64,000 nucleotides of DNA from Candidatus Melainabacteria bacterium (GTDB lineage Bacteria > Cyanobacteriota > Vampirovibrionia > 2-02-FULL-35-15): contig JACQBQ010000018.1 of NCBI GenBank assembly GCA_016201905.1, positions 1 through 64,000 on the forward strand. The letters run 5' to 3'. Positions 1 through 64,000 of this stretch are shown here, in pieces (the first letter of the stretch is position 1; every line of letters starts with the position of its first letter). Both the position numbers and the translations under genes were made by a program. The notes under the pieces are model-generated. The model searched no databases. It was given only the letters and a program-made list of their open reading frames with translations, and was not told the origin of the DNA.

Positions 1-139
1 TCCGTGGCTTGCCACGAGAGATATAAGCGACGAATAACAAACCGACTTTTCCGACGACTGGTGACGAAGTCATTAACTTCGCGAAATACCCTGCGGGCTT
101 GCCCCAGGGATAGCGAAGTTAAAAAGAAGTCGGTTTATT
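1..139. repeat. Palindromic repeat, family A, copy 1
   Basis: These 139 bases recur at 8280-8460, apart from a 42-bp internal duplication in that second copy. The element holds nested inverted repeats: an outer pair AACCGACTT/AAGTCGGTT, an inner pair AACTTCGC/GCGAAGTT enclosing CCCTGCGGG and CCCCAGGG, and a small CGTGGC-tt-GCCACG hairpin at its left end. Plus frame 1 is open through the whole element to a TAA at 160-162. It could therefore encode the C-terminus of a gene lying off the left edge. No transposase is present. The left boundary is uncertain because the window starts here. Confidence 0.85.
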
Positions 140-196
140 TTGCAATGAATCTTTATTCATAATTCATATAATTGATATTATATTATTGATCATATT

Positions 197-270
197 CGGG
201 AAGTAGCTCAGCTTGGTAGAGCGTTCGTTTCGGGTGCGAAAGGCCGCAGGTTCAAATCCTGTCTTCCCGA
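197..270 (+). tRNA. tRNA-Pro (anticodon CGG)
   Basis: This folds as a full cloverleaf. The acceptor stem is CGGGAAG/CTTCCCG, the D stem is GCTC/GAGC, and the anticodon stem is TTCGT/GCGAA around loop TTCGGGT. The T arm contains GGTTCAAATCC. The anticodon CGG reads the proline codon CCG. The C1-G72 first pair and A73 discriminator are those expected of bacterial tRNA-Pro. CCA is not encoded. A damaged copy of its 3' end lies 37 nt downstream. Confidence 0.93.
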
Positions 271-306
271 GAGAATTATTGATCTCCAATAACAAAAGGA
301 AAAAAA

Positions 307-360
307 CAGGTTCCCAGCCTGAGGCTGGTCCGCCTTCGGTGGAAAATCCGGTCTTCCCGA
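307..360 (+). pseudogene. Second tRNA-Pro 3' end split by a double hairpin
   Basis: Bases 307-313 (CAGGTTC) and 344-360 (ending GTCTTCCCGA) match the T arm and acceptor 3' strand of the intact tRNA at 247-270. About 30 bases (314-343) interrupt them inside the T loop. The insert has two hairpins, CCAGCC-TGA-GGCTGG and TCCGCC-TTC-GGTGGA. No 5' half of a tRNA precedes it, so this is only a 3' fragment. It may be a duplicated attachment-type sequence later hit by a small palindromic element. Confidence 0.7.
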
Positions 361-496
361 TTTTTGAAACTAATTTTTCTAGGATGTAAAACTGATGTAT
401 ATCACCATTTAAGAAATGGTACTGTGTATTTGCAGCAAAGTCAAAAACTTTTTCAATAGCTCAAACAATAAGTTTTATAATTATCATTACTATACT

Positions 497-1246
497 ATGA
501 CTTTATTAGGCTTCATTTACAAGACCTTAAAAAAAATTGCTGAAGTATCAGGTTTTAATTTAGTGATAACAAAAAGATCTAATGAACTTAAAGATTATGA
601 ACCAATATCACCTGCTGTAACTTATGCACCTTGGTTATCAGATGGCTTATTCTGCGAGACATACAAAAAAATCGAGAAGTATACGATGGTTGATAAATAT
701 AAGTGTTATGAGCTTTGGCAATTGGTTGAAGAAAGCACAAAATTAAATGGTGCATTGATTGAAGTTGGTGTATGGAGGGGAGGAAGTGGTGCTTTGATTG
801 CGAAAAAAGCAAAACTTAGTGGAATTAAAGATAAATTGTGTGATACCTTTACAGGCGTTGTCAAAGCTGGAGTTAATGATCCAGTATACAAAAATGGAGA
901 ACACGCTGACACTTCAAAAGAAACTGTTGAAGAAGTGATTAATAAATTAAAATTAGATAATACAAAAATTTTAATTGGTACCTTTCCTGAAGAAACAGGT
1001 AAATTTGTGAGTGATAAAATATTTCGTTTTTGCCATATTGATGTTGATGTGTATCAATCTGCAAAAGATATTGTGGAATGGCTATGGACTAAACTGGTTG
1101 TTGGAGGAATAGTAGTTTTTGATGATTATGGTTGTTCTGGATGTGTAGGTGTTATGCGTTTTGTAAATGAAGAGCGAAACAAGCACGATAGACTAATTAT
1201 CCATAATTTAAATGGACATGCTGTAATGGTTAAATTATCAGATTAG
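497..1246 (+). CDS. TylF/macrocin O-methyltransferase-like SAM methyltransferase
   Basis: The protein resembles the TylF family of SAM-dependent, metal-dependent O-methyltransferases, which act on sugars or related small molecules. Visible motifs, numbered from an ATG at 416, are the SAM loop EVGVWRGGSG at 116-125, HIDVDVY at 207-213 and GGIVVFDDYG at 230-239. The acidic residues of the last two are where this family binds metal. The open frame runs from 416, but the first 27 codons look non-coding (Asn/Tyr-rich), so I choose the ATG at 497. Neither start has a convincing ribosome binding site. The gene stands alone after the tRNA-Pro region. The substrate cannot be inferred; a surface polysaccharide sugar is one possibility. 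Confidence 0.8.
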   Translation: MTLLGFIYKTLKKIAEVSGFNLVITKRSNELKDYEPISPAVTYAPWLSDGLFCETYKKIEKYTMVDKYKCYELWQLVEESTKLNGALIEVGVWRGGSGALIAKKAKLSGIKDKLCDTFTGVVKAGVNDPVYKNGEHADTSKETVEEVINKLKLDNTKILIGTFPEETGKFVSDKIFRFCHIDVDVYQSAKDIVEWLWTKLVVGGIVVFDDYGCSGCVGVMRFVNEERNKHDRLIIHNLNGHAVMVKLSD

Positions 1247-1335
1247 CCATTTATTGATTTAGAGCAAGGAATTTTACTCTAGGCAAGAGTGATTAAAAAC
1301 AGTAGCTTATTAGTGGGGGTTGGTTACATACCCGG

Positions 1336-1341
1336 TATAAT
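1336..1341 (+). promoter_or_regulatory. -10 box (TATAAT) 6 nt before tryptophanase start
   Basis: A consensus TATAAT is followed by only AAACAC before the ATG at 1348. A start site 6-7 nt downstream of the box would fall on the start codon, predicting a leaderless mRNA. There is no Shine-Dalgarno sequence. Confidence 0.6.
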
Positions 1342-1347
1342 AAACAC

Positions 1348-2727
1348 ATGTCTTGGCAATGGAAAACAATTATTGAACCTTTTAAGATTAAATCTGTTGA
1401 GCCACTTGGATTTACCACGGAAGAAGAAAGAGAAAAAGTTCTAAAGCAAGCAGGCTATAACCTTTTTAAGGTTCCTGCTGATAAAGTATTGATTGATCTT
1501 TTAACTGATTCAGGTACATCAGCAATGTCAGCTGAACAGTGGGCAGGCATAATGCGTGGGGATGAATCTTATGCTGGAGCGCGAAGTTATTTTACTTTTG
1601 AAAAAGTAGTTCGGGATATTACTGGCTATAAAGAAATAATTCCTGTTCATCAGGGACGTGCTGCTGAAAGAATCTTTTTCCCAATTATTGGTGGTAAAGG
1701 TAAATGTATTATTGCAAATAGTCATTTTGATACGACACGTGCAAATGCTGAAGCTACAGGAGCACTTGCATTGGACTTGCCTATAAAGGAAGCGTTGGAT
1801 TTTGAAAAGTCTGGTGCATTTAAAGGAGATATGGATGTAGTAGCTCTTAGTAAAGCTCTTCAGGAAAAAGGACCTGGTGTGGTGTCGCTTGTAATACTGA
1901 CAGTTACTAATAATTCTTTAGGTGGGCAGCCAGTGTCAATGAAAAATATTAAAGATGTTAGTGAAGTCTGTAAGAAACATAAGATTCCGCTTTTTTTAGA
2001 TGCAGCACGTTTTGCTGAGAATGCTTATTTTATAAAGCTTAGAGAATCTGGTTATTCAAACAAAACACCAAGAGAAATTGCAAGAGAAATGTTTTCTTAT
2101 GCCGATGGTTGTCTTATGAGTGCAAAAAAAGATGCTTTGGTAAATATCGGTGGTTTTTTAGCCATGAATAATACTGAGTGGGCTAAGCAGGCAAAAGAGA
2201 TTGAAATTCTAGGTGAAGGATTTCCCACTTACGGTGGTTTGGCTGGGAGAGATTTAGAAGCCATTGCTATAGGATTAAATGAAATATTAGATGAAGAATA
2301 TCTTAAATATAGAATTAAGTCAGTGGCATATCTTGGAGAAGGCTTGAGAAAGCTTGGAGTACCAATTGTAGAACCGCCTGGTGGGCATGCAGTTTATATA
2401 AATGCTAAAAAGTTTCTTTCAAATATAACTCCGGAAAAATTTCCAGGGCAGGCTTTAGCATGTGCTTTATATCTTAAAGCTGGCATCAGGTCAAGTGAAA
2501 TAGGTAGTCTTATGTTTGGTAAGAATAATAATGGGAAGTTTGTGCCAGCTCCAATGGAGCTGGTAAGATTAGCAATTCCACGGAGAGTATACACGCAAAG
2601 CCATATAGATTTTGTGGTTGAAGTATTTGGGGAATTAGTTAAAAAGAAAGATGAGATTCAGGGGCTTAAAGTAATAGAATCTTCTCCATATTTAAGACAC
2701 TTTACTGCAAAACTTGCACCGGTATGA
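1348..2727 (+). CDS. tnaA: Tryptophanase (tryptophan indole-lyase)
   Basis: This PLP-dependent beta-eliminating lyase (459 aa, normal length) splits L-tryptophan into indole, pyruvate and ammonia in the cytoplasm. The PLP-lysine motif [14 protein letters not shown] lies near 257-270, with K261 the likely Schiff-base lysine. [13 protein letters not shown] (218-230) and GHAVY (346-350) are conserved. The close relative tyrosine phenol-lyase has Arg in the motif that reads EIG here (384-386) and Phe where this protein has His451 (RHFTAK). Both positions match tryptophanase. The TGA overlaps the ATG of the next gene by 4 bp, so the two are translationally coupled. A -10 box sits 6 nt upstream. 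Confidence 0.92.
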
Positions 2728-4787
2728 AGTCAGCTATAAAAAAGCCAAATAAACTTATAAACGAAAAAAGTCCTTATTTACTTCAGCATGCATATAATCC
2801 TGTGGATTGGTATCCATGGTGTGATGAAGCTTTTGAAAAAGCAAAAAATGAAAACAAACCAATTTTTTTATCGATTGGTTATTCTACCTGCCACTGGTGC
2901 CATGTAATGGAACATGAGTCATTTGAAGATGATGAAGTAGCTAAAGTAATGAATGAAAATTGTATCTCAATAAAAGTCGACAGAGAAGAGCGTCCTGATA
3001 TTGATAATGTTTATATGACAGTGTGTCAGATGATGACAGGCAGTGGAGGATGGCCACTTACTGTCATTATGACACCAGATAAAAAACCTTTTTTTGCTGG
3101 AACGTACTTTCCTAAAAATAGCAAATATGGACGCATTGGAATGATGGATTTAATTCCTCGAATTTATGAAACATGGATGACCAGAAAACAGGAAGCATTA
3201 GATTCTGCTGAACAGATCACAATGCTTTTAAATAAAATGTCAGTTGACTCATCTGGTGAAAAACTTGATGAGTCTGTGATGAAGACAGCTTATGAGCAGT
3301 TACTTTCGCGATTTGACAGTGAGTGTGGTGGTTTTGGAAGTGCACCGAAGTTTCCTACCCCGCACAATTTAAATTTTCTTCTTAGGTGGTGGAAAAGGAC
3401 TCATAGCGGAGAAGCCTTGAAAATGGTAGAAAAAACTCTACAGGCAATGCACTGTGGTGGAATTTATGATCACATAGGTTTTGGTTTTCACCGGTATTCT
3501 ACTGATTCAAAATGGTTTGTTCCACACTTTGAAAAGATGCTTTATGACCAGGCTATGCTAGGAATAGCTTATATAGAAACTTATCAGGCTACAAAAAATA
3601 ATTTTTATGCAGATGTAGCAAAAGAAATACTTACTTATGTTTTACGTGATATGACAGCGCCAGATGGTGGTTTTTATTCTGCAGAAGATGCTGACAGTGA
3701 GGGTGAAGAAGGAAAATTTTATGTTTGGACTTATGATGAGATTAAAAGAAGTCTTAAAGATGATGAAATAGATTTAGTCGTAAAAACTTTTAATGTAGAG
3801 AAAGATGGCAATTATTTAGAAGAAGCTACTAGAGAGAAAACCAGAGCAAATATACTGTACTTAAAGAAGCCACTTTCTGCTGTGGATGAGTTGTTGGACA
3901 ATATCAGGCAAAAGTTATTTGAGGTACGCAAAAAGCGTATTTACCCTTATAAAGACGATAAAATCTTAACCAGTTGGAATGGACTTATGATTGCAGCACT
4001 TTCAAAAGGTGCTCAGGCTCTTAATGAACCCAAGTATGCAGATAGTGCTAAGCGTGCAGCTGATTTTATTTTAAGTAAGATGTTTTTGGATGGCAGGCTT
4101 TTGCACTCTTATAGAGATGGTGAAGCTAAGATAAATGGACACATTGATGACTATACATTTTTTATCTTTGGACTTTTAGAACTGTATGAAGCTACTTTTG
4201 AAGTAAAGTATTTGCAGGTAGCCTTGGACTTAAACCAGATATTACTAGAGTACTTTTGGGATCATAAGAATGGCGGATTTTATTTTACGGCTGTTGATGA
4301 TGAAAATCTTATAGTCCGACAAAAAGAAATTTATGATGGTGCAATTCCATCCGGTAATTCCATAGCTATGTTAAATCTTTTTCGCCTGGGAGCTATTACA
4401 GGCAATTTTAGCTTTAAAGATAAGGCACTTAAAATTGGAACTGCATTTTCAAAAAACATAATGCAGGCTCCAATTGCTCATACACAAATGCTAGTAGCTT
4501 TAGATTATGCTATCGGACCATCTTATGAAGCAGTTATTGTTGGTAAGGCAGATGATAAAAACACCTTGTCAATGCTAAATTCTTTAAGGAAAGAATTCAT
4601 ACCTAATAAAATACTTTTGTTTAAACCAACCAAAAACTCTCCTCCTGACATTGCTAAAATTGCTAAGTTTATTGAGAGTTATAAATGTGTAGATGAAAAA
4701 ACAACAGCTTATATTTGCCAAAACTATAATTGTAGTCTGCCGACCACTGAAATAAGTAAAATGTTAGAGTTGCTTCTCTGCCGGTAG
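2724..4787 (+). CDS. DUF255 thioredoxin-like protein (YyaL/SPATA20 family)
   Basis: The protein is 687 aa, the usual length for this family, which joins an N-terminal thioredoxin-like fold to a C-terminal (alpha/alpha)6 barrel related to glycosidases or epimerases. The N-terminal block has the typical [16 protein letters not shown] (18-33) and a CHWC redox-like motif at 56-59, followed by VDREERPDI. The enzymatic role of the family is not settled. It overlaps the tryptophanase stop by 4 bp, forming a two-gene operon. The pairing may be specific to this lineage, and I infer no shared pathway from it. Confidence 0.88.
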
Positions 4788-4869
4788 TGTATTATATTTA
4801 TCAAGTGGTTCAAGCTGTATTGAGGCAGGATGAAGAGTAAGCAAAAAGGCAAAAAATAGAAAAGTAAAA

Positions 4870-5637
4870 ATGCATAGGTTTTTCTTAAATCCACATCAAA
4901 TAAATTGGCAGGAAAAAAAAGCCACGATATCTGATGTAGATCATACTTATAAAATATCGCGGGTGTTGAGACTTAGAGAAAATGATCAGGTTGTTTTATT
5001 GGATGGAAATGGTCTTGTTTATAATGCTCAGATAGCATCTTTTTATTCAAAAGCAGTTCAATGTAGATTGTTAAGCAGAAGATCAGTAAACACTGAGCCA
5101 GATTTAAAAATTACAATTGCACAATCTTTGCTTAAAGGACCCAAATACGATTATGCATTACAAAAAAATACAGAGATTGGGGTTTGTGAATTTATTCCTG
5201 TAACTACTGAAAGAACAGTTATAAAGCCGCAGGAAGATGGAGCCCTGCACAGTATGGACTCTAGAATAGAACGCTATCAAAAAATAGTTCGTGATGCTGC
5301 AGAGCAATCTGAGCGCGGTATGGTTCCAATAGTAAAAAATATTATCTCTGTTGAGGAGTTATGCAAACTAAATTTAACTAACTATGACTTAAAGCTTGTT
5401 TGTCTGGAGAGATCTCAGACTAATGGAATTAAAGAGATTTTAAATAGTATTCAGGATAAAATACAAAAAGTGCTTGTACTTATTGGACCTGAAGGTGGAT
5501 TTACTGAGCAAGAATCTAAGCACCTTTTATCATCTGGCTTTACATCAGTAAGCCTGGGAAAAAGAATTTATAGAGCAGAAACAGTTGGTATTGTTATTTC
5601 AAGTATTTTGTTTTTTTCTTTTAGTGATTTGAAATAA
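4870..5637 (+). CDS. rsmE: 16S rRNA m3U1498 methyltransferase RsmE
   Basis: This SPOUT-class RNA methyltransferase (255 aa) methylates N3 of U1498 in 16S rRNA using SAM. It begins with the typical MHRFFL followed by a PUA-like N-terminal domain (about 1-75). The C-terminal trefoil-knot domain carries EQSERG (145-150), IGPEGGF (205-211) and LGKRIYRAETVG (229-240), which form the SAM site. It lies 82 bp after the DUF255 gene on the same strand and converges with the HTH gene downstream, leaving only 15 bp between the two stops. Confidence 0.95.
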   Translation: MHRFFLNPHQINWQEKKATISDVDHTYKISRVLRLRENDQVVLLDGNGLVYNAQIASFYSKAVQCRLLSRRSVNTEPDLKITIAQSLLKGPKYDYALQKNTEIGVCEFIPVTTERTVIKPQEDGALHSMDSRIERYQKIVRDAAEQSERGMVPIVKNIISVEELCKLNLTNYDLKLVCLERSQTNGIKEILNSIQDKIQKVLVLIGPEGGFTEQESKHLLSSGFTSVSLGKRIYRAETVGIVISSILFFSFSDLK

Positions 5638-5652
5638 AAAAATTATTTTATA

Positions 5653-6465
5653 TTATTGTTGAGGTTGTTGCTTAGTTTGAGGATTAGGATTTAAACGATT
5701 ATACAAGCCTTGAGCATGTGCAGGGTTTAGTTGTGTATGTTGCTGATTGCGTTGTTGAGCCAGTATTTGTTCTTTATGTGCATTGTCTCTGTGTTTAGGC
5801 GCTTCTTCAACAAGATTACTTGCAAGTTTTAATACACCTTCTCTTAATTCTTGTGGATTATTTACTACTTGTTCAAGATCTACATTATTTGTTTTTTGCC
5901 ATACTTCATCAAATGCTTCTGCTGTAATATTTTGTCTTGAATTTGCAACAGCAATTAATCTAAGCCTTGGATTAATTACCTTATTTGCTTTTGCATTTAC
6001 TCCAAATTGAAGGAAGAGATTATTCAATCTGCTTTCAACAGTTTTTTCTGATATGCCAAGTATCTTTCCTATTGTTTTGTTTGAAAGCCCAGCTGATACC
6101 AAAAGTAATGTTGCAGTTTGGTCTTCTGATAACAATTCATTTGGTGGTTCTTGTGAAGGATTATATCTTAATTTTTTTGCATGATGGCATTTCGCAACAA
6201 GTCTTGCTCTTGGATTTAAATGTCCATTTATATCGTGGATTTTTGCTAAGCGAATTAATAAGGTAGTAATTGATTCAATATTTTTAGTTGAAAAATTCAG
6301 GTCTTCTGCAATTGATGCATTTGACCATCCGCATGCAATGAGTTGTAGAACTCTTTTGCGACTTGGATTGTATTTAATTAAAAAGTCTGGTGCAATTAAA
6401 ACTTGTACAATATCCTTTGCTAGAAGATTATTATTGTTATTGTTTGTGTTGTCTAGCGTTTGCAC
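5653..6465 (-). CDS. Tandem LuxR/GerE-type HTH protein with Gln-rich tail
   Basis: I see two LuxR-like helix-turn-helix segments, at about 36-90 and 113-175. Each contains a recognisable core (GWSNASIAEDLNFSTKNIES; GLSNKTIGKILGISEKTVES) and is followed by a similar NPRARLVA/NPRLRLIAVA segment, so the unit has been duplicated. There is no receiver, autoinducer or ATPase domain. The N-terminus is Asn-rich and the last 35 residues are Gln/Asn-rich. The GTG start has AGGA upstream. It is transcribed away from the Ala-rich gene at 6839 across a 373-bp region. It is probably a DNA-binding regulator, possibly autoregulated; its target is unknown. Confidence 0.7.
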   Translation of the reverse strand: MQTLDNTNNNNNNLLAKDIVQVLIAPDFLIKYNPSRKRVLQLIACGWSNASIAEDLNFSTKNIESITTLLIRLAKIHDINGHLNPRARLVAKCHHAKKLRYNPSQEPPNELLSEDQTATLLLVSAGLSNKTIGKILGISEKTVESRLNNLFLQFGVNAKANKVINPRLRLIAVANSRQNITAEAFDEVWQKTNNVDLEQVVNNPQELREGVLKLASNLVEEAPKHRDNAHKEQILAQQRNQQHTQLNPAHAQGLYNRLNPNPQTKQQPQQ

Positions 6466-6838
6466 GGGGTATTCCTCATTTCAAGTTAATTAACAACTGA
6501 TAGGTTTATTCCCTGGATTCATCCCTCCCAATCCAAAATAGACAATTTAACTTAGAGGAAATTACTTACTTAAATACTGCATTTCTATAAAAAGATATAA
6601 TTCTATAGAATTCAAAAGAATTATTATTAAAAAATAACTTTCAAAAGGGTTAACTTTGCGGGCTAACAAGTGTTAATAGCTGTACTATAATTGTTAAGAT
6701 TTGGTAACTAATAGGCTTAAAATTTTCGAAAAATCAGGGTTTAAATCCTTAAAAATACACAATGTTCTATAATTACTGGTTAGAAAATGTCATATTTTTA
6801 AGCAAAGGCGCGTTATATAGTATAAAAGGAAGAAAAAG
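6466..6838. other. Divergent regulatory region, 373 bp
   Basis: No gene is seen here. The region separates the HTH gene (minus) from the Ala-rich gene (plus). It holds a perfect palindrome GTTAATTAAC at 6485-6494 and several more GTTA/TAAC motifs around 6655-6715, including GTTAACTTTGCGGGCTAAC, which could be operator sites. The right end carries a strong AT box, TATATAGTATAA (6814-6825), and the ribosome binding site AAAGGAAG just before the ATG at 6839. Confidence 0.5.
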
Positions 6839-7354
6839 ATGAGTGTAGGCGGTTCACCAAATTTAACAGGATTACAAAGGATAGCTCCACCTCCAGCAAA
6901 GGTAACTCAGGCTAACCAAAGTAATCAATCAAACCAATCAGCAAGACAAGCTGCATTAGGCCAAGCAAATGCGCCGGCCAATTCTGCCCCACCTGCGCAA
7001 GCTGCTTCAACTGCAGTAAGTCTGCCTGGTGCACCAGCAGCAATTTCAACTGGTGGTACAACAACTCCAGGTCCAGCAGTACGAACAGCTGCACCAGCTC
7101 CACAAGCAGCTTCTCAGGTTGCATCAGCAGTAGCAAATGCATTTAGTGCAAATTTTATGGCAGCAACAGGAGCAGTAGCAGCAATGTCTGGTGGTAAAAA
7201 AGCTTCAGATGTTACAGGTGATAAAAGTGAAGGTCAGGGAGATGTTGGTTTAGAAACTGAATCAGAGTTACAGCCAGACGCACTACAGGAGTCAGGTACA
7301 GAACAAGCTGCTGATATAGGTGCAGCTACCCAAACAGGTGGACCTGCGACTTAA
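6839..7354 (+). CDS. Ala/Pro/Gln-rich low-complexity protein
   Basis: I do not recognise this 171-aa protein. It is dominated by Ala, Pro, Gln, Ser and Thr, with a small NQS triplet repeat (NQSNQSNQS) near residue 25 and an acidic Glu/Gln-rich C-terminus. There is no clear signal peptide or membrane helix; residues 110-118 are only a short Ala/Met-rich patch. The start is well supported: AAAGGAAG lies 6 nt upstream of ATG and an AT-rich -10-like box lies just before it. It is likely disordered. It may be under control of the divergent HTH regulator. Confidence 0.65.
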   Translation: MSVGGSPNLTGLQRIAPPPAKVTQANQSNQSNQSARQAALGQANAPANSAPPAQAASTAVSLPGAPAAISTGGTTTPGPAVRTAAPAPQAASQVASAVANAFSANFMAATGAVAAMSGGKKASDVTGDKSEGQGDVGLETESELQPDALQESGTEQAADIGAATQTGGPAT

Positions 7355-7385
7355 AAGAATTATAAGAAGTTAAAAGTACTATTAA

Positions 7386-8018
7386 ATGAAGAAAAGTAAT
7401 ATAAGGAAGATCCTTTCTCTTCTAAAAGAACAATATCCAAAAGTAAAGTGTGCTTTAAGCTATAAAAACCCTCTTGAACTTTTAATCGCAACAATTCTTT
7501 CAGCTCAGTGTACGGATAAGAGGGTGAATATTGTCACTGAAAAACTCTTTAAAAAGTATAAAAATATAAAGGATTATGCTTGTGCTAACTTGCAAGAGTT
7601 TGAAAAGGATATTTACTCTACAGGTTTTTACAGGAATAAAGCTAAAAATATAATTTCTACATGTCAGATCATTGATAAAAAATATAAAGGCAAGGTACCA
7701 AAAGACTTTAATAAGCTTTTAGAACTGCCAGGGGTTGCTAGAAAAACTGCTAACTGTGTAATGGGCAACGCTTTTAATATACCTTCTGGGGTGGTGGTGG
7801 ACACGCATGTATCGAGAATTACCCAAAGGCTTGGACTTACTAAAAATTCTGATCCAAATAAAATAGAACAGGATTTAATTAAAATTATCCCTAAAGATGA
7901 ATGGATTATGTTTAGTCATAGGTTGATCTGGCATGGTAGGAAAATTTGTGATGCAAGAAGACCTAAATGTGAAATTTGTAATTTAAACAAATTATGTCCA
8001 TCAGCTGCTAAGTATTAA
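7386..8018 (+). CDS. nth: Endonuclease III
   Basis: This is a base-excision repair DNA glycosylase/AP lyase acting on oxidised pyrimidines (210 aa, normal length). The helix-hairpin-helix LPGVARKTA (114-122) contains catalytic Lys120, and the catalytic Asp is D139 in VVVDTHVSR. The C-terminal [4Fe-4S] loop is intact: Cys188, Cys195, Cys198 and Cys204 in the C-x6-C-x2-C-x5-C pattern. It starts 31 bp after the Ala-rich gene and overlaps the tail of the convergent YkgJ remnant by 11 bp. Confidence 0.96.
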   Translation: MKKSNIRKILSLLKEQYPKVKCALSYKNPLELLIATILSAQCTDKRVNIVTEKLFKKYKNIKDYACANLQEFEKDIYSTGFYRNKAKNIISTCQIIDKKYKGKVPKDFNKLLELPGVARKTANCVMGNAFNIPSGVVVDTHVSRITQRLGLTKNSDPNKIEQDLIKIIPKDEWIMFSHRLIWHGRKICDARRPKCEICNLNKLCPSAAKY

Positions 8019-8279
8019 ATTTTTCCAGTAATTTGGGTGCAAACTCTTCAAGAGCAATTTTTGTAAGTTCTTCTGGAGAAAAGATCTCCAGGCGCTTTGA
8101 TCTTTTTGGTATTTTTAACATTTCAGAATAGTAGTCAAAAAAATTAGATTTTTGATTTGTAATCTTTTCCTTTAAGCAATATATTGCTTGAGATAAATTA
8201 TGTAATTGTTGATTTGTTAATTTTTTTAAATCATATTTCTTAGCCCATTCCTCCCTTTTATTATGAAGGAGCGTAATAC
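8008..8279 (-). pseudogene. C-terminal remnant of split YkgJ-family gene
   Basis: This minus-strand segment encodes about 90 residues, including REEWAKKYDLKKL and ending FSPEELTKIALEEFAPKLL. It looks like an ordinary soluble C-terminal region. It is in the same reading frame as the gene at 8440-8979, separated from it only by the palindromic element, which contributes one in-frame TAA (8440-8442). An ATG at 8352 inside the element could start a 114-aa product, but its first 25 residues would be repeat-derived. I read it as the displaced C-terminus of the YkgJ-type protein. Confidence 0.65.
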
Positions 8280-8460
8280 TCCGTGGCTTGCCACGAGAGA
8301 TATAAGCGACGAATAACAAACCGACTTTTCCGACGACTGGTGACGAAGTCATTAACTTCGCGAAATACCCTGCGGGCTTGCCCCAGGGATAGCGAAACTT
8401 CGCGAAATACCCTGCGGGCTTGCCCCAGGGATAGCGAAGTTAAAAAGAAGTCGGTTTATT
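8280..8460. repeat. Palindromic repeat, family A, copy 2, inside a gene
   Basis: This matches bases 1-139 over its whole length, plus a 42-bp tandem duplication of the AACTTCGC...GCGAA hairpin segment (copies near 8355-8397 and 8397-8439). It interrupts a YkgJ-family coding region on the minus strand. The flanking coding parts remain in one frame, and the element itself is open in that frame except for one TAA at 8440-8442. The duplication is 14 codons long and so also preserves frame. This behaviour resembles the in-gene palindromic elements of Rickettsia. Confidence 0.85.
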
Positions 8461-8979
8461 AATTTCAAGCTTTTCAAAGTTTTCAAGGTTTGACAAATTA
8501 TCGGTATTTAAAAAGTTTCTAAGTGTTTGTTCTTTTGGGTTTGCTTCTTTGTGAAATCCAAAGCAAACATTTTCTCTTAACTTATAATTTATACTTACGT
8601 TTCCTGTAGAATCGTTTATCATAAACTCGCTTGATAGGGGAAATATTCTACAGGCAAAAGGCCTGTCTATGTAAACCTGACAAGAGCCATCTTCTGAGAG
8701 GTTTGGACACCAGCCGTTTTCTCTCCACTTTATAAATGCTTTTGGAAGATTTGTTTTCTCATCAATTTTTATATCGATCAGGTTAATTATATTTAAGTCA
8801 ATTCTTTTGCTTAGCAGCTTATAAACATCATAAACAGACAGTTGTAAAAGCCCTACATTTTCTTTTATGCAACAAGTGCCCCAGCATTCTTTTGCGCAGG
8901 TAAAATTAAAACTCTCATCTTCTTTAATAAGTGTTTCTTTTACCTGCTTATTTAAGTACTGATTTAAGTTGTTTGGCAT
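8440..8979 (-). CDS. YkgJ-family metal-binding (CxxxCxxxCC) protein, 3' end replaced
   Basis: The protein belongs to the zinc/iron-chelating YkgJ (CxxCxxCC-type) family, whose cysteines are thought to bind a metal or Fe-S cluster. The N-terminal cluster FTCAKECWGTCC (26-37) and the typical CQVYIDRPFACRIFP (100-114) are intact. The natural sequence ends at about residue 173. The last six residues, NKPTSF, and the stop codon come from the palindromic repeat, so the original C-terminus (8008-8279) has been cut off. The cysteine domain may still work. The gene starts 13 bp after the bcp stop and is probably cotranscribed with it. Confidence 0.8.
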   Translation of the reverse strand: MPNNLNQYLNKQVKETLIKEDESFNFTCAKECWGTCCIKENVGLLQLSVYDVYKLLSKRIDLNIINLIDIKIDEKTNLPKAFIKWRENGWCPNLSEDGSCQVYIDRPFACRIFPLSSEFMINDSTGNVSINYKLRENVCFGFHKEANPKEQTLRNFLNTDNLSNLENFEKLEINKPTSF

Positions 8980-8992
8980 TTAAAAATAAAGG

Positions 8993-9490
8993 TTAGATAA
9001 GATTTAATTCTTCAAGTTTTTCTAGAACTTCGTCAGCATGGTTTGGGCAATCAACCTTATTGAAAACACATGCGATTTTTTGTTCCGGATTAATAATAAA
9101 AGTAGTTCTGACGGTGCCCATGACTTTTTTCCCATACATGTTTTTTTCCTGCCAGACTCCATAAGCTTCTTGTACTTTCTTGTCAGTGTCAGAAACCAAT
9201 GTAAATGGTAAATCATACTTTTCAATAAAGCCAGAATGCGATTTTTGGCTGTCTTTGCTTACGCCTAAGATAACAACACTTTTCTTTTTAAAACTGGAAT
9301 AACGATCTCTCAAACTGCAAGCTTCCTTAGTACAACCGGGTGTGTTGTCTTTTGGATAAAAATAAAGAACTATGGTTTTTCCTTTAAATCCTTTTAAGGA
9401 AATCTTTTTACTGTCCTGATCTAAAGCTTCAAAATCAGCAGCTCTATCTCCGATTTGGGGCATTTTAGATTTGGTAAGAGTTTTAGACAT
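8993..9490 (-). CDS. bcp: Peroxiredoxin Bcp (thiol peroxidase)
   Basis: This is a thioredoxin-dependent peroxidase of the AhpC/TSA Bcp group (165 aa) that reduces hydrogen peroxide and organic peroxides in the cytoplasm. The motif YFYPKDNTPGCTKEACSL gives peroxidatic Cys53 and resolving Cys58, the five-residue spacing of atypical 2-Cys Bcp. A clear AAGGAG ribosome binding site precedes the ATG. It follows purM by 2 bp and is likely in one operon with it. Confidence 0.94.
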   Translation of the reverse strand: MSKTLTKSKMPQIGDRAADFEALDQDSKKISLKGFKGKTIVLYFYPKDNTPGCTKEACSLRDRYSSFKKKSVVILGVSKDSQKSHSGFIEKYDLPFTLVSDTDKKVQEAYGVWQEKNMYGKKVMGTVRTTFIINPEQKIACVFNKVDCPNHADEVLEKLEELNLI

Positions 9491-9492
9491 TT

Positions 9493-10545
9493 TTAAAATT
9501 CTCCTTTGTAAAAAACTTTTTCTTTGTCCTTTTTGCTTTCTACTATAGTACCTATTTTATAACTTTTGTAATTTAATTTTTGTATTTCATTAATTGTCGA
9601 CTGCTCATACTGTTTGTCAGTTACTAAAATCATGCCTATACCATTATTAAAGGTTCTTAGCATTTCATCTCTTTCAATATTTCCCAGCTCTTGAATGATT
9701 TTAAATATTTTTGGCTTTTTCCAGGAAGTTAAATCAAATTCACATCCAATATTATTGGGAAATATCCTTGGAGTGTTTTCAGTCAGCCCTCCGCCAGTAA
9801 TGTTTACGATTCCTTTTATCTCAAACTTTTCCCTAATATTTTGAATAAGTTTTGTATAAATAAATGTTGGTGCTAAAAGTAGTTTGCCGATTGGTTTATC
9901 TAAATCTTTGTGTTTAAAACTAACATCCCACTTTGCAACTTCAAATAATACTTTTTGTGCAAGACTATAACCATTACTGTGAAGCCCAGAACTTTGAATC
10001 CCTATTAAGGAATCACCTGCTTTAATTTTTGAACCATCAATGATTTTACTTCTTTCAACAATACCAACAGCAAAGCCAGCCAGATCATACTCACCGTTTT
10101 TATAAAAACCAGGAAGCTCAGCTGTTTCTCCACCAAGCAACGTACAGTTAGACTGTAAGCATCCATCTGCTATTCCTTTTATTACTTCTTTTGCCTGATC
10201 TGGAGAAAGTTTTCCGGTAGCAAAGTAATCTAAGAAAAATAGCGGTTCAGCACCTGAACAAATAAGATCATTTACACACATTGCTACAAGATCTATTCCA
10301 ATGGTTTCGTGGTCATTTAATTTAAAAGCCAATTTAAGTTTTGTGCCGACCCCGTCAGTACATGCAACCAGTACAGGGTCTTTATAGCCTGTCGGCAATT
10401 TAAAAAGTCCATTAAATCCACCTATTCCTGAGATAACTTCGCTTCTGTATGTCTTTTTTGCAAGAGGTTTTATATATTCAACAGTTTTGTTTCCTGCTTC
10501 TATATCAACCCCAGAATCTTTATATGTAAGTTTTGATGACATCAT
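9493..10545 (-). CDS. purM: Phosphoribosylformylglycinamidine cyclo-ligase
   Basis: PurM (350 aa, full length) makes aminoimidazole ribonucleotide from FGAM with ATP in purine synthesis. It opens with TYKDSGVDIEAGN, then has TDGVGTKLKLA, GGETAELPGFY and GLHSNGYSLA, all typical of the AIR-synthase fold. Two adjacent ATG codons (10545 and 10542) are possible starts, and neither has a ribosome binding site. The divergent gene plsY starts only 15 bp away. The window also carries purE (48035) but no other pur genes. Confidence 0.96.
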   Translation of the reverse strand: MMSSKLTYKDSGVDIEAGNKTVEYIKPLAKKTYRSEVISGIGGFNGLFKLPTGYKDPVLVACTDGVGTKLKLAFKLNDHETIGIDLVAMCVNDLICSGAEPLFFLDYFATGKLSPDQAKEVIKGIADGCLQSNCTLLGGETAELPGFYKNGEYDLAGFAVGIVERSKIIDGSKIKAGDSLIGIQSSGLHSNGYSLAQKVLFEVAKWDVSFKHKDLDKPIGKLLLAPTFIYTKLIQNIREKFEIKGIVNITGGGLTENTPRIFPNNIGCEFDLTSWKKPKIFKIIQELGNIERDEMLRTFNNGIGMILVTDKQYEQSTINEIQKLNYKSYKIGTIVESKKDKEKVFYKGEF

Positions 10546-10555
10546 TTAAAATGAT
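10541..10555. promoter_or_regulatory. Palindrome between purM and plsY starts
   Basis: ATCATTTAAAATGAT is a perfect inverted repeat covering the purM start codons. The two divergent ATGs are 15 bp apart. Possible -10 boxes are TATCAT (for purM, ending 5 nt before its ATG) and TAAAAT (for plsY, 8 nt before its ATG). Each -35 region would have to lie inside the other gene. The palindrome may be chance in such AT-rich DNA. Confidence 0.35.
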
Positions 10556-10560
10556 ACATT

Positions 10561-11169
10561 ATGATCCCCAATTATTTTTTATCCTTGTTAATTTGGATAA
10601 TTATAGGATACTTATCAGGCTCAATTCCTACAGGTTATTGGCTTGGCAAGTTAAAAGGTATAGACCTCACGCAGATTGGCAGTGGGAGCACTGGTGCTAC
10701 AAATGTTTTAAGAAATGTTGGCAAAGTTGAAGCTTTAATGACTTTAATCTTTGATGCTGTAAAAGGATTTTTACCGGTTTACTTTGCAATAAGATTTCAG
10801 GGTAGCAGCTCAATCGTTGTTTTTGTGGGAGTAGCTTGTATTCTGGGGCATAGCAAATCAATTTTTTTAAAGTTTAAAGGTGGAAAATCATCTGCAACAG
10901 GTCTTGGAATTTTAATTGCACTTAGCTGGCAGGCTGCAGTAATTACTTTTATGCTTTGGACAATTATAGTTTTGACATCAAGATATTCTTCTCTAGGATC
11001 GATTATTTCAATACCACTTACACCGGTATGGCTTTATTTATTTCATAAACCGGTAGCTTACATTTTATTTGTAGTGTTTGCTGCAGTTTATATTGTTCTA
11101 ATCAGGCATAGAGAAAATATACAGCGATTGCTCAAAGGAAATGAGCCGAAGATAGGGGAAGGAAATTAA
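10561..11169 (+). CDS. plsY: Glycerol-3-phosphate acyltransferase PlsY
   Basis: This integral membrane enzyme (202 aa, about five membrane segments) transfers the acyl group of acyl-phosphate to glycerol-3-phosphate, the first step of phospholipid synthesis. The three family motifs are visible: SGSIPTGYWLGK followed by GSGSTGATNVLRN, then FKGGKSSATGLG, and RHRENIQRLLKGNE near the end. No ribosome binding site is visible before the ATG, and the divergent purM start is 15 bp away. Its stop lies in the first unit of a heptad repeat. Confidence 0.95.
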   Translation: MIPNYFLSLLIWIIIGYLSGSIPTGYWLGKLKGIDLTQIGSGSTGATNVLRNVGKVEALMTLIFDAVKGFLPVYFAIRFQGSSSIVVFVGVACILGHSKSIFLKFKGGKSSATGLGILIALSWQAAVITFMLWTIIVLTSRYSSLGSIISIPLTPVWLYLFHKPVAYILFVVFAAVYIVLIRHRENIQRLLKGNEPKIGEGN

Positions 11170-11219
11170 GAATTAAGAATTAAGAATTAAGAATTAAGAA
11201 TTAAGAATTAAAAATTAAT
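11164..11219. repeat. Tandem 7-bp repeat (AATTAAG)n
   Basis: Six perfect AATTAAG units (11164-11205) are followed by two degenerate ones. The array fills the gap between the convergent genes plsY and leuB. A shorter version, GAATTAAGAATTAA, occurs after fabZ near 25353, also between convergent gene ends. The units are too short and spacer-free for CRISPR. It looks like a slippage microsatellite. Confidence 0.9.
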
Positions 11220-11221
11220 TC

Positions 11222-12337
11222 TTATACTTTGGACTTACTAACAGCAAGTTCTTTGCAAATTAAATCTCCCATTTCTCTTGTGCCTATTAGTTTAGTCGGG
11301 GAAACTCCGTCCCTACTTTCTTGGTGAATATCTTTGGTTCTATACCCTTGACTTAAAATATTTTTTACTGAGTTAAGAATTAAATTGTAAACTTTTTCAT
11401 CGCTAAAACTGTACTTAAACATCATTGCTGCGGAAAGTAGCATTGCTATTGGATTGGCTAGATTTTTTCCTGCAATATCTGGTGCACTGCCGTGAACTGG
11501 TTCATAAATAGCTGGATGTGCACCATCGCCCATAGATGCACTTGGTAGCATGCCAATACTTCCAGTTAACATTGCTCCTTCATCGGATAAAATATCTCCA
11601 AATAAATTTTCAGCCAGAATTACATCAAATTGTTTTGGATTTTTAATCAACTGCATAGCTGCATTGTCTACTAACATATGTTCGAGATTAACATCCTTAT
11701 AATCTTTAGAAACTTGAGTTACTGTCTCTCTCCAGAGTTGAGAGACATCTAAAACATTTGCTTTATCGATCGAAGTGACTTTCTTCTTTCTTTTTCTTGC
11801 AATTTCAAAAGCAACTTTTGCAATTCTTTTAATTTCTGACTCTGAATAAACCATAGTGTTAAAGCCAACTTTTTCCCCATGTTTAACTTCTATACCTTTT
11901 GGGTTACCAAAATAAAGTCCACCGGTAAGCTCGCGAACTACTATTAGATCTGTGCTAGCTAAAACATCTTTTTTAATAGTAGAACTGTCAAGTAACGGAT
12001 CAAAAACCATTACAGGTCTAAGATTTGCAAAGGCAGAAAGACCTGCTCTAAGCCCAAGGAGTCCTGTTTCAGGGCGCTTTTCACGTGGTAAGTTATCATA
12101 CTTAGGTCCACCAATTGCAGCAAGTAAAACAGCATCAGAATTTTTACAAGTGTTTAGTGTATCCTCAGGAAGTGGAATCCCATATTTATCGATAGCAATT
12201 CCACCAAAATCTTTTTTTGTAATTTCAAATTTGTAGTTAAACTGCCCTTCAATTACTTTAAGTAATTTTTCTGCTTCTAAAGAAACTTCAGGACCTATTC
12301 CATCCCCGCTTAATAGAGTTATTTTTTTAGTCTGCAT
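11222..12337 (-). CDS. leuB: 3-isopropylmalate dehydrogenase
   Basis: LeuB (371 aa) oxidises and decarboxylates 3-isopropylmalate with NAD+ in leucine synthesis. Visible motifs are GDGIGPEV at the N-terminus, GGPKYD, RELTGGLYFG, MLVDNAAMQL, ENLFGDILSDE and the NAD-site YEPVHGSAPDIAGK. leuA, leuC and leuD are not in the window. The 3' end abuts the heptad repeat. It is separated from the upstream glycerophosphodiesterase gene by 88 bp with no obvious terminator. Confidence 0.96.
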   Translation of the reverse strand: MQTKKITLLSGDGIGPEVSLEAEKLLKVIEGQFNYKFEITKKDFGGIAIDKYGIPLPEDTLNTCKNSDAVLLAAIGGPKYDNLPREKRPETGLLGLRAGLSAFANLRPVMVFDPLLDSSTIKKDVLASTDLIVVRELTGGLYFGNPKGIEVKHGEKVGFNTMVYSESEIKRIAKVAFEIARKRKKKVTSIDKANVLDVSQLWRETVTQVSKDYKDVNLEHMLVDNAAMQLIKNPKQFDVILAENLFGDILSDEGAMLTGSIGMLPSASMGDGAHPAIYEPVHGSAPDIAGKNLANPIAMLLSAAMMFKYSFSDEKVYNLILNSVKNILSQGYRTKDIHQESRDGVSPTKLIGTREMGDLICKELAVSKSKV

Positions 12338-12425
12338 ATAATTAATTTAAGCATAAATTAATTGTTTTGAGTGTGTTGAAAATCGGTGAAACCTATATTC
12401 TCGATTTGTGTCTATTTTGGAACAG

Positions 12426-13298
12426 TTATTGTATTTTTGGTGAGAACTTTGAAAGGACATCTATAGCTGTTTCAGCTTGATAAGTAATGGCACCATCAGC
12501 ACCGTCAATTATTAATCTTTTTATTTCAACTATTTCTTCTTCTGGAGATTCTTTCCAAGTCCAAGGATATGTTTTTAATCCTTCACTATGTATGTTTTCT
12601 ATTGCTTTTTTTGTAGCTTGATCAAGGCAAGGATTCATAATATCAAAACCATAGTCTTTTTTTAGTTGTTTTATTTTTTGCAAATCATTTGCTTCTCCTT
12701 GGTATATGTTATGAGCAGTAGTGATTTTATTATTTAATTTCTTTACCTCATCCAGTGCTTCTACTACAAAGCATAAGACACATGTTTGCTCAATTAATCC
12801 TTTAGTTGTTATAAATTCAACTACTTCTTTAACCATTTCTTTTAAATACTTATTGTCTTGTGGCAGTTTATCATTTAAAAACTTTAATTCAATGAATAGC
12901 TTTGTACCTTTTGGGATAAGAATTTCCTCAAGCAATGGAATCCTGGCATGTTCAATTTTACTTGTAAGCTGGCTTCCTTTTTTCTGTAAGGCTTCTTTTA
13001 AGCCGTTAATATTTATCTGTGCTTTTTGAAGTTCATCATAAGTATATTCACTGACTAGGTTTTGTTTACTTTCACCCGGGATGAAAAATACTCGTCCGGT
13101 AAAGTCATCATGATGGACTAGCTTTTTAAGATCTTTGGACAAGATTACATCAAGTTCAATTCTATGCGCACCAAGATCTAAAGCAGACTGAAAAGATTGA
13201 ATGGTGTTTTCTATGTTAATTGAATTAAGTGGATTTCCAGGATTACCACGGTGACCAATAATTTCAAATTTACTTGAAATATTGTGTGATATTTTCAT
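12426..13298 (-). CDS. Glycerophosphodiester phosphodiesterase
   Basis: This TIM-barrel GDPD-family enzyme (290 aa) hydrolyses glycerophosphodiesters to glycerol-3-phosphate and an alcohol. The hallmark residues are present: GHRGNPG near 15-21, ENTIQSF, RIELDV and the catalytic-type LVHHDD. A later FIELKF supplies the next acidic pair. No signal peptide is seen, so it is probably cytoplasmic. It starts 6 bp after the SurA-like gene and is translated in the same run. Confidence 0.88.
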   Translation of the reverse strand: MKISHNISSKFEIIGHRGNPGNPLNSINIENTIQSFQSALDLGAHRIELDVILSKDLKKLVHHDDFTGRVFFIPGESKQNLVSEYTYDELQKAQININGLKEALQKKGSQLTSKIEHARIPLLEEILIPKGTKLFIELKFLNDKLPQDNKYLKEMVKEVVEFITTKGLIEQTCVLCFVVEALDEVKKLNNKITTAHNIYQGEANDLQKIKQLKKDYGFDIMNPCLDQATKKAIENIHSEGLKTYPWTWKESPEEEIVEIKRLIIDGADGAITYQAETAIDVLSKFSPKIQ

Positions 13299-13304
13299 GG
13301 ATTT

Positions 13305-15095
13305 TTATGGTTTTTGATTGACTGTTACTCTTCTGGTATCAATTTTTTTTCTTAACTCGTCAAGTTCTTTTGATAGGTCTTTTGAAGATTGAATATTTTG
13401 TAAAGTCGAATTATTTTTCTTGAAAACATTTAAATCATTTAGCTCTACAGAATAAGTTTTTACTTGTGATGGTGGTGTAGATGGCTCTGGTTTAGATTCT
13501 GGTGCTGGCTGATTTTGAGCTTGTGGTTCTGTCTTTTCACTATCTTTATTCTTAGCGATTTCTTCACCGGGTACTATGCTTTCTTGAAGATTGAGGACTG
13601 GGGGTTGGGAGCTAGATGCTTCTTGTTTTTGTTTTCTTTCCAGTATTACCAGTTTAAGTTTATTAAATTTTTCTTTTAGGACTTTTGTTGGCTCAGATTT
13701 TAATTTCTGATTCAGTTTTTCTCCTATCCTTTTAATTTTTTCTTTGTCAAGTTTTATTAGTGGTACATTTGCTGCTTTTTTAATTTGTTCTGTGGTGTTT
13801 TGATTTTGAGCAGGTAGTGGTTCTAAAACTTTAGGCTTATTTTGTTCTGCTATGTTTCCAGATTCTTCTACTGGTATGTTTTGCTTAATGTGTGAATTAA
13901 TAAGGTCTTTTTGAGCCTGGTTTAGTAATGGGGCATCACTGTATCGATTAAATACCTTTGACAGAGAAAATTTCGGAAGCTTAAATCTCTTCTCCTCTTT
14001 CATTACTTCAGTATCTGTGCTGTTTTGTATTGCTATCTCTTCATTTTTTTTCTGCTTAATTTCTTCTGCAATTATGTTATTGGTTTTGTCTTCAAGTTTT
14101 TTAGCTTCTTCTATTATTGTTGATTTTGTTATGGTAGGGTACTTTTCTAGACGTAGAGTTGTATTTGGATCTTCATTATTAACTGTTTGATCTGTTGGAG
14201 TGGCTGAGTCAGGCTTTTCTGCTACAGGCAGATCTGCCTTAGGTGGGAAATCTGTTCCTACAACTGCTTCGGGTTCTGGTTCAGAGGCCAGGGTTTGTTC
14301 CTGTGGTTGCTCTTTTTGGGGAGACAATTTATTTGTATAAATAACGATATCAGCTTTTGATTTCTTCTCAGAAATAAACAATTTAAGAATATTATTTTTA
14401 TCAACTGCATTTGAATTAGACAGAAGAGAGTTTTTTACAAGCTCGTAAAGTATTTGATCCTTGATTTCATTTTTTGCATCGTCAATAGTTGCATTGTTTT
14501 CGCTTAAAAAGGCTGTAAATCCTTCTTCGCCACCTTGTTTTTCTTTAATCAGGTTTAGTCTTCTTATGATTTCTCCTTCAGAGACTTTCAGGTTTCTTGA
14601 TTTTGCTTCCTGTAAGATCAGGATTTCATTGATCATTCTTTCAACAACTTTTTCATTCATGTGTTTCTTGAAATATTTTTCTAATAGCATATTTTCTTCT
14701 AATTTTTGTTTTATGTCAGAGACTAGTAAGCTGTTTTCTTTTGCCTTGTTCTCTAGATTTTCTAAACTGCCTATACTTGTAATTAATTCCTGCCAGGCTT
14801 TGTCAAGTTCTTCATTGCTTATGATTAAGCCTTCTTTATTTATTTCTTTTAATTGCTCCTCTCTTTTTAAAGCTGATTTTGGGTTTTTGACGGATGGGGA
14901 AAAGAGGTCAAAATTTAAATCCTGATGAAACTTCTTTTTTTGTGCTTTAAGCAGGCGATTAAATTCACTTAAATAAAGATTTTCACTGTTTACTTTGCCA
15001 ACAATTTCATCATTAGATTCTGCGAAAGAATTATAATCCGGTATAAAAATCAGAAATAATATAAGCAAAAAAAGTATAAGCAAATTAGTTTTCAT
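13305..15095 (-). CDS. SurA-N-like periplasmic protein with long disordered tail
   Basis: The 596-aa protein has a Sec signal peptide (hydrophobic 4-20, likely cleavage after SFA-ES near 25). A SurA/PrsA N-terminal-like chaperone region (about 30-240) follows, opening with VGKVNSENLYLSEFNRLL and containing RMINEILILQEAKSRNLKVS. No parvulin PPIase domain follows. Instead 250-590 is low-complexity, rich in Pro, Gln, Glu and Lys. It may be an outer-membrane-protein or secretion chaperone without isomerase activity. GGAG lies about 6 nt before the ATG. It follows mfd by about 70 bp on the same strand. Confidence 0.65.
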   Translation of the reverse strand: MKTNLLILFLLILFLIFIPDYNSFAESNDEIVGKVNSENLYLSEFNRLLKAQKKKFHQDLNFDLFSPSVKNPKSALKREEQLKEINKEGLIISNEELDKAWQELITSIGSLENLENKAKENSLLVSDIKQKLEENMLLEKYFKKHMNEKVVERMINEILILQEAKSRNLKVSEGEIIRRLNLIKEKQGGEEGFTAFLSENNATIDDAKNEIKDQILYELVKNSLLSNSNAVDKNNILKLFISEKKSKADIVIYTNKLSPQKEQPQEQTLASEPEPEAVVGTDFPPKADLPVAEKPDSATPTDQTVNNEDPNTTLRLEKYPTITKSTIIEEAKKLEDKTNNIIAEEIKQKKNEEIAIQNSTDTEVMKEEKRFKLPKFSLSKVFNRYSDAPLLNQAQKDLINSHIKQNIPVEESGNIAEQNKPKVLEPLPAQNQNTTEQIKKAANVPLIKLDKEKIKRIGEKLNQKLKSEPTKVLKEKFNKLKLVILERKQKQEASSSQPPVLNLQESIVPGEEIAKNKDSEKTEPQAQNQPAPESKPEPSTPPSQVKTYSVELNDLNVFKKNNSTLQNIQSSKDLSKELDELRKKIDTRRVTVNQKP

Positions 15096-15165
15096 ATTTT
15101 TCTCCGTTAAGTTATAGATATTATATTTTAAAACAACTTTGCCTAAATAAAGTTAAGGTTGGCTT

Positions 15166-18100
15166 TTATGCTATTTTCTCATTTAAGCTGAGCGATTTTA
15201 GGTTTTGAAGAAGTTCAAATAGAATCTCAAGTTGCTGGCTGGAATCTAACCCAGTGGTTTTTACAAGAAGGTAGGAAATATCACTGCTTCCCCTAGCACC
15301 TCCTTTGAATGCAACTCTAGTAGCTAAGTTTTTAGGCAGTTTGCTTTGTATGCTGAGCCACCTTTGAAGTCTTAAGTTAGCTTCGATTTTTATGTTTGAT
15401 GATATCCCCTCTGATTTAAGATATTTAATTCCGATTTGATTTGCCAGAATTCTAAGTTCAACAATTTTAATTAGGTTTTTTACTTCTTGTGGGTAATCCC
15501 CAAAACGATCTTTCCACTCTGAACTTAAATATTCAAGCTCTTTATGGGATCTGACGTTTGCCAGGCGTTTATATTCAATTACTTTTTGCTGCTCATCTTC
15601 AATATATACATTTGGTATGTAGGCATTGATATTTAAATCGACTAGAGATTCGAGCTCAGGATCACTTACTTCTAATCCTCTTAATTTGTCTACTGCTTCA
15701 TTTAACAGTTCACAATAAAAATCAAATCCAACAGAAATCATGTGTCCGTGTTGTTCTGCGCCAAGTATATTTCCAACGCCTCTAATCTCCATATCTCTAA
15801 GTGCAATTTGATATCCCGAGCCTAGGCTTGAAAATTCTTTAATTGCCTGTAGTCTGTTCTTTGCTGTTTCTGTTAAAATTTTTTCAGTTTCGTAGAGACA
15901 GTAAGCATATGCCTGAACTTCGGATCTGCCAACTCTGCCTCTTAACTGATAAAGTTGAGCTAGTCCCATTTGATCTGAATTATCAATAACTATGGTGTTT
16001 ACATTTGGAATATCTATTCCTGATTCGATTATTGTAGTGCAGACAAGAACGCTATATTTTTTTTGTAAAAAATCAAACATAACATTTTCAAGTTCTTTGT
16101 CCTGCATCTGCCCGTGTGCAATTGCAATTTTAGCTTCAGGTACAAGTTCTTTAATATATGATGCTGTTTTGTGAATAGTTTCTACTCTATTGTGTACAAA
16201 ATAAACTTGTCCGCCTCTTTCAAGTTCATGCAAAATAGCAGTTTTTGTAATAGTTGGTTTAAAATCACCTACGAAAGTTTTAATGGGTAATCGATTTACA
16301 GGAGGCGTGTTTATTAACGACATGTCCCTTGCACCAGAAAGTGCCATGTGCAGGGTGCGGGGAATTGGAGTAGCACTTAAAGTTATTACATCTACACTTA
16401 CTCTTAACTGTTTTAATTTTTCTTTATGCCCAACTCCAAACCTTTGTTCTTCATCGATTATTACAAGTCCAAGGTCTTTGAACTTAACATCGTTTTGCAG
16501 GAGCCTGTGAGTACCAATTACAACATCAACTTCACCAAGTGCTAATTTCCCAATTGTTTTTTTTTGTTCGGCTGGGCTCACAAATCTGCTCAATAAGCCG
16601 ATTTTAACTGGATAAGGTGCCAGTCTTTCAGAAATTACATTGTAGTGCTGCTGAGCAAGAATAGTAGTAGGGACAAGCACTGCAACTTGTTTATTAGATA
16701 AGACAGCTTTGAATATTGCTCTAAGTGCAACCTCTGTTTTGCCAAACCCAACATCACCACAGATTAATCTGTCAGTAGGTTTTGTAGATTCCATGTCAGC
16801 TTTCACATCACAGATTGCCTGCCATTGATCAGGTGTTTCAGTATATGGAAAAGCCTCTTCCATTTCTAGCTGCCAGTGTGAATCAGGGTTAAATGCTAAG
16901 CCTTCAAGTTTAGATCTGGCTGTGTAAAGATTTAACAAGTCTTCTGCAATTTTTTTAACTGCCTTTTTAACTTTTTTCTTAGTAAGTTCCCAGTCAGTGC
17001 CACCTAACCTGGAAAGTTTTGGCAATACATCGGCTGAGCCACGGTATCTGTATAAAAGATTTATTTGTTCTACGGGTAAATAAAGTTTTCCATCGGCAGC
17101 ATATTCAATCATTAAATATTCACGTTCAATATTATCGATGGACATTTTTGCAAGTCCACGATATTTCCCAATGCCATGTTTTAGATGAACAACAAAATCA
17201 TTTGGTTTTAGGTCTTCTATATTTGAGTAATAATCATACCGGTCTGATTTGGGAGTTTTCTTTAAAGTGTTTAATTTTCGTTTTGTGCCAAATATTTCCT
17301 GGTCAGTTAGGACAATGATATTTGCAAAATCCATCGTAAAGCCATTTATTGTTCCCTCTTTACTTATAAATATTTGATTATTTTTATAGTCTTCGTCTTT
17401 TAATCCCTCAGTATAAACACTGTTTATATTCCATTCTCTTAGTATGCCTTTTACTCTCTGTGGCTGGTCACTAAAAATTATTATTTTGTTTTTTAGTGAA
17501 AGCCAGTCTTTTACTTTTTCTGTAAACTGTTCTATTTGATTATGGAATCTGAGAGCAGGGTTAAATTGAAGGCTTATGGAGTGAGAGTTTGAGTCGCTAG
17601 AAAGCTCAAACCTCTCTATGAAAGCCCTGGAAAAATTTTTCAGATTTTTTAAGACAAGCCCTGGATCTACTAATAGAAAATCTGGCAAAGGAATTATTTT
17701 GTTGCTTTTTTCCAATTCACCTTTTATCTCTACATTTCTTCTATGCCATGATTCAAGTAAAATTGAATTTGCTTCCCAGTCGTCAGTGATTACCAGTGTT
17801 TTAGTATCTAGATAGTCAAATAAAGACGAAGCTTTTTGATTAACTAGCTGTGAGTAATATTCTAGGGACTCACAGTAAGTGCTGGCTTCTAATAGCTCTG
17901 TCTCGTGTTTTATTAATTCGTTTAAAGAACCATCATCCTTATGAAGTTTTTTAACTTTATTTAAAAGATCACTTATATCAGGGTCGATGACATAATACCT
18001 GGGTGTAATAGTAATATTGCTTATATTTTCTTGTGATCTTTGAGTGGATATTGAGTAAGTTCTAATTGATTCAATTTCATCTCCAAAAAACTCTATCCGG

Positions 18101-18693
18101 CTGGGCTCGCCAATTAATGGAAAAATATCAAAGATATCACCTCTTATACTAAACTCTCCGCGGCTTGTTACTGTTGGAGTTTTTTTATAACCTAAAGCAG
18201 TTAGTTTTCTTGCAAGCTCTAAGGGTTCTACCTTAGTGTCATGGTTAATTTCAAATAAATATTTTAGTAAGTCTTCTTTATTCCATATTTTTTCAAGCAA
18301 ATATTTTGCAGTACTTATAATTAAGCAGGGTTCATTTTTTTGTATTAGATGAAGAATTGTTTTTGTTTGGTGTGATATTACTTCTGTATCACTTGAAATC
18401 TGGTCATATGCTGAAACCTCTTGTCCGCAAAAATAAAAAACAGATTTAGATGCTTTGCCTGAAACTAAATTTAAAATCTCGCTATATAGACTTATGGCAG
18501 AGTTTGTATCATTTGCAAGGAACAATATTGTCCTGTTTGTTGAATGGATTAAGGATGTAAGGAAAAAACTTTTTGCTGAATCAGTCAAGCCATGGAAATA
18601 AACCTCTTCAAGATTAAGTCCTTTAAGTTTAGGAATAACGGTTCGTCCAATAGTGCTTTCAAGAAATTCGTCAATTAATTTTTCAATGATCAT
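15166..18693 (-). CDS. mfd: Transcription-repair coupling factor Mfd
   Basis: Mfd (1175 aa, full length) removes RNA polymerase stalled at DNA lesions and recruits UvrA. The order is a UvrB-like N-terminal module, an RNA-polymerase-interacting domain around 500 (NDFVVHLKHGIGKYRGL), a RecG-type helicase core with Walker A GDVGFGKTE near 645 and DEEQ near 747, a motif-VI region QLRGRVGRSEVQAYAY, and the C-terminal TRCF domain with DRFGDYP. A TATAAA box ends 6 nt before the ATG, which suggests a leaderless mRNA. Confidence 0.97.
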   Translation of the reverse strand: MIIEKLIDEFLESTIGRTVIPKLKGLNLEEVYFHGLTDSAKSFFLTSLIHSTNRTILFLANDTNSAISLYSEILNLVSGKASKSVFYFCGQEVSAYDQISSDTEVISHQTKTILHLIQKNEPCLIISTAKYLLEKIWNKEDLLKYLFEINHDTKVEPLELARKLTALGYKKTPTVTSRGEFSIRGDIFDIFPLIGEPSRIEFFGDEIESIRTYSISTQRSQENISNITITPRYYVIDPDISDLLNKVKKLHKDDGSLNELIKHETELLEASTYCESLEYYSQLVNQKASSLFDYLDTKTLVITDDWEANSILLESWHRRNVEIKGELEKSNKIIPLPDFLLVDPGLVLKNLKNFSRAFIERFELSSDSNSHSISLQFNPALRFHNQIEQFTEKVKDWLSLKNKIIIFSDQPQRVKGILREWNINSVYTEGLKDEDYKNNQIFISKEGTINGFTMDFANIIVLTDQEIFGTKRKLNTLKKTPKSDRYDYYSNIEDLKPNDFVVHLKHGIGKYRGLAKMSIDNIEREYLMIEYAADGKLYLPVEQINLLYRYRGSADVLPKLSRLGGTDWELTKKKVKKAVKKIAEDLLNLYTARSKLEGLAFNPDSHWQLEMEEAFPYTETPDQWQAICDVKADMESTKPTDRLICGDVGFGKTEVALRAIFKAVLSNKQVAVLVPTTILAQQHYNVISERLAPYPVKIGLLSRFVSPAEQKKTIGKLALGEVDVVIGTHRLLQNDVKFKDLGLVIIDEEQRFGVGHKEKLKQLRVSVDVITLSATPIPRTLHMALSGARDMSLINTPPVNRLPIKTFVGDFKPTITKTAILHELERGGQVYFVHNRVETIHKTASYIKELVPEAKIAIAHGQMQDKELENVMFDFLQKKYSVLVCTTIIESGIDIPNVNTIVIDNSDQMGLAQLYQLRGRVGRSEVQAYAYCLYETEKILTETAKNRLQAIKEFSSLGSGYQIALRDMEIRGVGNILGAEQHGHMISVGFDFYCELLNEAVDKLRGLEVSDPELESLVDLNINAYIPNVYIEDEQQKVIEYKRLANVRSHKELEYLSSEWKDRFGDYPQEVKNLIKIVELRILANQIGIKYLKSEGISSNIKIEANLRLQRWLSIQSKLPKNLATRVAFKGGARGSSDISYLLVKTTGLDSSQQLEILFELLQNLKSLSLNEKIA

Positions 18694-18699
18694 TTAAAT

Positions 18700-18705
18700 T
18701 TTATA
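18700..18705 (-). promoter_or_regulatory. -10 box 6 nt before mfd start
   Basis: On the minus strand TATAAA is followed by ATTTAA and then the mfd ATG. There is no Shine-Dalgarno sequence, so this is a leaderless-type promoter. Confidence 0.5.
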
Positions 18706-18807
18706 CCCAGGTGAATAGTAGTCTTTAACAGGGTTTTCTTAAGGAAAACTATTCATTCTAGCATTTTGCTATCTAGGTCTGCAAGGAATTTAAGGATATT
18801 CAAATGA

Positions 18808-18892
18808 GCCCATTTATCCGACTGACGAGCCAAAGCGGTCTACGACCCGAAGGGTTGTCGTCTTTGGCGAGGCAGGCGTCAGATAAATGGGC
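18808..18892. repeat. Palindromic element, family B, 85 bp
   Basis: The outer arms GCCCATTTATC (18808-18818) and GATAAATGGGC (18882-18892) are perfect inverted repeats. Inside, GCCAAAG pairs with CTTTGGC and ACGACCC with GGGTTGT, so the element folds into one long hairpin. It is GC-richer than its surroundings and lies in the 230-bp gap between mfd and murT. It contains TGACGAGCC, which recurs in reverse orientation in the element at 56950. Confidence 0.75.
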
Positions 18893-18925
18893 GAATGTGG
18901 CTCCTCAAAACTTTATCTATCCTTG

Positions 18926-20317
18926 CTAAATTATGCTTTTACAGAGCCCTTTTCGCTGCATCTCTAATAGCGCAGTATAGGTCGGCAAAATAAAAAGTGT
19001 TTCATCTTGAGATATTGATTTTGAAGCATTGGTTATTGTAGAGGTTATATTTTCATTTACTTTAATTTGACTGCTGTTTATGTCTGCATATTTTAGCCTT
19101 AAAGCCATATCTAGTGCTCTTTTGCCAGAGATGTAAATTTCTTTTTTATGGCTAGATAGAATATCAAACTGTGCATCCCAAAGCCATGAAACATCTCTTC
19201 CATCAGCAAAATCATCATTTATAGCAATTAAAAATCTGGCATTTGGTATTTGAGTAAGTGTTTTAAGGACTTCTGTCGTACCAGTGGGATTCTTTATAAG
19301 ATAAATCCAAGCAGGTCTGTTTTTTAAATCAATTTTTTCACCGCGTCCAAAAATCGTAGAATATGATTGAAGTCCTTTTTGGACTTGAACATTAGTAGTA
19401 TTTGAAACTGTTTTTGCAATTGTAATAGCGCAGAGTGCATTATATAGATTAAACACTCCGATTAATGAAATAAAAAAGTTATTTTTATGACCATCAAAAG
19501 TAATATCAAAATATGTACTTAAGCTGTCTGTTTTAAAAAGTGAAACTAAAAAATTTACCTCCGGTCTTTTTAAACCACAGCCGGAGCATTTATAATCTCC
19601 AAGATGTGCCAAGAACTTATTTGAAAAAATAAGACTGGAGCCACATTTTGGACAGGTTGTTATTTCTTCAGGGTTTTCCTGCCATAAATTATTTCCATTT
19701 GACTCATTATTGAAAGCCCCTTTAGCAGCATTTGTGCTGAAGCCATAAAAAATCTTTTTATTCTCTGAATCTATAAATGCAGCTCTTACATCATCAGCAT
19801 TTAAAACAAGAGTTGTGTTCTTATTGTTGCTTATTCCTTTTTTAATTAAATTGACAGTCGTGTCTAGTTCGCCAAAACGATCTAATTGATCCCTGAAAAA
19901 GTTTGTTACTGCAATTAAATCTGGCTTTATTTGTGAAGTAAGAAGAGGCAGTGTAGCTTCGTCTACCTCTAGGATAATATAGTCATATTTTAAATGACCA
20001 AAAATATTGGAGCCAGAGCATAGAGCTGTAATAATTCCTGAAAGAAGATTAGCCCCGGATTTATTATAAATAACTTTTTTACCTGAAGCTTTTAAAATAT
20101 TTGCCAGTATCCCTGTTGTAGTGCTTTTTCCATTTGTACCAGTTATTAAAATTATTTTGGATTTTTCATTGAGCTTAAAATCCTGTATAAGATCCTTTTT
20201 TATAAAAAGTGCAATTTTCCCTGGAAAGTTAGATGCCTGACCGAGATGAAATACTGAAATCATGAAACTTAATAGTTTTGTGATCCAGAGAGAAAATAAA
20301 AAAAATATTTTGTTCAT
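18926..20317 (-). CDS. murT: MurT-like lipid II isoglutaminyl synthase subunit
   Basis: This Mur-ligase family protein is of the MurT type, which with GatD amidates the D-glutamate of lipid II. It has an N-terminal hydrophobic stretch, the ATP loop ITGTNGKSTTTG, a zinc ribbon with paired CPKC and CSGC motifs, and the C-terminal DUF1727 signature DDFADGRDVSWLWDAQFD with the key Asp. An ATG at 20365 is also possible, but the one at 20317 avoids overlap with the HIT gene and fits the family. No gatD is adjacent, which is unusual. It follows the HIT gene by 16 bp. Confidence 0.88.
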   Translation of the reverse strand: MNKIFFLFSLWITKLLSFMISVFHLGQASNFPGKIALFIKKDLIQDFKLNEKSKIILITGTNGKSTTTGILANILKASGKKVIYNKSGANLLSGIITALCSGSNIFGHLKYDYIILEVDEATLPLLTSQIKPDLIAVTNFFRDQLDRFGELDTTVNLIKKGISNNKNTTLVLNADDVRAAFIDSENKKIFYGFSTNAAKGAFNNESNGNNLWQENPEEITTCPKCGSSLIFSNKFLAHLGDYKCSGCGLKRPEVNFLVSLFKTDSLSTYFDITFDGHKNNFFISLIGVFNLYNALCAITIAKTVSNTTNVQVQKGLQSYSTIFGRGEKIDLKNRPAWIYLIKNPTGTTEVLKTLTQIPNARFLIAINDDFADGRDVSWLWDAQFDILSSHKKEIYISGKRALDMALRLKYADINSSQIKVNENITSTITNASKSISQDETLFILPTYTALLEMQRKGLCKSII

Positions 20318-20333
20318 CTCAGCTCTGCTTTTT

Positions 20334-20681
20334 TTACCCTGGTGGCCATTTATGAAATCTACCACCTAGTACATGTACATGAAGGTGATAAACAGTTTGT
20401 CCACCATTATCACCAGTATTGATTACTGTTCTAAAACCATCTTTTAGTCCTTCTTGTTTTGCAACTTCTTTTGCAGTATGCAAAAGTTTCCCAAGTAATT
20501 CTTTATCTTCTACTTCCCACAAGTTTTTATAATGTTTTTTTGGTATTACAAGTAAATGTGTGGGGCTTACTGGTTTTATGTCATTAAAGGCAAGGAAGTC
20601 TTCGTTTTCAAATATGATTTTTGTTTGAAGTTCTTTATTTGCAACCTTGCAAAAAATGCAATCTGTAGATGACATATTCAT
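20334..20681 (-). CDS. HIT-family nucleotide-binding protein
   Basis: This is a small histidine-triad hydrolase (115 aa) of the Hint group, acting on nucleoside phosphoramidates or AMP-linked substrates. The triad YHLHVHVLGGR near the C-terminus is complete. The N-terminal CIFCKVANKE matches the group's zinc-site Cys pair. A TATACT box ends 6 nt before the ATG, with no ribosome binding site. It is cotranscribed with murT. Confidence 0.93.
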   Translation of the reverse strand: MNMSSTDCIFCKVANKELQTKIIFENEDFLAFNDIKPVSPTHLLVIPKKHYKNLWEVEDKELLGKLLHTAKEVAKQEGLKDGFRTVINTGDNGGQTVYHLHVHVLGGRFHKWPPG

Positions 20682-20687
20682 AAGTAA

Positions 20688-20693
20688 AGTATA
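20688..20693 (-). promoter_or_regulatory. -10 box 6 nt before HIT gene start
   Basis: Minus-strand TATACT is followed by TTACTT and the ATG at 20681. This is a leaderless-type arrangement with no Shine-Dalgarno sequence. Confidence 0.5.
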
Positions 20694-20745
20694 ATCTACT
20701 TGTGTTTAAAGTTAAAGTAATGAAGGAATAAATCAATTTAATTAA

Positions 20746-21744
20746 ATGGCTGATAATAAAATACTAGGTAATATAATTGAAAAGATAAAAAGCTCTAAAA
20801 AAAGCCTGGTTCTTGCACATCAAAATCCTGATGGTGATACTTTAGGTTCAATGCTTGCATTGGGGAGCTTACTTAAACAAACAGGACATTTAGTAGACCA
20901 TGTGATTTCAGATCCTGTTCCAGAAGTCTATAGATTCCTTCCGTTTACTGAACTGGTAAAAACACCTGCCAATGAGGGATTACAGAATGATTATGATCTA
21001 GCTTTTAGTCTGGATTGTGGCTCAGCTGAAAGGTTGGGCACTGCACAAAAGCTCTGGGCGGGTGCTAAAACTACTATAAACATTGATCATCACATTTCAA
21101 ATGAAAAGTTTGCAACAATAAACTGGATTGAAGCACAGGCTACAAGTACTGGACAGCTTATTTATTGGCTTGCAAAGGCTATCGAAATAAAAATCACAAA
21201 AGAAGTTGCTACATTGTTATATACTACTTTGCTGACAGACACAGGCTGCTTTTCAAATTCAAATACTAATGCAGAAGCTCTATCGTGGGGTGCTGAGTTG
21301 ATTTCTCTTGGTGCTGAGCATAGACAAGTATATAGAAAAGTATTTTTGGAAAGACCGTTTAGGTCTGTTAAGGCATTTGGTGCAGCATTGGATAATTTGA
21401 GTTTAATGGAAGATGGAAAATTGATCTGGACTTATGTCGATAAAAATATTATGAAAAGTCTTTCAGCTACTGGTGAAGATACTGAAGATATAGCTGATCA
21501 CATGATGAGAACTAAAGGAGTGCAGGTTGGAGTATTTCTTCGGGAAGATGACAGCGAAACGAAAGTCAGCCTTAGATCAAACGACCAGAATTTTGATGTA
21601 AGCAAAATTGCAGTATCAATGGGTGGCGGCGGTCATAAAGTAGCTGCAGGGATTAATATAAAGTCTCCTTTATCTGTAGTAAAAGATTTAATACTTAATA
21701 AAGTTATTGATGAACTTAGGAAATGTGATGTTAAAGGAAATTAG
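20746..21744 (+). CDS. DHH/DHHA1 phosphoesterase (NrnA-like)
   Basis: The protein (332 aa) resembles NrnA-type enzymes that degrade nanoRNA and/or dephosphorylate pAp. The DHH domain shows HQNPDGDTLGS at the N-terminus, SLDCGSAERLG, and the namesake NIDHHISN. The DHHA1 domain ends with MGGGGHKVAAG. It begins a three-gene run with ispD and thrB joined by short overlaps. A more specific substrate cannot be read from the sequence. Confidence 0.9.
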   Translation: MADNKILGNIIEKIKSSKKSLVLAHQNPDGDTLGSMLALGSLLKQTGHLVDHVISDPVPEVYRFLPFTELVKTPANEGLQNDYDLAFSLDCGSAERLGTAQKLWAGAKTTINIDHHISNEKFATINWIEAQATSTGQLIYWLAKAIEIKITKEVATLLYTTLLTDTGCFSNSNTNAEALSWGAELISLGAEHRQVYRKVFLERPFRSVKAFGAALDNLSLMEDGKLIWTYVDKNIMKSLSATGEDTEDIADHMMRTKGVQVGVFLREDDSETKVSLRSNDQNFDVSKIAVSMGGGGHKVAAGINIKSPLSVVKDLILNKVIDELRKCDVKGN

Positions 21745-22501
21745 AGAAAAAAGAGAAAAAAAAATATCAATCATAATTGCAGCAGCAGGTGGCTCTACTC
21801 GTTTTGGATCAAATAAATCTAAGCCAAAGCAATTTATGCATTTAAATGGAAAATCGCTGTTATTGTATTCACTTGAAAAATTCTCTTTGGTTAAAAATAT
21901 TACAGAAATAATTATTATTACAAGTGATGTTAGTGCTACAAATGAACTTTTAGGCAAAAAAGATTTTTTTAATGGACCAAATCTAAAAGTAATTCTTGGA
22001 GGTGAGTTGAGACAAGATTCTGTATATAATGGATTTTGTAATTTAACCCCAGGTGCTGACTTGGTAATAATTCATGATGTTGCAAGGCCTTTGTTTGATA
22101 TTAAAGATGTTGAAAAGTGTATAGAGAAAGCATATTCAAACAAAGCTTTAGTGCTAGCTGTTCCTGTCGTTGATACTATAAAAAGAGCGAGATCTCATCA
22201 AGACGAATTATTGGTAGAAGATACCTTAAATAGAGAAAATCTTTATGTAATTCAAACACCACAAGTGTTTGATTATAATTTGCTGGACAAAGCATACAAA
22301 ATGTATAAAGGATCGAATTCTAAAAGTTTAAATCAGGACTATTCCTTATTTACTGATGAGGCAAGGATGGTAGAACTTTTAGGAGAACCTGTTAATCTAG
22401 TTATAGGAACAAGAAAAAATATAAAAATCACATATGAAGAAGATTTAGAAATTGCCTCTGCAATTTTAAATGAGAAAAGTGAAATACAATGTCTGAAATA
22501 A
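21728..22501 (+). CDS. ispD: 2-C-methyl-D-erythritol 4-phosphate cytidylyltransferase
   Basis: IspD transfers CMP to MEP in the non-mevalonate isoprenoid pathway. The nucleotide loop AAAGGSTRFG and SKPKQF, then HDVARP and DTIKR, are all present. I choose the ATG at 21728, which has AGGA about 6 nt upstream, over 21707. It overlaps the DHH gene by 17 bp. ispE is at 35138 and a prenyl synthase at 23878, so much of the MEP-to-polyprenol route is in this window. Confidence 0.93.
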   Translation: MLKEIREKREKKISIIIAAAGGSTRFGSNKSKPKQFMHLNGKSLLLYSLEKFSLVKNITEIIIITSDVSATNELLGKKDFFNGPNLKVILGGELRQDSVYNGFCNLTPGADLVIIHDVARPLFDIKDVEKCIEKAYSNKALVLAVPVVDTIKRARSHQDELLVEDTLNRENLYVIQTPQVFDYNLLDKAYKMYKGSNSKSLNQDYSLFTDEARMVELLGEPVNLVIGTRKNIKITYEEDLEIASAILNEKSEIQCLK

Positions 22502-23406
22502 TAAAAGTTAAAGTACCTGCCTCTACTTCTAATCTGGGACCGGGTTTTGATACCTTGTCATTAGCTTTGGATTTATATAATGAGTTTACTTTTAAAGTAA
22601 CCAAAGATGGATTAAAAATAAACCAGCACAATTCAAATAAGCTCCCTGAAGACAGTACAAACCTTGTTTACAAATCATTTTGTGAGCCATTCAAGAAACT
22701 AAAAAAAACACCTCCTGGCATTGAATTGGATATTAACTGTCAGATTCCTCTTGCAGCTGGTTTGGGATCCAGTGCTAGTGCTGTAGTTAGCGGAATACTT
22801 GCAGCAAATACAATACTTAATAATGCTTTAAAAAAAGATGAGATTTTAAGCTTAGCAACAAAACTAGAAGGGCACCCTGACAACTGTGCCAGTGCAATTT
22901 TTGGTGGTCTTACAATTTCTGTTTCTTTTGATGAAAAAGTTTATGTAAGTCAGTTCCCATGGCCAAAGGAATTATTAATTATAATTGTAATTCCGGATTT
23001 TGAACTACCAACAAGAATTTCAAGAGAACTTTTACCTGCAAAGGTTTCTTATGGTGATGCTACATTTAATGTAAGTCGAACAGCTTTTTTGCTTTCAAGC
23101 TTGTTAAGTAAGGACTGGAATGCTTTGTGTATAGGATTTCAGGATAGATTACATCAGCCGTTTAGAAAAGATCTTGTTCCAGGTATGGAAGCTGTCTTAA
23201 AAGAAGCTATTAATAAAGGAGCATTTGGTGCTACTTTATCTGGTGCTGGACCGACTTTAGCTGCATTTGTAAATGATAAAAACAAAGCAGAAGAAATTGG
23301 AAAATCTATGACTGAAAAATGGCAGGAATTTAAAGTCAAAAGCAACTATAAAGTATTAAATGCTTCAATTGACGGTGCTAAAACTGAAACTTTAGTAATG
23401 AATTAA
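22489..23406 (+). CDS. thrB: Homoserine kinase
   Basis: ThrB (305 aa) is a GHMP-family kinase that phosphorylates L-homoserine on the route to threonine. The N-terminal VKVPASTSNLGPGFDTLS, the ATP loop PLAAGLGSSASA and the C-terminal GATLSGAGPT are typical. It overlaps the ispD end by 13 bp. thrA and thrC are not in the window. Confidence 0.94.
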   Translation: MSEIIKVKVPASTSNLGPGFDTLSLALDLYNEFTFKVTKDGLKINQHNSNKLPEDSTNLVYKSFCEPFKKLKKTPPGIELDINCQIPLAAGLGSSASAVVSGILAANTILNNALKKDEILSLATKLEGHPDNCASAIFGGLTISVSFDEKVYVSQFPWPKELLIIIVIPDFELPTRISRELLPAKVSYGDATFNVSRTAFLLSSLLSKDWNALCIGFQDRLHQPFRKDLVPGMEAVLKEAINKGAFGATLSGAGPTLAAFVNDKNKAEEIGKSMTEKWQEFKVKSNYKVLNASIDGAKTETLVMN

Positions 23407-23419
23407 AAATGTTTGTCTT

Positions 23420-23872
23420 TTAAAGTCTATGTATACATCCTGCTACTGCAATTCCAAGTACTGCTCCTACAAAAACTTCTATAGGTGTATGTCCTAAAAG
23501 CTCTCTAAATTTTTGTGAACTTAAATGAGGATGTTCTGAAAATATTTCAGCAACGATTTGGTTTAGTACTGATGCCTGCCTACCTACAGCACGTCGTAAT
23601 CCAGCTGCATCATACATTACTACAAGAGCAATAGTTAGAGCAACTGCAAATTCAGATGAATTAAACCCAGTGATCATTCCTGTGCTTGTTGCCATTGCCA
23701 TCATAAATGCACTGTGACTTGAGGGCATACCGCCGGTTTGAAAAAGCCTTTTAAAATTTATTTGCTTGTTTACTAAAATAAAAACAATAAATTTGTAAAA
23801 CTGTGCAATAAAGTTAGCACTGATTGCAGATAAAACAATTTCAATACTGTTTGTTAAATGCATGTGTGGCAT
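23420..23872 (-). CDS. Divergent PAP2 (DUF212) membrane protein
   Basis: This 150-aa membrane protein belongs to the DUF212/YuiD family, distantly related to PAP2 phosphatases. The family blocks GGMPSSHSAF, YDAAGLRRAVGRQA and LGHTPIEVFVGA are intact, and about four membrane segments are visible. Its substrate is not established; a prenyl or lipid phosphate is plausible because the prenyl diphosphate synthase gene lies 5 bp upstream on the same strand. Confidence 0.88.
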   Translation of the reverse strand: MPHMHLTNSIEIVLSAISANFIAQFYKFIVFILVNKQINFKRLFQTGGMPSSHSAFMMAMATSTGMITGFNSSEFAVALTIALVVMYDAAGLRRAVGRQASVLNQIVAEIFSEHPHLSSQKFRELLGHTPIEVFVGAVLGIAVAGCIHRL

Positions 23873-23877
23873 AAAAA

Positions 23878-24828
23878 CTAGCTAATCCTGTTAAGTATGT
23901 AATCTGCTAAAGAGTATAAAACTGGAGATTCAATCGGAATTCTTTTTAATTCAGACTTTGCATCTAGAACCAGATCTTGTGCCATTTTTTTTGAACTTTC
24001 TATACCTATAACGAATGGATATGTTGATTTATTTTGTTTTTCATCTTTACCTGACGTTTTACCTAATGTTTTTGTGTCGCTAGTGACATCTAAAATGTCA
24101 TCTATTATTTGAAATGCAACTCCAATCTTTAATCCGAAGCTTTCAATATGGCTAAGTGCTTTTTTTATGTCTGGATTGTTAGCTTCATATTTATTTGCAA
24201 TGCTTGCACCGCACATTACAGATGCTTTTATTAATTCAGCAGTTTTAAGGGTAGCTATGTTTTCTATTGTTTTTAAATTGTTTTTTTCCTTTATCGGTAA
24301 GAGATCTAATATCTGCCCTGGAACTAAACCAAGAGTAAATGCTCTAGATAGAAATTTAACTATTTCATTTTTTTGCTCTTTAGAGATCTTTTTAGTATTT
24401 TCTGCAACTAACTGAAAAGCTAGGCTTAGCATTGCATCACCAGCTAAAATCGCAGTAGCTTCACCAAAAGCTTTGTGATTGGATGGTTTTCCTCGTCTGA
24501 AGTCATCATTATCCATACTTGGCAGATCATCATGTATTAAGCTCATGGCATGTATTAATTCTATTGAACATGCAACTGTTTTGCAGTCATAATCAATATC
24601 TTCACAGGATAATTTGTTTTCAATAATTGATTCGTAAGTTGCTAAGCACAATATTCCTCTAACTCTTTTGCCTCCATTAAAAAGAGAATACTTGACGGGA
24701 TCCCAGAGCTCTTTTGGGTTTGTGTATTTATTATCATCAAGCAAAGTTTTAAAATGACGGTCTATTAAATCTCTTTGCACTCTTAAATAGTTTTCAATAT
24801 TGATATTAAATTCTGCTTTTGTTGGCAT
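23878..24828 (-). CDS. ispA: Polyprenyl diphosphate synthase (farnesyl/geranylgeranyl type)
   Basis: This trans-prenyltransferase (316 aa) condenses IPP with allylic diphosphates. The first Asp-rich motif is HDDLPSMDND, with the four-residue spacing of bacterial FPP/GGPP synthases, followed by RRGKPSNH. The second motif is FQIIDDILDVTSD. Chain length cannot be fixed by eye, so the gene symbol is tentative. It diverges from fabZ. Confidence 0.88.
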   Translation of the reverse strand: MPTKAEFNINIENYLRVQRDLIDRHFKTLLDDNKYTNPKELWDPVKYSLFNGGKRVRGILCLATYESIIENKLSCEDIDYDCKTVACSIELIHAMSLIHDDLPSMDNDDFRRGKPSNHKAFGEATAILAGDAMLSLAFQLVAENTKKISKEQKNEIVKFLSRAFTLGLVPGQILDLLPIKEKNNLKTIENIATLKTAELIKASVMCGASIANKYEANNPDIKKALSHIESFGLKIGVAFQIIDDILDVTSDTKTLGKTSGKDEKQNKSTYPFVIGIESSKKMAQDLVLDAKSELKRIPIESPVLYSLADYILNRIS

Positions 24829-24872
24829 ATAAGTATTTTAGCAAAGTAAAAAAACTGTATTATTATGTTATT

Positions 24873-25349
24873 ATGTTTAAGATGAATACTGCGACAGAAC
24901 AAATTCTAGACATAAATAAGATTAGAGAAATCATTCCACATAGATACCCATTTTTGCTTATTGACAGAATCACACATATGGAGCCAGGCTTAAAGGCAAA
25001 GGGTTATAAAAATATAACTTCAAATGAACCTTTTTTCCAAGGACATTTTCCTGGAAATCCAATTATGCCAGGGGTACTTATTGTTGAAGCGCTTGCACAA
25101 TTAGGCTGTGCTGTAATGCTTCTTAAAGAAGAATATAGAAATATGATTGGGTTATTTGCTGGAATTGAAGGAGTGAGATTTAAAAAGCCTGTAGTTCCAG
25201 GAGATAGGTTAGAACTTTCGGTTGAACTTTTAAAATTAAAAGGACCCATTGGAAAATTTAAAGGTGAAGCCAGGGTTGATGATCAACTTGTAGTAGAAGG
25301 TGAAGTTATTTTTGCAATGGCTCCAAAGCCGCAGGATAGGAAGATCTAA
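24873..25349 (+). CDS. fabZ: 3-hydroxyacyl-ACP dehydratase FabZ
   Basis: FabZ removes water from 3-hydroxyacyl-ACP in fatty acid elongation. The hotdog-fold signature is clear: HRYPFLLIDR, then GHFPGNPIMPGVLIVEALAQ with the catalytic His and Glu. The frame is open from 24819, but that start lies inside the divergent gene's 5' end and encodes an atypical leader. I choose 24873 (24882 is also possible). A TATTAT box lies 9 nt upstream of 24873. It stands alone, not in an lpxA cluster. Confidence 0.94.
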   Translation: MFKMNTATEQILDINKIREIIPHRYPFLLIDRITHMEPGLKAKGYKNITSNEPFFQGHFPGNPIMPGVLIVEALAQLGCAVMLLKEEYRNMIGLFAGIEGVRFKKPVVPGDRLELSVELLKLKGPIGKFKGEARVDDQLVVEGEVIFAMAPKPQDRKI

Positions 25350-25369
25350 GAGAATTAAGAATTAATATT

Positions 25370-26515
25370 CTATTTATTGTTTGTAGCTTCTAGATTTGCT
25401 GTTGAAATAATATTAAATAAAATCCCGCACATTGCAAGTGTAACTATCAATGAAGTTCCACCACAGCTAAAAAATGGTAACGTTACGCCTGTTACTGGCA
25501 GTAACCCAACTGCTACAGCAATGTTTACAGTGGCTTGAGTGCCGATTAAAAAAATAATTGCGCTACCCAGCATTTTCCCATATTTGTTTTCTACTTTATT
25601 TACAAGGTAAAGTCCTCTTAATATCCATGTAATAAATAAAATTAGAATAGCACTAACACCAAGAAAACCAACCTCTTCAGCAATTACTGCAAAAATGAAA
25701 TCAGAGTGAGGTATTGGTAGATGTCCTTGTTTTTGTATAGAATTTCCTAAACCAACACCCCAAAAATTACCTAGTGCCAGAGCATACATTGCCTGAATCA
25801 GATTGTAACCCTTGCCCTGTGGATCTAAATATGGATCCTGCCAGTATTGGATGCGCTCGAGCTGATATGGAGTATTGTAGATTTTAAGATAACCAATGAG
25901 TCCGGTTAATAAGGAAAATAAGAATAAAATCCAAAGGGGCCATCCAAACAAAAAAGATAATTCCATAAATAATAAAAATAAAATCGTTGCAGAACCTAAA
26001 TCTGGCTGCTTAAGAATTATTAAAATTAAGCCAAAAATAAATATCAGATAGTAGTAGGATTTAAATTCAAACCACTTGTATTTAGTTAGAAATCTTGTTA
26101 GTAGAAGAATAACTGTAAACTTTGCAATTTCTGCAGGTTGAAACTGTATAATACCAAGGTCTATCCATCTTTGAGAACCACCACTGACTTTTCCAAGTGG
26201 TGAAAACACAGTAACAAGCATTATAAACAGTACTGTAAAAGCAATAAGCCAGGTGGTTTTATACCAAAATTTATAATGTAATTTTTGAAATAAGAGTAAT
26301 AATATAAAACCTAAGATAAAAGCTATGAGTTGTTTCAGCCCAAGACTCCAGAAACTGTTTGTAAGCCTGTTTGATTCATAAGTACTGCTTAAAAACGCAA
26401 AAATTAAACCAAGCACAGTTAGTGCTAAAGTCAGTTGAATAAAAAAAAGATCAATAGATTTAAAAAAATTAAAATCTAAAAACCAATTCTTTAAAAATCT
26501 TTCCCCTTTCCTCAT
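25370..26515 (-). CDS. ftsW: Cell division peptidoglycan polymerase FtsW
   Basis: FtsW is a SEDS-family glycosyltransferase that polymerises septal lipid II. It has about ten membrane segments. SEDS landmarks are QRWIDLGIIQFQPAEIAK, KQPDLGSATI, PHSDFIFAVIAEEVGFLG and GVTLPFFSCGGTS. The frame is open from 26563, but the ATG at 26515 fits the protein family better. The start overlaps the 3' end of murD by 47 bp, implying translational coupling. Confidence 0.94.
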   Translation of the reverse strand: MRKGERFLKNWFLDFNFFKSIDLFFIQLTLALTVLGLIFAFLSSTYESNRLTNSFWSLGLKQLIAFILGFILLLLFQKLHYKFWYKTTWLIAFTVLFIMLVTVFSPLGKVSGGSQRWIDLGIIQFQPAEIAKFTVILLLTRFLTKYKWFEFKSYYYLIFIFGLILIILKQPDLGSATILFLLFMELSFLFGWPLWILFLFSLLTGLIGYLKIYNTPYQLERIQYWQDPYLDPQGKGYNLIQAMYALALGNFWGVGLGNSIQKQGHLPIPHSDFIFAVIAEEVGFLGVSAILILFITWILRGLYLVNKVENKYGKMLGSAIIFLIGTQATVNIAVAVGLLPVTGVTLPFFSCGGTSLIVTLAMCGILFNIISTANLEATNNK

Positions 26516-27857
26516 AATTTTTAAACATATCAAAGCTTGCACAGGCTGGTGAAAATAAAACAATATCTGTTTTAGATTTTAATGAAAGAGCTACTGCTTC
26601 GTTTAAATCATTGACAATTGTTACTTCTTTGTAATTGTTTTTGTCCAGCTCTTGCTTGAATCTTTCTTTTGCTTCGCCAAAAAGTATTACCTCACTGATG
26701 TGTTTTTTTATAGCATTAAGCATTTCATTCAAGTTTGTTTTTTTGTCTCTACCTCCAAGAATCAATGTTATTTTCTTTCCTGTTTTTTGTCCTAATGCTT
26801 CAATGGCTTTAACTGTAGCTTCAGGATTTGTAGCCTTAGAATCATTGTAGAAATCCTTGCCTTTAAAGCTTCTTGCATATTCAAGCCTGTGTTCTACCCC
26901 CTCAAAGCTTTTTAGCCCAAGTTGTAAGTCATTGTTGTTTAAATTGATAATTTTTGATACAGCAATGCTTGCCAGTGCATTTTCTATGTTGTGAGAACCT
27001 AATATTCTCAGTTCGTTTTTATTTATAATTTGATAATTTTTATTCCCTTCTTTAACTCTCAGATATTCATCCTCTAGGTATGCAAAATGTGAGAATGGAT
27101 TAATGGCAGCTTTATCTGATAATGAAGAAGAAAAATAAAACTTGTTGCTTATGGTTTTAATATTTCTTAAAAGATCATCGTTGTAATTTAAAATTGCCCA
27201 TGAGTCTTTGTCTTGCTGTAAGAATAATTTTTCTTTTGTTTGAAAGTAATGATTAAAATCCCCATGCCAGTCTAAATGATCAGGTGTAATGTTTAAACAT
27301 ACTGCGATTTTGCAGGATAATGTCGGGCTGTAATATATCTGGAATGAGCTTATTTCTAAAACGTAGTAGTCAGGTGCATTTTTGTTTTCATTTATTATTT
27401 CAATTAAAGGCTTTCCAATGTTTCCGCAAGATACTGCCTTTTTACCAGAATTATTTATGAGGTGAGTAATTAAACTTGTTGTTGTTGTTTTACCGTTTGT
27501 GCCGGTAACTGCAATAATAGGGATTTTTGTAAAACTTTTAGCCAGTTCAATGTCAGAAATTATTTCTGTCTTTAATAAATTTATTTTTTTTACTATATCT
27601 GAATGTGGACTTATGCCCGGGCTAATTATAACGAGGTCTGCTTTATTTATAAAACCGTCTGAATTTTTTTTAAATTCTATTTCAACACCTTGTAACGTTA
27701 AATTTTGAATTTTATGCTGTAATTCAGAAGTTTGTTCTTTGCTTTCGCTAAGCAAGACTTTTTTTGCTTTATCCAATAAGAAATTAGCACTTGCAATGCC
27801 TGTTCTGCCTGCACCAAGAACCAGAACTGTTTTTTTCTTTAGATCCTCGATATTCAC
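26469..27857 (-). CDS. murD: UDP-MurNAc-L-Ala:D-Glu ligase
   Basis: MurD (462 aa) adds D-glutamate to UDP-MurNAc-L-Ala in the cytoplasm. It has an N-terminal Rossmann motif VLGAGRTGIASA, the ATP loop AVTGTNGKTTTTSLI, the NITPDHLDWHG region and the C-terminal NDSKATNPEAT. A GTG start is used, without a strong ribosome binding site. It forms a murD-ftsW pair; the larger dcw cluster is not here. Confidence 0.95.
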   Translation of the reverse strand: MNIEDLKKKTVLVLGAGRTGIASANFLLDKAKKVLLSESKEQTSELQHKIQNLTLQGVEIEFKKNSDGFINKADLVIISPGISPHSDIVKKINLLKTEIISDIELAKSFTKIPIIAVTGTNGKTTTTSLITHLINNSGKKAVSCGNIGKPLIEIINENKNAPDYYVLEISSFQIYYSPTLSCKIAVCLNITPDHLDWHGDFNHYFQTKEKLFLQQDKDSWAILNYNDDLLRNIKTISNKFYFSSSLSDKAAINPFSHFAYLEDEYLRVKEGNKNYQIINKNELRILGSHNIENALASIAVSKIINLNNNDLQLGLKSFEGVEHRLEYARSFKGKDFYNDSKATNPEATVKAIEALGQKTGKKITLILGGRDKKTNLNEMLNAIKKHISEVILFGEAKERFKQELDKNNYKEVTIVNDLNEAVALSLKSKTDIVLFSPACASFDMFKNYEERGKIFKELVFRF

Positions 27858-27925
27858 ATGAATAAATTTATCATAGGCTGGCTATAAAAAGAATTTAAGA
27901 GCAATGTGCTAATAAAGAAGGTGAA

Positions 27926-27991
27926 GCAGGAGGTGTACTCAAGCGAGCGTGTGCATTGTTCGCACAAGCGAGTGAGTTGTACCCCTCCTGC
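27926..27991. repeat. Palindromic element, family C, 66 bp
   Basis: The arms GCAGGAGG (27926-27933) and CCTCCTGC (27984-27991) form an inverted repeat. Inside, GTAC recurs near each arm and the centre holds AAGCGAGCG and CAAGCGAG, so it folds into one imperfect hairpin. It lies between the murD start and the stop of the PP2C gene, and may act as a terminator-like structure. There is no T tract. Confidence 0.6.
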
Positions 27992-28001
27992 AAACCCTAT
28001 A

Positions 28002-30434
28002 TCACCAGTTCATTGTAAGTCCAATTTCATTCCCTTTAGGATTCCAAGTGACTTTACTGAAGATTTCAAAGAGAAGCGGTAATCCTCTCCCACCTTCAGA
28101 TAAAATATCTACATCTTTTATTTTGCTTTTGTTTTGTATAGTTGTTTGCCAATTAAAACCAGGTCCCGGGTCTTTTATAGTGCATGAAATCGCACTTTCT
28201 TTTACCCACCATGAAAGAGTTACTTTTGCATTTGAATCATTATCTGATCCTGCTTTTTTTAGCCCATGCCTGAATGAGTTATACAGAGCTTCTACTAATC
28301 CTAACTTTAAGCTAGCTTCCAGATTTTTTGGTAGCCCGTGTGAAGCAGCATCTTCCAGAATTGCTTTAATTTTTTCATTTATATAATTTTGACCATCTTC
28401 ATCAAACTCTATTGTTTTTGTCTCAAGCATTTCAATTGCAACAACAAGCCTGTCATCGTCTGCTGGTGCTGCCTTGCTTACCATATTTAACTTTCTAATA
28501 ATTTCTTCAGGCAATTCATTAATTGGAGAATTCTTGTGTGCTCTTAATGCTTCTATTAGCCAACTTTCTGGAATGAACTTACCGTCTAATTCCCTTTGTT
28601 CAGTTAAACCATCTGTAAAGATTACCATTCGATCAGAGGGATTTAATTTAAATTCTTTTACTACATAATTGCCAAGAGCATCATTTACTGAAAAAAGACC
28701 TAAAGGTACACCTGGGTCATCATTTAAGCGGCTTACATTTCCATCTTTTATTATGCAGGGTGATGGATGGCCTGCATTTGAACAGAGAACCTTTCCCTCT
28801 ATTAGATTAAAGATACCGTACCATGCAGTTGCATAAAAATCAGAATGTTGGTTTTGTTCACAGATCGAATCGCTTAGTGCAGTTAGAAATTTTTCCGGGT
28901 GCCATGACGTCGCCTGATTTTCTAGTAGTCCTTTCATTTCTCCAATAATATATCCGGTTAATAATGAAGCTGCTGGTCCTTTTCCTGATACATCGCCAAT
29001 TAATATTGCAACTACATGTGGTGCTAATTCAGATATCCAGTAGAAGTCGCCAGAGACATTGTGATGTGGATGATATGAAACTGCTATTGGAAGATTTTTA
29101 TTCGTATCAGCACCTGCATTAAGCAGTACTGACTGAAGCTGTGCGGCTTGCTTAAGTTCTCTTGATAATTTGGTTTGGTATTCAGTAAGCTGACCAACCA
29201 TTTCTGCCTGGTTGATTGCTACTCCAACCTGACTTGCTGCTGACTGTATAAATGAAATTTCTTCATTTGTCCAGTTTCTTGGCACATGGCATTGATGGAA
29301 ACAAAGCCAGCCATATAGATTTCTCTGAAATGTTATTGGTACAGCTAAAAACGCTCTTGCATTAGTTTTATATAATTGTTCAATTTCTTTATTGTTTAAT
29401 TTGACAAGTCTTGGTTCTTTATAAATGTCTGCTATTGATATACATTCTTCATCCTTTTCTGCGATTTTATTAATTATTAGAGGGTTTTCTTTGCCAGTTC
29501 CTATTAGTTCAGTTTTATTTACAGCATATTCATGTGAGATTCTTTCTCTTGTTGTTTTGTGGTCAATTATATTGATAAAGCATCTGCTAGCCTGTAAAGC
29601 TTGTCCTAGTTCTGCAACAGTTCTTTCTAAGATTACATTAATATTTAATGTGCCTCTTATTCTTGAAGTCAATCTGTTTAAAAGTTTTTCCCTGGAAGCC
29701 CATGATTTTGCTTTGTTAAAAAGTTTTGATTTCTCAACAGCAGTTGCTATTGGACCGGCTGCAGCTTGCAACAAAGACAGTTCATGTTCTGTCCAGTTTC
29801 TTTGATTTCTGCATTGGTGGAGATATACAACACCAACAAGCTCATCGTTGTATTGGACAAGAGGCACCATTAAAATTGATCTTAAATCTTCACTTAAATG
29901 TCCTGCTGTTAAACTATGTGTGATTGTGTCATTTATAATAAGTGGTTTAAATGTTTCTGTAACAGTTCTGTACAGGGCAGAAAGACTAACCTGTGAATAA
30001 GTTTCCTGTTTTCTTTTCCATTCTCCTGTTGCATATTCTCTAACAAGATCTCTACTTGATTTGTAACTAGGTATAATTATTCCGCACCTGTCAACTTTAA
30101 AATAATTACCCAGCTCATCAACAGTTGACTGTAAAATATGCTCTAAATCAAAACTGGAATTTATCCTTTCAATTAGCTTCCAAAGCAAGCGTTCTGTTTC
30201 TGATTTTTCCAGAGCTACTTTTCTTTCCTTAGCTAATTCTTGGGTTATTTGCTGTAGGTGAGCAGACATTTGCTTACTTTCCTGTAAGCTTTGAGCCATT
30301 ATTTTCTCTCTTTTTTCAGTTGAGAATCTCTCTTGTTCTAATTGTTTTTTTAGTTTTGCAATCTCAGTTGAAGAATCAACAGCATTTAAATTGTTAGTCT
30401 CAAATGATTTTGTTTTACTTTCATTTTCAGCCAT
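28002..30434 (-). CDS. GAF-GAF-PP2C(SpoIIE)-HATPase signalling protein
   Basis: This 810-aa protein combines both activities of a partner switch. A coiled coil (about 20-80) leads to two GAF domains (about 85-235 and 250-400), then a SpoIIE-type PP2C phosphatase (about 430-650). The phosphatase metal-site motifs are SGDFYW, GDVSGKG and FTDGLTE. The C-terminal HATPase_c domain (about 680-810) resembles the RsbW/SpoIIAB kinases, with N-box LGLVEALYNSFRHG, DPGPGF and GGRGLPLL. It is expected to sense a ligand or redox signal and set the phosphorylation of the STAS protein encoded 25 bp upstream. Confidence 0.88.
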   Translation of the reverse strand: MAENESKTKSFETNNLNAVDSSTEIAKLKKQLEQERFSTEKREKIMAQSLQESKQMSAHLQQITQELAKERKVALEKSETERLLWKLIERINSSFDLEHILQSTVDELGNYFKVDRCGIIIPSYKSSRDLVREYATGEWKRKQETYSQVSLSALYRTVTETFKPLIINDTITHSLTAGHLSEDLRSILMVPLVQYNDELVGVVYLHQCRNQRNWTEHELSLLQAAAGPIATAVEKSKLFNKAKSWASREKLLNRLTSRIRGTLNINVILERTVAELGQALQASRCFINIIDHKTTRERISHEYAVNKTELIGTGKENPLIINKIAEKDEECISIADIYKEPRLVKLNNKEIEQLYKTNARAFLAVPITFQRNLYGWLCFHQCHVPRNWTNEEISFIQSAASQVGVAINQAEMVGQLTEYQTKLSRELKQAAQLQSVLLNAGADTNKNLPIAVSYHPHHNVSGDFYWISELAPHVVAILIGDVSGKGPAASLLTGYIIGEMKGLLENQATSWHPEKFLTALSDSICEQNQHSDFYATAWYGIFNLIEGKVLCSNAGHPSPCIIKDGNVSRLNDDPGVPLGLFSVNDALGNYVVKEFKLNPSDRMVIFTDGLTEQRELDGKFIPESWLIEALRAHKNSPINELPEEIIRKLNMVSKAAPADDDRLVVAIEMLETKTIEFDEDGQNYINEKIKAILEDAASHGLPKNLEASLKLGLVEALYNSFRHGLKKAGSDNDSNAKVTLSWWVKESAISCTIKDPGPGFNWQTTIQNKSKIKDVDILSEGGRGLPLLFEIFSKVTWNPKGNEIGLTMNW

Positions 30435-30459
30435 TGGGTTCTCATATATTAAATTTTAT

Positions 30460-30777
30460 TTAAGCAGTATCATCAATGCCGCTTACCTTTGCCAATTGAT
30501 GTAGTCTGGTTAAGTGTAAAAGTTTTTGCACTTCTGGGATCACTCTAATCAATTCTAGTTCTGCTCCTACCATGCGGCATTCTTTCCACAGCCTTACAAT
30601 TGCACCTGTACCAGCACTGTCAATAAACTGTAAATCTCCACAGTCCACAGTTACCGTACTATGCTGCCCAATTTTAGGAAGGACTTCTTCTTTAAAGTGA
30701 TCTGCTTCACTGTAAAGAAGTTGACCGCCAATTTTTACAAATAGCCTGTCATCATTGTCTTGAACATCTAATTTCAT
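30460..30777 (-). CDS. STAS-domain anti-sigma-factor antagonist
   Basis: This single STAS domain (105 aa) resembles SpoIIAA/RsbV. The phosphorylatable serine lies in the typical loop DLQFIDSAGTGAIVRLW. AAAGGAT precedes the ATG. It is cotranscribed with the PP2C-HATPase gene, the predicted kinase and phosphatase of this serine. No separate RsbW-type anti-sigma or sigma-B-type factor is present in the window; the nearest sigma factor is the divergent ECF gene. Confidence 0.92.
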   Translation of the reverse strand: MKLDVQDNDDRLFVKIGGQLLYSEADHFKEEVLPKIGQHSTVTVDCGDLQFIDSAGTGAIVRLWKECRMVGAELELIRVIPEVQKLLHLTRLHQLAKVSGIDDTA

Positions 30778-31256
30778 TGCTAAGTATCCTTTCTAAAGCT
30801 TGTTGTATTTTTGCATAAGGTGCTACATAGTTATTAATTCCACACAGAAGGTGGGTTTCTAACATAAGTTTTATTCTTTGTGGCTTTTTGTTAATTATTT
30901 ATTACGGTATGTTTTCATTAATTTGAGATGAATTAGTTAACTTTCAAATTAATTAGACCAAATTGCTTAGATTGTTAAGTACTTTCGCAGGATTATAGAA
31001 GATTTTAACCAGAATTTAAATATTCGCCCGTCATGCAATCTACGTATTTCCAAATAATTTTACTTAGGTTCAATTAAATCCTTAATTCGGCCTATTATTG
31101 GCCGGGCATGTATGTTTAGGCCGGTTTCTTACGGTTTGTAAAACAAACTTGTTAATGACTTCATAAAATAACAATATCGATGTTAATATTCTGCTTACAG
31201 GTTTTTTTGAGGGAGTTAGTGAAAACTACAAAGAAAAGAAATTCAAGAGGAAATAA
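30778..31256. other. 479-bp divergent intergenic region with GGCC stems
   Basis: No gene is seen. The region separates the STAS gene (minus) from the ECF sigma gene (plus). Around 31088-31136 three GGCC/CCGG blocks can form competing stems (GGCCTATTATTGGCC, and CCGG with GGCCGG further on). This structure sits 120-170 nt before the sigma ATG, so it could lie in a long 5' leader. The right end carries the ribosome binding site AGAGGAAAT before ATG 31257. I cannot match it to a known riboswitch. Confidence 0.4.
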
Positions 31257-31895
31257 ATGAATAAATTTTCAAGTCAATATGGAGATGAAGAACTGGTTAT
31301 TGCTTGTCAGTCAGGCAGCAGAGAAGCAATGGAGTGCCTTGTAAAAAAACATCAACGATCGGTGTACTCACTACTTTATCAATTAGCACCTGACTGGAGT
31401 GATACTTCTGATCTTGCTCAGGAAGTTTTTATAAGAGTTTATAGAGGCATTCACTCATTAAGGAATCCAAAAACTTTTAGATCTTGGCTGAATCAAATTG
31501 TTGTCAATCTTTTTTATGATGAACTAAGAAGAAGACCAAGAAGATTGCCAACAGTATCAATTGATGCTCCAATTGAAAGTGATAATGGTGAATCTGATTT
31601 GGTTAGAGAAATACCAGATCCTTCTTTAAAGCCAGATGAAAAATCACTGGTGCAAGAGCTAGACCAATTTATAAAAAAGGCAATGGCTCAATTACCGGAA
31701 CAGTTCAGAACAGCAATCGTCCTGCGAGAATTACAGGGGCTGAGCTATGAGGAAATTGCCCAAGAGATAGGTTGTGAACTTGGAACTGTAAAAAGTAGAA
31801 TTGCAAGAGCTAGAGGTAGATTGCAAGAAGTTTTAAGTCCATATTTAGAAAAGCAAGAAGAAAAAAGAGCAGTTAATGATTCAAATGGGAACTGA
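31257..31895 (+). CDS. ECF-type RNA polymerase sigma factor
   Basis: This 212-aa sigma-70 family protein has only regions 2 and 4. Region 2 (about 10-90) includes DLAQEVFIRVYRGIHSL and the promoter-contact helix TFRSWLNQIV. Region 4 (about 140-195) includes LPEQFRTAIVLRELQGLSYE and the recognition helix GTVKSRIARARGRL. A strong ribosome binding site (AGAGGAAAT) precedes the start. The next gene overlaps its end and encodes a likely zinc anti-sigma. Confidence 0.94.
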   Translation: MNKFSSQYGDEELVIACQSGSREAMECLVKKHQRSVYSLLYQLAPDWSDTSDLAQEVFIRVYRGIHSLRNPKTFRSWLNQIVVNLFYDELRRRPRRLPTVSIDAPIESDNGESDLVREIPDPSLKPDEKSLVQELDQFIKKAMAQLPEQFRTAIVLRELQGLSYEEIAQEIGCELGTVKSRIARARGRLQEVLSPYLEKQEEKRAVNDSNGN

Positions 31896-32286
31896 TGGAG
31901 AAAAAGGTGACGGTAAAGACAAACCTTACGATGAAATAAGTGAATTCCTGAAAAGATTTTATAAACCAGAGAAAGAAATTGAGCCTGAGATATTTTGGGA
32001 AGAAGTGTCAAAGAAAATTGACTCTTTGTTCCATAAAGAATTACAATCAGAAAAAATTGTTAATGAGCAAGGAGTTCTATTGTCTGAAGAAGAACGCTAT
32101 TGGTTAGGTTTGGAAGAGTATTTAAAGAATGAGGTTAGCTCCCTAAAGCATAAAGCAATAACCGATCATCTTTTGCATTGCAAAGTTTGTAGGCAGAACC
32201 ACAATGACTTGTTGGATAAAAAAAAACCAATGATTGACTTAATGAATATTGGAATTCGTTCTGTTTTCGAGCAACAGCTTTTGTAA
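31876..32286 (+). CDS. Putative zinc-binding anti-sigma factor
   Basis: This acidic 136-aa protein has no membrane segment. Near the C-terminus HLLHCKVCRQ fits the H-x3-C-x2-C core of ZAS-type zinc anti-sigma factors. In those proteins the motif sits at the start of the sigma-binding region, so its near-C-terminal position here is atypical. It overlaps the ECF sigma gene by 20 bp (an alternative start at 31885 also overlaps), the usual layout for a sigma/anti-sigma pair. It would be a cytoplasmic sensor. The functional call is inferred from motif and context. Confidence 0.6.
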   Translation: MIQMGTDGEKGDGKDKPYDEISEFLKRFYKPEKEIEPEIFWEEVSKKIDSLFHKELQSEKIVNEQGVLLSEEERYWLGLEEYLKNEVSSLKHKAITDHLLHCKVCRQNHNDLLDKKKPMIDLMNIGIRSVFEQQLL

Positions 32287-32292
32287 TATAAA

Positions 32293-33243
32293 TTAATTTG
32301 ACATTGTAGGTATTATCTTTTTGGTGTATCTTTTATTCAAGTTTAAATTTCCTAGTACAATTTCATTGCTATTTATTTCCAGTAATTTTAAGCCTTGATA
32401 TTCTTCTCCCTTTTTTAAGATTTCAATCATGTTTGTTGCTTTATTTTTTATAATAGCTGCGCTTTGTTCTTGTTTGTTGTTTATTAATCCAGCTAGCTCA
32501 ATTTGATTTGCTATTTGGTCCAGGTTGTCTGCCGCATTTTTTACTTTTACTGCAAGTTCATTTTTCCCTGCAATATACCTGGGCAGCCAACTTTCTTCAA
32601 ATCCATCTTCTGTATTTGATTCACCTGCATTTTTAGCCAAATTTTGAACTCTTGGTTTGAATTGTTTTTTTTCTATATGCACTTCTTTTCTTAAAGATAT
32701 ATTGGGTGATGTGTCCGGATTTGGTAATAGTTGATGTGTAGAATTTAAAAGAACTTTTCTTGTAGCATTAGCAACCTTTGGTAAATCTATTTTAATAGTA
32801 CTTATTGGTTGTTGTATGTTTGGTTTAGAGTTTACTTCTTTTTTATTTTGGAGGGTTTCCTTCCCGGTTTTAATGATTTCTAAGTTTGCCAATTTTGGAA
32901 GCTCACTTATTTTAACAACAGTACTTTTATTTATATTTTTTTCTGGTGAAATAGGCTTTAAAGCTTTTTTTATTTCTGTTGTGCTTCTTCCCTTGTCAAT
33001 GTCTGATTTCTTACTGTTTGTATTTGTTTTTACTCTTTTGATATCTGATTTTTGTTTGCTGCTTTCTGCCTGATTTTTCTTTTCTATTACCAACTTTCTG
33101 TCTTCTAGCTCTTGGCTCTCCTTTTCTTCAGGTTGAACATTTGTGCCTGGGAGATTAATTAACCACATACACCAAATGGCAACAAGCGATAGACAAAAAA
33201 ATACTCTTAGGTAAAAAGTTATTTTTTCTGTATTCAATTTCAT
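32293..33243 (-). CDS. Bitopic membrane protein with Lys/Glu-rich linker
   Basis: I do not recognise this 316-aa protein. One membrane segment (about 10-31) anchors it, followed by a long charged, low-complexity region rich in Lys, Ser and Glu (35-210). A conserved-looking C-terminal domain (about 225-316) ends GLKLLEINSNEIVLGNLNL. That pattern of a short strand, a turn and a residue asking 'what is set here' recalls the C-terminal domains of GspC/PilP-type secretion and pilus proteins. The likeness is weak. It converges with the anti-sigma gene, with 6 bp between stops. Confidence 0.5.
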   Translation of the reverse strand: MKLNTEKITFYLRVFFCLSLVAIWCMWLINLPGTNVQPEEKESQELEDRKLVIEKKNQAESSKQKSDIKRVKTNTNSKKSDIDKGRSTTEIKKALKPISPEKNINKSTVVKISELPKLANLEIIKTGKETLQNKKEVNSKPNIQQPISTIKIDLPKVANATRKVLLNSTHQLLPNPDTSPNISLRKEVHIEKKQFKPRVQNLAKNAGESNTEDGFEESWLPRYIAGKNELAVKVKNAADNLDQIANQIELAGLINNKQEQSAAIIKNKATNMIEILKKGEEYQGLKLLEINSNEIVLGNLNLNKRYTKKIIPTMSN

Positions 33244-33478
33244 TTTTATTTCTGGGGATTATTTGATCTGTATTTCATTTTTATATAAATTCTAAACCTT
33301 TACCTTTACATTTCTGAGTCTCTTACTTTTTAGCTTCTATGAAATCACGTGTTAACATTATTGTAATTGAGATTTGTAAGAATAGGAAAAGTGAAAGTTG
33401 TGGATGAGATGAAATGGAGTAGATACAGGCAAAGGACATTGTGCTGAACAATATCTTTTGCACTAGGTAAGGAAAAGG

Positions 33479-33505
33479 AAAAATCACGTTTGAGTCGTGA
33501 TTTTT
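33479..33505 (+). terminator. Intrinsic terminator just before ftsE
   Basis: AAAAATCACG (33479-33488), loop TTTGAGT and CGTGATTTTT (33496-33505) form a ten-pair stem ending in a T run. It finishes 10 nt before the ftsE ATG. Another AAATCACGT sits upstream at 33342-33350 and could pair with the same 3' arm. It either ends a short transcript from 33360-33478 or attenuates ftsE. Confidence 0.7.
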
Positions 33506-33515
33506 GCATGTAAAA

Positions 33516-34202
33516 ATGATCCAATTTGTAAATGTAACAAAGATTTATGGTGAACTAAAGGCGCTTGACGATGTTAGTTTTGAGATTGGTTCTGGAGAAA
33601 TGGTTTTTGTTGTAGGTCCAAGTGGAGCAGGTAAGTCTACATTAATGAAGTTGTTGTATAGGGAAGAAAAGCCAACTTCTGGACAAGTTTTTGTTTCAAG
33701 TGTGGATGTATCTAGATTGCCAAATAATCAAACCCCGATATTGAGAAGGAGAATGGGAATTGTTTTCCAGGATTTTAAGCTTTTACCAAACAAAACATCG
33801 TTTGAGAATATTGCCTATCCGTTATTTGCAATAGGTATGGATCAAAATGAAATAAAAAAAAGAGTTCATGGTGCACTTAAAGTGGTAAGTCTAACAAACA
33901 AAGCAAATGATTTCCCTAAAAATCTGTCTGCTGGAGAACGACAAAGAGTTGGAATTGCAAGAGCAATAGTTCAGGGACCATCTCTTTTAGTAACTGATGA
34001 ACCAACTGGAAATCTGGATCCGACAACATCGATGGAAATTTTTCAATTGTTGGAAAGGATAAATCAACGAGGCACAACGGTCTTAGTTGCGACGCATAAT
34101 CAACAAATGGTGGATCAAATGAAAAAGCGGGTTATAGCTTTAACAAATGGACAGGTTGTAAGTGATGTTAAGTCTGGTATGTACACTGCTCGGGTGAATT
34201 AA
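33516..34202 (+). CDS. ftsE: Cell division ATP-binding protein FtsE
   Basis: FtsE is the ABC ATPase that works with FtsX at the division site to activate peptidoglycan hydrolases. Walker A is GPSGAGKST, the signature is LSAGERQRVGIARAI and Walker B is LLVTDEPTGNLD. I choose the ATG at 33516 (MIQFVNVTKIY); a TTG at 33504 falls in the terminator tail. No ribosome binding site is visible. ftsX follows after 25 bp. Confidence 0.95.
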   Translation: MIQFVNVTKIYGELKALDDVSFEIGSGEMVFVVGPSGAGKSTLMKLLYREEKPTSGQVFVSSVDVSRLPNNQTPILRRRMGIVFQDFKLLPNKTSFENIAYPLFAIGMDQNEIKKRVHGALKVVSLTNKANDFPKNLSAGERQRVGIARAIVQGPSLLVTDEPTGNLDPTTSMEIFQLLERINQRGTTVLVATHNQQMVDQMKKRVIALTNGQVVSDVKSGMYTARVN

Positions 34203-34227
34203 TAAAGGTTTTAAAGATTTTTAAAAT

Positions 34228-35115
34228 ATGAATTTATCAGTTAGAAAAATTAGGATGGCTTACAGGATGCTATATGAAACGCTTCAGGATCTTTGGCGCA
34301 GTGGCTGGTCAAACTGGGTTGTAATAAGTATTTTGACATCAGTCCTTGCAATCTGTGGATTTGTTTTGCAGATATCATTTAGCTTAAATATTATTGGTCA
34401 AAAACTTACTGATCAGTTAGAGTTTTCAGTGTATTTGTCTGATAATGTGGAGTTGAAAGAATTTGCTTTGGCTATTGGGAAGATGCCATATGTTAAAAGG
34501 GTTGAAGTAATTGATAAAGATGTAGCATGGTATGAGTTTAAAAAGAATTTTACAATAGCTGAAGATTTTCAAAACCCTTTGCCAAACACTGTGCATGTTA
34601 GGGTAGCAACTCCTGAATACTTGAAGTCGACGATTTTAGCAGTTAAAAAAATACCGGGTGTAATAGACATAAACTACGCGCCGGGAGTTTTAGGATTTAT
34701 AAACAAATTAAAAGCATTTTTCCAGATAGTTGGTTCATTGCTTATAGTACTTCTGGCTTTTGTGACTGTGGTAATTACTGGAAATACTATACAGCTTGTA
34801 ATTCATTCAAGGCAGAATGAGATTGAGGTTCTAAGGCTCATGGGAGTTGAAGATTGGTATATAAAAGGACCGTTAATTTTTCAAGGCATATTTTATGCTG
34901 TTGTGTCAGCCACTTTTGCTATAGCTCCATTATATGTCTTACAAACCTTTTTATGGGATACAGCTCAGAATCTTATAGGCAGTGCTTTGCCAACAGGTTT
35001 GCCGGAATACTATGCTGGTAATATTTTTCAGATTTATTATATATTGTTGATTATTGGAATTATTGTTACTGGAAGTGGTTGCCTCTGGTCTAGTAAAAAG
35101 TATTTAAAGGTATAA
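34228..35115 (+). CDS. ftsX: Cell division membrane protein FtsX
   Basis: FtsX (295 aa) is the membrane partner of FtsE. It has a cytoplasmic N-terminus, a first membrane helix (about 27-50), a periplasmic domain (about 55-165) with FSVYLSDNVE and VEVIDKDVAWYEFK, and three C-terminal helices with the loop RQNEIEVLRLMGVEDWYIKG. It lacks the Cys/Pro-rich tail seen in some relatives. It ends 22 bp before ispE. Confidence 0.94.
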   Translation: MNLSVRKIRMAYRMLYETLQDLWRSGWSNWVVISILTSVLAICGFVLQISFSLNIIGQKLTDQLEFSVYLSDNVELKEFALAIGKMPYVKRVEVIDKDVAWYEFKKNFTIAEDFQNPLPNTVHVRVATPEYLKSTILAVKKIPGVIDINYAPGVLGFINKLKAFFQIVGSLLIVLLAFVTVVITGNTIQLVIHSRQNEIEVLRLMGVEDWYIKGPLIFQGIFYAVVSATFAIAPLYVLQTFLWDTAQNLIGSALPTGLPEYYAGNIFQIYYILLIIGIIVTGSGCLWSSKKYLKV

Positions 35116-35137
35116 GTTTTGATTATTATTTATTGAA

Positions 35138-35989
35138 ATGCAGTTAGATTTGATAAAAGAAAATTCAAAATGTGTCTTAAAGCAAAAAGCTTTTAGCAAA
35201 ATTAACTTAGGATTGTGGATAAAAGAGAAAAGATCTGATGGCTATCATGAGATTGAAACTATTTTTTTAGAAAATGAAAATTTATATGATGAAATTGAAA
35301 TAGAGTTTTATGAAGATAAAAAGTTATCAATAAGTGCTCTTTTTCTTCAGGATGAGCTTAATAAAGTTATCCTTGCTGATAAAAATCTTGCATATAGAGC
35401 TGCTCTGTTGTTTTTTGAAAAATCAGGCATTAAAGGTAGATGTACTATCAGAATAAACAAAAATATTCCAATAGAGGCTGGACTTGGTGGTGCTAGTTCT
35501 AATGCTGCCTGTGTGTTAAAAGGATTGAATCGAATTTTTGATTATATGTTTCATGAAAACGAGCTGTTATTACTTGCAGGTCAAATTGGTTCAGATGTTC
35601 CGTTTTTTATTATTGGTAAAACTTGTTTGGGCAGAGGAAGAGGTGAGATTTTAGAAAAACTAGAAAACAAGTTAAAGCTGGATATAAAAATAATCAAACC
35701 GGAAAATATTTCTGTTTCTACTAAATGGGCATATGAGTTAATTGACTCAAGAGAATTTATGACAGAGCATAAAAATGAAATTAATAATTTGATTATAGCT
35801 ATGAAACAAAACAACTACGATTTATTTTTTAAAAATATTTTTAATGACTTTGAAATGGTTATATTCTCAAATTTTCCTAAGCTTATTAAGGAAAGAAAAA
35901 AACTTCTAGATGAGGGCTTTAAGGCAGTAAGCCTTTGTGGTTCTGGTTCAGCCTTATTTGGTATATGTGCTAAAGAGCTAAAAATTTAA
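35138..35989 (+). CDS. ispE: 4-diphosphocytidyl-2-C-methyl-D-erythritol kinase
   Basis: IspE (283 aa) is the GHMP kinase of the MEP pathway. AFSKINLGLWIKEKRSDGYHE, the ATP loop PIEAGLGGASSNAA and the C-terminal SLCGSGSALFG are present. It follows ftsEX closely and may share that transcript. With ispD and the prenyl synthase it shows that isoprenoids come from the MEP route. Confidence 0.94.
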   Translation: MQLDLIKENSKCVLKQKAFSKINLGLWIKEKRSDGYHEIETIFLENENLYDEIEIEFYEDKKLSISALFLQDELNKVILADKNLAYRAALLFFEKSGIKGRCTIRINKNIPIEAGLGGASSNAACVLKGLNRIFDYMFHENELLLLAGQIGSDVPFFIIGKTCLGRGRGEILEKLENKLKLDIKIIKPENISVSTKWAYELIDSREFMTEHKNEINNLIIAMKQNNYDLFFKNIFNDFEMVIFSNFPKLIKERKKLLDEGFKAVSLCGSGSALFGICAKELKI

Positions 35990-36164
35990 CCTTGACTTAA
36001 TCTTAAATACAATCTTTTTGAGATTGTCAGTTATAAGCTGTAATATAGTTAACTTATTTTTAAACAACTATTGTCAATATTTTCTTGTCTGGTAGTTTCT
36101 ATATATTAAAAATATTGAAGTTATTATGATATAGATTTTAAATAATAATAAGAAAGTTTGAATT

Positions 36165-37259
36165 ATGTTTATTTTAAATGTTGGCCCAGTAAACCCTGCA
36201 AATGCCAATAACAATATTGAACAAGTTCCTGTTGAGGATGAAGAACAAGGGCAGACCGGCTTACCTTATCAAGTAGAAGATTCATATGATGGAACTTTGC
36301 CGCCAGCTACTTCTCCATTTCAACCAGCTATAGGAGTACTTCCAAGACTAAGAGAAAGAAGAGTGCCACCACAACCAGCTAGGGAAGAAAGCTCAAATGA
36401 AAATACAAATGGGTCCAGTTCTCGTGAGCCTATCATTAATATTGATAGCTTTGTAGAAAATCCAGCGTTTGCAACACAATTAAGACTTAGGTTATCTAAT
36501 AATAGTGATTATGTTAGAGCGCTTAGGGAGTTACTAGGAAATAGTCAGCAAGCTGATGAGATTATGCAAAACCTTCTTGCACTTAGAGAAAGGGATGATA
36601 AAGAAGCTAGGGATATGGATTTGGTTTGTACAATATTAACTTTCTCTACAACTATTCCTACTGAAACAGTTGCTTTATTAGAAATTGTTATGGGTTCATT
36701 AACTGACTCTGCAAGAGCATTTGCTGCAGCTCAAATCCCTGGTATTATTGCCTGGGCATTGGAATGTGCAAGAAAAATAGCAAGAGAAACAGGAGATACT
36801 TCTCTTGCTAGAGAAGCTGAGTCTGTACTAAATGGGGTTTCTTTAGATAATTGTTCTTCTGAAGATGGTGCTCCTCCTGGAATGGAAAATGTAAACCAGT
36901 TATTAGCAACAAATCAACCAACGGTGCCAACACAAGTAGTTGATCTAAATGAGTGGGAGGAAATGGTTAGTTTATTTTTTGCGGAAGGAATTGATGATGA
37001 TAGTAATTGTCAAGAAACCTGTAATAATGTAGAGTATAATTTTTCACAGGCTCAAGCTATAGCTAAAGAAGGCTCATCTAATGTAACTAGTGAAGCAAAT
37101 AGAAATTTAGAAATTAATGCAAGAGGCACTTTAGCCAAAGGCAATTTAGAAAGGCTGGAAGATTTAAAACGTAATAACTCAGATCCTTTAGCGGATAGAG
37201 ATATTCAAGCAGCTATTGAAGTTCAAGAAGGAGAAATTAGAACTATAACCACTGCTTAG
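36165..37259 (+). CDS. Uncharacterised 364-aa acidic protein
   Basis: I do not recognise this protein. Residues 1-90 are Asn/Pro/Glu-rich and probably disordered. The middle (about 95-215) looks helical, with IDSFVENPAFATQLRLRL and a mildly hydrophobic stretch IPTETVALLEIVMGSL. The C-terminal part contains a cysteine trio CQETCNN and is charged. There is no signal peptide. It stands alone 175 bp after ispE and its composition resembles the other low-complexity protein at 6839, so it may be lineage-specific. Confidence 0.6.
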   Translation: MFILNVGPVNPANANNNIEQVPVEDEEQGQTGLPYQVEDSYDGTLPPATSPFQPAIGVLPRLRERRVPPQPAREESSNENTNGSSSREPIINIDSFVENPAFATQLRLRLSNNSDYVRALRELLGNSQQADEIMQNLLALRERDDKEARDMDLVCTILTFSTTIPTETVALLEIVMGSLTDSARAFAAAQIPGIIAWALECARKIARETGDTSLAREAESVLNGVSLDNCSSEDGAPPGMENVNQLLATNQPTVPTQVVDLNEWEEMVSLFFAEGIDDDSNCQETCNNVEYNFSQAQAIAKEGSSNVTSEANRNLEINARGTLAKGNLERLEDLKRNNSDPLADRDIQAAIEVQEGEIRTITTA

Positions 37260-37264
37260 TTGGA

Positions 37265-37294
37265 GCAATTTATATTTGACTTGTTTTAAATTGC
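37265..37294. terminator. Possible bidirectional terminator
   Basis: GCAATTT (37265-37271) and AAATTGC (37288-37294) form a weak seven-pair inverted repeat between the convergent ends of two genes. The loop is 16 nt and the stem is AT-rich, so this is only a possibility. Confidence 0.3.
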
Positions 37295-38101
37295 CTGATT
37301 ACCTTTATCTATATTTGGATTTACAATTAAATCTAACCTTGGCTTTTCACCTTTTTTCTGCCTATCTCTAATTTTTTCCATAACTACTTTAGCTGGATTT
37401 CCTTGTACTTTTGTACCTGGGCTTACACTTTCTGTAACTATGCTGCCCATCATTACTTCTGCGCCTTCACCAACGGTTAAAAAAGGTGAGATTAATGAAC
37501 CTGCACCAATTTTTGCATAATTCCCAATGGTTACACCAGGTGCAAGTCTTACCTCTGCACCAATGTTAGCTTTTTTTCCAATCGTTACCCCGGGTGAAAT
37601 TGACGCAAAGCCACCGATAGAAACCTCTTCACCAATATCTACATATCCTATGATTATTTTCCCGTTTTCTTCAAAGAGGTGATTGAAAAGTTTTGAACCC
37701 CAGCCGATTGAACAACCTTTACGTAATCTAATCCATCCACGTAGAACTGGGTCTATTGTAACCTCTGGTGCAATAAAAACATTTTCTTCTATTTGAATAC
37801 CAGCAAGTTTTAAAAGATTTCCTTTTAAGTTATTCATTGGAAGTAAGCTTGCTATTTTAGTTATGTAACCTCTCCTAATCATGTGTTCTTTTATTCCAAA
37901 TTCAAATGTTGAGAATGTTGCATTTCGTTTTGCATCTTCAGAATCCAAGGTGAACACATAATAAGATCTTGGGTTTTTTCTTTTCTTATTATTTTTATCC
38001 CATGCTCTGATTTTTTGATAGTATTTTCCTTGGTTATAAAATTGATCAATAAAATCCCTTGGATTTGATAAAAATTCTTCAAGCCAATATTTTTGAGTCA
38101 T
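37286..38101 (-). CDS. Hexapeptide-repeat (left-handed beta-helix) acyltransferase-like protein
   Basis: The 271-aa protein has a helical N-terminal domain (about 1-90) and a hexapeptide repeat region (about 100-245), with rungs such as ISPGVTIGKKANIGAEVRLA and PGVTIGNYAKIGAG, ending in VQGNPAKVV as in sugar O-acetyltransferases. The substrate is unknown. Because hexapeptide proteins modify surface sugars or serve as carbonic-anhydrase-like scaffolds, I leave the call general. Confidence 0.78.
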   Translation of the reverse strand: MTQKYWLEEFLSNPRDFIDQFYNQGKYYQKIRAWDKNNKKRKNPRSYYVFTLDSEDAKRNATFSTFEFGIKEHMIRRGYITKIASLLPMNNLKGNLLKLAGIQIEENVFIAPEVTIDPVLRGWIRLRKGCSIGWGSKLFNHLFEENGKIIIGYVDIGEEVSIGGFASISPGVTIGKKANIGAEVRLAPGVTIGNYAKIGAGSLISPFLTVGEGAEVMMGSIVTESVSPGTKVQGNPAKVVMEKIRDRQKKGEKPRLDLIVNPNIDKGNQAI

Positions 38102-38190
38102 AAATCTTATTTACCCACCATGGTGAATTTTAATTATATATCTTTAAAATTTATGATAATTAAATGTATAGCAAAAGCAGTATGTCCCTA

Positions 38191-39516
38191 TTAGTGGCTT
38201 AGAACCAGCTTTTCCTTCTTAACGGGATATTTTTGCCATCTTTTGTGCCAGAGAATGATAGCTCTTGCAAGTAGTTTAGAATCATGCCTAACAAGATCCT
38301 CTTCTTTAATTAGGTTTCTGGCTACTAATCTGATTCCAAGTTTTTGAACTGCATCTGCATCGATAAAGACAGGTTCTTGTTCTTTTTCTCTGTATTTTTC
38401 TAACAGGCGCTCAGGGTGCCTATCATTTGCTATTACCACGTCAATTAAATTTGGATCATTTGTATGTTGTAAAAGAGCAAGTATATGATCGCTTACTGTA
38501 TAACTGGTGGTTTCTCCTGGCTGAGTCATTATGTTGCAGACATAAACTTTGTGAGCGTTTGAGTTTCTGATAGTGGTTACTAAATCCGGGACAAGTAAAT
38601 TTGGAATAATAGATGTATATAAGCTGCCGGGTCCGAAAATTATAAGTTCGGCATTAAGAATAGCTTCAACTGCTTCTTCCTGTGCCTTTGGTTTTTCTTG
38701 TTCACAAAAAATTCTTTTTATTCTTCCTTTTGCACTGGAAATATTTGATTCTCCTTCGATTATTTTTCCATCGCTTAGTTCCGCATTGATTTTCATAGGC
38801 TCAGGTGAAGATGGTAAAACCATTCCACGGCTTCTCAGGATAAGGCTTGCAGCTCTTACTGCTTTAATAAAATCACCACCCATAACCTCTCTTAATGCAG
38901 TTAAAAATAAATTTCCAAAGCTGTGCCCTTCAAGGTTATTTCCACTTGTAAAGCGGTACTGAAATAATTCTGTAATGATTTTATCTTCATCGGCAAGTGC
39001 AGCAATGCAGTTTCTAATGTCACCAGGTGGAATAATCCCAAGCTCTTTTCGTAATCTTCCAGAGCTTCCACCATCATCAGCAACAGTTACTATTGCTGTT
39101 ATGTTGGTGGTGTAATATTTTAGTCCTGATAAAAGTGTACTTAAGCCAGTGCCTCCACCAATTGCAACTACTTTAGGACCTCGACTAAGTAAATGCAAGT
39201 TATCAAGGGCATCAAGAACAGATCTGTCAGCAAGTTCGGGAGCAATTGCTTTGACTACTTCTTTGTTTGCATTAATAAGTGCATAAGTAATGAGCACTAT
39301 ACAAACGATTATTGCTATAGTACCAGAAATGTATGTTGGTATTAATTGTGCAGTCTGCTGTATAAGAAACCAGAAGAGATCTCTTAATCTGGTAACAGGT
39401 CTGAGATCAAACAATAAAGCAGCTCCAAACAATCCAAACATAAAACCAATAATGCCAATGAGAATCCACTTCTTTAGCCCCGGCAAAAAATAACGTCTTA
39501 TATTTAACTCTTTCAT
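38191..39516 (-). CDS. yvcK: YvcK/CofD-like gluconeogenesis factor with membrane anchor
   Basis: The conserved domain begins near 113 with VVAIGGGTGLSTLLSGL, then TVADDGGSSGRLR and PPGDIRNC, and later FGPGSLYTSIIPNL. YvcK proteins bind UDP-sugars and link carbon metabolism to cell-wall growth. Here about 80 N-terminal residues carry two membrane helices (about 15-35 and 60-80), absent from the B. subtilis form. The RapZ-C gene ends in a 4-bp overlap with its start, so the pair is translationally coupled. Confidence 0.92.
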   Translation of the reverse strand: MKELNIRRYFLPGLKKWILIGIIGFMFGLFGAALLFDLRPVTRLRDLFWFLIQQTAQLIPTYISGTIAIIVCIVLITYALINANKEVVKAIAPELADRSVLDALDNLHLLSRGPKVVAIGGGTGLSTLLSGLKYYTTNITAIVTVADDGGSSGRLRKELGIIPPGDIRNCIAALADEDKIITELFQYRFTSGNNLEGHSFGNLFLTALREVMGGDFIKAVRAASLILRSRGMVLPSSPEPMKINAELSDGKIIEGESNISSAKGRIKRIFCEQEKPKAQEEAVEAILNAELIIFGPGSLYTSIIPNLLVPDLVTTIRNSNAHKVYVCNIMTQPGETTSYTVSDHILALLQHTNDPNLIDVVIANDRHPERLLEKYREKEQEPVFIDADAVQKLGIRLVARNLIKEEDLVRHDSKLLARAIILWHKRWQKYPVKKEKLVLSH

Positions 39517-39908
39517 GTTTGTACAACCACATTATATTTCTTTAGTTCATTATGGTAAATAGACAATTCACTAATAATTTTTCTGTTTATCAAACTTTTG
39601 GCTAAACCTTCAACAATATATGGTGATCTGTGTTGTCCCCCGGTACATCCTATTGCAATGCTGATTTTTTCTTTGTTTGCTTTTTTGTTAACCTCTATTA
39701 TGTACTCAATCCATTTGACAAGTACTTTTAAAAAGGTTTTTGTGCCGTCATCTTTTTTAAAGAATTCAATCACTTCTTTGTCTAGCCCTGTCAAGTCTCT
39801 TAGCTCATCTATGTAAAACGGGTTATTCAAGAAGCGTACATCAATTAAATAATTAGCTTCTGGTAAGTTATTTTTTTTAAAACTAAATGATATTAGATCT
39901 ATTATCAT
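39513..39908 (-). CDS. Stand-alone RapZ C-terminal domain
   Basis: The 131 residues match only the C-terminal half of RapZ (YvcJ): SFSFKKNNLPEANYLIDVRF, NPFYIDELRDLTGLD, and IGCTGGQHRSPYIVEGLAK. In E. coli this half binds glucosamine-6-phosphate and the GlmY/GlmZ small RNAs. The N-terminal P-loop kinase domain is absent, and lepA starts divergently 33 bp away, so no N-terminal domain could be encoded there. It is coupled to yvcK, the usual rapZ neighbour. Confidence 0.88.
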   Translation of the reverse strand: MIIDLISFSFKKNNLPEANYLIDVRFLNNPFYIDELRDLTGLDKEVIEFFKKDDGTKTFLKVLVKWIEYIIEVNKKANKEKISIAIGCTGGQHRSPYIVEGLAKSLINRKIISELSIYHNELKKYNVVVQT

Positions 39909-39927
39909 TTTTGTGTCACTTCTATCT

Positions 39928-39933
39928 TATAAT
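39928..39933 (+). promoter_or_regulatory. -10 box (TATAAT) 8 nt before lepA
   Basis: TATAAT is followed by eight bases and the lepA ATG at 39942. The expected start site leaves at most 1-2 nt of leader. No Shine-Dalgarno sequence is present. Confidence 0.55.
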
Positions 39934-39941
39934 AAACAAGT

Positions 39942-41744
39942 ATGTCCAAGCCATTAAACATCAGAAACTTTTGTATTATTGCACATATTGACCATGGTAA
40001 GTCAACACTGGCTGATAGATTGCTTGAGTTAACAGGTACTATTTCAAAAAGAGAAATGAAGAATCAGGTATTGGATAGTCTTGATATTGAGCGTGAAAGA
40101 GGCATTACAATTAAGCTTCAAACTGTAAGGATGAAGTATAGTGCAAGTGATAATAAAGAATACATATTAAATTTAATCGATACACCTGGACATGTGGACT
40201 TTAACTACGAAGTTTCAAGAAGTCTGGCTGCCTGTGAAGGTGCCCTTTTGGTAGTAGATGCTAGCCAGGGTGTAGAAGCTCAGACGCTGGCAAATGTTTA
40301 TTTGGCAATGGAACATAATCTGGAAATTATTCCAGTAATAAATAAAATTGATTTACCTGGAGCAGAAGTAGAAAGAGTAAAAAAAGAAATTGAAGAGTTA
40401 ATTGGCATAGATACATCGGGTACGATTTGTATAAGTGCTAAAACAGGACAAAATGTAGCTGAAGTTTTAGAAGCAGTTATACAAAATATGCCGCCCCCAA
40501 AAATTGTTGTTGATAAACCTTTGAGAGGCTTAGTATTTGACAGTTATTTTGAAAGCTACAGAGGAATAATTGTTTACTTAAGGATTGTAGATGGTTCTGT
40601 AAAAGTAGGCGACGAAATATTGTTCATGGCAAACAATAAAAAATTTATTGTAAGTGAAGTTGGTTATTTAACTCCAAAACAAGTTTCGGTTAATGAGCTT
40701 AAATCTGGCGAGGTTGGATATCTTGCAGCTTTTATAAAAGATGTAAGTTCTCTTGTCGGTGATACAGTAACAAGTGCTAGTAATCCAGCATCTGAGCCAT
40801 TAATTGGCTATAGACCTGCTATGCCTATGGTATTTTGTGGTCTATATCCTACTGATGCAGATAAGTATCCTGAGCTGCGAGATGCTCTTGAAAAACTAAA
40901 ATTAAATGATAGTTCTATTCACTATGAACCAGAAAGTTCAGGAGCTCTTGGTTTTGGCTTTCGCTGTGGTTTCTTGGGGTTGCTTCATATGGAAGTGGCT
41001 CAAGAGAGACTTGAAAGAGAATATGGTTTAACACTGATAGCTACAGCGCCAAGTGTTGTTTATAAAGTTACTAAAGCTGGTGGTGAAGTTATTGAGGTTG
41101 ATAATCCAGCAACACTTCCTGATCCAAATCACAGAGAAAAAATTGAAGAACCATTTGTTTTGTTGCATATATTTGTGCCAAATGATTTTGTTGGACCAAT
41201 AATGGAACTTTGCCAAGGAAGAAGAGGGGTCTTTAAAGATATGAAATATCTTGATTCCAAAAGAGTTCAATTATCTTATGAAATTCCTTTAGCTGAGATC
41301 ATTACTGATTTTTTTGACAACTTAAAATCCAGATCAAAGGGTTATGCAAGCATGGACTATGACTTGATTGGTTATAAAGAATCTAAACTTGCAAAGCTTG
41401 ATATTTTGATTGGCGGAGATCCTGTAGATGCTTTGTCAACCATCGTACATACTGATAAGGCACATTATTATGGCAGACAGCTAGCGCAGAAACTTAAAGA
41501 ATTAATTCCACGACAGATGTTTGAAGTGCCAATTCAAGCTGCAATTGGTGGGAAAATTGTAGCCAGAGAAACAGTCAGCGCAATTAGAAAAAATGTGCTT
41601 GCTAAGTGCTATGGGGGAGATATAACAAGAAAAAAGAAATTGCTTGAAAAACAAAAAGAAGGTAAAAAGAGAATGAAAAATGTAGGTAAGGTAGAAATAC
41701 CTCAAGAAGCCTTTATGGCAGTATTAAAATTGGAAAGTGAGTAA
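39942..41744 (+). CDS. lepA: Elongation factor 4 (LepA)
   Basis: LepA (600 aa, full length) is a ribosome-associated translational GTPase. G1 is [15 protein letters not shown]2 is RGITIK, G3 is DTPGHVDF, G4 is NKIDLP and G5 is SAKTG. The C-terminal LepA-specific domain includes [20 protein letters not shown]. The start follows a TATAAT box by 8 nt. The radical SAM gene begins 16 bp after the stop. Confidence 0.97.
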
Positions 41745-41759
41745 GTGAAAACTATTTAG

Positions 41760-42407
41760 GTGAGCGGGTATATTGTCTTTATGAAGGCACACCCGCAAAT
41801 AGCTGGATATAAGGATACAGGCTTACTCAATATCCATGGTTATCTAGAAGAAACAAAAGTAAATGGCCCGGGAATTAGAGCTTTAGTTGTAACCCAGGGT
41901 TGTCATCATGGTTGTAAAAATTGTCAGAATCCTGAAACATGGGATTTGAATATAATTGGTGAAAGTATTTCTGCATTTGATTTAGCTAAGAGGATTCTTA
42001 GTAATCCAAAGCATGAGGGAGTTACATACTCTGGTGGTGAACCGTTTTTACAGGCAAAAGGCCTTTCTGAAGTCTCAAGAATTATCAGGGAAGAAAAAGG
42101 ACTTACTACCGTTTGTTATTCAGGTTATACATATAATGAACTAACAGGAAATAGTCCGCCACCTTATGCAGATTTGCTTTTGAAACAAATTGACCTTTTA
42201 ATTGATGGGCGATATGTGGATGGTTTAAAAACAAATGAATTTGGTGCAGGTATATTTAGAGGCAGTTCAAATCAAAAACTCTGGTGGTTAAATCCTTCTT
42301 TTGCTTTAAAGCAAAAAAAATTTGATACTAATAAATGTGAAATTCATATTAAACCAAGCGGTGAAATAATTTTTACCGGATTTGGCGGAGATACTATTAA
42401 TTATTAG
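41760..42407 (+). CDS. NrdG-like radical SAM activating enzyme
   Basis: This small 4Fe-4S single-cluster radical SAM protein (215 aa) resembles the anaerobic ribonucleotide reductase activase. The cluster motif CHHGCKNC follows GIRALVVTQG, then YSGGEPF and ELIDGRYV-like DLLIDGRYVDG. A GTG start at 41760 is used here; an ATG at 41781 is possible. No nrdD is nearby, although nrdR is at 57057, so the partner is uncertain. It is probably cotranscribed with lepA. Confidence 0.82.
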   Translation: MSGYIVFMKAHPQIAGYKDTGLLNIHGYLEETKVNGPGIRALVVTQGCHHGCKNCQNPETWDLNIIGESISAFDLAKRILSNPKHEGVTYSGGEPFLQAKGLSEVSRIIREEKGLTTVCYSGYTYNELTGNSPPPYADLLLKQIDLLIDGRYVDGLKTNEFGAGIFRGSSNQKLWWLNPSFALKQKKFDTNKCEIHIKPSGEIIFTGFGGDTINY

Positions 42408-42438
42408 GACTGAGGTTTGAATTTATAACTTTTTGCAC

Positions 42439-42527
42439 GTCATTGCGAGAAGCGGAGCGACGTGGCAATCCAGATAACGGTAGAGAGATTCCCACGTCGT
42501 CCGCCTAGGCGGACTCCTCGGAATGAC
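42439..42527. repeat. Palindromic REP/MITE-like element, 89 bp
   Basis: GTCATTGCGAG at 42439 pairs with CTCGGAATGAC ending at 42527, and CGACGTGGCAATC pairs with GATTCCCACGTCG. This matches a common bacterial 'cattgcgag' palindrome style. A perfect 16-bp palindrome GTCCGCCTAGGCGGAC (42499-42514) lies inside the right arm where the left arm has no counterpart of that length, suggesting a nested insertion. It lies just upstream of the ArnT-like gene. Confidence 0.8.
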
Positions 42528-42551
42528 ATGGAGCGGTTCAACTCAATCCTA

Positions 42552-42557
42552 TATAAT
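42552..42557 (+). promoter_or_regulatory. -10 box (TATAAT) 9 nt before ArnT-like gene
   Basis: TATAAT is followed by TGTTTTTAG and the ATG at 42567, leaving almost no leader. No ribosome binding site is seen. Confidence 0.5.
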
Positions 42558-42566
42558 TGTTTTTAG

Positions 42567-44252
42567 ATGAAATTAAAAGACAAAGAAAGTTATTCTTTCG
42601 AGAACTCAAGTTTTTTTAAAATATTATTTGTGCTTTTATTCTTATTTGTTTTATTGTATTTTTTTAAACTTGGCAGTGTTGGTTTAATCGATGTTGATGA
42701 ACCAAGATACGCTGAGGCAGGAAGAGAAATCCTTGAAAGTGGTAATTGGATAGTTCCATATTTCAATTATGTTGTTCGGTTTGATAAGCCAATTTTATTT
42801 TATTGGCTTGAAGCGATTTCAATGAAAGTGTTTGGTGTAAATGAGTTTGCAGCAAGGCTTCCATCAGTAATATCTGCTCTAATGTGTGCAGGATTTATTT
42901 ATTATTTGCTTAGAACATTTTATGGGCAGCTTGTTTCGTTACTTGGAGTGCTGGTGTTAATGTCATGCTTTGAATTTGCTAGCCTTTCCAGGTTTTCTAT
43001 TACTGATATGACTTTAGCAAGTTTGATCTCGTGTTCAACAATTTGTTTTTTTCTTGGATACAATCAACTGATTTCTTCTCACAGATTTTTTAAATTTCAG
43101 ATTTCTGAATTTACTCCTTGGTATATCCTTGGCTTTATTTTTCTTGCCCTTGCTTTTTTGACAAAAGGTCCAGTTTCTTTGATTATAATTTTCTTAATAT
43201 TAGCCCCTTTTTTTTGGTGGATAAGAAAGTTAGATTATTTTTTAAAGAGCAGTTCATTTTATTTAGGATTTATTTTGTTTCTCTTAATGGTGACTCCATG
43301 GTATCTTGCTGTTCATTTTGCAACGAATGGGGAATTTACCAAGATTTTTTTTGGTTTACATAACTTCAGCAGATTTACTGGAGTTGTATCTGGGCATAAA
43401 GGTTCTTTTTTTTATTTTATTCCAGTAATATTAATTGGTTTTTTGCCATGGGCTTTCTTTTTACCCCAGGCAATAAGCTGCATTTTAAAAAAAGGACTAA
43501 AAAGCTTGTTAGTGTCTCCAAAGTCACAACTTCCTTGGTTTTGCCTGTGGTGGTTTATTGTTGTGCTTTTGTTTTTTAGTTTTAGCAAGACTAAACTATT
43601 GACTTATATATTGCCGCTTTTTCCTGCACTTAGCATAATTATTGCACTGTGGCTTGAAGAAATATTAACAAAGCGAGCTGGTAATCGTGGACTTACAATT
43701 GGTTTGGGTGTTTTCTTCTTCTTTAGCATTATTATTTTATATTTTTGTTTATTTAAACTAAATATACTTTTACCGCGTGAAATTAAGAGCTTAAAACTTG
43801 ATTTTCAAATTATGCTTTTTGCGTTTTTGTTGTTTGTTGGAGTAAGCATGGCTTGGGCTAGTAGTCATAGAGATGAGTCAATGACAATATCAATAATTCT
43901 ATGTACATTTGTTTTGTTTTATTTTTGCTTTGTTACTTTTTTGCTTCCGAAAATTGACAGGCATTCACAGTTATTGCTTAGAAAGTTTGCACTGACTGTT
44001 CCTAGAGATGTTGAAGTTGGAATGTACAAAATAATTAAACCAAGTTTAACTTTCTATGCAAGAAGACAGATAAAGAATATAGACTCTTTAGATGAATTAC
44101 AAGAGAAATTAAATCAAAAAGAAAAGTTTGCATTTGTTACAAAGAGAAAATTCCTAGAGGGTGTCACGTTGGAAAATTCTTATGTGTGGCAAGCAGATAG
44201 TAGATATATATTTTGTACGAATTATCCGCTGAGGTGGAGACACACTCACTGA
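42567..44252 (+). CDS. ArnT/PMT-type membrane glycosyltransferase
   Basis: This 561-aa protein with about 12 membrane segments belongs to the GT-C fold group that uses lipid-phosphate-linked sugars. The catalytic-type loop after helix 1, GLIDVDEPRYAEAGREIL, is well conserved and is followed by FDKPILFYWL and NEFAARLPS. In ArnT this loop acts on lipid A; in PMT relatives on proteins. The acceptor cannot be inferred. Its position downstream of a palindromic element and a leaderless-type promoter suggests its own transcript. Confidence 0.85.
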   Translation: MKLKDKESYSFENSSFFKILFVLLFLFVLLYFFKLGSVGLIDVDEPRYAEAGREILESGNWIVPYFNYVVRFDKPILFYWLEAISMKVFGVNEFAARLPSVISALMCAGFIYYLLRTFYGQLVSLLGVLVLMSCFEFASLSRFSITDMTLASLISCSTICFFLGYNQLISSHRFFKFQISEFTPWYILGFIFLALAFLTKGPVSLIIIFLILAPFFWWIRKLDYFLKSSSFYLGFILFLLMVTPWYLAVHFATNGEFTKIFFGLHNFSRFTGVVSGHKGSFFYFIPVILIGFLPWAFFLPQAISCILKKGLKSLLVSPKSQLPWFCLWWFIVVLLFFSFSKTKLLTYILPLFPALSIIIALWLEEILTKRAGNRGLTIGLGVFFFFSIIILYFCLFKLNILLPREIKSLKLDFQIMLFAFLLFVGVSMAWASSHRDESMTISIILCTFVLFYFCFVTFLLPKIDRHSQLLLRKFALTVPRDVEVGMYKIIKPSLTFYARRQIKNIDSLDELQEKLNQKEKFAFVTKRKFLEGVTLENSYVWQADSRYIFCTNYPLRWRHTH

Positions 44253-44268
44253 ATATCCATTGGTACGA

Positions 44269-44274
44269 TATAAT
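44269..44274 (+). promoter_or_regulatory. -10 box (TATAAT) 6 nt before PHP gene
   Basis: TATAAT is followed by AGTTAA and the ATG at 44281, so transcription should start at or next to the A of ATG. No ribosome binding site is present. Confidence 0.6.
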
Positions 44275-44280
44275 AGTTAA

Positions 44281-45051
44281 ATGCTTTTTAGTGACTACCA
44301 CAATCATCCTCAAGGACACCGTGATCTTCCCTATACTCAGGAGGTTTTAGAACCTTGGGCTAATTATGCTAAGAAGGTTAACCTGAAAGATGTTGCACTT
44401 ACTGATCATGGTCGATATCATCCTGGTATTAATTTGGATGAGTTTTTTAAGTTTAGGGATAACGTAAAGGATATAAGATTTAAAATTGGTATAGAGATTG
44501 ACAATGATCCTGAAACTTCTGAAAAGGATTATAAGTGGATTGAAAAAAATTACGATAAGCTTGATTTTGTCCTGGGATCAGTGCATTTTATAGATGAGTG
44601 GCCTTTTGATCACCCGCAACACAAAGAACGATATAGTGAATGGGACATTGATAAGCTCTATGCTAGATATTTTGATGAAATAAAAAAGCTTGTTAATAAA
44701 GGGTTTCTTGATGGACTTGCTCACCTGGACTTGATTAAAATATTTGGTCATAGACCAAAAAAAGAAATCACAACTTTTGTGAAAGATGTTTTGAATCTGA
44801 TTAAAGAAAAAGGTTTAACCATTGAAATGAGTACTGCAGGGTGGAGAAAGCCTGTAAATGAGCTTTATCCACAGCATGAAATCGTTCTTTTGATAAAAGA
44901 GCTAGGAATTCCTATTACAACTGCTTCAGATGCACATGCAGCAAAGGATTTGGGACATTCATATGACAGATTATATGAACTGTTAAAAAAGTATAGCTTT
45001 AATCAGGTTGCAGTGTTCAATAATCATAAAATAAAGCTACTTCCTATTTAA
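44281..45051 (+). CDS. PHP-family histidinol-phosphatase-like enzyme
   Basis: This 256-aa PHP metallophosphatase resembles the HisK/HisJ type that forms histidinol. Metal ligands are visible in DYHNHPQGH (5-13), LTDHGRYH, GIEIDND, GSVHF and TASDAHAAKDLG. It starts a short run with the GXGXG protein (5 bp away) and a family-9 glycosyltransferase. No other his genes are present, so the exact substrate is not certain. Confidence 0.85.
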   Translation: MLFSDYHNHPQGHRDLPYTQEVLEPWANYAKKVNLKDVALTDHGRYHPGINLDEFFKFRDNVKDIRFKIGIEIDNDPETSEKDYKWIEKNYDKLDFVLGSVHFIDEWPFDHPQHKERYSEWDIDKLYARYFDEIKKLVNKGFLDGLAHLDLIKIFGHRPKKEITTFVKDVLNLIKEKGLTIEMSTAGWRKPVNELYPQHEIVLLIKELGIPITTASDAHAAKDLGHSYDRLYELLKKYSFNQVAVFNNHKIKLLPI

Positions 45052-45056
45052 AAATT

Positions 45057-45767
45057 ATGTCTACAACTGAATTAAGCAACAATATTGACTGCTTAAACCT
45101 GACAGCAGATGAAATCAACTTTCAAATTAAAAATTTGATGTTTAATAATTTTAAGAATGCTATTTTAAAAAATGTTTATGGAAAAAATGGATTGCTTGAA
45201 GGACTAAAAGGTAATATAAAAATTGAAATTATTGGAGATGTTAGTTCTGATTTTGGAAATAATATTAATGGTCCGAAAATTGTTGTGAATGGAGATATAA
45301 ATAATAATTCGGCTTGCAATGTTAAAAGTGGCAAGTTTACTGTTTATGGCTCATGTATTAATTGTTTTGGTAATGATGCAAAAGCAGGTGAATTCTATAT
45401 TTTAGAAAACTGTGGTAAGAATTCTTTTTTAAATCTTGGGTCTTCTTCAAAAGTTGTTATTGGTGGATTTGTAAACAGTGGTTTTGCATTTGATAATAAT
45501 GGAGGCACTATTATTGTCCTGAATCTTAAAGGTGGAAATATCTATATTGAAGACGACTGGTTTAAAGATTATAAAAGCGGTCACATTTATTTTAGAGGTG
45601 AAAAGGAAAAAATTAACGCCGCAAGTCATCGATTCTTAATAGAAAATGTAACAGCTGCAGATGAAGATATTTATTTACCTTTAATTAGTGAATTTGCAAG
45701 ATTATTTAACTATTCCCTGGATGAGATTAAATCGAAACCGTTTAATAGAATATTGATGAGATTTTAA
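45057..45767 (+). CDS. GXGXG-type beta-helix protein
   Basis: Residues about 45-190 form repeated short strands, each ending near Gly, such as IEIIGDVSSDFGNNINGPKI, VVNGDINNNSACNVKSGKF and GGFVNSGFAFDNNGGTIIVL. This matches the GXGXG parallel beta-helix of glutamate synthase and of formylmethanofuran dehydrogenase subunit C. The domain stands alone; there are no amidotransferase or FMN domains. In the large enzymes it is structural. Here it sits in a run with a PHP enzyme and a GT9 glycosyltransferase, and the role is unknown. Confidence 0.7.
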   Translation: MSTTELSNNIDCLNLTADEINFQIKNLMFNNFKNAILKNVYGKNGLLEGLKGNIKIEIIGDVSSDFGNNINGPKIVVNGDINNNSACNVKSGKFTVYGSCINCFGNDAKAGEFYILENCGKNSFLNLGSSSKVVIGGFVNSGFAFDNNGGTIIVLNLKGGNIYIEDDWFKDYKSGHIYFRGEKEKINAASHRFLIENVTAADEDIYLPLISEFARLFNYSLDEIKSKPFNRILMRF

Positions 45768-46814
45768 ATGAAAATATTAATTGTAAGACTTTCTAGCTTA
45801 GGTGATATTGTTCATTCATTGCCTCTTGTACATTGTCTGCAAGAAAAATATCCGGATGCACAAATTGACTGGCTTACAGGGAATGAAGGATTTGAATTCC
45901 TGTCTCTTGTGAAAGAAATAAAGCATATTTATTTGCCTGATTTTAAGAATATAGGTCAAATACAAAATGAAAAGTATGATTATGTAATTGATGTTCAGGG
46001 TTTGTTTAAAAGTGCTTTTTTAAGTAAAATCTCATTTGGAAAAATTATTGTAGGGTTTAAAAATACAAGAGAATCTGCAGATATTTTTTATGATCGAAAA
46101 ATAGATGTGGGCAATTTGTTTAAAACTGATAAACACATTGTTGACTTAAATCTTAAGCTTGTTTCTGAATTGATTAATGAAAAAAAAATTCCAGGATCTT
46201 TGCCTCAAGCCGTTAAATTTCTAATCCCTCAAATTTCTGAATCACAGAACACAAAACTTTTAGAAACACTTAGTCGAAAAAAGAAACCAAAGATAGCCAT
46301 ATTTCCTGTTACAACCTGGAAAAGCAAGCTCTGGCCACTAGATTACTGGTTTAATCTTTTAAAAATGATGTCCAATGATTTTTTTGTTTATCTTTGTGCT
46401 GGAAATAATGATAAAGAGTATATTGATCCATTAATTAATAAACTTGAGTCTGAAAAAATATGCTTTGAAAATCTTGTGGGAAAGACAAGTATTAAAGACT
46501 TAATTTACCTGCTTGAAAATATAGATTTAGCCATAGGGATGGATTCGTTTGGTTTGCATCTAGCTAGTGCCATAAAAAATGATTATGGAGTTCCTGAAGT
46601 TATAGGCATATATGGACCTACATCATTAAAGAGAAATGGACCTTATAACTCAGATCAAAATTGCTTGTATTTGTCTGAGATGGCGTGTATTGCATGTAGA
46701 AAGAAAATATGTCCGCTAGGACATCATAAGTGTATGAAAGATATTGTTCCAGCACAGGTACAGAAGATGATTGATTCTAAGATTGCAAAAATCTTGCAAC
46801 ACATGCAAGCTTAA
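45768..46814 (+). CDS. Glycosyltransferase family 9 (heptosyltransferase-like)
   Basis: The protein (348 aa) has the GT-B fold of lipopolysaccharide heptosyltransferases. The N-terminus MKILIVRLSSLGDIVHSLPL is typical. The C-terminal half carries the nucleotide-sugar region LVGKTSIKDLIYLLENIDL, GMDSFGLHLASAI and GIYGPTSLKRNGPY. A Cys-rich ending (CIACRKKICPLGHHKC) follows. The ATG directly follows the TAA of the GXGXG gene. It supports an LPS-type outer layer, though GT9 enzymes can use other sugars. Confidence 0.88.
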   Translation: MKILIVRLSSLGDIVHSLPLVHCLQEKYPDAQIDWLTGNEGFEFLSLVKEIKHIYLPDFKNIGQIQNEKYDYVIDVQGLFKSAFLSKISFGKIIVGFKNTRESADIFYDRKIDVGNLFKTDKHIVDLNLKLVSELINEKKIPGSLPQAVKFLIPQISESQNTKLLETLSRKKKPKIAIFPVTTWKSKLWPLDYWFNLLKMMSNDFFVYLCAGNNDKEYIDPLINKLESEKICFENLVGKTSIKDLIYLLENIDLAIGMDSFGLHLASAIKNDYGVPEVIGIYGPTSLKRNGPYNSDQNCLYLSEMACIACRKKICPLGHHKCMKDIVPAQVQKMIDSKIAKILQHMQA

Positions 46815-46860
46815 AAAGACCTGTCGATCTATGGAGCTGTAATATGCTAAACTCATAAAC

Positions 46861-48051
46861 ATGATTGTCTTTAATTTAATACTTGTTTTAGCTCTTATAA
46901 GTGTAATGATTATTGTCCATGAATTTGGGCATTGGATTGTTGCGAGATCACTTGGTTTTCAGACACCAATATTTGGCTTTGGTTTGCCTTTTGGTGGACA
47001 TCTGAAACTTGGTAAGTGGAAAGAGACAGAATTTAGGTTTCACTGGTTTGTTCTTGGAGGATATGTTGCAATACCTGAATTAGGGGATGAGTCAAGTGAA
47101 GAAAATTTAAAAGAAATACCTGACTTAAAACCATTAAAAACTTTTCCTGTATGGAAAAGAGCTTGTGTGGCAAGTGCAGGTGTTGCTTTTAATTTGCTTT
47201 TTGCTTATTTAATGTGCTTAATAATGGTGGCTACTATTGGTCCACCAAGTGCAAAAGGAAGTGTAGTTATCACCAATCTTTTAGACTCTGCCTCTGATCA
47301 ATATAAAGCAAACCCCATTGCAAAAAACGCAGGTTTTAAACCACAGGATGTAATATTAAAAGTTAATTACGTAAAGGTAAAAGATCCTGGGCAGGTAGTA
47401 AAAATCGTAAGAGCAAATCCATTAAAAGAATTGACATTTCAAATTCAAAGACCTGCCCTGGCTAGCGGTAAAATAAAATATAGTGTTTTAAATATAAAAG
47501 TAATACCTAACAAAGAAGGCACGATAGGAATTGGTCTAGGATTTGCTAGGGATGCTGAATATGAGAAGCCTTCAAGAAATCCACTTATTTGGCTTCTTCA
47601 GTCTGCTAAGGTTTTAACTGAATGGACGGCTACAATGCTCCTTGGTTTAGGTCTAATGATAATGAATCTGTTTGGGGCTGCACCAAGCGGTACACCAAAA
47701 ATTGGAGCTGATGATTTGCATGGAATAATTGCTATAGTCTCAGTATTTGCACAGGCTATTACTGTTGATTTTAGGGAAGTATACAGATGGACAGCACTAA
47801 TAAGTGTAAACTTGGCTATTGTAAATTTATTACCAATTCCAGCTCTTGATGGTGGACATCTTCTGTTTATGCTCATAGAAAAGATCCGAGGAAAAAAGCT
47901 TGCTGAGTCAATCCAGCAAAAAGCAATTCAGACTGGTTTTTTCCTTTTACTTTTACTTATGGTTTTTGTACTGTTTAACGATATTAGAGGTTTAATTTCG
48001 GGTAAATTTAATTTAATCCATGAGAATGAAAATAATGTCAAAAAAGATTGA
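46861..48051 (+). CDS. Site-2 intramembrane metalloprotease (RseP/MmpA-like)
   Basis: This 396-aa zinc protease cleaves transmembrane regulators, often anti-sigma factors. HEFGH at 20-24 supplies zinc ligands in the first membrane segment, a PDZ domain follows (about 130-225, NAGFKPQDVILKVN), and NLLPIPALDGGHLLFMLIE near 320-338 gives the third ligand. purE overlaps its end. Whether it processes an anti-sigma here is unknown; the ZAS protein at 31876 is soluble and not an obvious substrate. Confidence 0.92.
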   Translation: MIVFNLILVLALISVMIIVHEFGHWIVARSLGFQTPIFGFGLPFGGHLKLGKWKETEFRFHWFVLGGYVAIPELGDESSEENLKEIPDLKPLKTFPVWKRACVASAGVAFNLLFAYLMCLIMVATIGPPSAKGSVVITNLLDSASDQYKANPIAKNAGFKPQDVILKVNYVKVKDPGQVVKIVRANPLKELTFQIQRPALASGKIKYSVLNIKVIPNKEGTIGIGLGFARDAEYEKPSRNPLIWLLQSAKVLTEWTATMLLGLGLMIMNLFGAAPSGTPKIGADDLHGIIAIVSVFAQAITVDFREVYRWTALISVNLAIVNLLPIPALDGGHLLFMLIEKIRGKKLAESIQQKAIQTGFFLLLLLMVFVLFNDIRGLISGKFNLIHENENNVKKD

Positions 48052-48511
48052 GGTTCAGATTATTATAGGAAGCAAATCAGATGAGGCAAAAACAAAGCCT
48101 GCAATCGACACATTAAGTGAATTTGGAATTTCATATGACTTTAAAATTGCAAGTGCGCATAGATCACCTTCTTATGTAGAGGAAATTATTGACAATGCTA
48201 TAAACTGTGGAGTTAAGGTGTTTATTACTGGTGCAGGCATGGCAAATCACCTATCAGGTACTGTGGCCAGTAGAACAACCCTGCCAGTAATTGGGATACC
48301 GTTTAGTGGTGGTATTTCAGGTGGTATGGACTCTCTTCTTGCTACCGTACAGATGCCTCCAGGTGTTCCTGTTGCTACAGTAGCGGTTGATGGTGCAAAA
48401 AACGCAGCAATTTTAGCGCTCGAAATTCTTTCTATTGAGAATAAAGAACTTCAAAAAAAAATAATTGAATATAGGCATAAAGAAACCGAAAAAATAAAAA
48501 ATGCAATCTAA
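48035..48511 (+). CDS. purE: N5-carboxyaminoimidazole ribonucleotide mutase
   Basis: PurE moves the carboxyl group of N5-CAIR to form CAIR in purine synthesis. IIIGSKSDEA, SAHRSP and GAGMANHLSGTVAS are characteristic. The ATG at 48035 (MSKKIEVQ) is more likely than the one at 48020. It overlaps the protease gene by 17 bp and tadA by 11 bp, so the three are coupled. Confidence 0.95.
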   Translation: MSKKIEVQIIIGSKSDEAKTKPAIDTLSEFGISYDFKIASAHRSPSYVEEIIDNAINCGVKVFITGAGMANHLSGTVASRTTLPVIGIPFSGGISGGMDSLLATVQMPPGVPVATVAVDGAKNAAILALEILSIENKELQKKIIEYRHKETEKIKNAI

Positions 48512-48965
48512 GGTCTTTGTGAAATATAGTCACCAATACTGGATGTCTTGTGCTATTGATCTTGTAAAGAATGTAAAAGATGAAATCCCAGTTTGTGCAT
48601 TAGTTGTAAGAGACAACAAATTAATTTCTAAAGCTGTAAATAAAACTGAAGCTTGCCTTGATGCTACAGCACATGCAGAGATTATTGCTATAAGAGAAGC
48701 TTCGGAAATTCTTTCTAATTGGAGGTTGAATAAATGTGTACTGTATTCAACTCTTGAGCCGTGTGCTATGTGTATGGGTGCAATATTAAATTCAAGAATA
48801 TCAAGATTAGTTTTTGGTGCATATGATTTGAATGCAGGAGCATGCGGGTCTGTAATAAATCTGCCTAAAGACTTGAATAAGCAAAATCAAATTGAAATTA
48901 TTGGTGGTATTAATGAGCTTGAAGCAAGCCAATTATTAAAAGATTTTTTTTCTTTAAGACGTTAA
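48501..48965 (+). CDS. tadA: tRNA adenosine(34) deaminase TadA
   Basis: TadA (154 aa) converts A34 to inosine in tRNA-Arg(ACG). Zinc and catalytic motifs TAHAEIIAIREA and EPCAMCMGAIL are complete. It ends a run of three overlapping genes and converges with the gene at 48973, leaving 7 bp. Confidence 0.94.
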   Translation: MQSKVFVKYSHQYWMSCAIDLVKNVKDEIPVCALVVRDNKLISKAVNKTEACLDATAHAEIIAIREASEILSNWRLNKCVLYSTLEPCAMCMGAILNSRISRLVFGAYDLNAGACGSVINLPKDLNKQNQIEIIGGINELEASQLLKDFFSLRR

Positions 48966-48972
48966 CAAAATC

Positions 48973-49842
48973 TCAAAATTCATATTTTCCTAGTGTTTCT
49001 ATCTGATGTTTTTTTGGTTTGTACCAGGGGTATAAGCTTACTCCAGCATCAATACCATGCTCTTCTGCTGCTTTTAAAAAGCCGGTAATTTCTTTGCTTG
49101 AAGTTTTTTGTCCATCACCAATTAAATGGATTTTAATGTCATCTTTTTGTGTAAACTCTTTAATTTTTGTAATTGTTTTTGTTGTGTAATCATATGCTCC
49201 TTTTTCAGAGCGCAGTTTTACAAAACCATGCCAGTAAGTCATCGGAGCAATTATGTCAAAGTTATTAGCAATGGTTTTCCAAGCATAGTGTTTTGGATCT
49301 GCACGTTTTAATACTGGTGAAAAAGTGATTGCAATTAAAGGGTAATCAATACCGACAGCTTTTCTGATTACTCTTGCAAATGTTTCAATGGATCTGGAGT
49401 TAGTGACTTCTTCTAGATCTGCTGCCATCCCATCGAGTGAATCACCGCTTGGCGTCTTGTAAAAAGCTGCTTTAATAAACTTTTCAGCATCTGACAGAGG
49501 ATCTTTTAAAAATGAGTAAGTCCATCCAATAACCTTAATCTCTCTTTCATGTGCAGATTTAATTATTTGATTTAGTTTTATAGGATCTTTAATTGCAGGC
49601 ATGTTTGACCTTGAAACTTGAAGGTAGATTGTATTTATTCCTTTTGACTTGAGTTGTTCACAAAACATGTCAGGATTGTTAGGGTAATTCCAGATATTTA
49701 TCCATATACCTTTACCAACAGTAATTGGTTTTTTTGCATGACATGGACTTATATTAAAAATCAAACATAATGACAGTATGCATATAAAAAATGATATAAA
49801 CATTGGCCAACTTTTTAAATTTTTATTTTGTTTCTTAATCAT
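48973..49842 (-). CDS. Secreted TIM-barrel glycoside hydrolase-like protein
   Basis: The 289-aa protein has a signal peptide (hydrophobic 12-30, cleavage near CHA-KK at 36). The mature part resembles putative glycosidases of the DUF4015/GH-like type, with GKGIWINIWNYP, KGINTIYLQVS, IKVIGWTYSF, DGMAADLEEV and APMTYWHG in the positions of beta strands of a TIM barrel. The acidic pair in DLEEV may be catalytic. It may act in the periplasm on cell-wall or capsule polymers. Confidence 0.68.
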   Translation of the reverse strand: MIKKQNKNLKSWPMFISFFICILSLCLIFNISPCHAKKPITVGKGIWINIWNYPNNPDMFCEQLKSKGINTIYLQVSRSNMPAIKDPIKLNQIIKSAHEREIKVIGWTYSFLKDPLSDAEKFIKAAFYKTPSGDSLDGMAADLEEVTNSRSIETFARVIRKAVGIDYPLIAITFSPVLKRADPKHYAWKTIANNFDIIAPMTYWHGFVKLRSEKGAYDYTTKTITKIKEFTQKDDIKIHLIGDGQKTSSKEITGFLKAAEEHGIDAGVSLYPWYKPKKHQIETLGKYEF

Positions 49843-49963
49843 CCTTTTACTTATTACTTAAATTTTTACCTTTAAAGACTTGTTTCTATACATACCCATT
49901 AAAAGCTAATTATCCAACTATTCAATACAGAATTGACGTTTGTATATTAAAATTGTTTTGGTT

Positions 49964-50037
49964 GTCCACGTAGCTCAGTTGGATAGAGCAAGGCACTCCT
50001 AACGCCTAGGTCGCAGGTTCAACTCCTGTCGTGGACG
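49964..50037 (+). tRNA. tRNA-Arg (anticodon CCT)
   Basis: The acceptor stem is GTCCACG/CGTGGAC, the D stem is GCTC/GAGC, and the anticodon stem AGGCA/CGCCT closes loop CTCCTAA with an A-C mismatch next to the loop. The T arm is GCAGG-TTCAACT-CCTGT. Anticodon CCT reads AGG. CCA is not encoded. miaA starts about 26 nt after it, so both may share one transcript. Confidence 0.92.
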
Positions 50038-50063
50038 CTCGAATTTTGATATTCTATTTCTTT

Positions 50064-51017
50064 GTGCCATTAAAAAATAAAAAAAATATCTATGCAATCG
50101 TAGGTCCTAGCTGTAGTTATAAATCAGCAATTGCAATTGAACTTGCTCAAAAGTTTCCTTTTGAAATTATTTCTGCTGATTCAAGATTGATTTATAAAGG
50201 GATGGATATAGGAACTTCAAAGCCATCAAAGGAAGAAAGGAAAGGTGTTGCTCATTATATGCTGGATCTTTTAGAACCTGGAGTTGATTATTCGGTAGGT
50301 TTATATAAGAAACAATCTGAGACATTAATTGATGACATTTTTTCCAGAAGTAAAATCCCACTTTTTGTGGGTGGAACGGGGCTTTATTTGAACTCAGCTC
50401 TTCTTGGACTTTCAATTCCTGAAGTAAAACCAGATGTAAGCTTTCGAAGACAGTTGAAAGAAAAGCCACAGGAAGAACTTTATAACCGACTTTGTGAAAT
50501 TGATCCTGAAGCTGCAACAATAATTCATAGAAATGATAATTTCCGTACTATAAGAGCATTAGAAGTGATTTATAAAACAAATAAATTGTTTTCAAAATTA
50601 AAAACATTGAAAGAAATGTCATTTAATGTTAATTGGATTGGATTAACATATGAGAATAGAGAATTACATGTAGAGAAAATCAGAAGTCGTTCAATTGCTT
50701 TTTGTAACAATGGTCTTATTAATGAAGTAAGTAACCTCTTAGATAAATATGGTGAATTGGATTTATTTCAGAAAACAATTGGTTATTCTGAAGTAATTGA
50801 TTTCTTGAAGAATAAAATAAAATTAACTGAGATGGTTGAAAAGATTGTGCTGCATACAAGACAATTGGTAAAAAGACAAATGACCTGGTTTAGAGCAAAT
50901 AAAAAAATAAATTGGATTTGTTTGGATGATATTAATTATAAAGAGGCCTTCGATAGTGCTTTTAGGCTTATTGAAGAAGGATCCTTTGCAAATACATCCA
51001 TTGTTTCTGCTTCTTGA
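50064..51017 (+). CDS. miaA: tRNA dimethylallyltransferase MiaA with altered P-loop
   Basis: MiaA adds a dimethylallyl group to A37 of tRNAs reading UNN codons. SADSRLIYKGMDIGTSKP, FVGGTGLYLNSALL, IRALEVI and TRQLVKRQMTWFR are well kept. The ATP loop reads GPSCSYKSA where the family has G-P-T-A-S-G-K-[ST], so the glycine before the lysine is Tyr. The frame is open back into the tRNA-Arg, so the real start is downstream; I favour GTG 50064 (TTG 50046 is possible). The 3' end overlaps tsaD on the other strand. Confidence 0.88.
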   Translation: MPLKNKKNIYAIVGPSCSYKSAIAIELAQKFPFEIISADSRLIYKGMDIGTSKPSKEERKGVAHYMLDLLEPGVDYSVGLYKKQSETLIDDIFSRSKIPLFVGGTGLYLNSALLGLSIPEVKPDVSFRRQLKEKPQEELYNRLCEIDPEAATIIHRNDNFRTIRALEVIYKTNKLFSKLKTLKEMSFNVNWIGLTYENRELHVEKIRSRSIAFCNNGLINEVSNLLDKYGELDLFQKTIGYSEVIDFLKNKIKLTEMVEKIVLHTRQLVKRQMTWFRANKKINWICLDDINYKEAFDSAFRLIEEGSFANTSIVSAS

Positions 51018-51943
51018 TTAGTGTCTCTTAAAAAATATCCTGCACTTGCTATCATTGCAGCATTATCTGTGCAGTACTTTAAATCTGGCATGAAGATAGA
51101 AAAAGTATTTAAACTCAACAGCTTTTTTCTTAAAGTTTTATTTGCTGAAACTCCTCCTGCTATAACTATTTTGTTTGTATCTATTTCTTTAGCTGCGCAG
51201 GTTATTTTTTTTACAAGGGTATTTGTTATATTTTCTTGAAAACTAGAAGCCAGATCTGCACGATTATAATTTTCAGGAAGTTTTTGAACTAGTCTTAAAA
51301 CTGCAGTTTTAAGACCACTGAAACTAAAATCATATGGATTTACCTTTGCTTCTGGAAGCTTGTAGGCAAGTGGATTACCAGCTTTGGCTAATTTTTCTAG
51401 ATTAGGTCCACCAGGATATGGTAGACCAAGTAATCTCCCAATTTTATCAAAGGCTTCACCGCATGCATCATCGAGGGTGCTGCCAAGAATTTCATATTCT
51501 GTAAATGTTTTTACATTGATTATTTGTGTGTGTCCGCCACTTGCAAGAAGACATATAAATGGAGGCTCAAGCTCTGATCCTAAGTAGTTTGAGCAGATGT
51601 GTCCAAAGAGATGGTTGACGCCGATCAAATGTTTATTATATTTTTTTGCAAGTTCTTTTGCGGTTTTAAATCCGACAAGTAGTGAAATTATAAGTCCGGG
51701 TCCAAGAGTAACTGCAATAGCGTTGATTTCACTCATAGATAATTTTGCATCTTTTAATGTTTTTTCAACTAAGGCATCGATAACTTCTTCATGAGCAAGC
51801 TTAGCTACGCTGGGTTTTACTCCACCAAACTCTTTATGGAGTTCAATCTGGGAGATGACATTATTGACAATAACTTTTCTGCCATCTTCTACAATGGCAA
51901 CAGCAGTTTCATCACAACTTGTTTCTATTCCTAAGACAAGCAT
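50936..51943 (-). CDS. tsaD: tRNA N6-threonylcarbamoyladenosine transferase TsaD
   Basis: TsaD (about 335 aa) makes t6A37 in ANN-reading tRNAs. It has MLVLGIETSCDETA, the metal motif NHLFGH, the nucleotide loop ASGGHTQI and GGVSANKTLR. I choose the ATG at 51943, the usual family N-terminus, over 51961; a TATTTT box lies 8 nt before it. Its last 82 bp are antisense to the end of miaA, an overlap of two tRNA-A37 modification genes. Confidence 0.95.
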   Translation of the reverse strand: MLVLGIETSCDETAVAIVEDGRKVIVNNVISQIELHKEFGGVKPSVAKLAHEEVIDALVEKTLKDAKLSMSEINAIAVTLGPGLIISLLVGFKTAKELAKKYNKHLIGVNHLFGHICSNYLGSELEPPFICLLASGGHTQIINVKTFTEYEILGSTLDDACGEAFDKIGRLLGLPYPGGPNLEKLAKAGNPLAYKLPEAKVNPYDFSFSGLKTAVLRLVQKLPENYNRADLASSFQENITNTLVKKITCAAKEIDTNKIVIAGGVSANKTLRKKLLSLNTFSIFMPDLKYCTDNAAMIASAGYFLRDTNQEAETMDVFAKDPSSISLKALSKASL

Positions 51944-52036
51944 AGGTAAATAAAATACCATTTTTTATATGAAATTGATTTAAAAAAGTGTTTTAGTACT
52001 TGGAATTGTGGATTTTTCAAGAATTTCCTGTTTAGT

Positions 52037-52059
52037 GACAGTGTATAATTTTCACTGTC
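52037..52059. promoter_or_regulatory. trmD promoter: inverted repeat around -10 box
   Basis: GACAGTG (52037-52043), TATAAT in the centre (52044-52049) and CACTGTC (52053-52059) form a perfect 7-bp inverted repeat flanking a consensus -10. The trmD ATG is at 52064. It could be an operator or simply a hairpin. Confidence 0.5.
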
Positions 52060-52063
52060 TATT

Positions 52064-52744
52064 ATGCAGTTTGACGTAATTACTTTATTTCCAGATATTA
52101 TTAAAACCTACTGTGAATTAGGCATAGTGGGTCGTGCCTGTAAAGAAGAAAGAGTAAAAGTTAATACTGTTGATTTAAGACAGTTTGGGCTTGGCAGGCA
52201 CAAACAGGTGGATGATCTTCCCTATGGAGGCGGGGTTGGCCTGATTTTTATGGTCGAACCTCTCTTTAATACTTTAAATAGCATTAAACGTAAGAAAAAA
52301 TCTAAAGTTTTAATTGCATCAGCAAGTGGTGAAAAATGGAATCAGGATTTTGCAAACAAATTAAAAAAAGAAGAACAGATCATAATTATTTGTGGTCGGT
52401 ATGAAGGATATGATGAGAGAATTACAAATGTAGTAGATTATGAGGTTTGCCTTGGGGATTTTATAATGACTGGTGGTGAACTTTGTGCTCTTGCAGTAAT
52501 TGATTCTGTTTCAAGGTTAATTGATGGAGTGCTGAGAAAAGAAGAGACATTTCAGACTGAATCGTTTAGCAATGGTCTTCTTGAGTACCCTCAGTATACT
52601 CGTCCTCAAGAATTTAATGGATGGAAAGTTCCTGATGTACTATTGAGTGGGCACCATGCAGAAATAAAAAAATGGCGCGAAGAACAAGCTGAACTTAAGA
52701 CAAAAAAAAACAGACCTGACCTGATTAAAGAAAATAAAATATGA
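52064..52744 (+). CDS. trmD: tRNA (guanine37-N1)-methyltransferase TrmD
   Basis: TrmD (226 aa) methylates G37 of CNN-reading tRNAs with SAM. The knot-forming motifs PYGGGVGLIFMVEPL, CGRYEGYDER and DFIMTGGELCALAVIDSV are intact. The usual neighbours rpsP, rimM and rplS are absent. uppP overlaps its stop by 4 bp. Confidence 0.96.
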   Translation: MQFDVITLFPDIIKTYCELGIVGRACKEERVKVNTVDLRQFGLGRHKQVDDLPYGGGVGLIFMVEPLFNTLNSIKRKKKSKVLIASASGEKWNQDFANKLKKEEQIIIICGRYEGYDERITNVVDYEVCLGDFIMTGGELCALAVIDSVSRLIDGVLRKEETFQTESFSNGLLEYPQYTRPQEFNGWKVPDVLLSGHHAEIKKWREEQAELKTKKNRPDLIKENKI

Positions 52745-53598
52745 AATCTGTATCTGAAGCTTTTATCCTAGGCATAGTTCAGGGAATAACTGAGTTTTTA
52801 CCGATTAGTAGTACAGCGCACCTGCGTATTGTTCCAGCACTGTTTCATTGGAGTGATCCTGGTACTGCATTTTCTGCGGTACTTCAAATAGGGACAATGG
52901 TTGCTGTAGTGATTTATTTTTGGAAAGATTTGATTAAAATGTATGAAGCATTGATTAAAGATTTTATTTTTTTGTGTAGTGGTGGCAAGACTAATGAGTT
53001 AATTCGTTCTTATGAATCAAAGTTAGCTTTGTGGATTTTGCTTGGTACAGTTCCAATTTGTATTTTTGGTTTTTTATTTAAAAAACCTATTGAAGAAGGT
53101 ATGGTAAGAGATTTAAACATTGTTGCATTTTATCTTATTTTTTTTGGCATATTGCTTTTCTTCTCTGAAATAATTGCAAAAGAGACCAGAGTTCTTACAA
53201 GTATCAATGCTCTTGATGTTCTACTTATAGGGCTTGCTCAATCCTTTGCTCTTATACCAGGAGTATCACGCTCTGGTGTGACATTATTTGCAGGATTACT
53301 GCTAGGCTTTAAGCGTCCACTTGCTGCAAGATTTTCTTTCCTACTAAGTGTACCTGCAGTACTTGCAAGCAGTGTTTTGGAATTGAATACTTTAATACTA
53401 AATATTGAATCAACTGGTAATAGAATCATCTGGTCAGATTTATTGATAGGTATAGTTGCTGCTTGTGCATCAGGGTATTTTGCAATAGATTTTCTTCTGA
53501 AATATTTACAAACGCGCAAGACGCATGTTTTTGTTCTTTACAGGGTATTGATAGGGGCTTTGGTTATATATCTCAATTGTCGAGGTTTGATTCATTAG
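52741..53598 (+). CDS. uppP: Undecaprenyl-diphosphatase UppP (BacA)
   Basis: UppP (285 aa, about eight membrane segments) dephosphorylates undecaprenyl diphosphate to recycle the cell-wall lipid carrier. Motifs ILGIVQGITEFLPISSTAH and ALIPGVSRSGVTL carry the catalytic Glu, Ser and Arg. It is translationally coupled to trmD, and frr follows after 34 bp. Confidence 0.95.
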   Translation: MKSVSEAFILGIVQGITEFLPISSTAHLRIVPALFHWSDPGTAFSAVLQIGTMVAVVIYFWKDLIKMYEALIKDFIFLCSGGKTNELIRSYESKLALWILLGTVPICIFGFLFKKPIEEGMVRDLNIVAFYLIFFGILLFFSEIIAKETRVLTSINALDVLLIGLAQSFALIPGVSRSGVTLFAGLLLGFKRPLAARFSFLLSVPAVLASSVLELNTLILNIESTGNRIIWSDLLIGIVAACASGYFAIDFLLKYLQTRKTHVFVLYRVLIGALVIYLNCRGLIH

Positions 53599-53632
53599 AT
53601 GTTGTATTATATTTGTATTTGGAGGATAAAAT

Positions 53633-54193
53633 ATGCAAGCAATTGATGTTTTAAAGAGTGCTGAAGGAAATATGAAAAAAGCTGTTGCTCTTACTCAAAA
53701 AGAGCTTCAGGGAATAAGAACAGGTAGAGCAAATCCAGCTTTGTTGGATCGCGTAGTGGTTGATTATTATGGAGCACCAACACCTTTGAAGCAGCTGGCA
53801 AACATCTCTACACCGGATGGAAAATGTTTAGTAGTTCAGCCTTATGATAAAAATGCCTTGAAAGATATGGAAATTGCAATTAACAAATCAGATCTTGGAA
53901 TGACACCAAACAATGATGGTAATGTGATTAGAATCGTTGTTCCATCCCTAACTGAAGAAAGAAGAAAAGAGTTGGTAAAACTCATTAAGAAATTTGCAGA
54001 GGATGGAAAGGTAGCCATAAGAAATTCTAGACGAGATGGGCTAGAATCCATGAAAAAACTAGAAAAAGAAAAGCAAATATCAGAAGATGAAATGAGAAAA
54101 CAACAAGAGCACCTTCAAAAATTAACTGATAAATATACTAAAGAAATAGATGATCTTACTCTTAGTAAAGAAAAAGAAGTAATGAGTGTCTAG
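53633..54193 (+). CDS. frr: Ribosome recycling factor
   Basis: RRF (186 aa) splits post-termination ribosomes together with EF-G. The sequence is typical from end to end: LQGIRTGRANPALLDRV, YGAPTPLKQLANIS, and the C-terminal helix with RDGLESMKKLEKEKQISED. GGAGG lies upstream of ATG. Its stop TAG shares the palindrome CTAG (54190-54193) with the stop codon of the convergent gcvT. Confidence 0.97.
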   Translation: MQAIDVLKSAEGNMKKAVALTQKELQGIRTGRANPALLDRVVVDYYGAPTPLKQLANISTPDGKCLVVQPYDKNALKDMEIAINKSDLGMTPNNDGNVIRIVVPSLTEERRKELVKLIKKFAEDGKVAIRNSRRDGLESMKKLEKEKQISEDEMRKQQEHLQKLTDKYTKEIDDLTLSKEKEVMSV

Positions 54194-55278
54194 GCTTTTT
54201 TATAGAATGGTCTTTGAATCACAGAAGCTGATATTAGCTTCTCTCTAATACTTATAAAAACTTCCTTGCCAGGCTCACTATAAGAAGGTTTGATATATGA
54301 TGTTGCAATTGGGTAACCAACTGTTATACCCTGTGAACCACTACAGACAGTACCAATTTCAGAACCATCTTTTGAAAAAACTTTATGTCCTTGCCTTGCT
54401 ATTACCTTGTCGTTTATTTTTAGGCAGGCAAATTTTTTCTTAAGTCCATCCTGTTTTTGCTTTAGAAGAGAAGCTTTTCCAATAAAATCCTCTTTTTTAT
54501 CCAGTTTTATACTCCATCCTAAACCTGCTTCAAGTGGAGATGTTTCATCATCAAGTTCATGCCCATATAGTGGATAAGCTGCTTCAAGGCGAAGTGTATC
54601 TCTTGCTCCAAGCCCACATGGTACAACACCAAGCTTGACTAGCTCTTGCCATATTGAAACAGCATGATTTGAGTTATCAATAAAAACTTCAAATCCATCC
54701 TCTCCTGTATATCCTGTCCTTGCTACCCAGGTTGACTGATATTTTTTGATATCAAAATATTTTTGTAGCTTTAAGCTGTCAGGGCTGATTTTTAAAACTG
54801 TACTTAAAAAATCAAATGCTTTTGGTCCTTGAAGAGCAAGAAGAGAAGTACTATCAGAGATATTTTTTAACTCCACGTTGAAACTGTTTTTATATTTGTT
54901 AAACCATTGCCAATCCTTTTCAATGTTTGATGCATTTACTACGACAAGAAAATCTGAATCTGTTCTGTAAATAATTAAGTCATCTACTGTTCCACCCTTT
55001 TCATTACAAAGCTGTGTATAAAGTCCTTTACCTGATTCTTCAATTTTTTTTATATCATTTGGAACTAAATAATTTAAAAAATTAAGAGCATCTTTTCCGG
55101 AAACCACAAACTCACCCATGTGAGAGACATCAAAAATACCAGCTTTTGTTCTTACTGCACTATGTTCAGAAATAATTCCCTGATATTGAACCGGCATTTC
55201 AAAACCTGCAAAATCAACAAGCTTTGCGCCTAATTTTTTATGCTCTTCAAATAATGGTGTTTTTCTTAGGGTTAGCAC
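54190..55278 (-). CDS. gcvT: Aminomethyltransferase (glycine cleavage T protein)
   Basis: GcvT (362 aa) transfers the methylene group of aminomethyl-lipoyl-H protein to tetrahydrofolate. DVSHMGEF, GRTGYTGEDGFEVF-type sequence (ARTGYTGEDGFEVF), LGARDTLRLEA and a C-terminal barrel are present. GTG is the start, with AAAGGAG upstream. gcvH and gcvP are not nearby. Confidence 0.95.
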   Translation of the reverse strand: MLTLRKTPLFEEHKKLGAKLVDFAGFEMPVQYQGIISEHSAVRTKAGIFDVSHMGEFVVSGKDALNFLNYLVPNDIKKIEESGKGLYTQLCNEKGGTVDDLIIYRTDSDFLVVVNASNIEKDWQWFNKYKNSFNVELKNISDSTSLLALQGPKAFDFLSTVLKISPDSLKLQKYFDIKKYQSTWVARTGYTGEDGFEVFIDNSNHAVSIWQELVKLGVVPCGLGARDTLRLEAAYPLYGHELDDETSPLEAGLGWSIKLDKKEDFIGKASLLKQKQDGLKKKFACLKINDKVIARQGHKVFSKDGSEIGTVCSGSQGITVGYPIATSYIKPSYSEPGKEVFISIREKLISASVIQRPFYKKA

Positions 55279-55323
55279 TTAGCAGTATCTCCTTTAAAAA
55301 CTTTTAATTACCTTCTCTAGCTT

Positions 55324-55587
55324 ATGGAGTTTCTAAATGACTTTCCGAAAATTATAACGTATATGAGCTATGAAATTGTAAATTGTGAGAACAATATGAG
55401 CAGAGACAAATATTTTAACGTTAAAATACAAAATAAAAAATATCCAAGTTGTTATCAATATAACGTATTAATTATGCTTGCAAAGCGATTAATTAAAGAA
55501 GAAGATGAAAAAATAGAAAGACAAAAAGCTTTAGCCAGCAGGTTTTTACTAGATAAAAAGTTTGTTCAAAAAGTAACTAGTATTTAA
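55324..55587 (+). CDS. Small uncharacterised protein
   Basis: I do not recognise this 87-aa protein. It is basic and helical at the C-terminus (MLAKRLIKEEDEKIERQKAL), with no signal peptide or membrane segment. The N-terminus has few features, and ATGs at 55363 or 55396 are also possible. It diverges from gcvT and its end overlaps the ThiO-like gene by 11 bp. It may be genuine because the frame is clean and the codons look normal. Confidence 0.5.
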   Translation: MEFLNDFPKIITYMSYEIVNCENNMSRDKYFNVKIQNKKYPSCYQYNVLIMLAKRLIKEEDEKIERQKALASRFLLDKKFVQKVTSI

Positions 55588-56791
55588 CAACTACCCGGCC
55601 ATTAGACTTGCTGGGTGAATTAGAAGTTTTTAGAAGCCTATTAATTTTAAAAGGGTTGATATTGTATTCAAGAGTATTTCCTAGGATCATGTCTTTTAGA
55701 ATTTTGCCGGTAAGTGGTCCCATTAATATTCCATTTCTATAATGACCCAGAGCAAAGTAAATATTTTGGATTTCTTCCATACCTCCAAGTATAGGTAAAT
55801 TGTCTTTTGCTTGTGGTCTAATTCCTGACCAGAAGTTGATTATAGGATAATCTTTGTAACCTGGAAGCAGTCTTTGAAGTAAAGCTGTAAGCTTATAAAT
55901 TCCAGAAACTGTGTTTTTAAATACATCATTATTTTCTTCTATATTAACCTCTTCATAAGTACCACCAACTAAAAGTGATTGTTTCTCAAACTTGTTTGTG
56001 GCAGGCCTTGGCACTATATAACCATCGTGGCAAAATATGACTTTTTTTAATGAAGCCTCTTCTGGGAGAAGAACCTGCAGCATTTGACCTTTTATGCCAT
56101 TAATTATATTTTCATTTGTATTAAATAATTTTTTTAAAACATTGTTTGCCCAGACACCATTGCAAAGGACATATTTTTTTGCTTTAATATTTTCTCCGTT
56201 TGCCAGCTCAATTCTTTCAACATTATTATTTTCAATTTTTATATTAGTTACTTCTGTATTTAAAAAGGTAATCTTTCTTTCAAGGCAATATGCAGAAATT
56301 GCTTTTAGAAATTTTGGATTGTTAATGAAACCTTCATCTGGATAATGGTAGGCCCCAAGAGTTTCTTTGGTAATACCAGGCTCATACTTAAATATCTCCT
56401 GTTTATTTAAAAACAAAACGTTCGATGTAATGGCTTTTAGTTCTTTTAACTCATTTTCTTTTTGAGCAATTTCGGTATTTGAAAAGATCAAGTATAAAGA
56501 GCCACATTGATTGAACCCCAAATCAATATTAGACAAATCTGTACTAGTTCTTATTGTTTCGTAAAAAGTTTGGAAGTACTCAAAAGATTTACAACAAAAA
56601 TCTTTAACAGCTGAATTTTCTAGTTCTCCAAGCTGAAGTTGGTATAAGCCAGCTGCAGCAACAGAAGCAGGCATTCCCAAACTGGTGGAATTTATTACTG
56701 CAACCTTTAGGTTTTCACTGGCCAGATGAGCAGCAGTAGAGTTACCAATAATTCCACTGCCAATTATGATTACATCGTAATTTTCTGTCAT
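55577..56791 (-). CDS. FAD-dependent oxidase (ThiO/glycine oxidase-like)
   Basis: This 404-aa flavoprotein of the D-amino-acid oxidase fold has the FAD site VIIGSGIIGNSTAAHLA, the substrate-domain motif YVLCNGVWANNV, and the C-terminal WSGIRPQAKDNLPILG and GHYRNGI. ThiO makes the iminoglycine for thiazole synthesis; DadA-type enzymes use other amino acids. No thi genes are nearby, so the substrate is open. It starts about 265 bp upstream of nrdR and divergently. Confidence 0.82.
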   Translation of the reverse strand: MTENYDVIIIGSGIIGNSTAAHLASENLKVAVINSTSLGMPASVAAAGLYQLQLGELENSAVKDFCCKSFEYFQTFYETIRTSTDLSNIDLGFNQCGSLYLIFSNTEIAQKENELKELKAITSNVLFLNKQEIFKYEPGITKETLGAYHYPDEGFINNPKFLKAISAYCLERKITFLNTEVTNIKIENNNVERIELANGENIKAKKYVLCNGVWANNVLKKLFNTNENIINGIKGQMLQVLLPEEASLKKVIFCHDGYIVPRPATNKFEKQSLLVGGTYEEVNIEENNDVFKNTVSGIYKLTALLQRLLPGYKDYPIINFWSGIRPQAKDNLPILGGMEEIQNIYFALGHYRNGILMGPLTGKILKDMILGNTLEYNINPFKINRLLKTSNSPSKSNGRVVVKY

Positions 56792-56949
56792 GTAGTTATT
56801 TTCTCATGAAAGTTGCTGTAATGGTTTAAGAGCACGTGTGGAATGCTTCTCAAATAGTCTCACATGCTTATAATTAAGCCCAAAAACTAGGCTATCTAAT
56901 AAAGTGAGGCTTGTTCAATTAATTTGACAAGCCGAATGTTCTTTGGAAA

Positions 56950-57015
56950 GGTGGCTCTGAGGAGCAACGTCACCGCCCGCCAGAGGCGAGGCTCGTCAAG
57001 GCGGCAAGAACCACC
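56950..57015. repeat. Palindromic element, family B-like, 66 bp
   Basis: GGTGG at 56950 and CCACC ending at 57015 close an imperfect hairpin that also holds CCGCC/GGCGG. The centre is GC-rich and includes GGCTCGTCA, the reverse complement of TGACGAGCC in the element at 18808, so the two share a core. It lies just upstream of the nrdR promoter. Confidence 0.6.
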
Positions 57016-57027
57016 TGAGTAATAAGG

Positions 57028-57033
57028 TATAAT
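57028..57033 (+). promoter_or_regulatory. -10 box (TATAAT) of nrdR
   Basis: The consensus TATAAT lies 23 nt before the ATG, and GAGGAA (57044-57049) provides a proper ribosome binding site. nrdR therefore has a normal leader, unlike the leaderless-type genes of this window. Confidence 0.6.
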
Positions 57034-57056
57034 GTTTGCTTGTGAGGAATGAATAG

Positions 57057-57563
57057 ATGTTATGTCCGTTTTGCAGTTCAGAAAATAGCCGTGTTCTTGA
57101 ATCAAGAACTACTGAAGAAGGCAACAGCATCAGGAGGCGCAGAGAGTGTGAGAATCCTGCATGTAATAAAAGATTTACTACTTATGAACGAATAGAAGTG
57201 ATGCCTGTTTTAGTTGTTAAGAGATCTACACAAAGAGAACCATATACCAGAGAAAAACTCAGAGCAGGTATTGTCCGGGCTTGTGAAAAAACATTAATTA
57301 CTGCTGAGCAGATTGATAATGTTATTGAAGATATAGAAAATGAATTGGCTAAGCAGGGAAAAAGAGAAGTGAGTAGTACAGTTTTAGGTGAACTGGTTTT
57401 AAATGAGCTTAAAGATCTTGATCAGGTTGCTTATGTTAGGTTTGCTTCGGTCTATAGACAGTTTAGAAGCGTTGATGATTTTATAAAAGAATTACAAGGA
57501 CTACAAGCTGAAAAATCCTCTTTTAAATTTAATGATGGTGATTTCGTTTTAGCGAAAAACTGA
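57057..57563 (+). CDS. nrdR: Transcriptional repressor NrdR
   Basis: NrdR represses ribonucleotide reductase genes when dATP is plentiful. The zinc ribbon begins MLCPFC and the second Cys pair is CENPAC (Cys31, Cys36), two residues wider than the common C-x2-C. RRRRECEN and RFTTYER are typical, and the ATP-cone spans about 46-136. A normal promoter and GAGGAA ribosome binding site are visible. No NrdR box is seen upstream and no class I/II reductase gene is present. Confidence 0.95.
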   Translation: MLCPFCSSENSRVLESRTTEEGNSIRRRRECENPACNKRFTTYERIEVMPVLVVKRSTQREPYTREKLRAGIVRACEKTLITAEQIDNVIEDIENELAKQGKREVSSTVLGELVLNELKDLDQVAYVRFASVYRQFRSVDDFIKELQGLQAEKSSFKFNDGDFVLAKN

Positions 57564-57571
57564 GAATTGTT

Positions 57572-58174
57572 TTACTTGTGAATAATCTTTGGCTGATTAA
57601 TTCTGATTTGTAATTCTTTTCCTTGTTTAGTTTTCATTTCATCCAGTATTCTGAATGCTCCAAAACTTCCCTGACCCTGCATTTTTGCAGCGCCATATGC
57701 TGTGCAGGCTTGAAATAACATTGTTTTTGAGAGTGTTTCCAGTTTTATTTTTTTTCTTTGAAACATCCCAAAACCAAACAAAAGGCTGCTTATAAATACC
57801 CCGATTAAATAATAGACTAGAAATGAATTAGTAAAATTAAATGGCCTTGTAAAAGCAAGTAACAATGAAAATGTAATTAATAAAACAAATCCTAAGACCA
57901 TTGGTACTGCCATTATAATTATTGATTTTTTTACGTTTTGCATTTCAGGCATTAGTGCTTCAGCTATTTCCATAGCAATCTGAGAGGTCATTTTATCTTT
58001 TTCCATACGTTTAATTATTTCTTTTGTGTAATCAAATGAAGGATCAACTTTGTCTTTTTTTATAAATTTGTGATAAACAGTGTTCCATGAAGAAAAGTCT
58101 TTTTTATGATCTAAGATGTATTTTTGTGCGTGATTAATATAATTGGTTGTTAATTGTTTTGATTTATCTTCCAT
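57572..58174 (-). CDS. Small membrane protein of unknown function
   Basis: I do not recognise this 200-aa protein. It has a charged N-terminal helix region (1-80), two membrane segments (about 85-108 and 118-140), and a C-terminal tail with CTAYGAAKMQGQGSFGAF. No signal peptide. It lies downstream of gpmI on the same strand, separated by a strong inverted repeat. Confidence 0.6.
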   Translation of the reverse strand: MEDKSKQLTTNYINHAQKYILDHKKDFSSWNTVYHKFIKKDKVDPSFDYTKEIIKRMEKDKMTSQIAMEIAEALMPEMQNVKKSIIIMAVPMVLGFVLLITFSLLLAFTRPFNFTNSFLVYYLIGVFISSLLFGFGMFQRKKIKLETLSKTMLFQACTAYGAAKMQGQGSFGAFRILDEMKTKQGKELQIRINQPKIIHK

Positions 58175-58231
58175 TTTTTTTGAAGTTCAGACAAGCTGAA
58201 CTTTCCTTCTGTCAAACTCTCTCACTTGATC

Positions 58232-58260
58232 GGATTTGTCCGCCTTAGGCGGACAAATCC
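58232..58260. repeat. Perfect 13-bp stem hairpin with GTCCGCC core
   Basis: GGATTTGTCCGCC-TTA-GGCGGACAAATCC is a perfect hairpin. It lies between the gpmI stop and the next gene, where it may end gpmI transcripts, but there is no T tract on the minus strand. The GTCCGCC/GGCGGAC core also occurs at 42499-42514 and, degenerate, at 329-343. Confidence 0.7.
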
Positions 58261-58280
58261 TTTAAGTTTAAGAAATAAAT

Positions 58281-59897
58281 TTATTTTTGATTCTTAATTA
58301 CCAAAGACTCTCCTGTCATTTCTTTTGGTTTTCCTACTTCCATAATATCAAGAATAGTAGGGGCAATATCTGCAAGACAACCACTTTGTTCTAATTTGGT
58401 ATTTTTTAGAGACTTATTTATAAGTATTAATGGTACTGGGTTTAAGCTGTGAGCTGTTCTTATAGAGCCATCATTGTTTAGCATTTGATCTGCATTTCCA
58501 TGATCGGCTGTAATAATTAGAGTACCATTTTTTTCTAGTGTTGCTTTATAAATTTCTCCTAGTGCTTTATCGATGACTTCTACTGCATGAATCGTAGCGC
58601 TGATAATTCCTGTATGTCCTACCATATCTGCATTTGCAAAGTTTACAACAATTAGTTCATAATTCGATGACTTAATAGCAGAGACAGTCTTTTCGCATAC
58701 CCCGAGAGCACTCATTTCTGGCTGCAAATCATATGTGCGTACATGAGGAGACGGTATCAGTACTCTTTCTTCACCCTTAAACTCTTCTTGTCTTCCCATA
58801 TTAAAAAAACTTGTTACATGTCTGTATTTCTCAGTCTCTGCAATTCTAATTTGTTTTTTATTTAAGTCTGCAATAATTTCTCCAAGTGATTTCTGTCGAT
58901 TTACTTCCGGCAAGTCTTTATTTGTAAAAGCAGTAGGTACTACCGGATTTGCAAACTCTTTATTGTGAAGCTTAATATCATACTCAGTAAGACATACATA
59001 ACATAGGTTCTTTGGAAGAAGTCCTCTTTGAAATTCTACAAAATTGTTTTGTGTTAGAGCAGTAGTGATTTCTCTTGCTCTATCTGGTCTAAAATTAAAA
59101 AATATTACAGCATCATTATCACAGATCAAATCATCTTTACTGCCTGTAAGTGTTGGCATTATAAACTCATCAGAATTTTCCAAGGGACAGTCTTTTTCAT
59201 CGACTGATTCTTTTTTTTCTCCTCTTTTGTAAGCATTTTCAACTGCTTCTAGAGCTTGTGATGCTGTCAGCCCTGCTCCTTGTGTGATTAGATCATAGTA
59301 GCGCTTAATCCTTTGCCATCTATTGTCTCTGTCCATTGCATAGTAACGACCACATACAGTAACAATTTTTCCTTTGCAGATTTTTATTTTCTCTTCAATT
59401 TTTTTAATCAAACTTAATGCAGATTTTGGGGGATCATCTCTCCCATCAGTAATGGCATGGAGCATAACCTTTTCAGTTTTGTTTTTTGCTGCAAGTTCAA
59501 ATAGTGCATATAAATGTCCTAAATGGCTGTGGACATCACCTTCGCTTATCAACCCCATTAAGTGTAATTTGGAGTTAAACTTTTTAACGTGTTCAATTGC
59601 GCTTAGTAATGTTTTATTTTTAAAAAATGATCCATCTTGTATGGTTTGGCTAATCAGTGTTAATTTTTGAGTAACAACTCTTCCGCCACCAATGTTTTCG
59701 TGACCGACTTCAGAATTTCCCATTACGCCTTCCGGCAAGCCTACGGCTTTTCCGCTTGTATACAGAATTGTATTTGGATATTCTTTAAGGAAGAAATTAA
59801 AGTTTTGCAAACTTGCCTGAGCTATTGCATTTCCATTTTTTTCACTGGAAGTTCCCCAACCGTCAAGTATTACAAGAGTAACAGGTGTATGTTTCAT
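58281..59897 (-). CDS. gpmI: 2,3-bisphosphoglycerate-independent phosphoglycerate mutase
   Basis: GpmI (538 aa) interconverts 3- and 2-phosphoglycerate with two Mn ions. The N-terminal LVILDGWG carries the first metal Asp, and Ser62 in VMGNSEVGHENIGGG is the phospho-serine. ITADHGNADQML supplies C-terminal metal ligands. It is about 28 residues longer than many homologues because of internal and C-terminal additions. It is likely in one transcript with the PNP-like and rsfS genes upstream. Confidence 0.96.
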   Translation of the reverse strand: MKHTPVTLVILDGWGTSSEKNGNAIAQASLQNFNFFLKEYPNTILYTSGKAVGLPEGVMGNSEVGHENIGGGRVVTQKLTLISQTIQDGSFFKNKTLLSAIEHVKKFNSKLHLMGLISEGDVHSHLGHLYALFELAAKNKTEKVMLHAITDGRDDPPKSALSLIKKIEEKIKICKGKIVTVCGRYYAMDRDNRWQRIKRYYDLITQGAGLTASQALEAVENAYKRGEKKESVDEKDCPLENSDEFIMPTLTGSKDDLICDNDAVIFFNFRPDRAREITTALTQNNFVEFQRGLLPKNLCYVCLTEYDIKLHNKEFANPVVPTAFTNKDLPEVNRQKSLGEIIADLNKKQIRIAETEKYRHVTSFFNMGRQEEFKGEERVLIPSPHVRTYDLQPEMSALGVCEKTVSAIKSSNYELIVVNFANADMVGHTGIISATIHAVEVIDKALGEIYKATLEKNGTLIITADHGNADQMLNNDGSIRTAHSLNPVPLILINKSLKNTKLEQSGCLADIAPTILDIMEVGKPKEMTGESLVIKNQK

Positions 59898-59951
59898 AAA
59901 TTAATTTAAAACCTTTAATATTATAATGTAGATTCTGTTAACTTTAGAAAA

Positions 59952-60374
59952 TCATCTGCTTTTTACAATACCAATAGCTTTAATTTGTAACCCCAATGAA
60001 GCAGCCAGGATGGCTGTTGGTACTAGGTTATAACAGTATGCTTGTACTCCTACGTTTAATAAAATTTTTTTTTCTTTATCATTTGGATGAACTCCATTTT
60101 TTAAACCAGCGACAATGACACCTTTCTTTGAACTGTAGGTATCTGTAAGTGAAACAAAATTTGGACCTTTTAGTGGATTTATGCCGGAAAGATTTACGTG
60201 ATCTTTTATTGAAAAAATCTTTTTACTTAATTTTGTTAGCGGATAAATATAATCGACTATCTTTATTTTGTTATATTCAGATAAATTGTTTTTAGTTAGA
60301 GGTAGTCTTGAGTTTTTTTTTGTAAAGTTAACCTCAATGAGCTTTTCATTTGATTTAAGTTTGTGCTTCTTCAT
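59952..60374 (-). CDS. Half-length purine nucleoside phosphorylase-like protein
   Basis: The 140-aa protein contains KDHVNLSGINPLKGPN (57-72), nearly identical to a PNP signature (DHINLxGxNPLxGPN), and its C-terminal part (GVQAYCYNLVPTAILAASLG) aligns with the PNP region [20 protein letters not shown]. The phosphate-binding N-terminal domain is missing, the GPSxET motif reads GLKNGV, and the catalytic Glu and Asn positions have changed. It is probably not an active phosphorylase. It lies between rsfS (7 bp) and gpmI (54 bp). Confidence 0.55.
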   Translation of the reverse strand: MKKHKLKSNEKLIEVNFTKKNSRLPLTKNNLSEYNKIKIVDYIYPLTKLSKKIFSIKDHVNLSGINPLKGPNFVSLTDTYSSKKGVIVAGLKNGVHPNDKEKKILLNVGVQAYCYNLVPTAILAASLGLQIKAIGIVKSR

Positions 60375-60381
60375 GAATTAT

Positions 60382-60729
60382 TCAAGAAGCTTTCTTCCAG
60401 GCTTTATTGTCGATAAGAACAGCATTGCTCCAGAATCTTTCTAACTTATAGTAATCTCTTTCTCTTTCATGCATAATGTGCACTACTAAATTCCCAAAGT
60501 CTAAAACAATCCAATTGCTGTCTATGAAACCTTCTTTTGAAATCATTTGGTAATTAAACTTGGTTAGCCTTTCTTCAATATGATTTGCCAGTGCTTGTAT
60601 TTGAGGAGTACTTTTTGCAGATATTATTAAAAAGTAATCTGCAACAACCGTTAACCTGCTTACATCAAGCAATAAAACCTTCTCGCCTTTTTTTTCTTCT
60701 GCAGCTTTAGCTGCTGTATATGCAAACAT
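60382..60729 (-). CDS. rsfS: Ribosomal silencing factor RsfS
   Basis: RsfS binds L14 on the 50S subunit and blocks subunit joining in starved cells. DVSRLTVVADYFLIISA, STPQIQALANHIEE and the end IVLDFGNLVVHIMHERERDYY are typical. The frame is open from 60792 (TTG), but the ATG at 60729 gives a standard 115-aa protein. It sits in the minus-strand run with the PNP-like gene. Confidence 0.92.
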   Translation of the reverse strand: MFAYTAAKAAEEKKGEKVLLLDVSRLTVVADYFLIISAKSTPQIQALANHIEERLTKFNYQMISKEGFIDSNWIVLDFGNLVVHIMHERERDYYKLERFWSNAVLIDNKAWKKAS

Positions 60730-60798
60730 TAAATCATTGTTCTCTTCTTTTAAATTAATTTTTAATCTATTGGCTTGTTTACTTCTTTTCAATATTAG

Positions 60799-62169
60799 TT
60801 AACCCTTCCTTACATTCTCTGACGTTTCTAGTTTACCAATGGATGCTAATAAAAACCAGAAGGGGATAAATATTTGGGGCCTAAAAAAGACTGTATCTGC
60901 CATTCCATGTGTTAGTAATGCAATTAATGAAATAAATATTCCTAATGACAAAACTCCCCCCTTTTCCCAGAAGATATAATGTAACTTTAAAAATGAAGTT
61001 AAGAAAATGAGAACAAATAATAAACACCCGATAAAACCGCATTCAATAGCAAATTCTAAAAATATATTGTAAGCGCCTAATGCATCAAAGCCACTTATCA
61101 TATAAAGCCCATAAGCTAGCCTGAATGCATTATTTCCAGGTCCAATGCCAATAAGCCAGTTATCCTTTAACATCTTTAAGCAAGCCAACCATACATTAAT
61201 TCTATAGCTGTTACTGCTGTGTTCTCTAAGTGTAAAAATCGTTGCAATTCTTTCTGCAAAAACCGGGAACACATAAGTTAACAAAAGGTGAAAGACTGCT
61301 AATAATACAAAAAGAATAAATAGTATACTCCCAACTTTAAGTTTACTTTTTTGATTGAATAAATAATTTAAATAGATAGTTAAGCCAAAAAGTAAACTAG
61401 CTATTAACCCTAGATAGCCTCCTCTTGAACCTGTAAGGATTAAGCAGATTAAAATTAATAAGGTTCCTATCAAGAAAACAATTTTGTAAAAAATATTAGC
61501 TTTTAATTTAAATGGAATAACAATACCTACTGGTAAGACTAAAAGTAAATATCCTGCTAACAGATTTGGATTTCCCAGTGTTGAATAAACTCTTGTATGA
61601 ATATTTTCATATGATGGATCTTCCCATGTGGCTAAAGGCTCTACACCAACAATATACTGATAGAGTCCAATCAATGCAGTTATAACTGTACAAAGAAATA
61701 AGAAACACCAAAGGTTTATGAAGGTTTTGTTTGATGAGTTAAGGATTGTGATTTTTATTACAAAATAGGATGTAAATAAAACAATATATTTTAATAAACC
61801 CAGAAAACTTTCTTTGAAAAAATAAGAACTAAAAGTACTAATTACAGCAGTAAGTATGAAAGCTAAAATAAGAAGGTCTAGAGTATTGAAATTAATTATG
61901 GTAATGTTTCTTGAAAAGATATTTAATAAAAAGATGCAAAAACAAAAAATAATAATAAAGCCAATTCCAAAACGATCGTTTGCAAATTGTGGTAATGATA
62001 GAGAAGCAAATAAAGTACAAATTGAAATTAAAAGCATAAGAAGCAATGGCTTATTGGCTTTAAAGTAAGGTTGTATTTTAGTTGTTAAAAAAGTAAAAAA
62101 TCTTCCAAGAATTGATTTTTTAATTACTTCATCTGAGTATTTGTCCAGCTTTTCTATGATTTTATTCAT
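60799..62169 (-). CDS. O-antigen ligase/polymerase-like membrane protein
   Basis: This 456-aa protein with about 11 membrane segments belongs to the Wzy/WaaL group (Wzy_C domain). The large loop region contains NPNLLAGYLLLVLP, LTGSRGGYLGL and GPGNNAFRLAYG. Cyanobacterial homologues are often labelled IctB. It may join or polymerise surface polysaccharide. It overlaps the DUF4330 gene by 8 bp, and the two are probably functionally linked. Confidence 0.85.
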   Translation of the reverse strand: MNKIIEKLDKYSDEVIKKSILGRFFTFLTTKIQPYFKANKPLLLMLLISICTLFASLSLPQFANDRFGIGFIIIFCFCIFLLNIFSRNITIINFNTLDLLILAFILTAVISTFSSYFFKESFLGLLKYIVLFTSYFVIKITILNSSNKTFINLWCFLFLCTVITALIGLYQYIVGVEPLATWEDPSYENIHTRVYSTLGNPNLLAGYLLLVLPVGIVIPFKLKANIFYKIVFLIGTLLILICLILTGSRGGYLGLIASLLFGLTIYLNYLFNQKSKLKVGSILFILFVLLAVFHLLLTYVFPVFAERIATIFTLREHSSNSYRINVWLACLKMLKDNWLIGIGPGNNAFRLAYGLYMISGFDALGAYNIFLEFAIECGFIGCLLFVLIFLTSFLKLHYIFWEKGGVLSLGIFISLIALLTHGMADTVFFRPQIFIPFWFLLASIGKLETSENVRKG

Positions 62170-62680
62170 TTAGTGGATAAACATTAATAACTTTTCCATT
62201 TAGTCTATAGTTGAAGCCTTCAAGCTCGATTTGATTGCCGGTTTTTATTTTATTTCCGCCTATAACATAGCCGTCATTTGTTTTTAAAGCAGTATCACTT
62301 AAGGTTACAATGTAATCTTTTGTGTTGGGTCTGGTCGGATCAGTGATGGTTTTATATGACCCGGAAAGGTTTGGAATTATTACAACTTTTGGTTTTGTCT
62401 CAACTTTAATTATGTTTAGTTTTGTGTAAGGCCTGTTTCTGATTGTAATTGCTGATTTTTCACCAACTTTGAAAAAACTGTTTGTGCTACCTTCACTCTC
62501 AGAAGAAAATACATCAGGAAGCAACAGCTCAATTGCAATGTTCTCTTTTCCTTCTATAACTTTATTTAATGGTATTTTTTCAGCTCTGGCAAATATGTAC
62601 CCTGTAATACTAAAAATTATGGCTAGAAATAGTAAAAGATCTAAAAAATTTAAACTTATTTTTGTTTTTTTTCTTTCCAT
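62162..62680 (-). CDS. DUF4330 membrane-anchored protein
   Basis: This 172-aa protein has one N-terminal membrane segment (about 10-30) and an extracytoplasmic beta-rich domain. Its end matches the DUF4330 pattern, with TLSDTALKTNDG, VIGGNKIKTGNQIELEGFNYR and LNGKVINV. Function is unknown. The family is found mainly in cyanobacteria, Melainabacteria and some Firmicutes. It overlaps the O-antigen ligase-like gene and is divergent from the hydrolase gene. Confidence 0.78.
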   Translation of the reverse strand: MERKKTKISLNFLDLLLFLAIIFSITGYIFARAEKIPLNKVIEGKENIAIELLLPDVFSSESEGSTNSFFKVGEKSAITIRNRPYTKLNIIKVETKPKVVIIPNLSGSYKTITDPTRPNTKDYIVTLSDTALKTNDGYVIGGNKIKTGNQIELEGFNYRLNGKVINVYPLNE

Positions 62681-62706
62681 GGCTAATATTATATTATTCT
62701 TATAGG

Positions 62707-63531
62707 GTGTTAGATGAAGGGTATCTGGATAAAGTTTATTATCGGTTCTGGAAAACCAATGAACCAGATAATGCTACAGCAAATGTATTTGCTATTCATG
62801 GGCTTGGTGGTCATAGTTTTTGGTTTGAAAATGCAGGGACTTTACTTAATAAAAACAAAATAAATCTTTTTTCCTTTGATTTGCCTGGCTTTGGCAAAAG
62901 CAAGTTTAAGCTGGAGGAGATAACTTCCTACAATGTATGGCTTAATGTTACAAGAGAAGTATTAGAAAATTTTTTACTGACATTTCAAATAAAATCCCCA
63001 GTATTTATCTTAGGTCATAGCATGGGAGCACTCTTAGCTGTTTTATTAAATAAGACTGTGAAAGCTAATGGCTGGATACTTTCAGTTCCTGGTTTTGAAG
63101 GAAATGATAAAACCTGGCCATTAAATAGCTTTGTTCTACCAGTTTTATTTAAAGCTGTATTTAACCCAAGGGAAAACTTTGCCGTTCCTTTTGGACCAGA
63201 GCTTTTAACTAAAAATGCTGAAGTACAGCTAAAGGTAAAAAAAGATCCACTCAGAGTAATTAATCTCAATGCAAGTATTTTTAGGCATGTTTACTTCTTG
63301 GCACAGAGAACAAAACGCTCTGCTAATTTGCTTAATGGTCCAGTACTTATGCTTATGTCAGGCAAAGATATGATTTGTTCAAATGCAGCTACAGAAAGGT
63401 TTTTTGATGAGATCACAGTTAGTGATAAAAGTAAGAAAATTTATACAAACTCTTTTCATGATTTGTTTATAGAGGATGAATTGGAAGAAATAGTCGATGA
63501 TATTACAAAATGGATTAAAAGATTCAGCTAG
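62707..63531 (+). CDS. Alpha/beta hydrolase
   Basis: The protein has an alpha/beta-hydrolase fold with the oxyanion motif HGLGGHSFWF, LPGFGKS, the nucleophile elbow LGHSMGALLAV and a late His in NSFHDLFIEDE, so it is probably an esterase or lipase. The frame is open from TTG 62662, overlapping the DUF4330 start; I choose GTG 62707. Monoacylglycerol lipase-like activity is plausible, but the substrate is unknown. Confidence 0.8.
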   Translation: MLDEGYLDKVYYRFWKTNEPDNATANVFAIHGLGGHSFWFENAGTLLNKNKINLFSFDLPGFGKSKFKLEEITSYNVWLNVTREVLENFLLTFQIKSPVFILGHSMGALLAVLLNKTVKANGWILSVPGFEGNDKTWPLNSFVLPVLFKAVFNPRENFAVPFGPELLTKNAEVQLKVKKDPLRVINLNASIFRHVYFLAQRTKRSANLLNGPVLMLMSGKDMICSNAATERFFDEITVSDKSKKIYTNSFHDLFIEDELEEIVDDITKWIKRFS

Positions 63532-63622
63532 TAAATAATAGTCAATCACTAAAAAGATGGATTTTATTATCTTAATAGTGTTAGCCCTGACAACACTTTT
63601 AAATAGTGGGTTTTATATAAAC

Positions 63623-63649
63623 AGACGATAATCTTTTCTTCGTCTTTTT
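63623..63649 (+). terminator. Intrinsic terminator after the hydrolase gene
   Basis: AGACGA (63623-63628) and TCGTCT (63640-63645) form a six-pair stem followed by a T run. The loop is 11 nt, so it is a modest terminator. Confidence 0.5.
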
Positions 63650-63669
63650 AAGTTGACAGGGGATTAGTT

Positions 63670-63861
63670 GTGGATTTTAATACAAATAAAAAAGCTGATT
63701 TTATTAGAGAAATGCTCTTGAAAACTGTTAGCAAGAGTCCGGATCTTTTTTCTTATTTCGTTGCAATTCAAGAAGCAAGAGAATTATTGGGACAAAAACA
63801 AGAGTGCAAAACCAATAAATTCAACAGACTTAAACCATCTAAAAGATTGGGTGATGGATAA
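63670..63861 (+). CDS. Small uncharacterised protein
   Basis: I do not recognise this 63-aa protein. It is helical and charged, with IREMLLKTVSKSPDLFSYFV. GTG 63670 is the proposed start. A TTGACA/TTTAAT promoter pair (63653-63658 and 63676-63681) would start transcription after 63670, in which case ATG 63712 is the start. It converges with the partial gene at the right edge. Confidence 0.4.
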   Translation: MDFNTNKKADFIREMLLKTVSKSPDLFSYFVAIQEARELLGQKQECKTNKFNRLKPSKRLGDG

Positions 63862-63878
63862 GCTACAAGTTTTCAACT

Positions 63879-64000
63879 TTAGTCTTTTAAATAATCTTTG
63901 ATTTCTTTAAGTCTTTCTTTTAATTCTTTTGAATTAACAATATAAGTTTTATTCATCATTTCCCATTCCAAAAGTAACTGCTTGAAGAGTCTGTCTATCT
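63879..64000 (-). CDS. C-terminal end of a gene running off the window
   Basis: The minus strand is open from the right edge to a TAA at 63881-63879. The visible 39 residues end KELKERLKEIKDYLKD and look like a genuine charged helical C-terminus. The rest of the gene, and its function, are outside the window. Confidence 0.55.
   Translation of the reverse strand, partial: IDRLFKQLLLEWEMMNKTYIVNSKELKERLKEIKDYLKD

Follow-up and report, generated by a model that had tools for sequence, protein, structure and literature searches.

A TTATT-associated palindromic element family confined to one family of Melainabacteria, with a copy inside a YkgJ-like gene

The window, by which we mean the whole stretch of 64,000 nucleotides analyzed here, carries on its minus strand a gene of the YkgJ/CxxCxxCC family (PF03692, E=9.5e-10, 39.5 bits against a cutoff of 23) which is interrupted by a palindromic insertion (Table 1). 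Translation of the minus-strand frame 8979..8008 gives 324 codons with a single internal TAA, in agreement with the sequence-only reading of this DNA, which had placed the two halves of the gene in a common frame around one stop at 8440-8442. That reading was also correct in assigning six residues and the stop of the N-terminal protein to the element: the 179-aa product of this ORF ends NKPTSF*. It had further described a 181-bp element. The element is real, but the bounds 8280-8460 delimit only the part held in common with a second copy at the start of the contig; because that copy is cut by the contig start, 17 bp were missed on the left, and the true element is 198 bp in length (8263-8460). 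Of the coding parts then proposed, 8979-8461 stands and 8279-8008 has to be shortened to 8262-8008.

Table 1. Features of the interrupted ykgJ-like gene and of the inserted element in the window
Feature	Position	Strand	Remarks
N-terminal host part	8461..8979	-	173 native codons, whole metal-binding domain; PF03692
Element-encoded TAA, end of N-terminal product	8440..8442	-	tail NKPTSF
C-terminal host part, cut off from the gene's start	8008..8262	-	84 codons + stop; 61-77% identity to homologue C-termini
TTATT target pentamer, directly 5' of element	8258..8262	+	in 39/41 complete copies, different contexts
Putative mobile element, 198 bp	8263..8460	+	156-bp form + 42-bp duplication; alignment of copies
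Left hairpin 1	8271..8307	+	GC-GTAATA-CTCCGTGGCTTGCCACGAGAG-ATATAA-GC, CTTG loop; covarying helices 1 and 2
Right palindrome	8317..8460	+	outer arm CAAACCGACTT / AAGTCGGTTT around inner hairpins; terminates in the element's own TTTATT
Inner hairpin AACTTCGCGAAATACCCTGCGGGCTTGCCCCAGGGATAGCGAAGTT	8354..8441	+	42-bp unit, doubled in the window copy only
Second copy, cut by contig start	1..139	+	assembly break at repeat; repeat comparison + BLAST

Joined without the insert, the host halves form a gene of 774 bp (257 codons plus stop), which aligns gap-free at the junction with intact homologues of about 256-272 aa from four related species, some of them titled Candidatus Melainabacteria. The junction reads FEKLEI^NKREEW in the window with the insert removed and FEKLEI^SKREEW in a homologue. 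The uninterrupted gene in these relatives bears out the earlier proposal that the element split its host protein with one stop. Identities of the N- and C-terminal parts against each of the four are 76/77%, 65/63%, 63/64% and 57/61%; since the two parts are about equally conserved, the insertion would be recent, or else the C-terminal part was under constraint until recently. The predicted outcome in the window is a complete metal-binding domain with a six-residue tail and a detached set of the last 84 residues. Several contigs of the source genome begin or end inside copies of the element (C23, C44, C42 and C50), as one might expect had two unrelated contig ends been joined through the repeat to give an assembly artefact. 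This we consider scarcely credible at the present locus, where both flanks belong to one gene without a gap relative to its homologues and where the neighbors nth, ykgJ, purM and plsY are collinear in the corresponding stretch (L025) of a relative. At the end of plsY the window also carries a tandem array of about eight AATTAAG units (11164-11220).

Full copies of the element span from directly after TTATT (ATGAAGGAGCGTAATAC...) to ...AAGTCGGTTTATT, and most of those in the source genome (G000) are exactly 156 bp long, the window copy being 198 bp. With a GC content of 0.50 the element stands apart from the window (0.34). It folds with z-scores of -6.1 as DNA and -7.8 as RNA, none of 200 shuffles being as good, and single copies in general fold much better than shuffled sequence. 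In IS200/IS605 elements a guide sequence 5' of each hairpin pairs with the site of cleavage. A GAGCGAA-like motif precedes both hairpins on the 5' side in many of the present copies; no simple base-pairing rule linking it to TTATT was derived.

Among 24 diverse copies the two-hairpin fold is conserved and covaries strongly: both partners had changed in 85 cells, as against 27.7 in shuffles (0/500), and pairing reached 86% in the fold register compared with 33-57% when the register was slid. The outer arms scored low for covariation in alignment A1, an effect of MAFFT placing the arm in different registers from one subfamily to the next; read by eye they compensate one another (AAACCGACTT/AAGTCGGTTT, AAACGACTT/AAGTCGTTT and AAAGCGCCTT/AAGGCGCTTT). 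Subterminal hairpins are present at both ends on one strand. Non-Watson-Crick cells on the strand that begins with TTATT comprise 50 G.T and 14 A.C, cells which are not independent of each other, and this excess of G.T suggests that the TTATT-first (+) strand is likely the folded one, which we take as supporting rather than decisive.

The source genome (2.28 Mb in 59 contigs) gave 24 BLAST matches corresponding to about 22 copies, with which scans for the end patterns concur; these matches, together with fold scores beyond those of shuffles, exclude chance. Eight of the 11 genomes of the source's family or order carry the element by BLAST; the dispersed palindromic family postulated from the window is supported. 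Across 382 genomes of the class the left-end pattern matched only in these eight, and a covariance model applied with strict filters to 292 genomes of the phylum found matches confined to the source's family. Further subfamilies with different stems but a common plan came to light when left ends which seemed unpaired were fetched: with the exception of a few truncated cases, each turned out to be a short element complete in itself. No gene lies between the ends, and no autonomous version was seen; the left ends examined all belong to short transposase-free elements. Within G000, and likewise within G008, the copies hardly differ from one another, whereas those of different genomes are only about 72-92% alike, which implies that each lineage has recently amplified its own version. 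Rfam returned only two sub-threshold matches, attributable to chance; plasmid sequences gave no match; and in viral contigs the left end was absent, while 19 exact matches to a 15-mer from the right end were judged to be chance. The family appears to be undescribed in Melainabacteria, none having been found in the literature searched.

A number of copies are incomplete or otherwise unusual. Internally deleted short forms (L023, L037, L034 and L121) keep the left end and the right arm and lack most of the interior. Three copies in the source genome (L005, L007 and L006, on C55, C32 and C44) break at one common point in the interior, 116 in BLAST-query coordinates, beyond which lies unrelated sequence in two cases and a contig edge in the third; in L005 the ATG start of an ORF stands directly at the break. 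On the right flank of L013 (C12 of G000, near 125700) an extra hairpin, GCTATCCCTGTGGCAAGAGCACAGGGTATTACAC, lies beside the copy and resembles a lone inner hairpin.

TTATT is found directly 5' of 39 of the 41 complete copies, and the flanks show no further conservation on either side. A target duplication was considered and rejected: the variants seen at the right end (TTTATA, TTTGTT, TTCATT and TTTACT) have no counterparts on the left. As the two pentamers vary independently, the right-hand TTTATT belongs to the element itself. The two ends are unrelated, and there are no terminal inverted repeats.

Although about 80% of TTATT sites fall inside genes, the window copy is the only one of the 41 complete copies lying deep within a gene. 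Five others occupy the last 2-9 codons of genes and the remainder lie between genes or coincide with a stop codon, which argues that insertions within genes are purged or avoided. Several insertions have the gene's stop codon inside TTATT/AATAA, and a few genes now terminate within the element. These figures bear on the suggestion, made from the window alone, that the family inserts into genes and keeps their frame in the manner of the Rickettsia palindromic elements. Like those (PMC10969869), the present element is palindromic and of about 150 bp, and one of its copies sits in frame within a gene. A truncated copy lacking its right end (L007, on C32 of G000, about 133540-135110) is moreover fused in frame to a Ski2-like DEAD/DEAH helicase, the DSHCT domain of which stops early and has its end replaced by 44 element-encoded residues. 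The Rickettsia elements, however, are reported to lie mostly in genes and in frame (PMC10969869), whereas here nearly all copies are intergenic, lengths outside the source genome take all three values modulo 3, and the element, including the insert in the window, contains early stops. An in-gene, frame-keeping family is therefore very improbable, and the suggestion has to be abandoned. The same spread of lengths and the early stop make the preserved frame of the window copy a one-in-three coincidence. Copies which truncate genes or fuse with them appear to be chance events that the host has tolerated and not a habit of the family.

Where the pieces have a usable skew, the + strand of the element lies on the G-rich leading strand, that is, the lagging-strand template, in 30 cases against 10 (p=0.003 against the availability of TTATT). 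The ratio is 21:6 in those pieces whose plus- and minus-strand genes have concordant third-position skew, and 13:2 in G000 alone. No link was seen with the majority coding strand (24:20). For IS200/IS605 elements, use of the lagging-strand template and of subterminal hairpins is documented (PMC6006769), as is insertion on the 3' side of a tetra- or pentanucleotide that is not duplicated (PMC7290912). The element resembles them in its insertion 3' of a pentamer, its subterminal hairpins and its lagging-template orientation, and differs in having neither tnpA nor tnpB.

Taken together, TTATT, the lack of duplication and of terminal inverted repeats, the covarying subterminal hairpins and the strand-biased orientation point to single-strand transposition of the IS200/IS605 type. 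The element would on this evidence be non-autonomous and represent a new family of mobile elements that is restricted to a single family of Melainabacteria, and it probably moves as single-stranded DNA with the aid of an HUH transposase supplied in trans. Such a Y1 enzyme would recognize the folded + strand through the left hairpin and the right palindrome, and would cut after the TTATT of the left flank and again after the element's own terminal TTATT. The resulting circle would then be joined into the lagging-strand template on the 3' side of a further TTATT, leaving no target duplication; in the window such an event would have landed in frame inside the ykgJ-like gene. Recent amplification and the empty site in relatives further support mobility. 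Against this model stand the failure to find a transposase gene with these ends and the strand bias of G001, which is not clear (5:4). Both the participation of an HUH enzyme and the passage through single-stranded DNA are inferred.

A site-specific recombinase of the serine, tyrosine or IS110-like type, inserting a circular form at TTATT cores, would likewise place TTATT on both sides, and most copies do have identical pentamers at their ends. We think this quite unlikely, in that no conserved arms surround the targets and neither a strong strand-specific fold nor a replication-strand bias is predicted by such an enzyme.

The search for a transposase of the IS200/IS605 type was unproductive. 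No Y1 TnpA was found inside or flanking the element, no IS200-type TnpA exceeded the threshold in G000, and no TnpB did so in any of the 11 genomes; the Y1 loci examined contain no hairpin or left end matching the element. G000 does encode two proteins of RAYT-like type, at C30:5883-6389 and C40:34202-34744, which show NHLH, WQ and YIxNN motifs. These resemble subclass 2.4 by their motifs (following the table in PMC6006769), and the best NCBIfam match of their G001 homologs is the REP-associated tyrosine transposase, below cutoff. The element might then be a REP-like sequence, either cross-mobilized or a diverged REP, which is moved by the lineage's own RAYT proteins. It shares with REP/REPIN sequences and their RAYTs (PMC3733652, PMC6006769) an intergenic, gene-end location, short-loop hairpins (here looped by CTTG), G.T pairs in the stems and the presence of RAYT-type proteins in the genome. 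It differs in being a multi-hairpin unit of about 160 nt with a TTATT target and in not lying beside a RAYT gene, no copies having been found at the RAYT loci searched. The GTAG or CGTC tetranucleotide at the foot of the hairpin is absent from the element in alignment A1. Subclass 2.4 RAYT genes are described as containing GTAG-type hairpins (PMC6006769), as do most of those examined here, in frame in the two of G000 (L179 and L186) and in L060. The hairpin in the G000 genes is of an in-frame GTAGGGGC...GCCCCTAC type, unlike the TTATT element, which has no GT[AG]G foot. Nor do the distributions match: G002 and G006 have a RAYT and no element, G010 the element and no RAYT. Mobilization by the resident RAYTs is thus doubtful. 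L062, like the three RAYT genes just named, holds a GTAG-type palindrome, and a separate CATGTAACC..GGTTACAT hairpin occurs directly upstream of several RAYT genes.

Genomes with recent amplification, among them G000, G001 and G008, yielded no cognate transposase. One might therefore also suppose that this single-strand mobile unit of about 160 nt, kept in its folded form in at least eight species, depends for its movement on some enzyme that belongs to neither of the known sets, IS200/IS605 and REP-RAYT, or on functions of the host by themselves. We rate this as unlikely.

Among the known systems nearest to the element are the palindrome-associated transposable elements (PATEs) of Haloquadratum walsbyi, which possess near-terminal palindromes and have no terminal inverted repeats, no target duplication and no transposase (PMC3119063). 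The Melainabacteria element shares these four features, being too short to encode a transposase, and resembles PATEs too in its recent amplification and its forms shortened by deletion of the core. It belongs to another domain of life and has its own sequence. Furthermore, the palindromes of PATEs resemble the ends of an IS605 in the same genome (PMC3119063), and no such IS605/IS200 was found here. Judged from its sequence the element would work like an IS200/IS605-derived miniature; because a link to an IS605 end of the same lineage was looked for and not found, we file it as PATE/REP-like and not as a derivative of any named IS.

The element indicates that the chemistry of transposition may be inferable from sequence alone by means of population statistics, here a fixed pentamer, a folded strand and a bias toward one replication strand. 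With it, the spread of transposase-free palindromic repeats becomes open to direct test, and its copies illustrate how repeats of this kind trim or replace the ends of genes.
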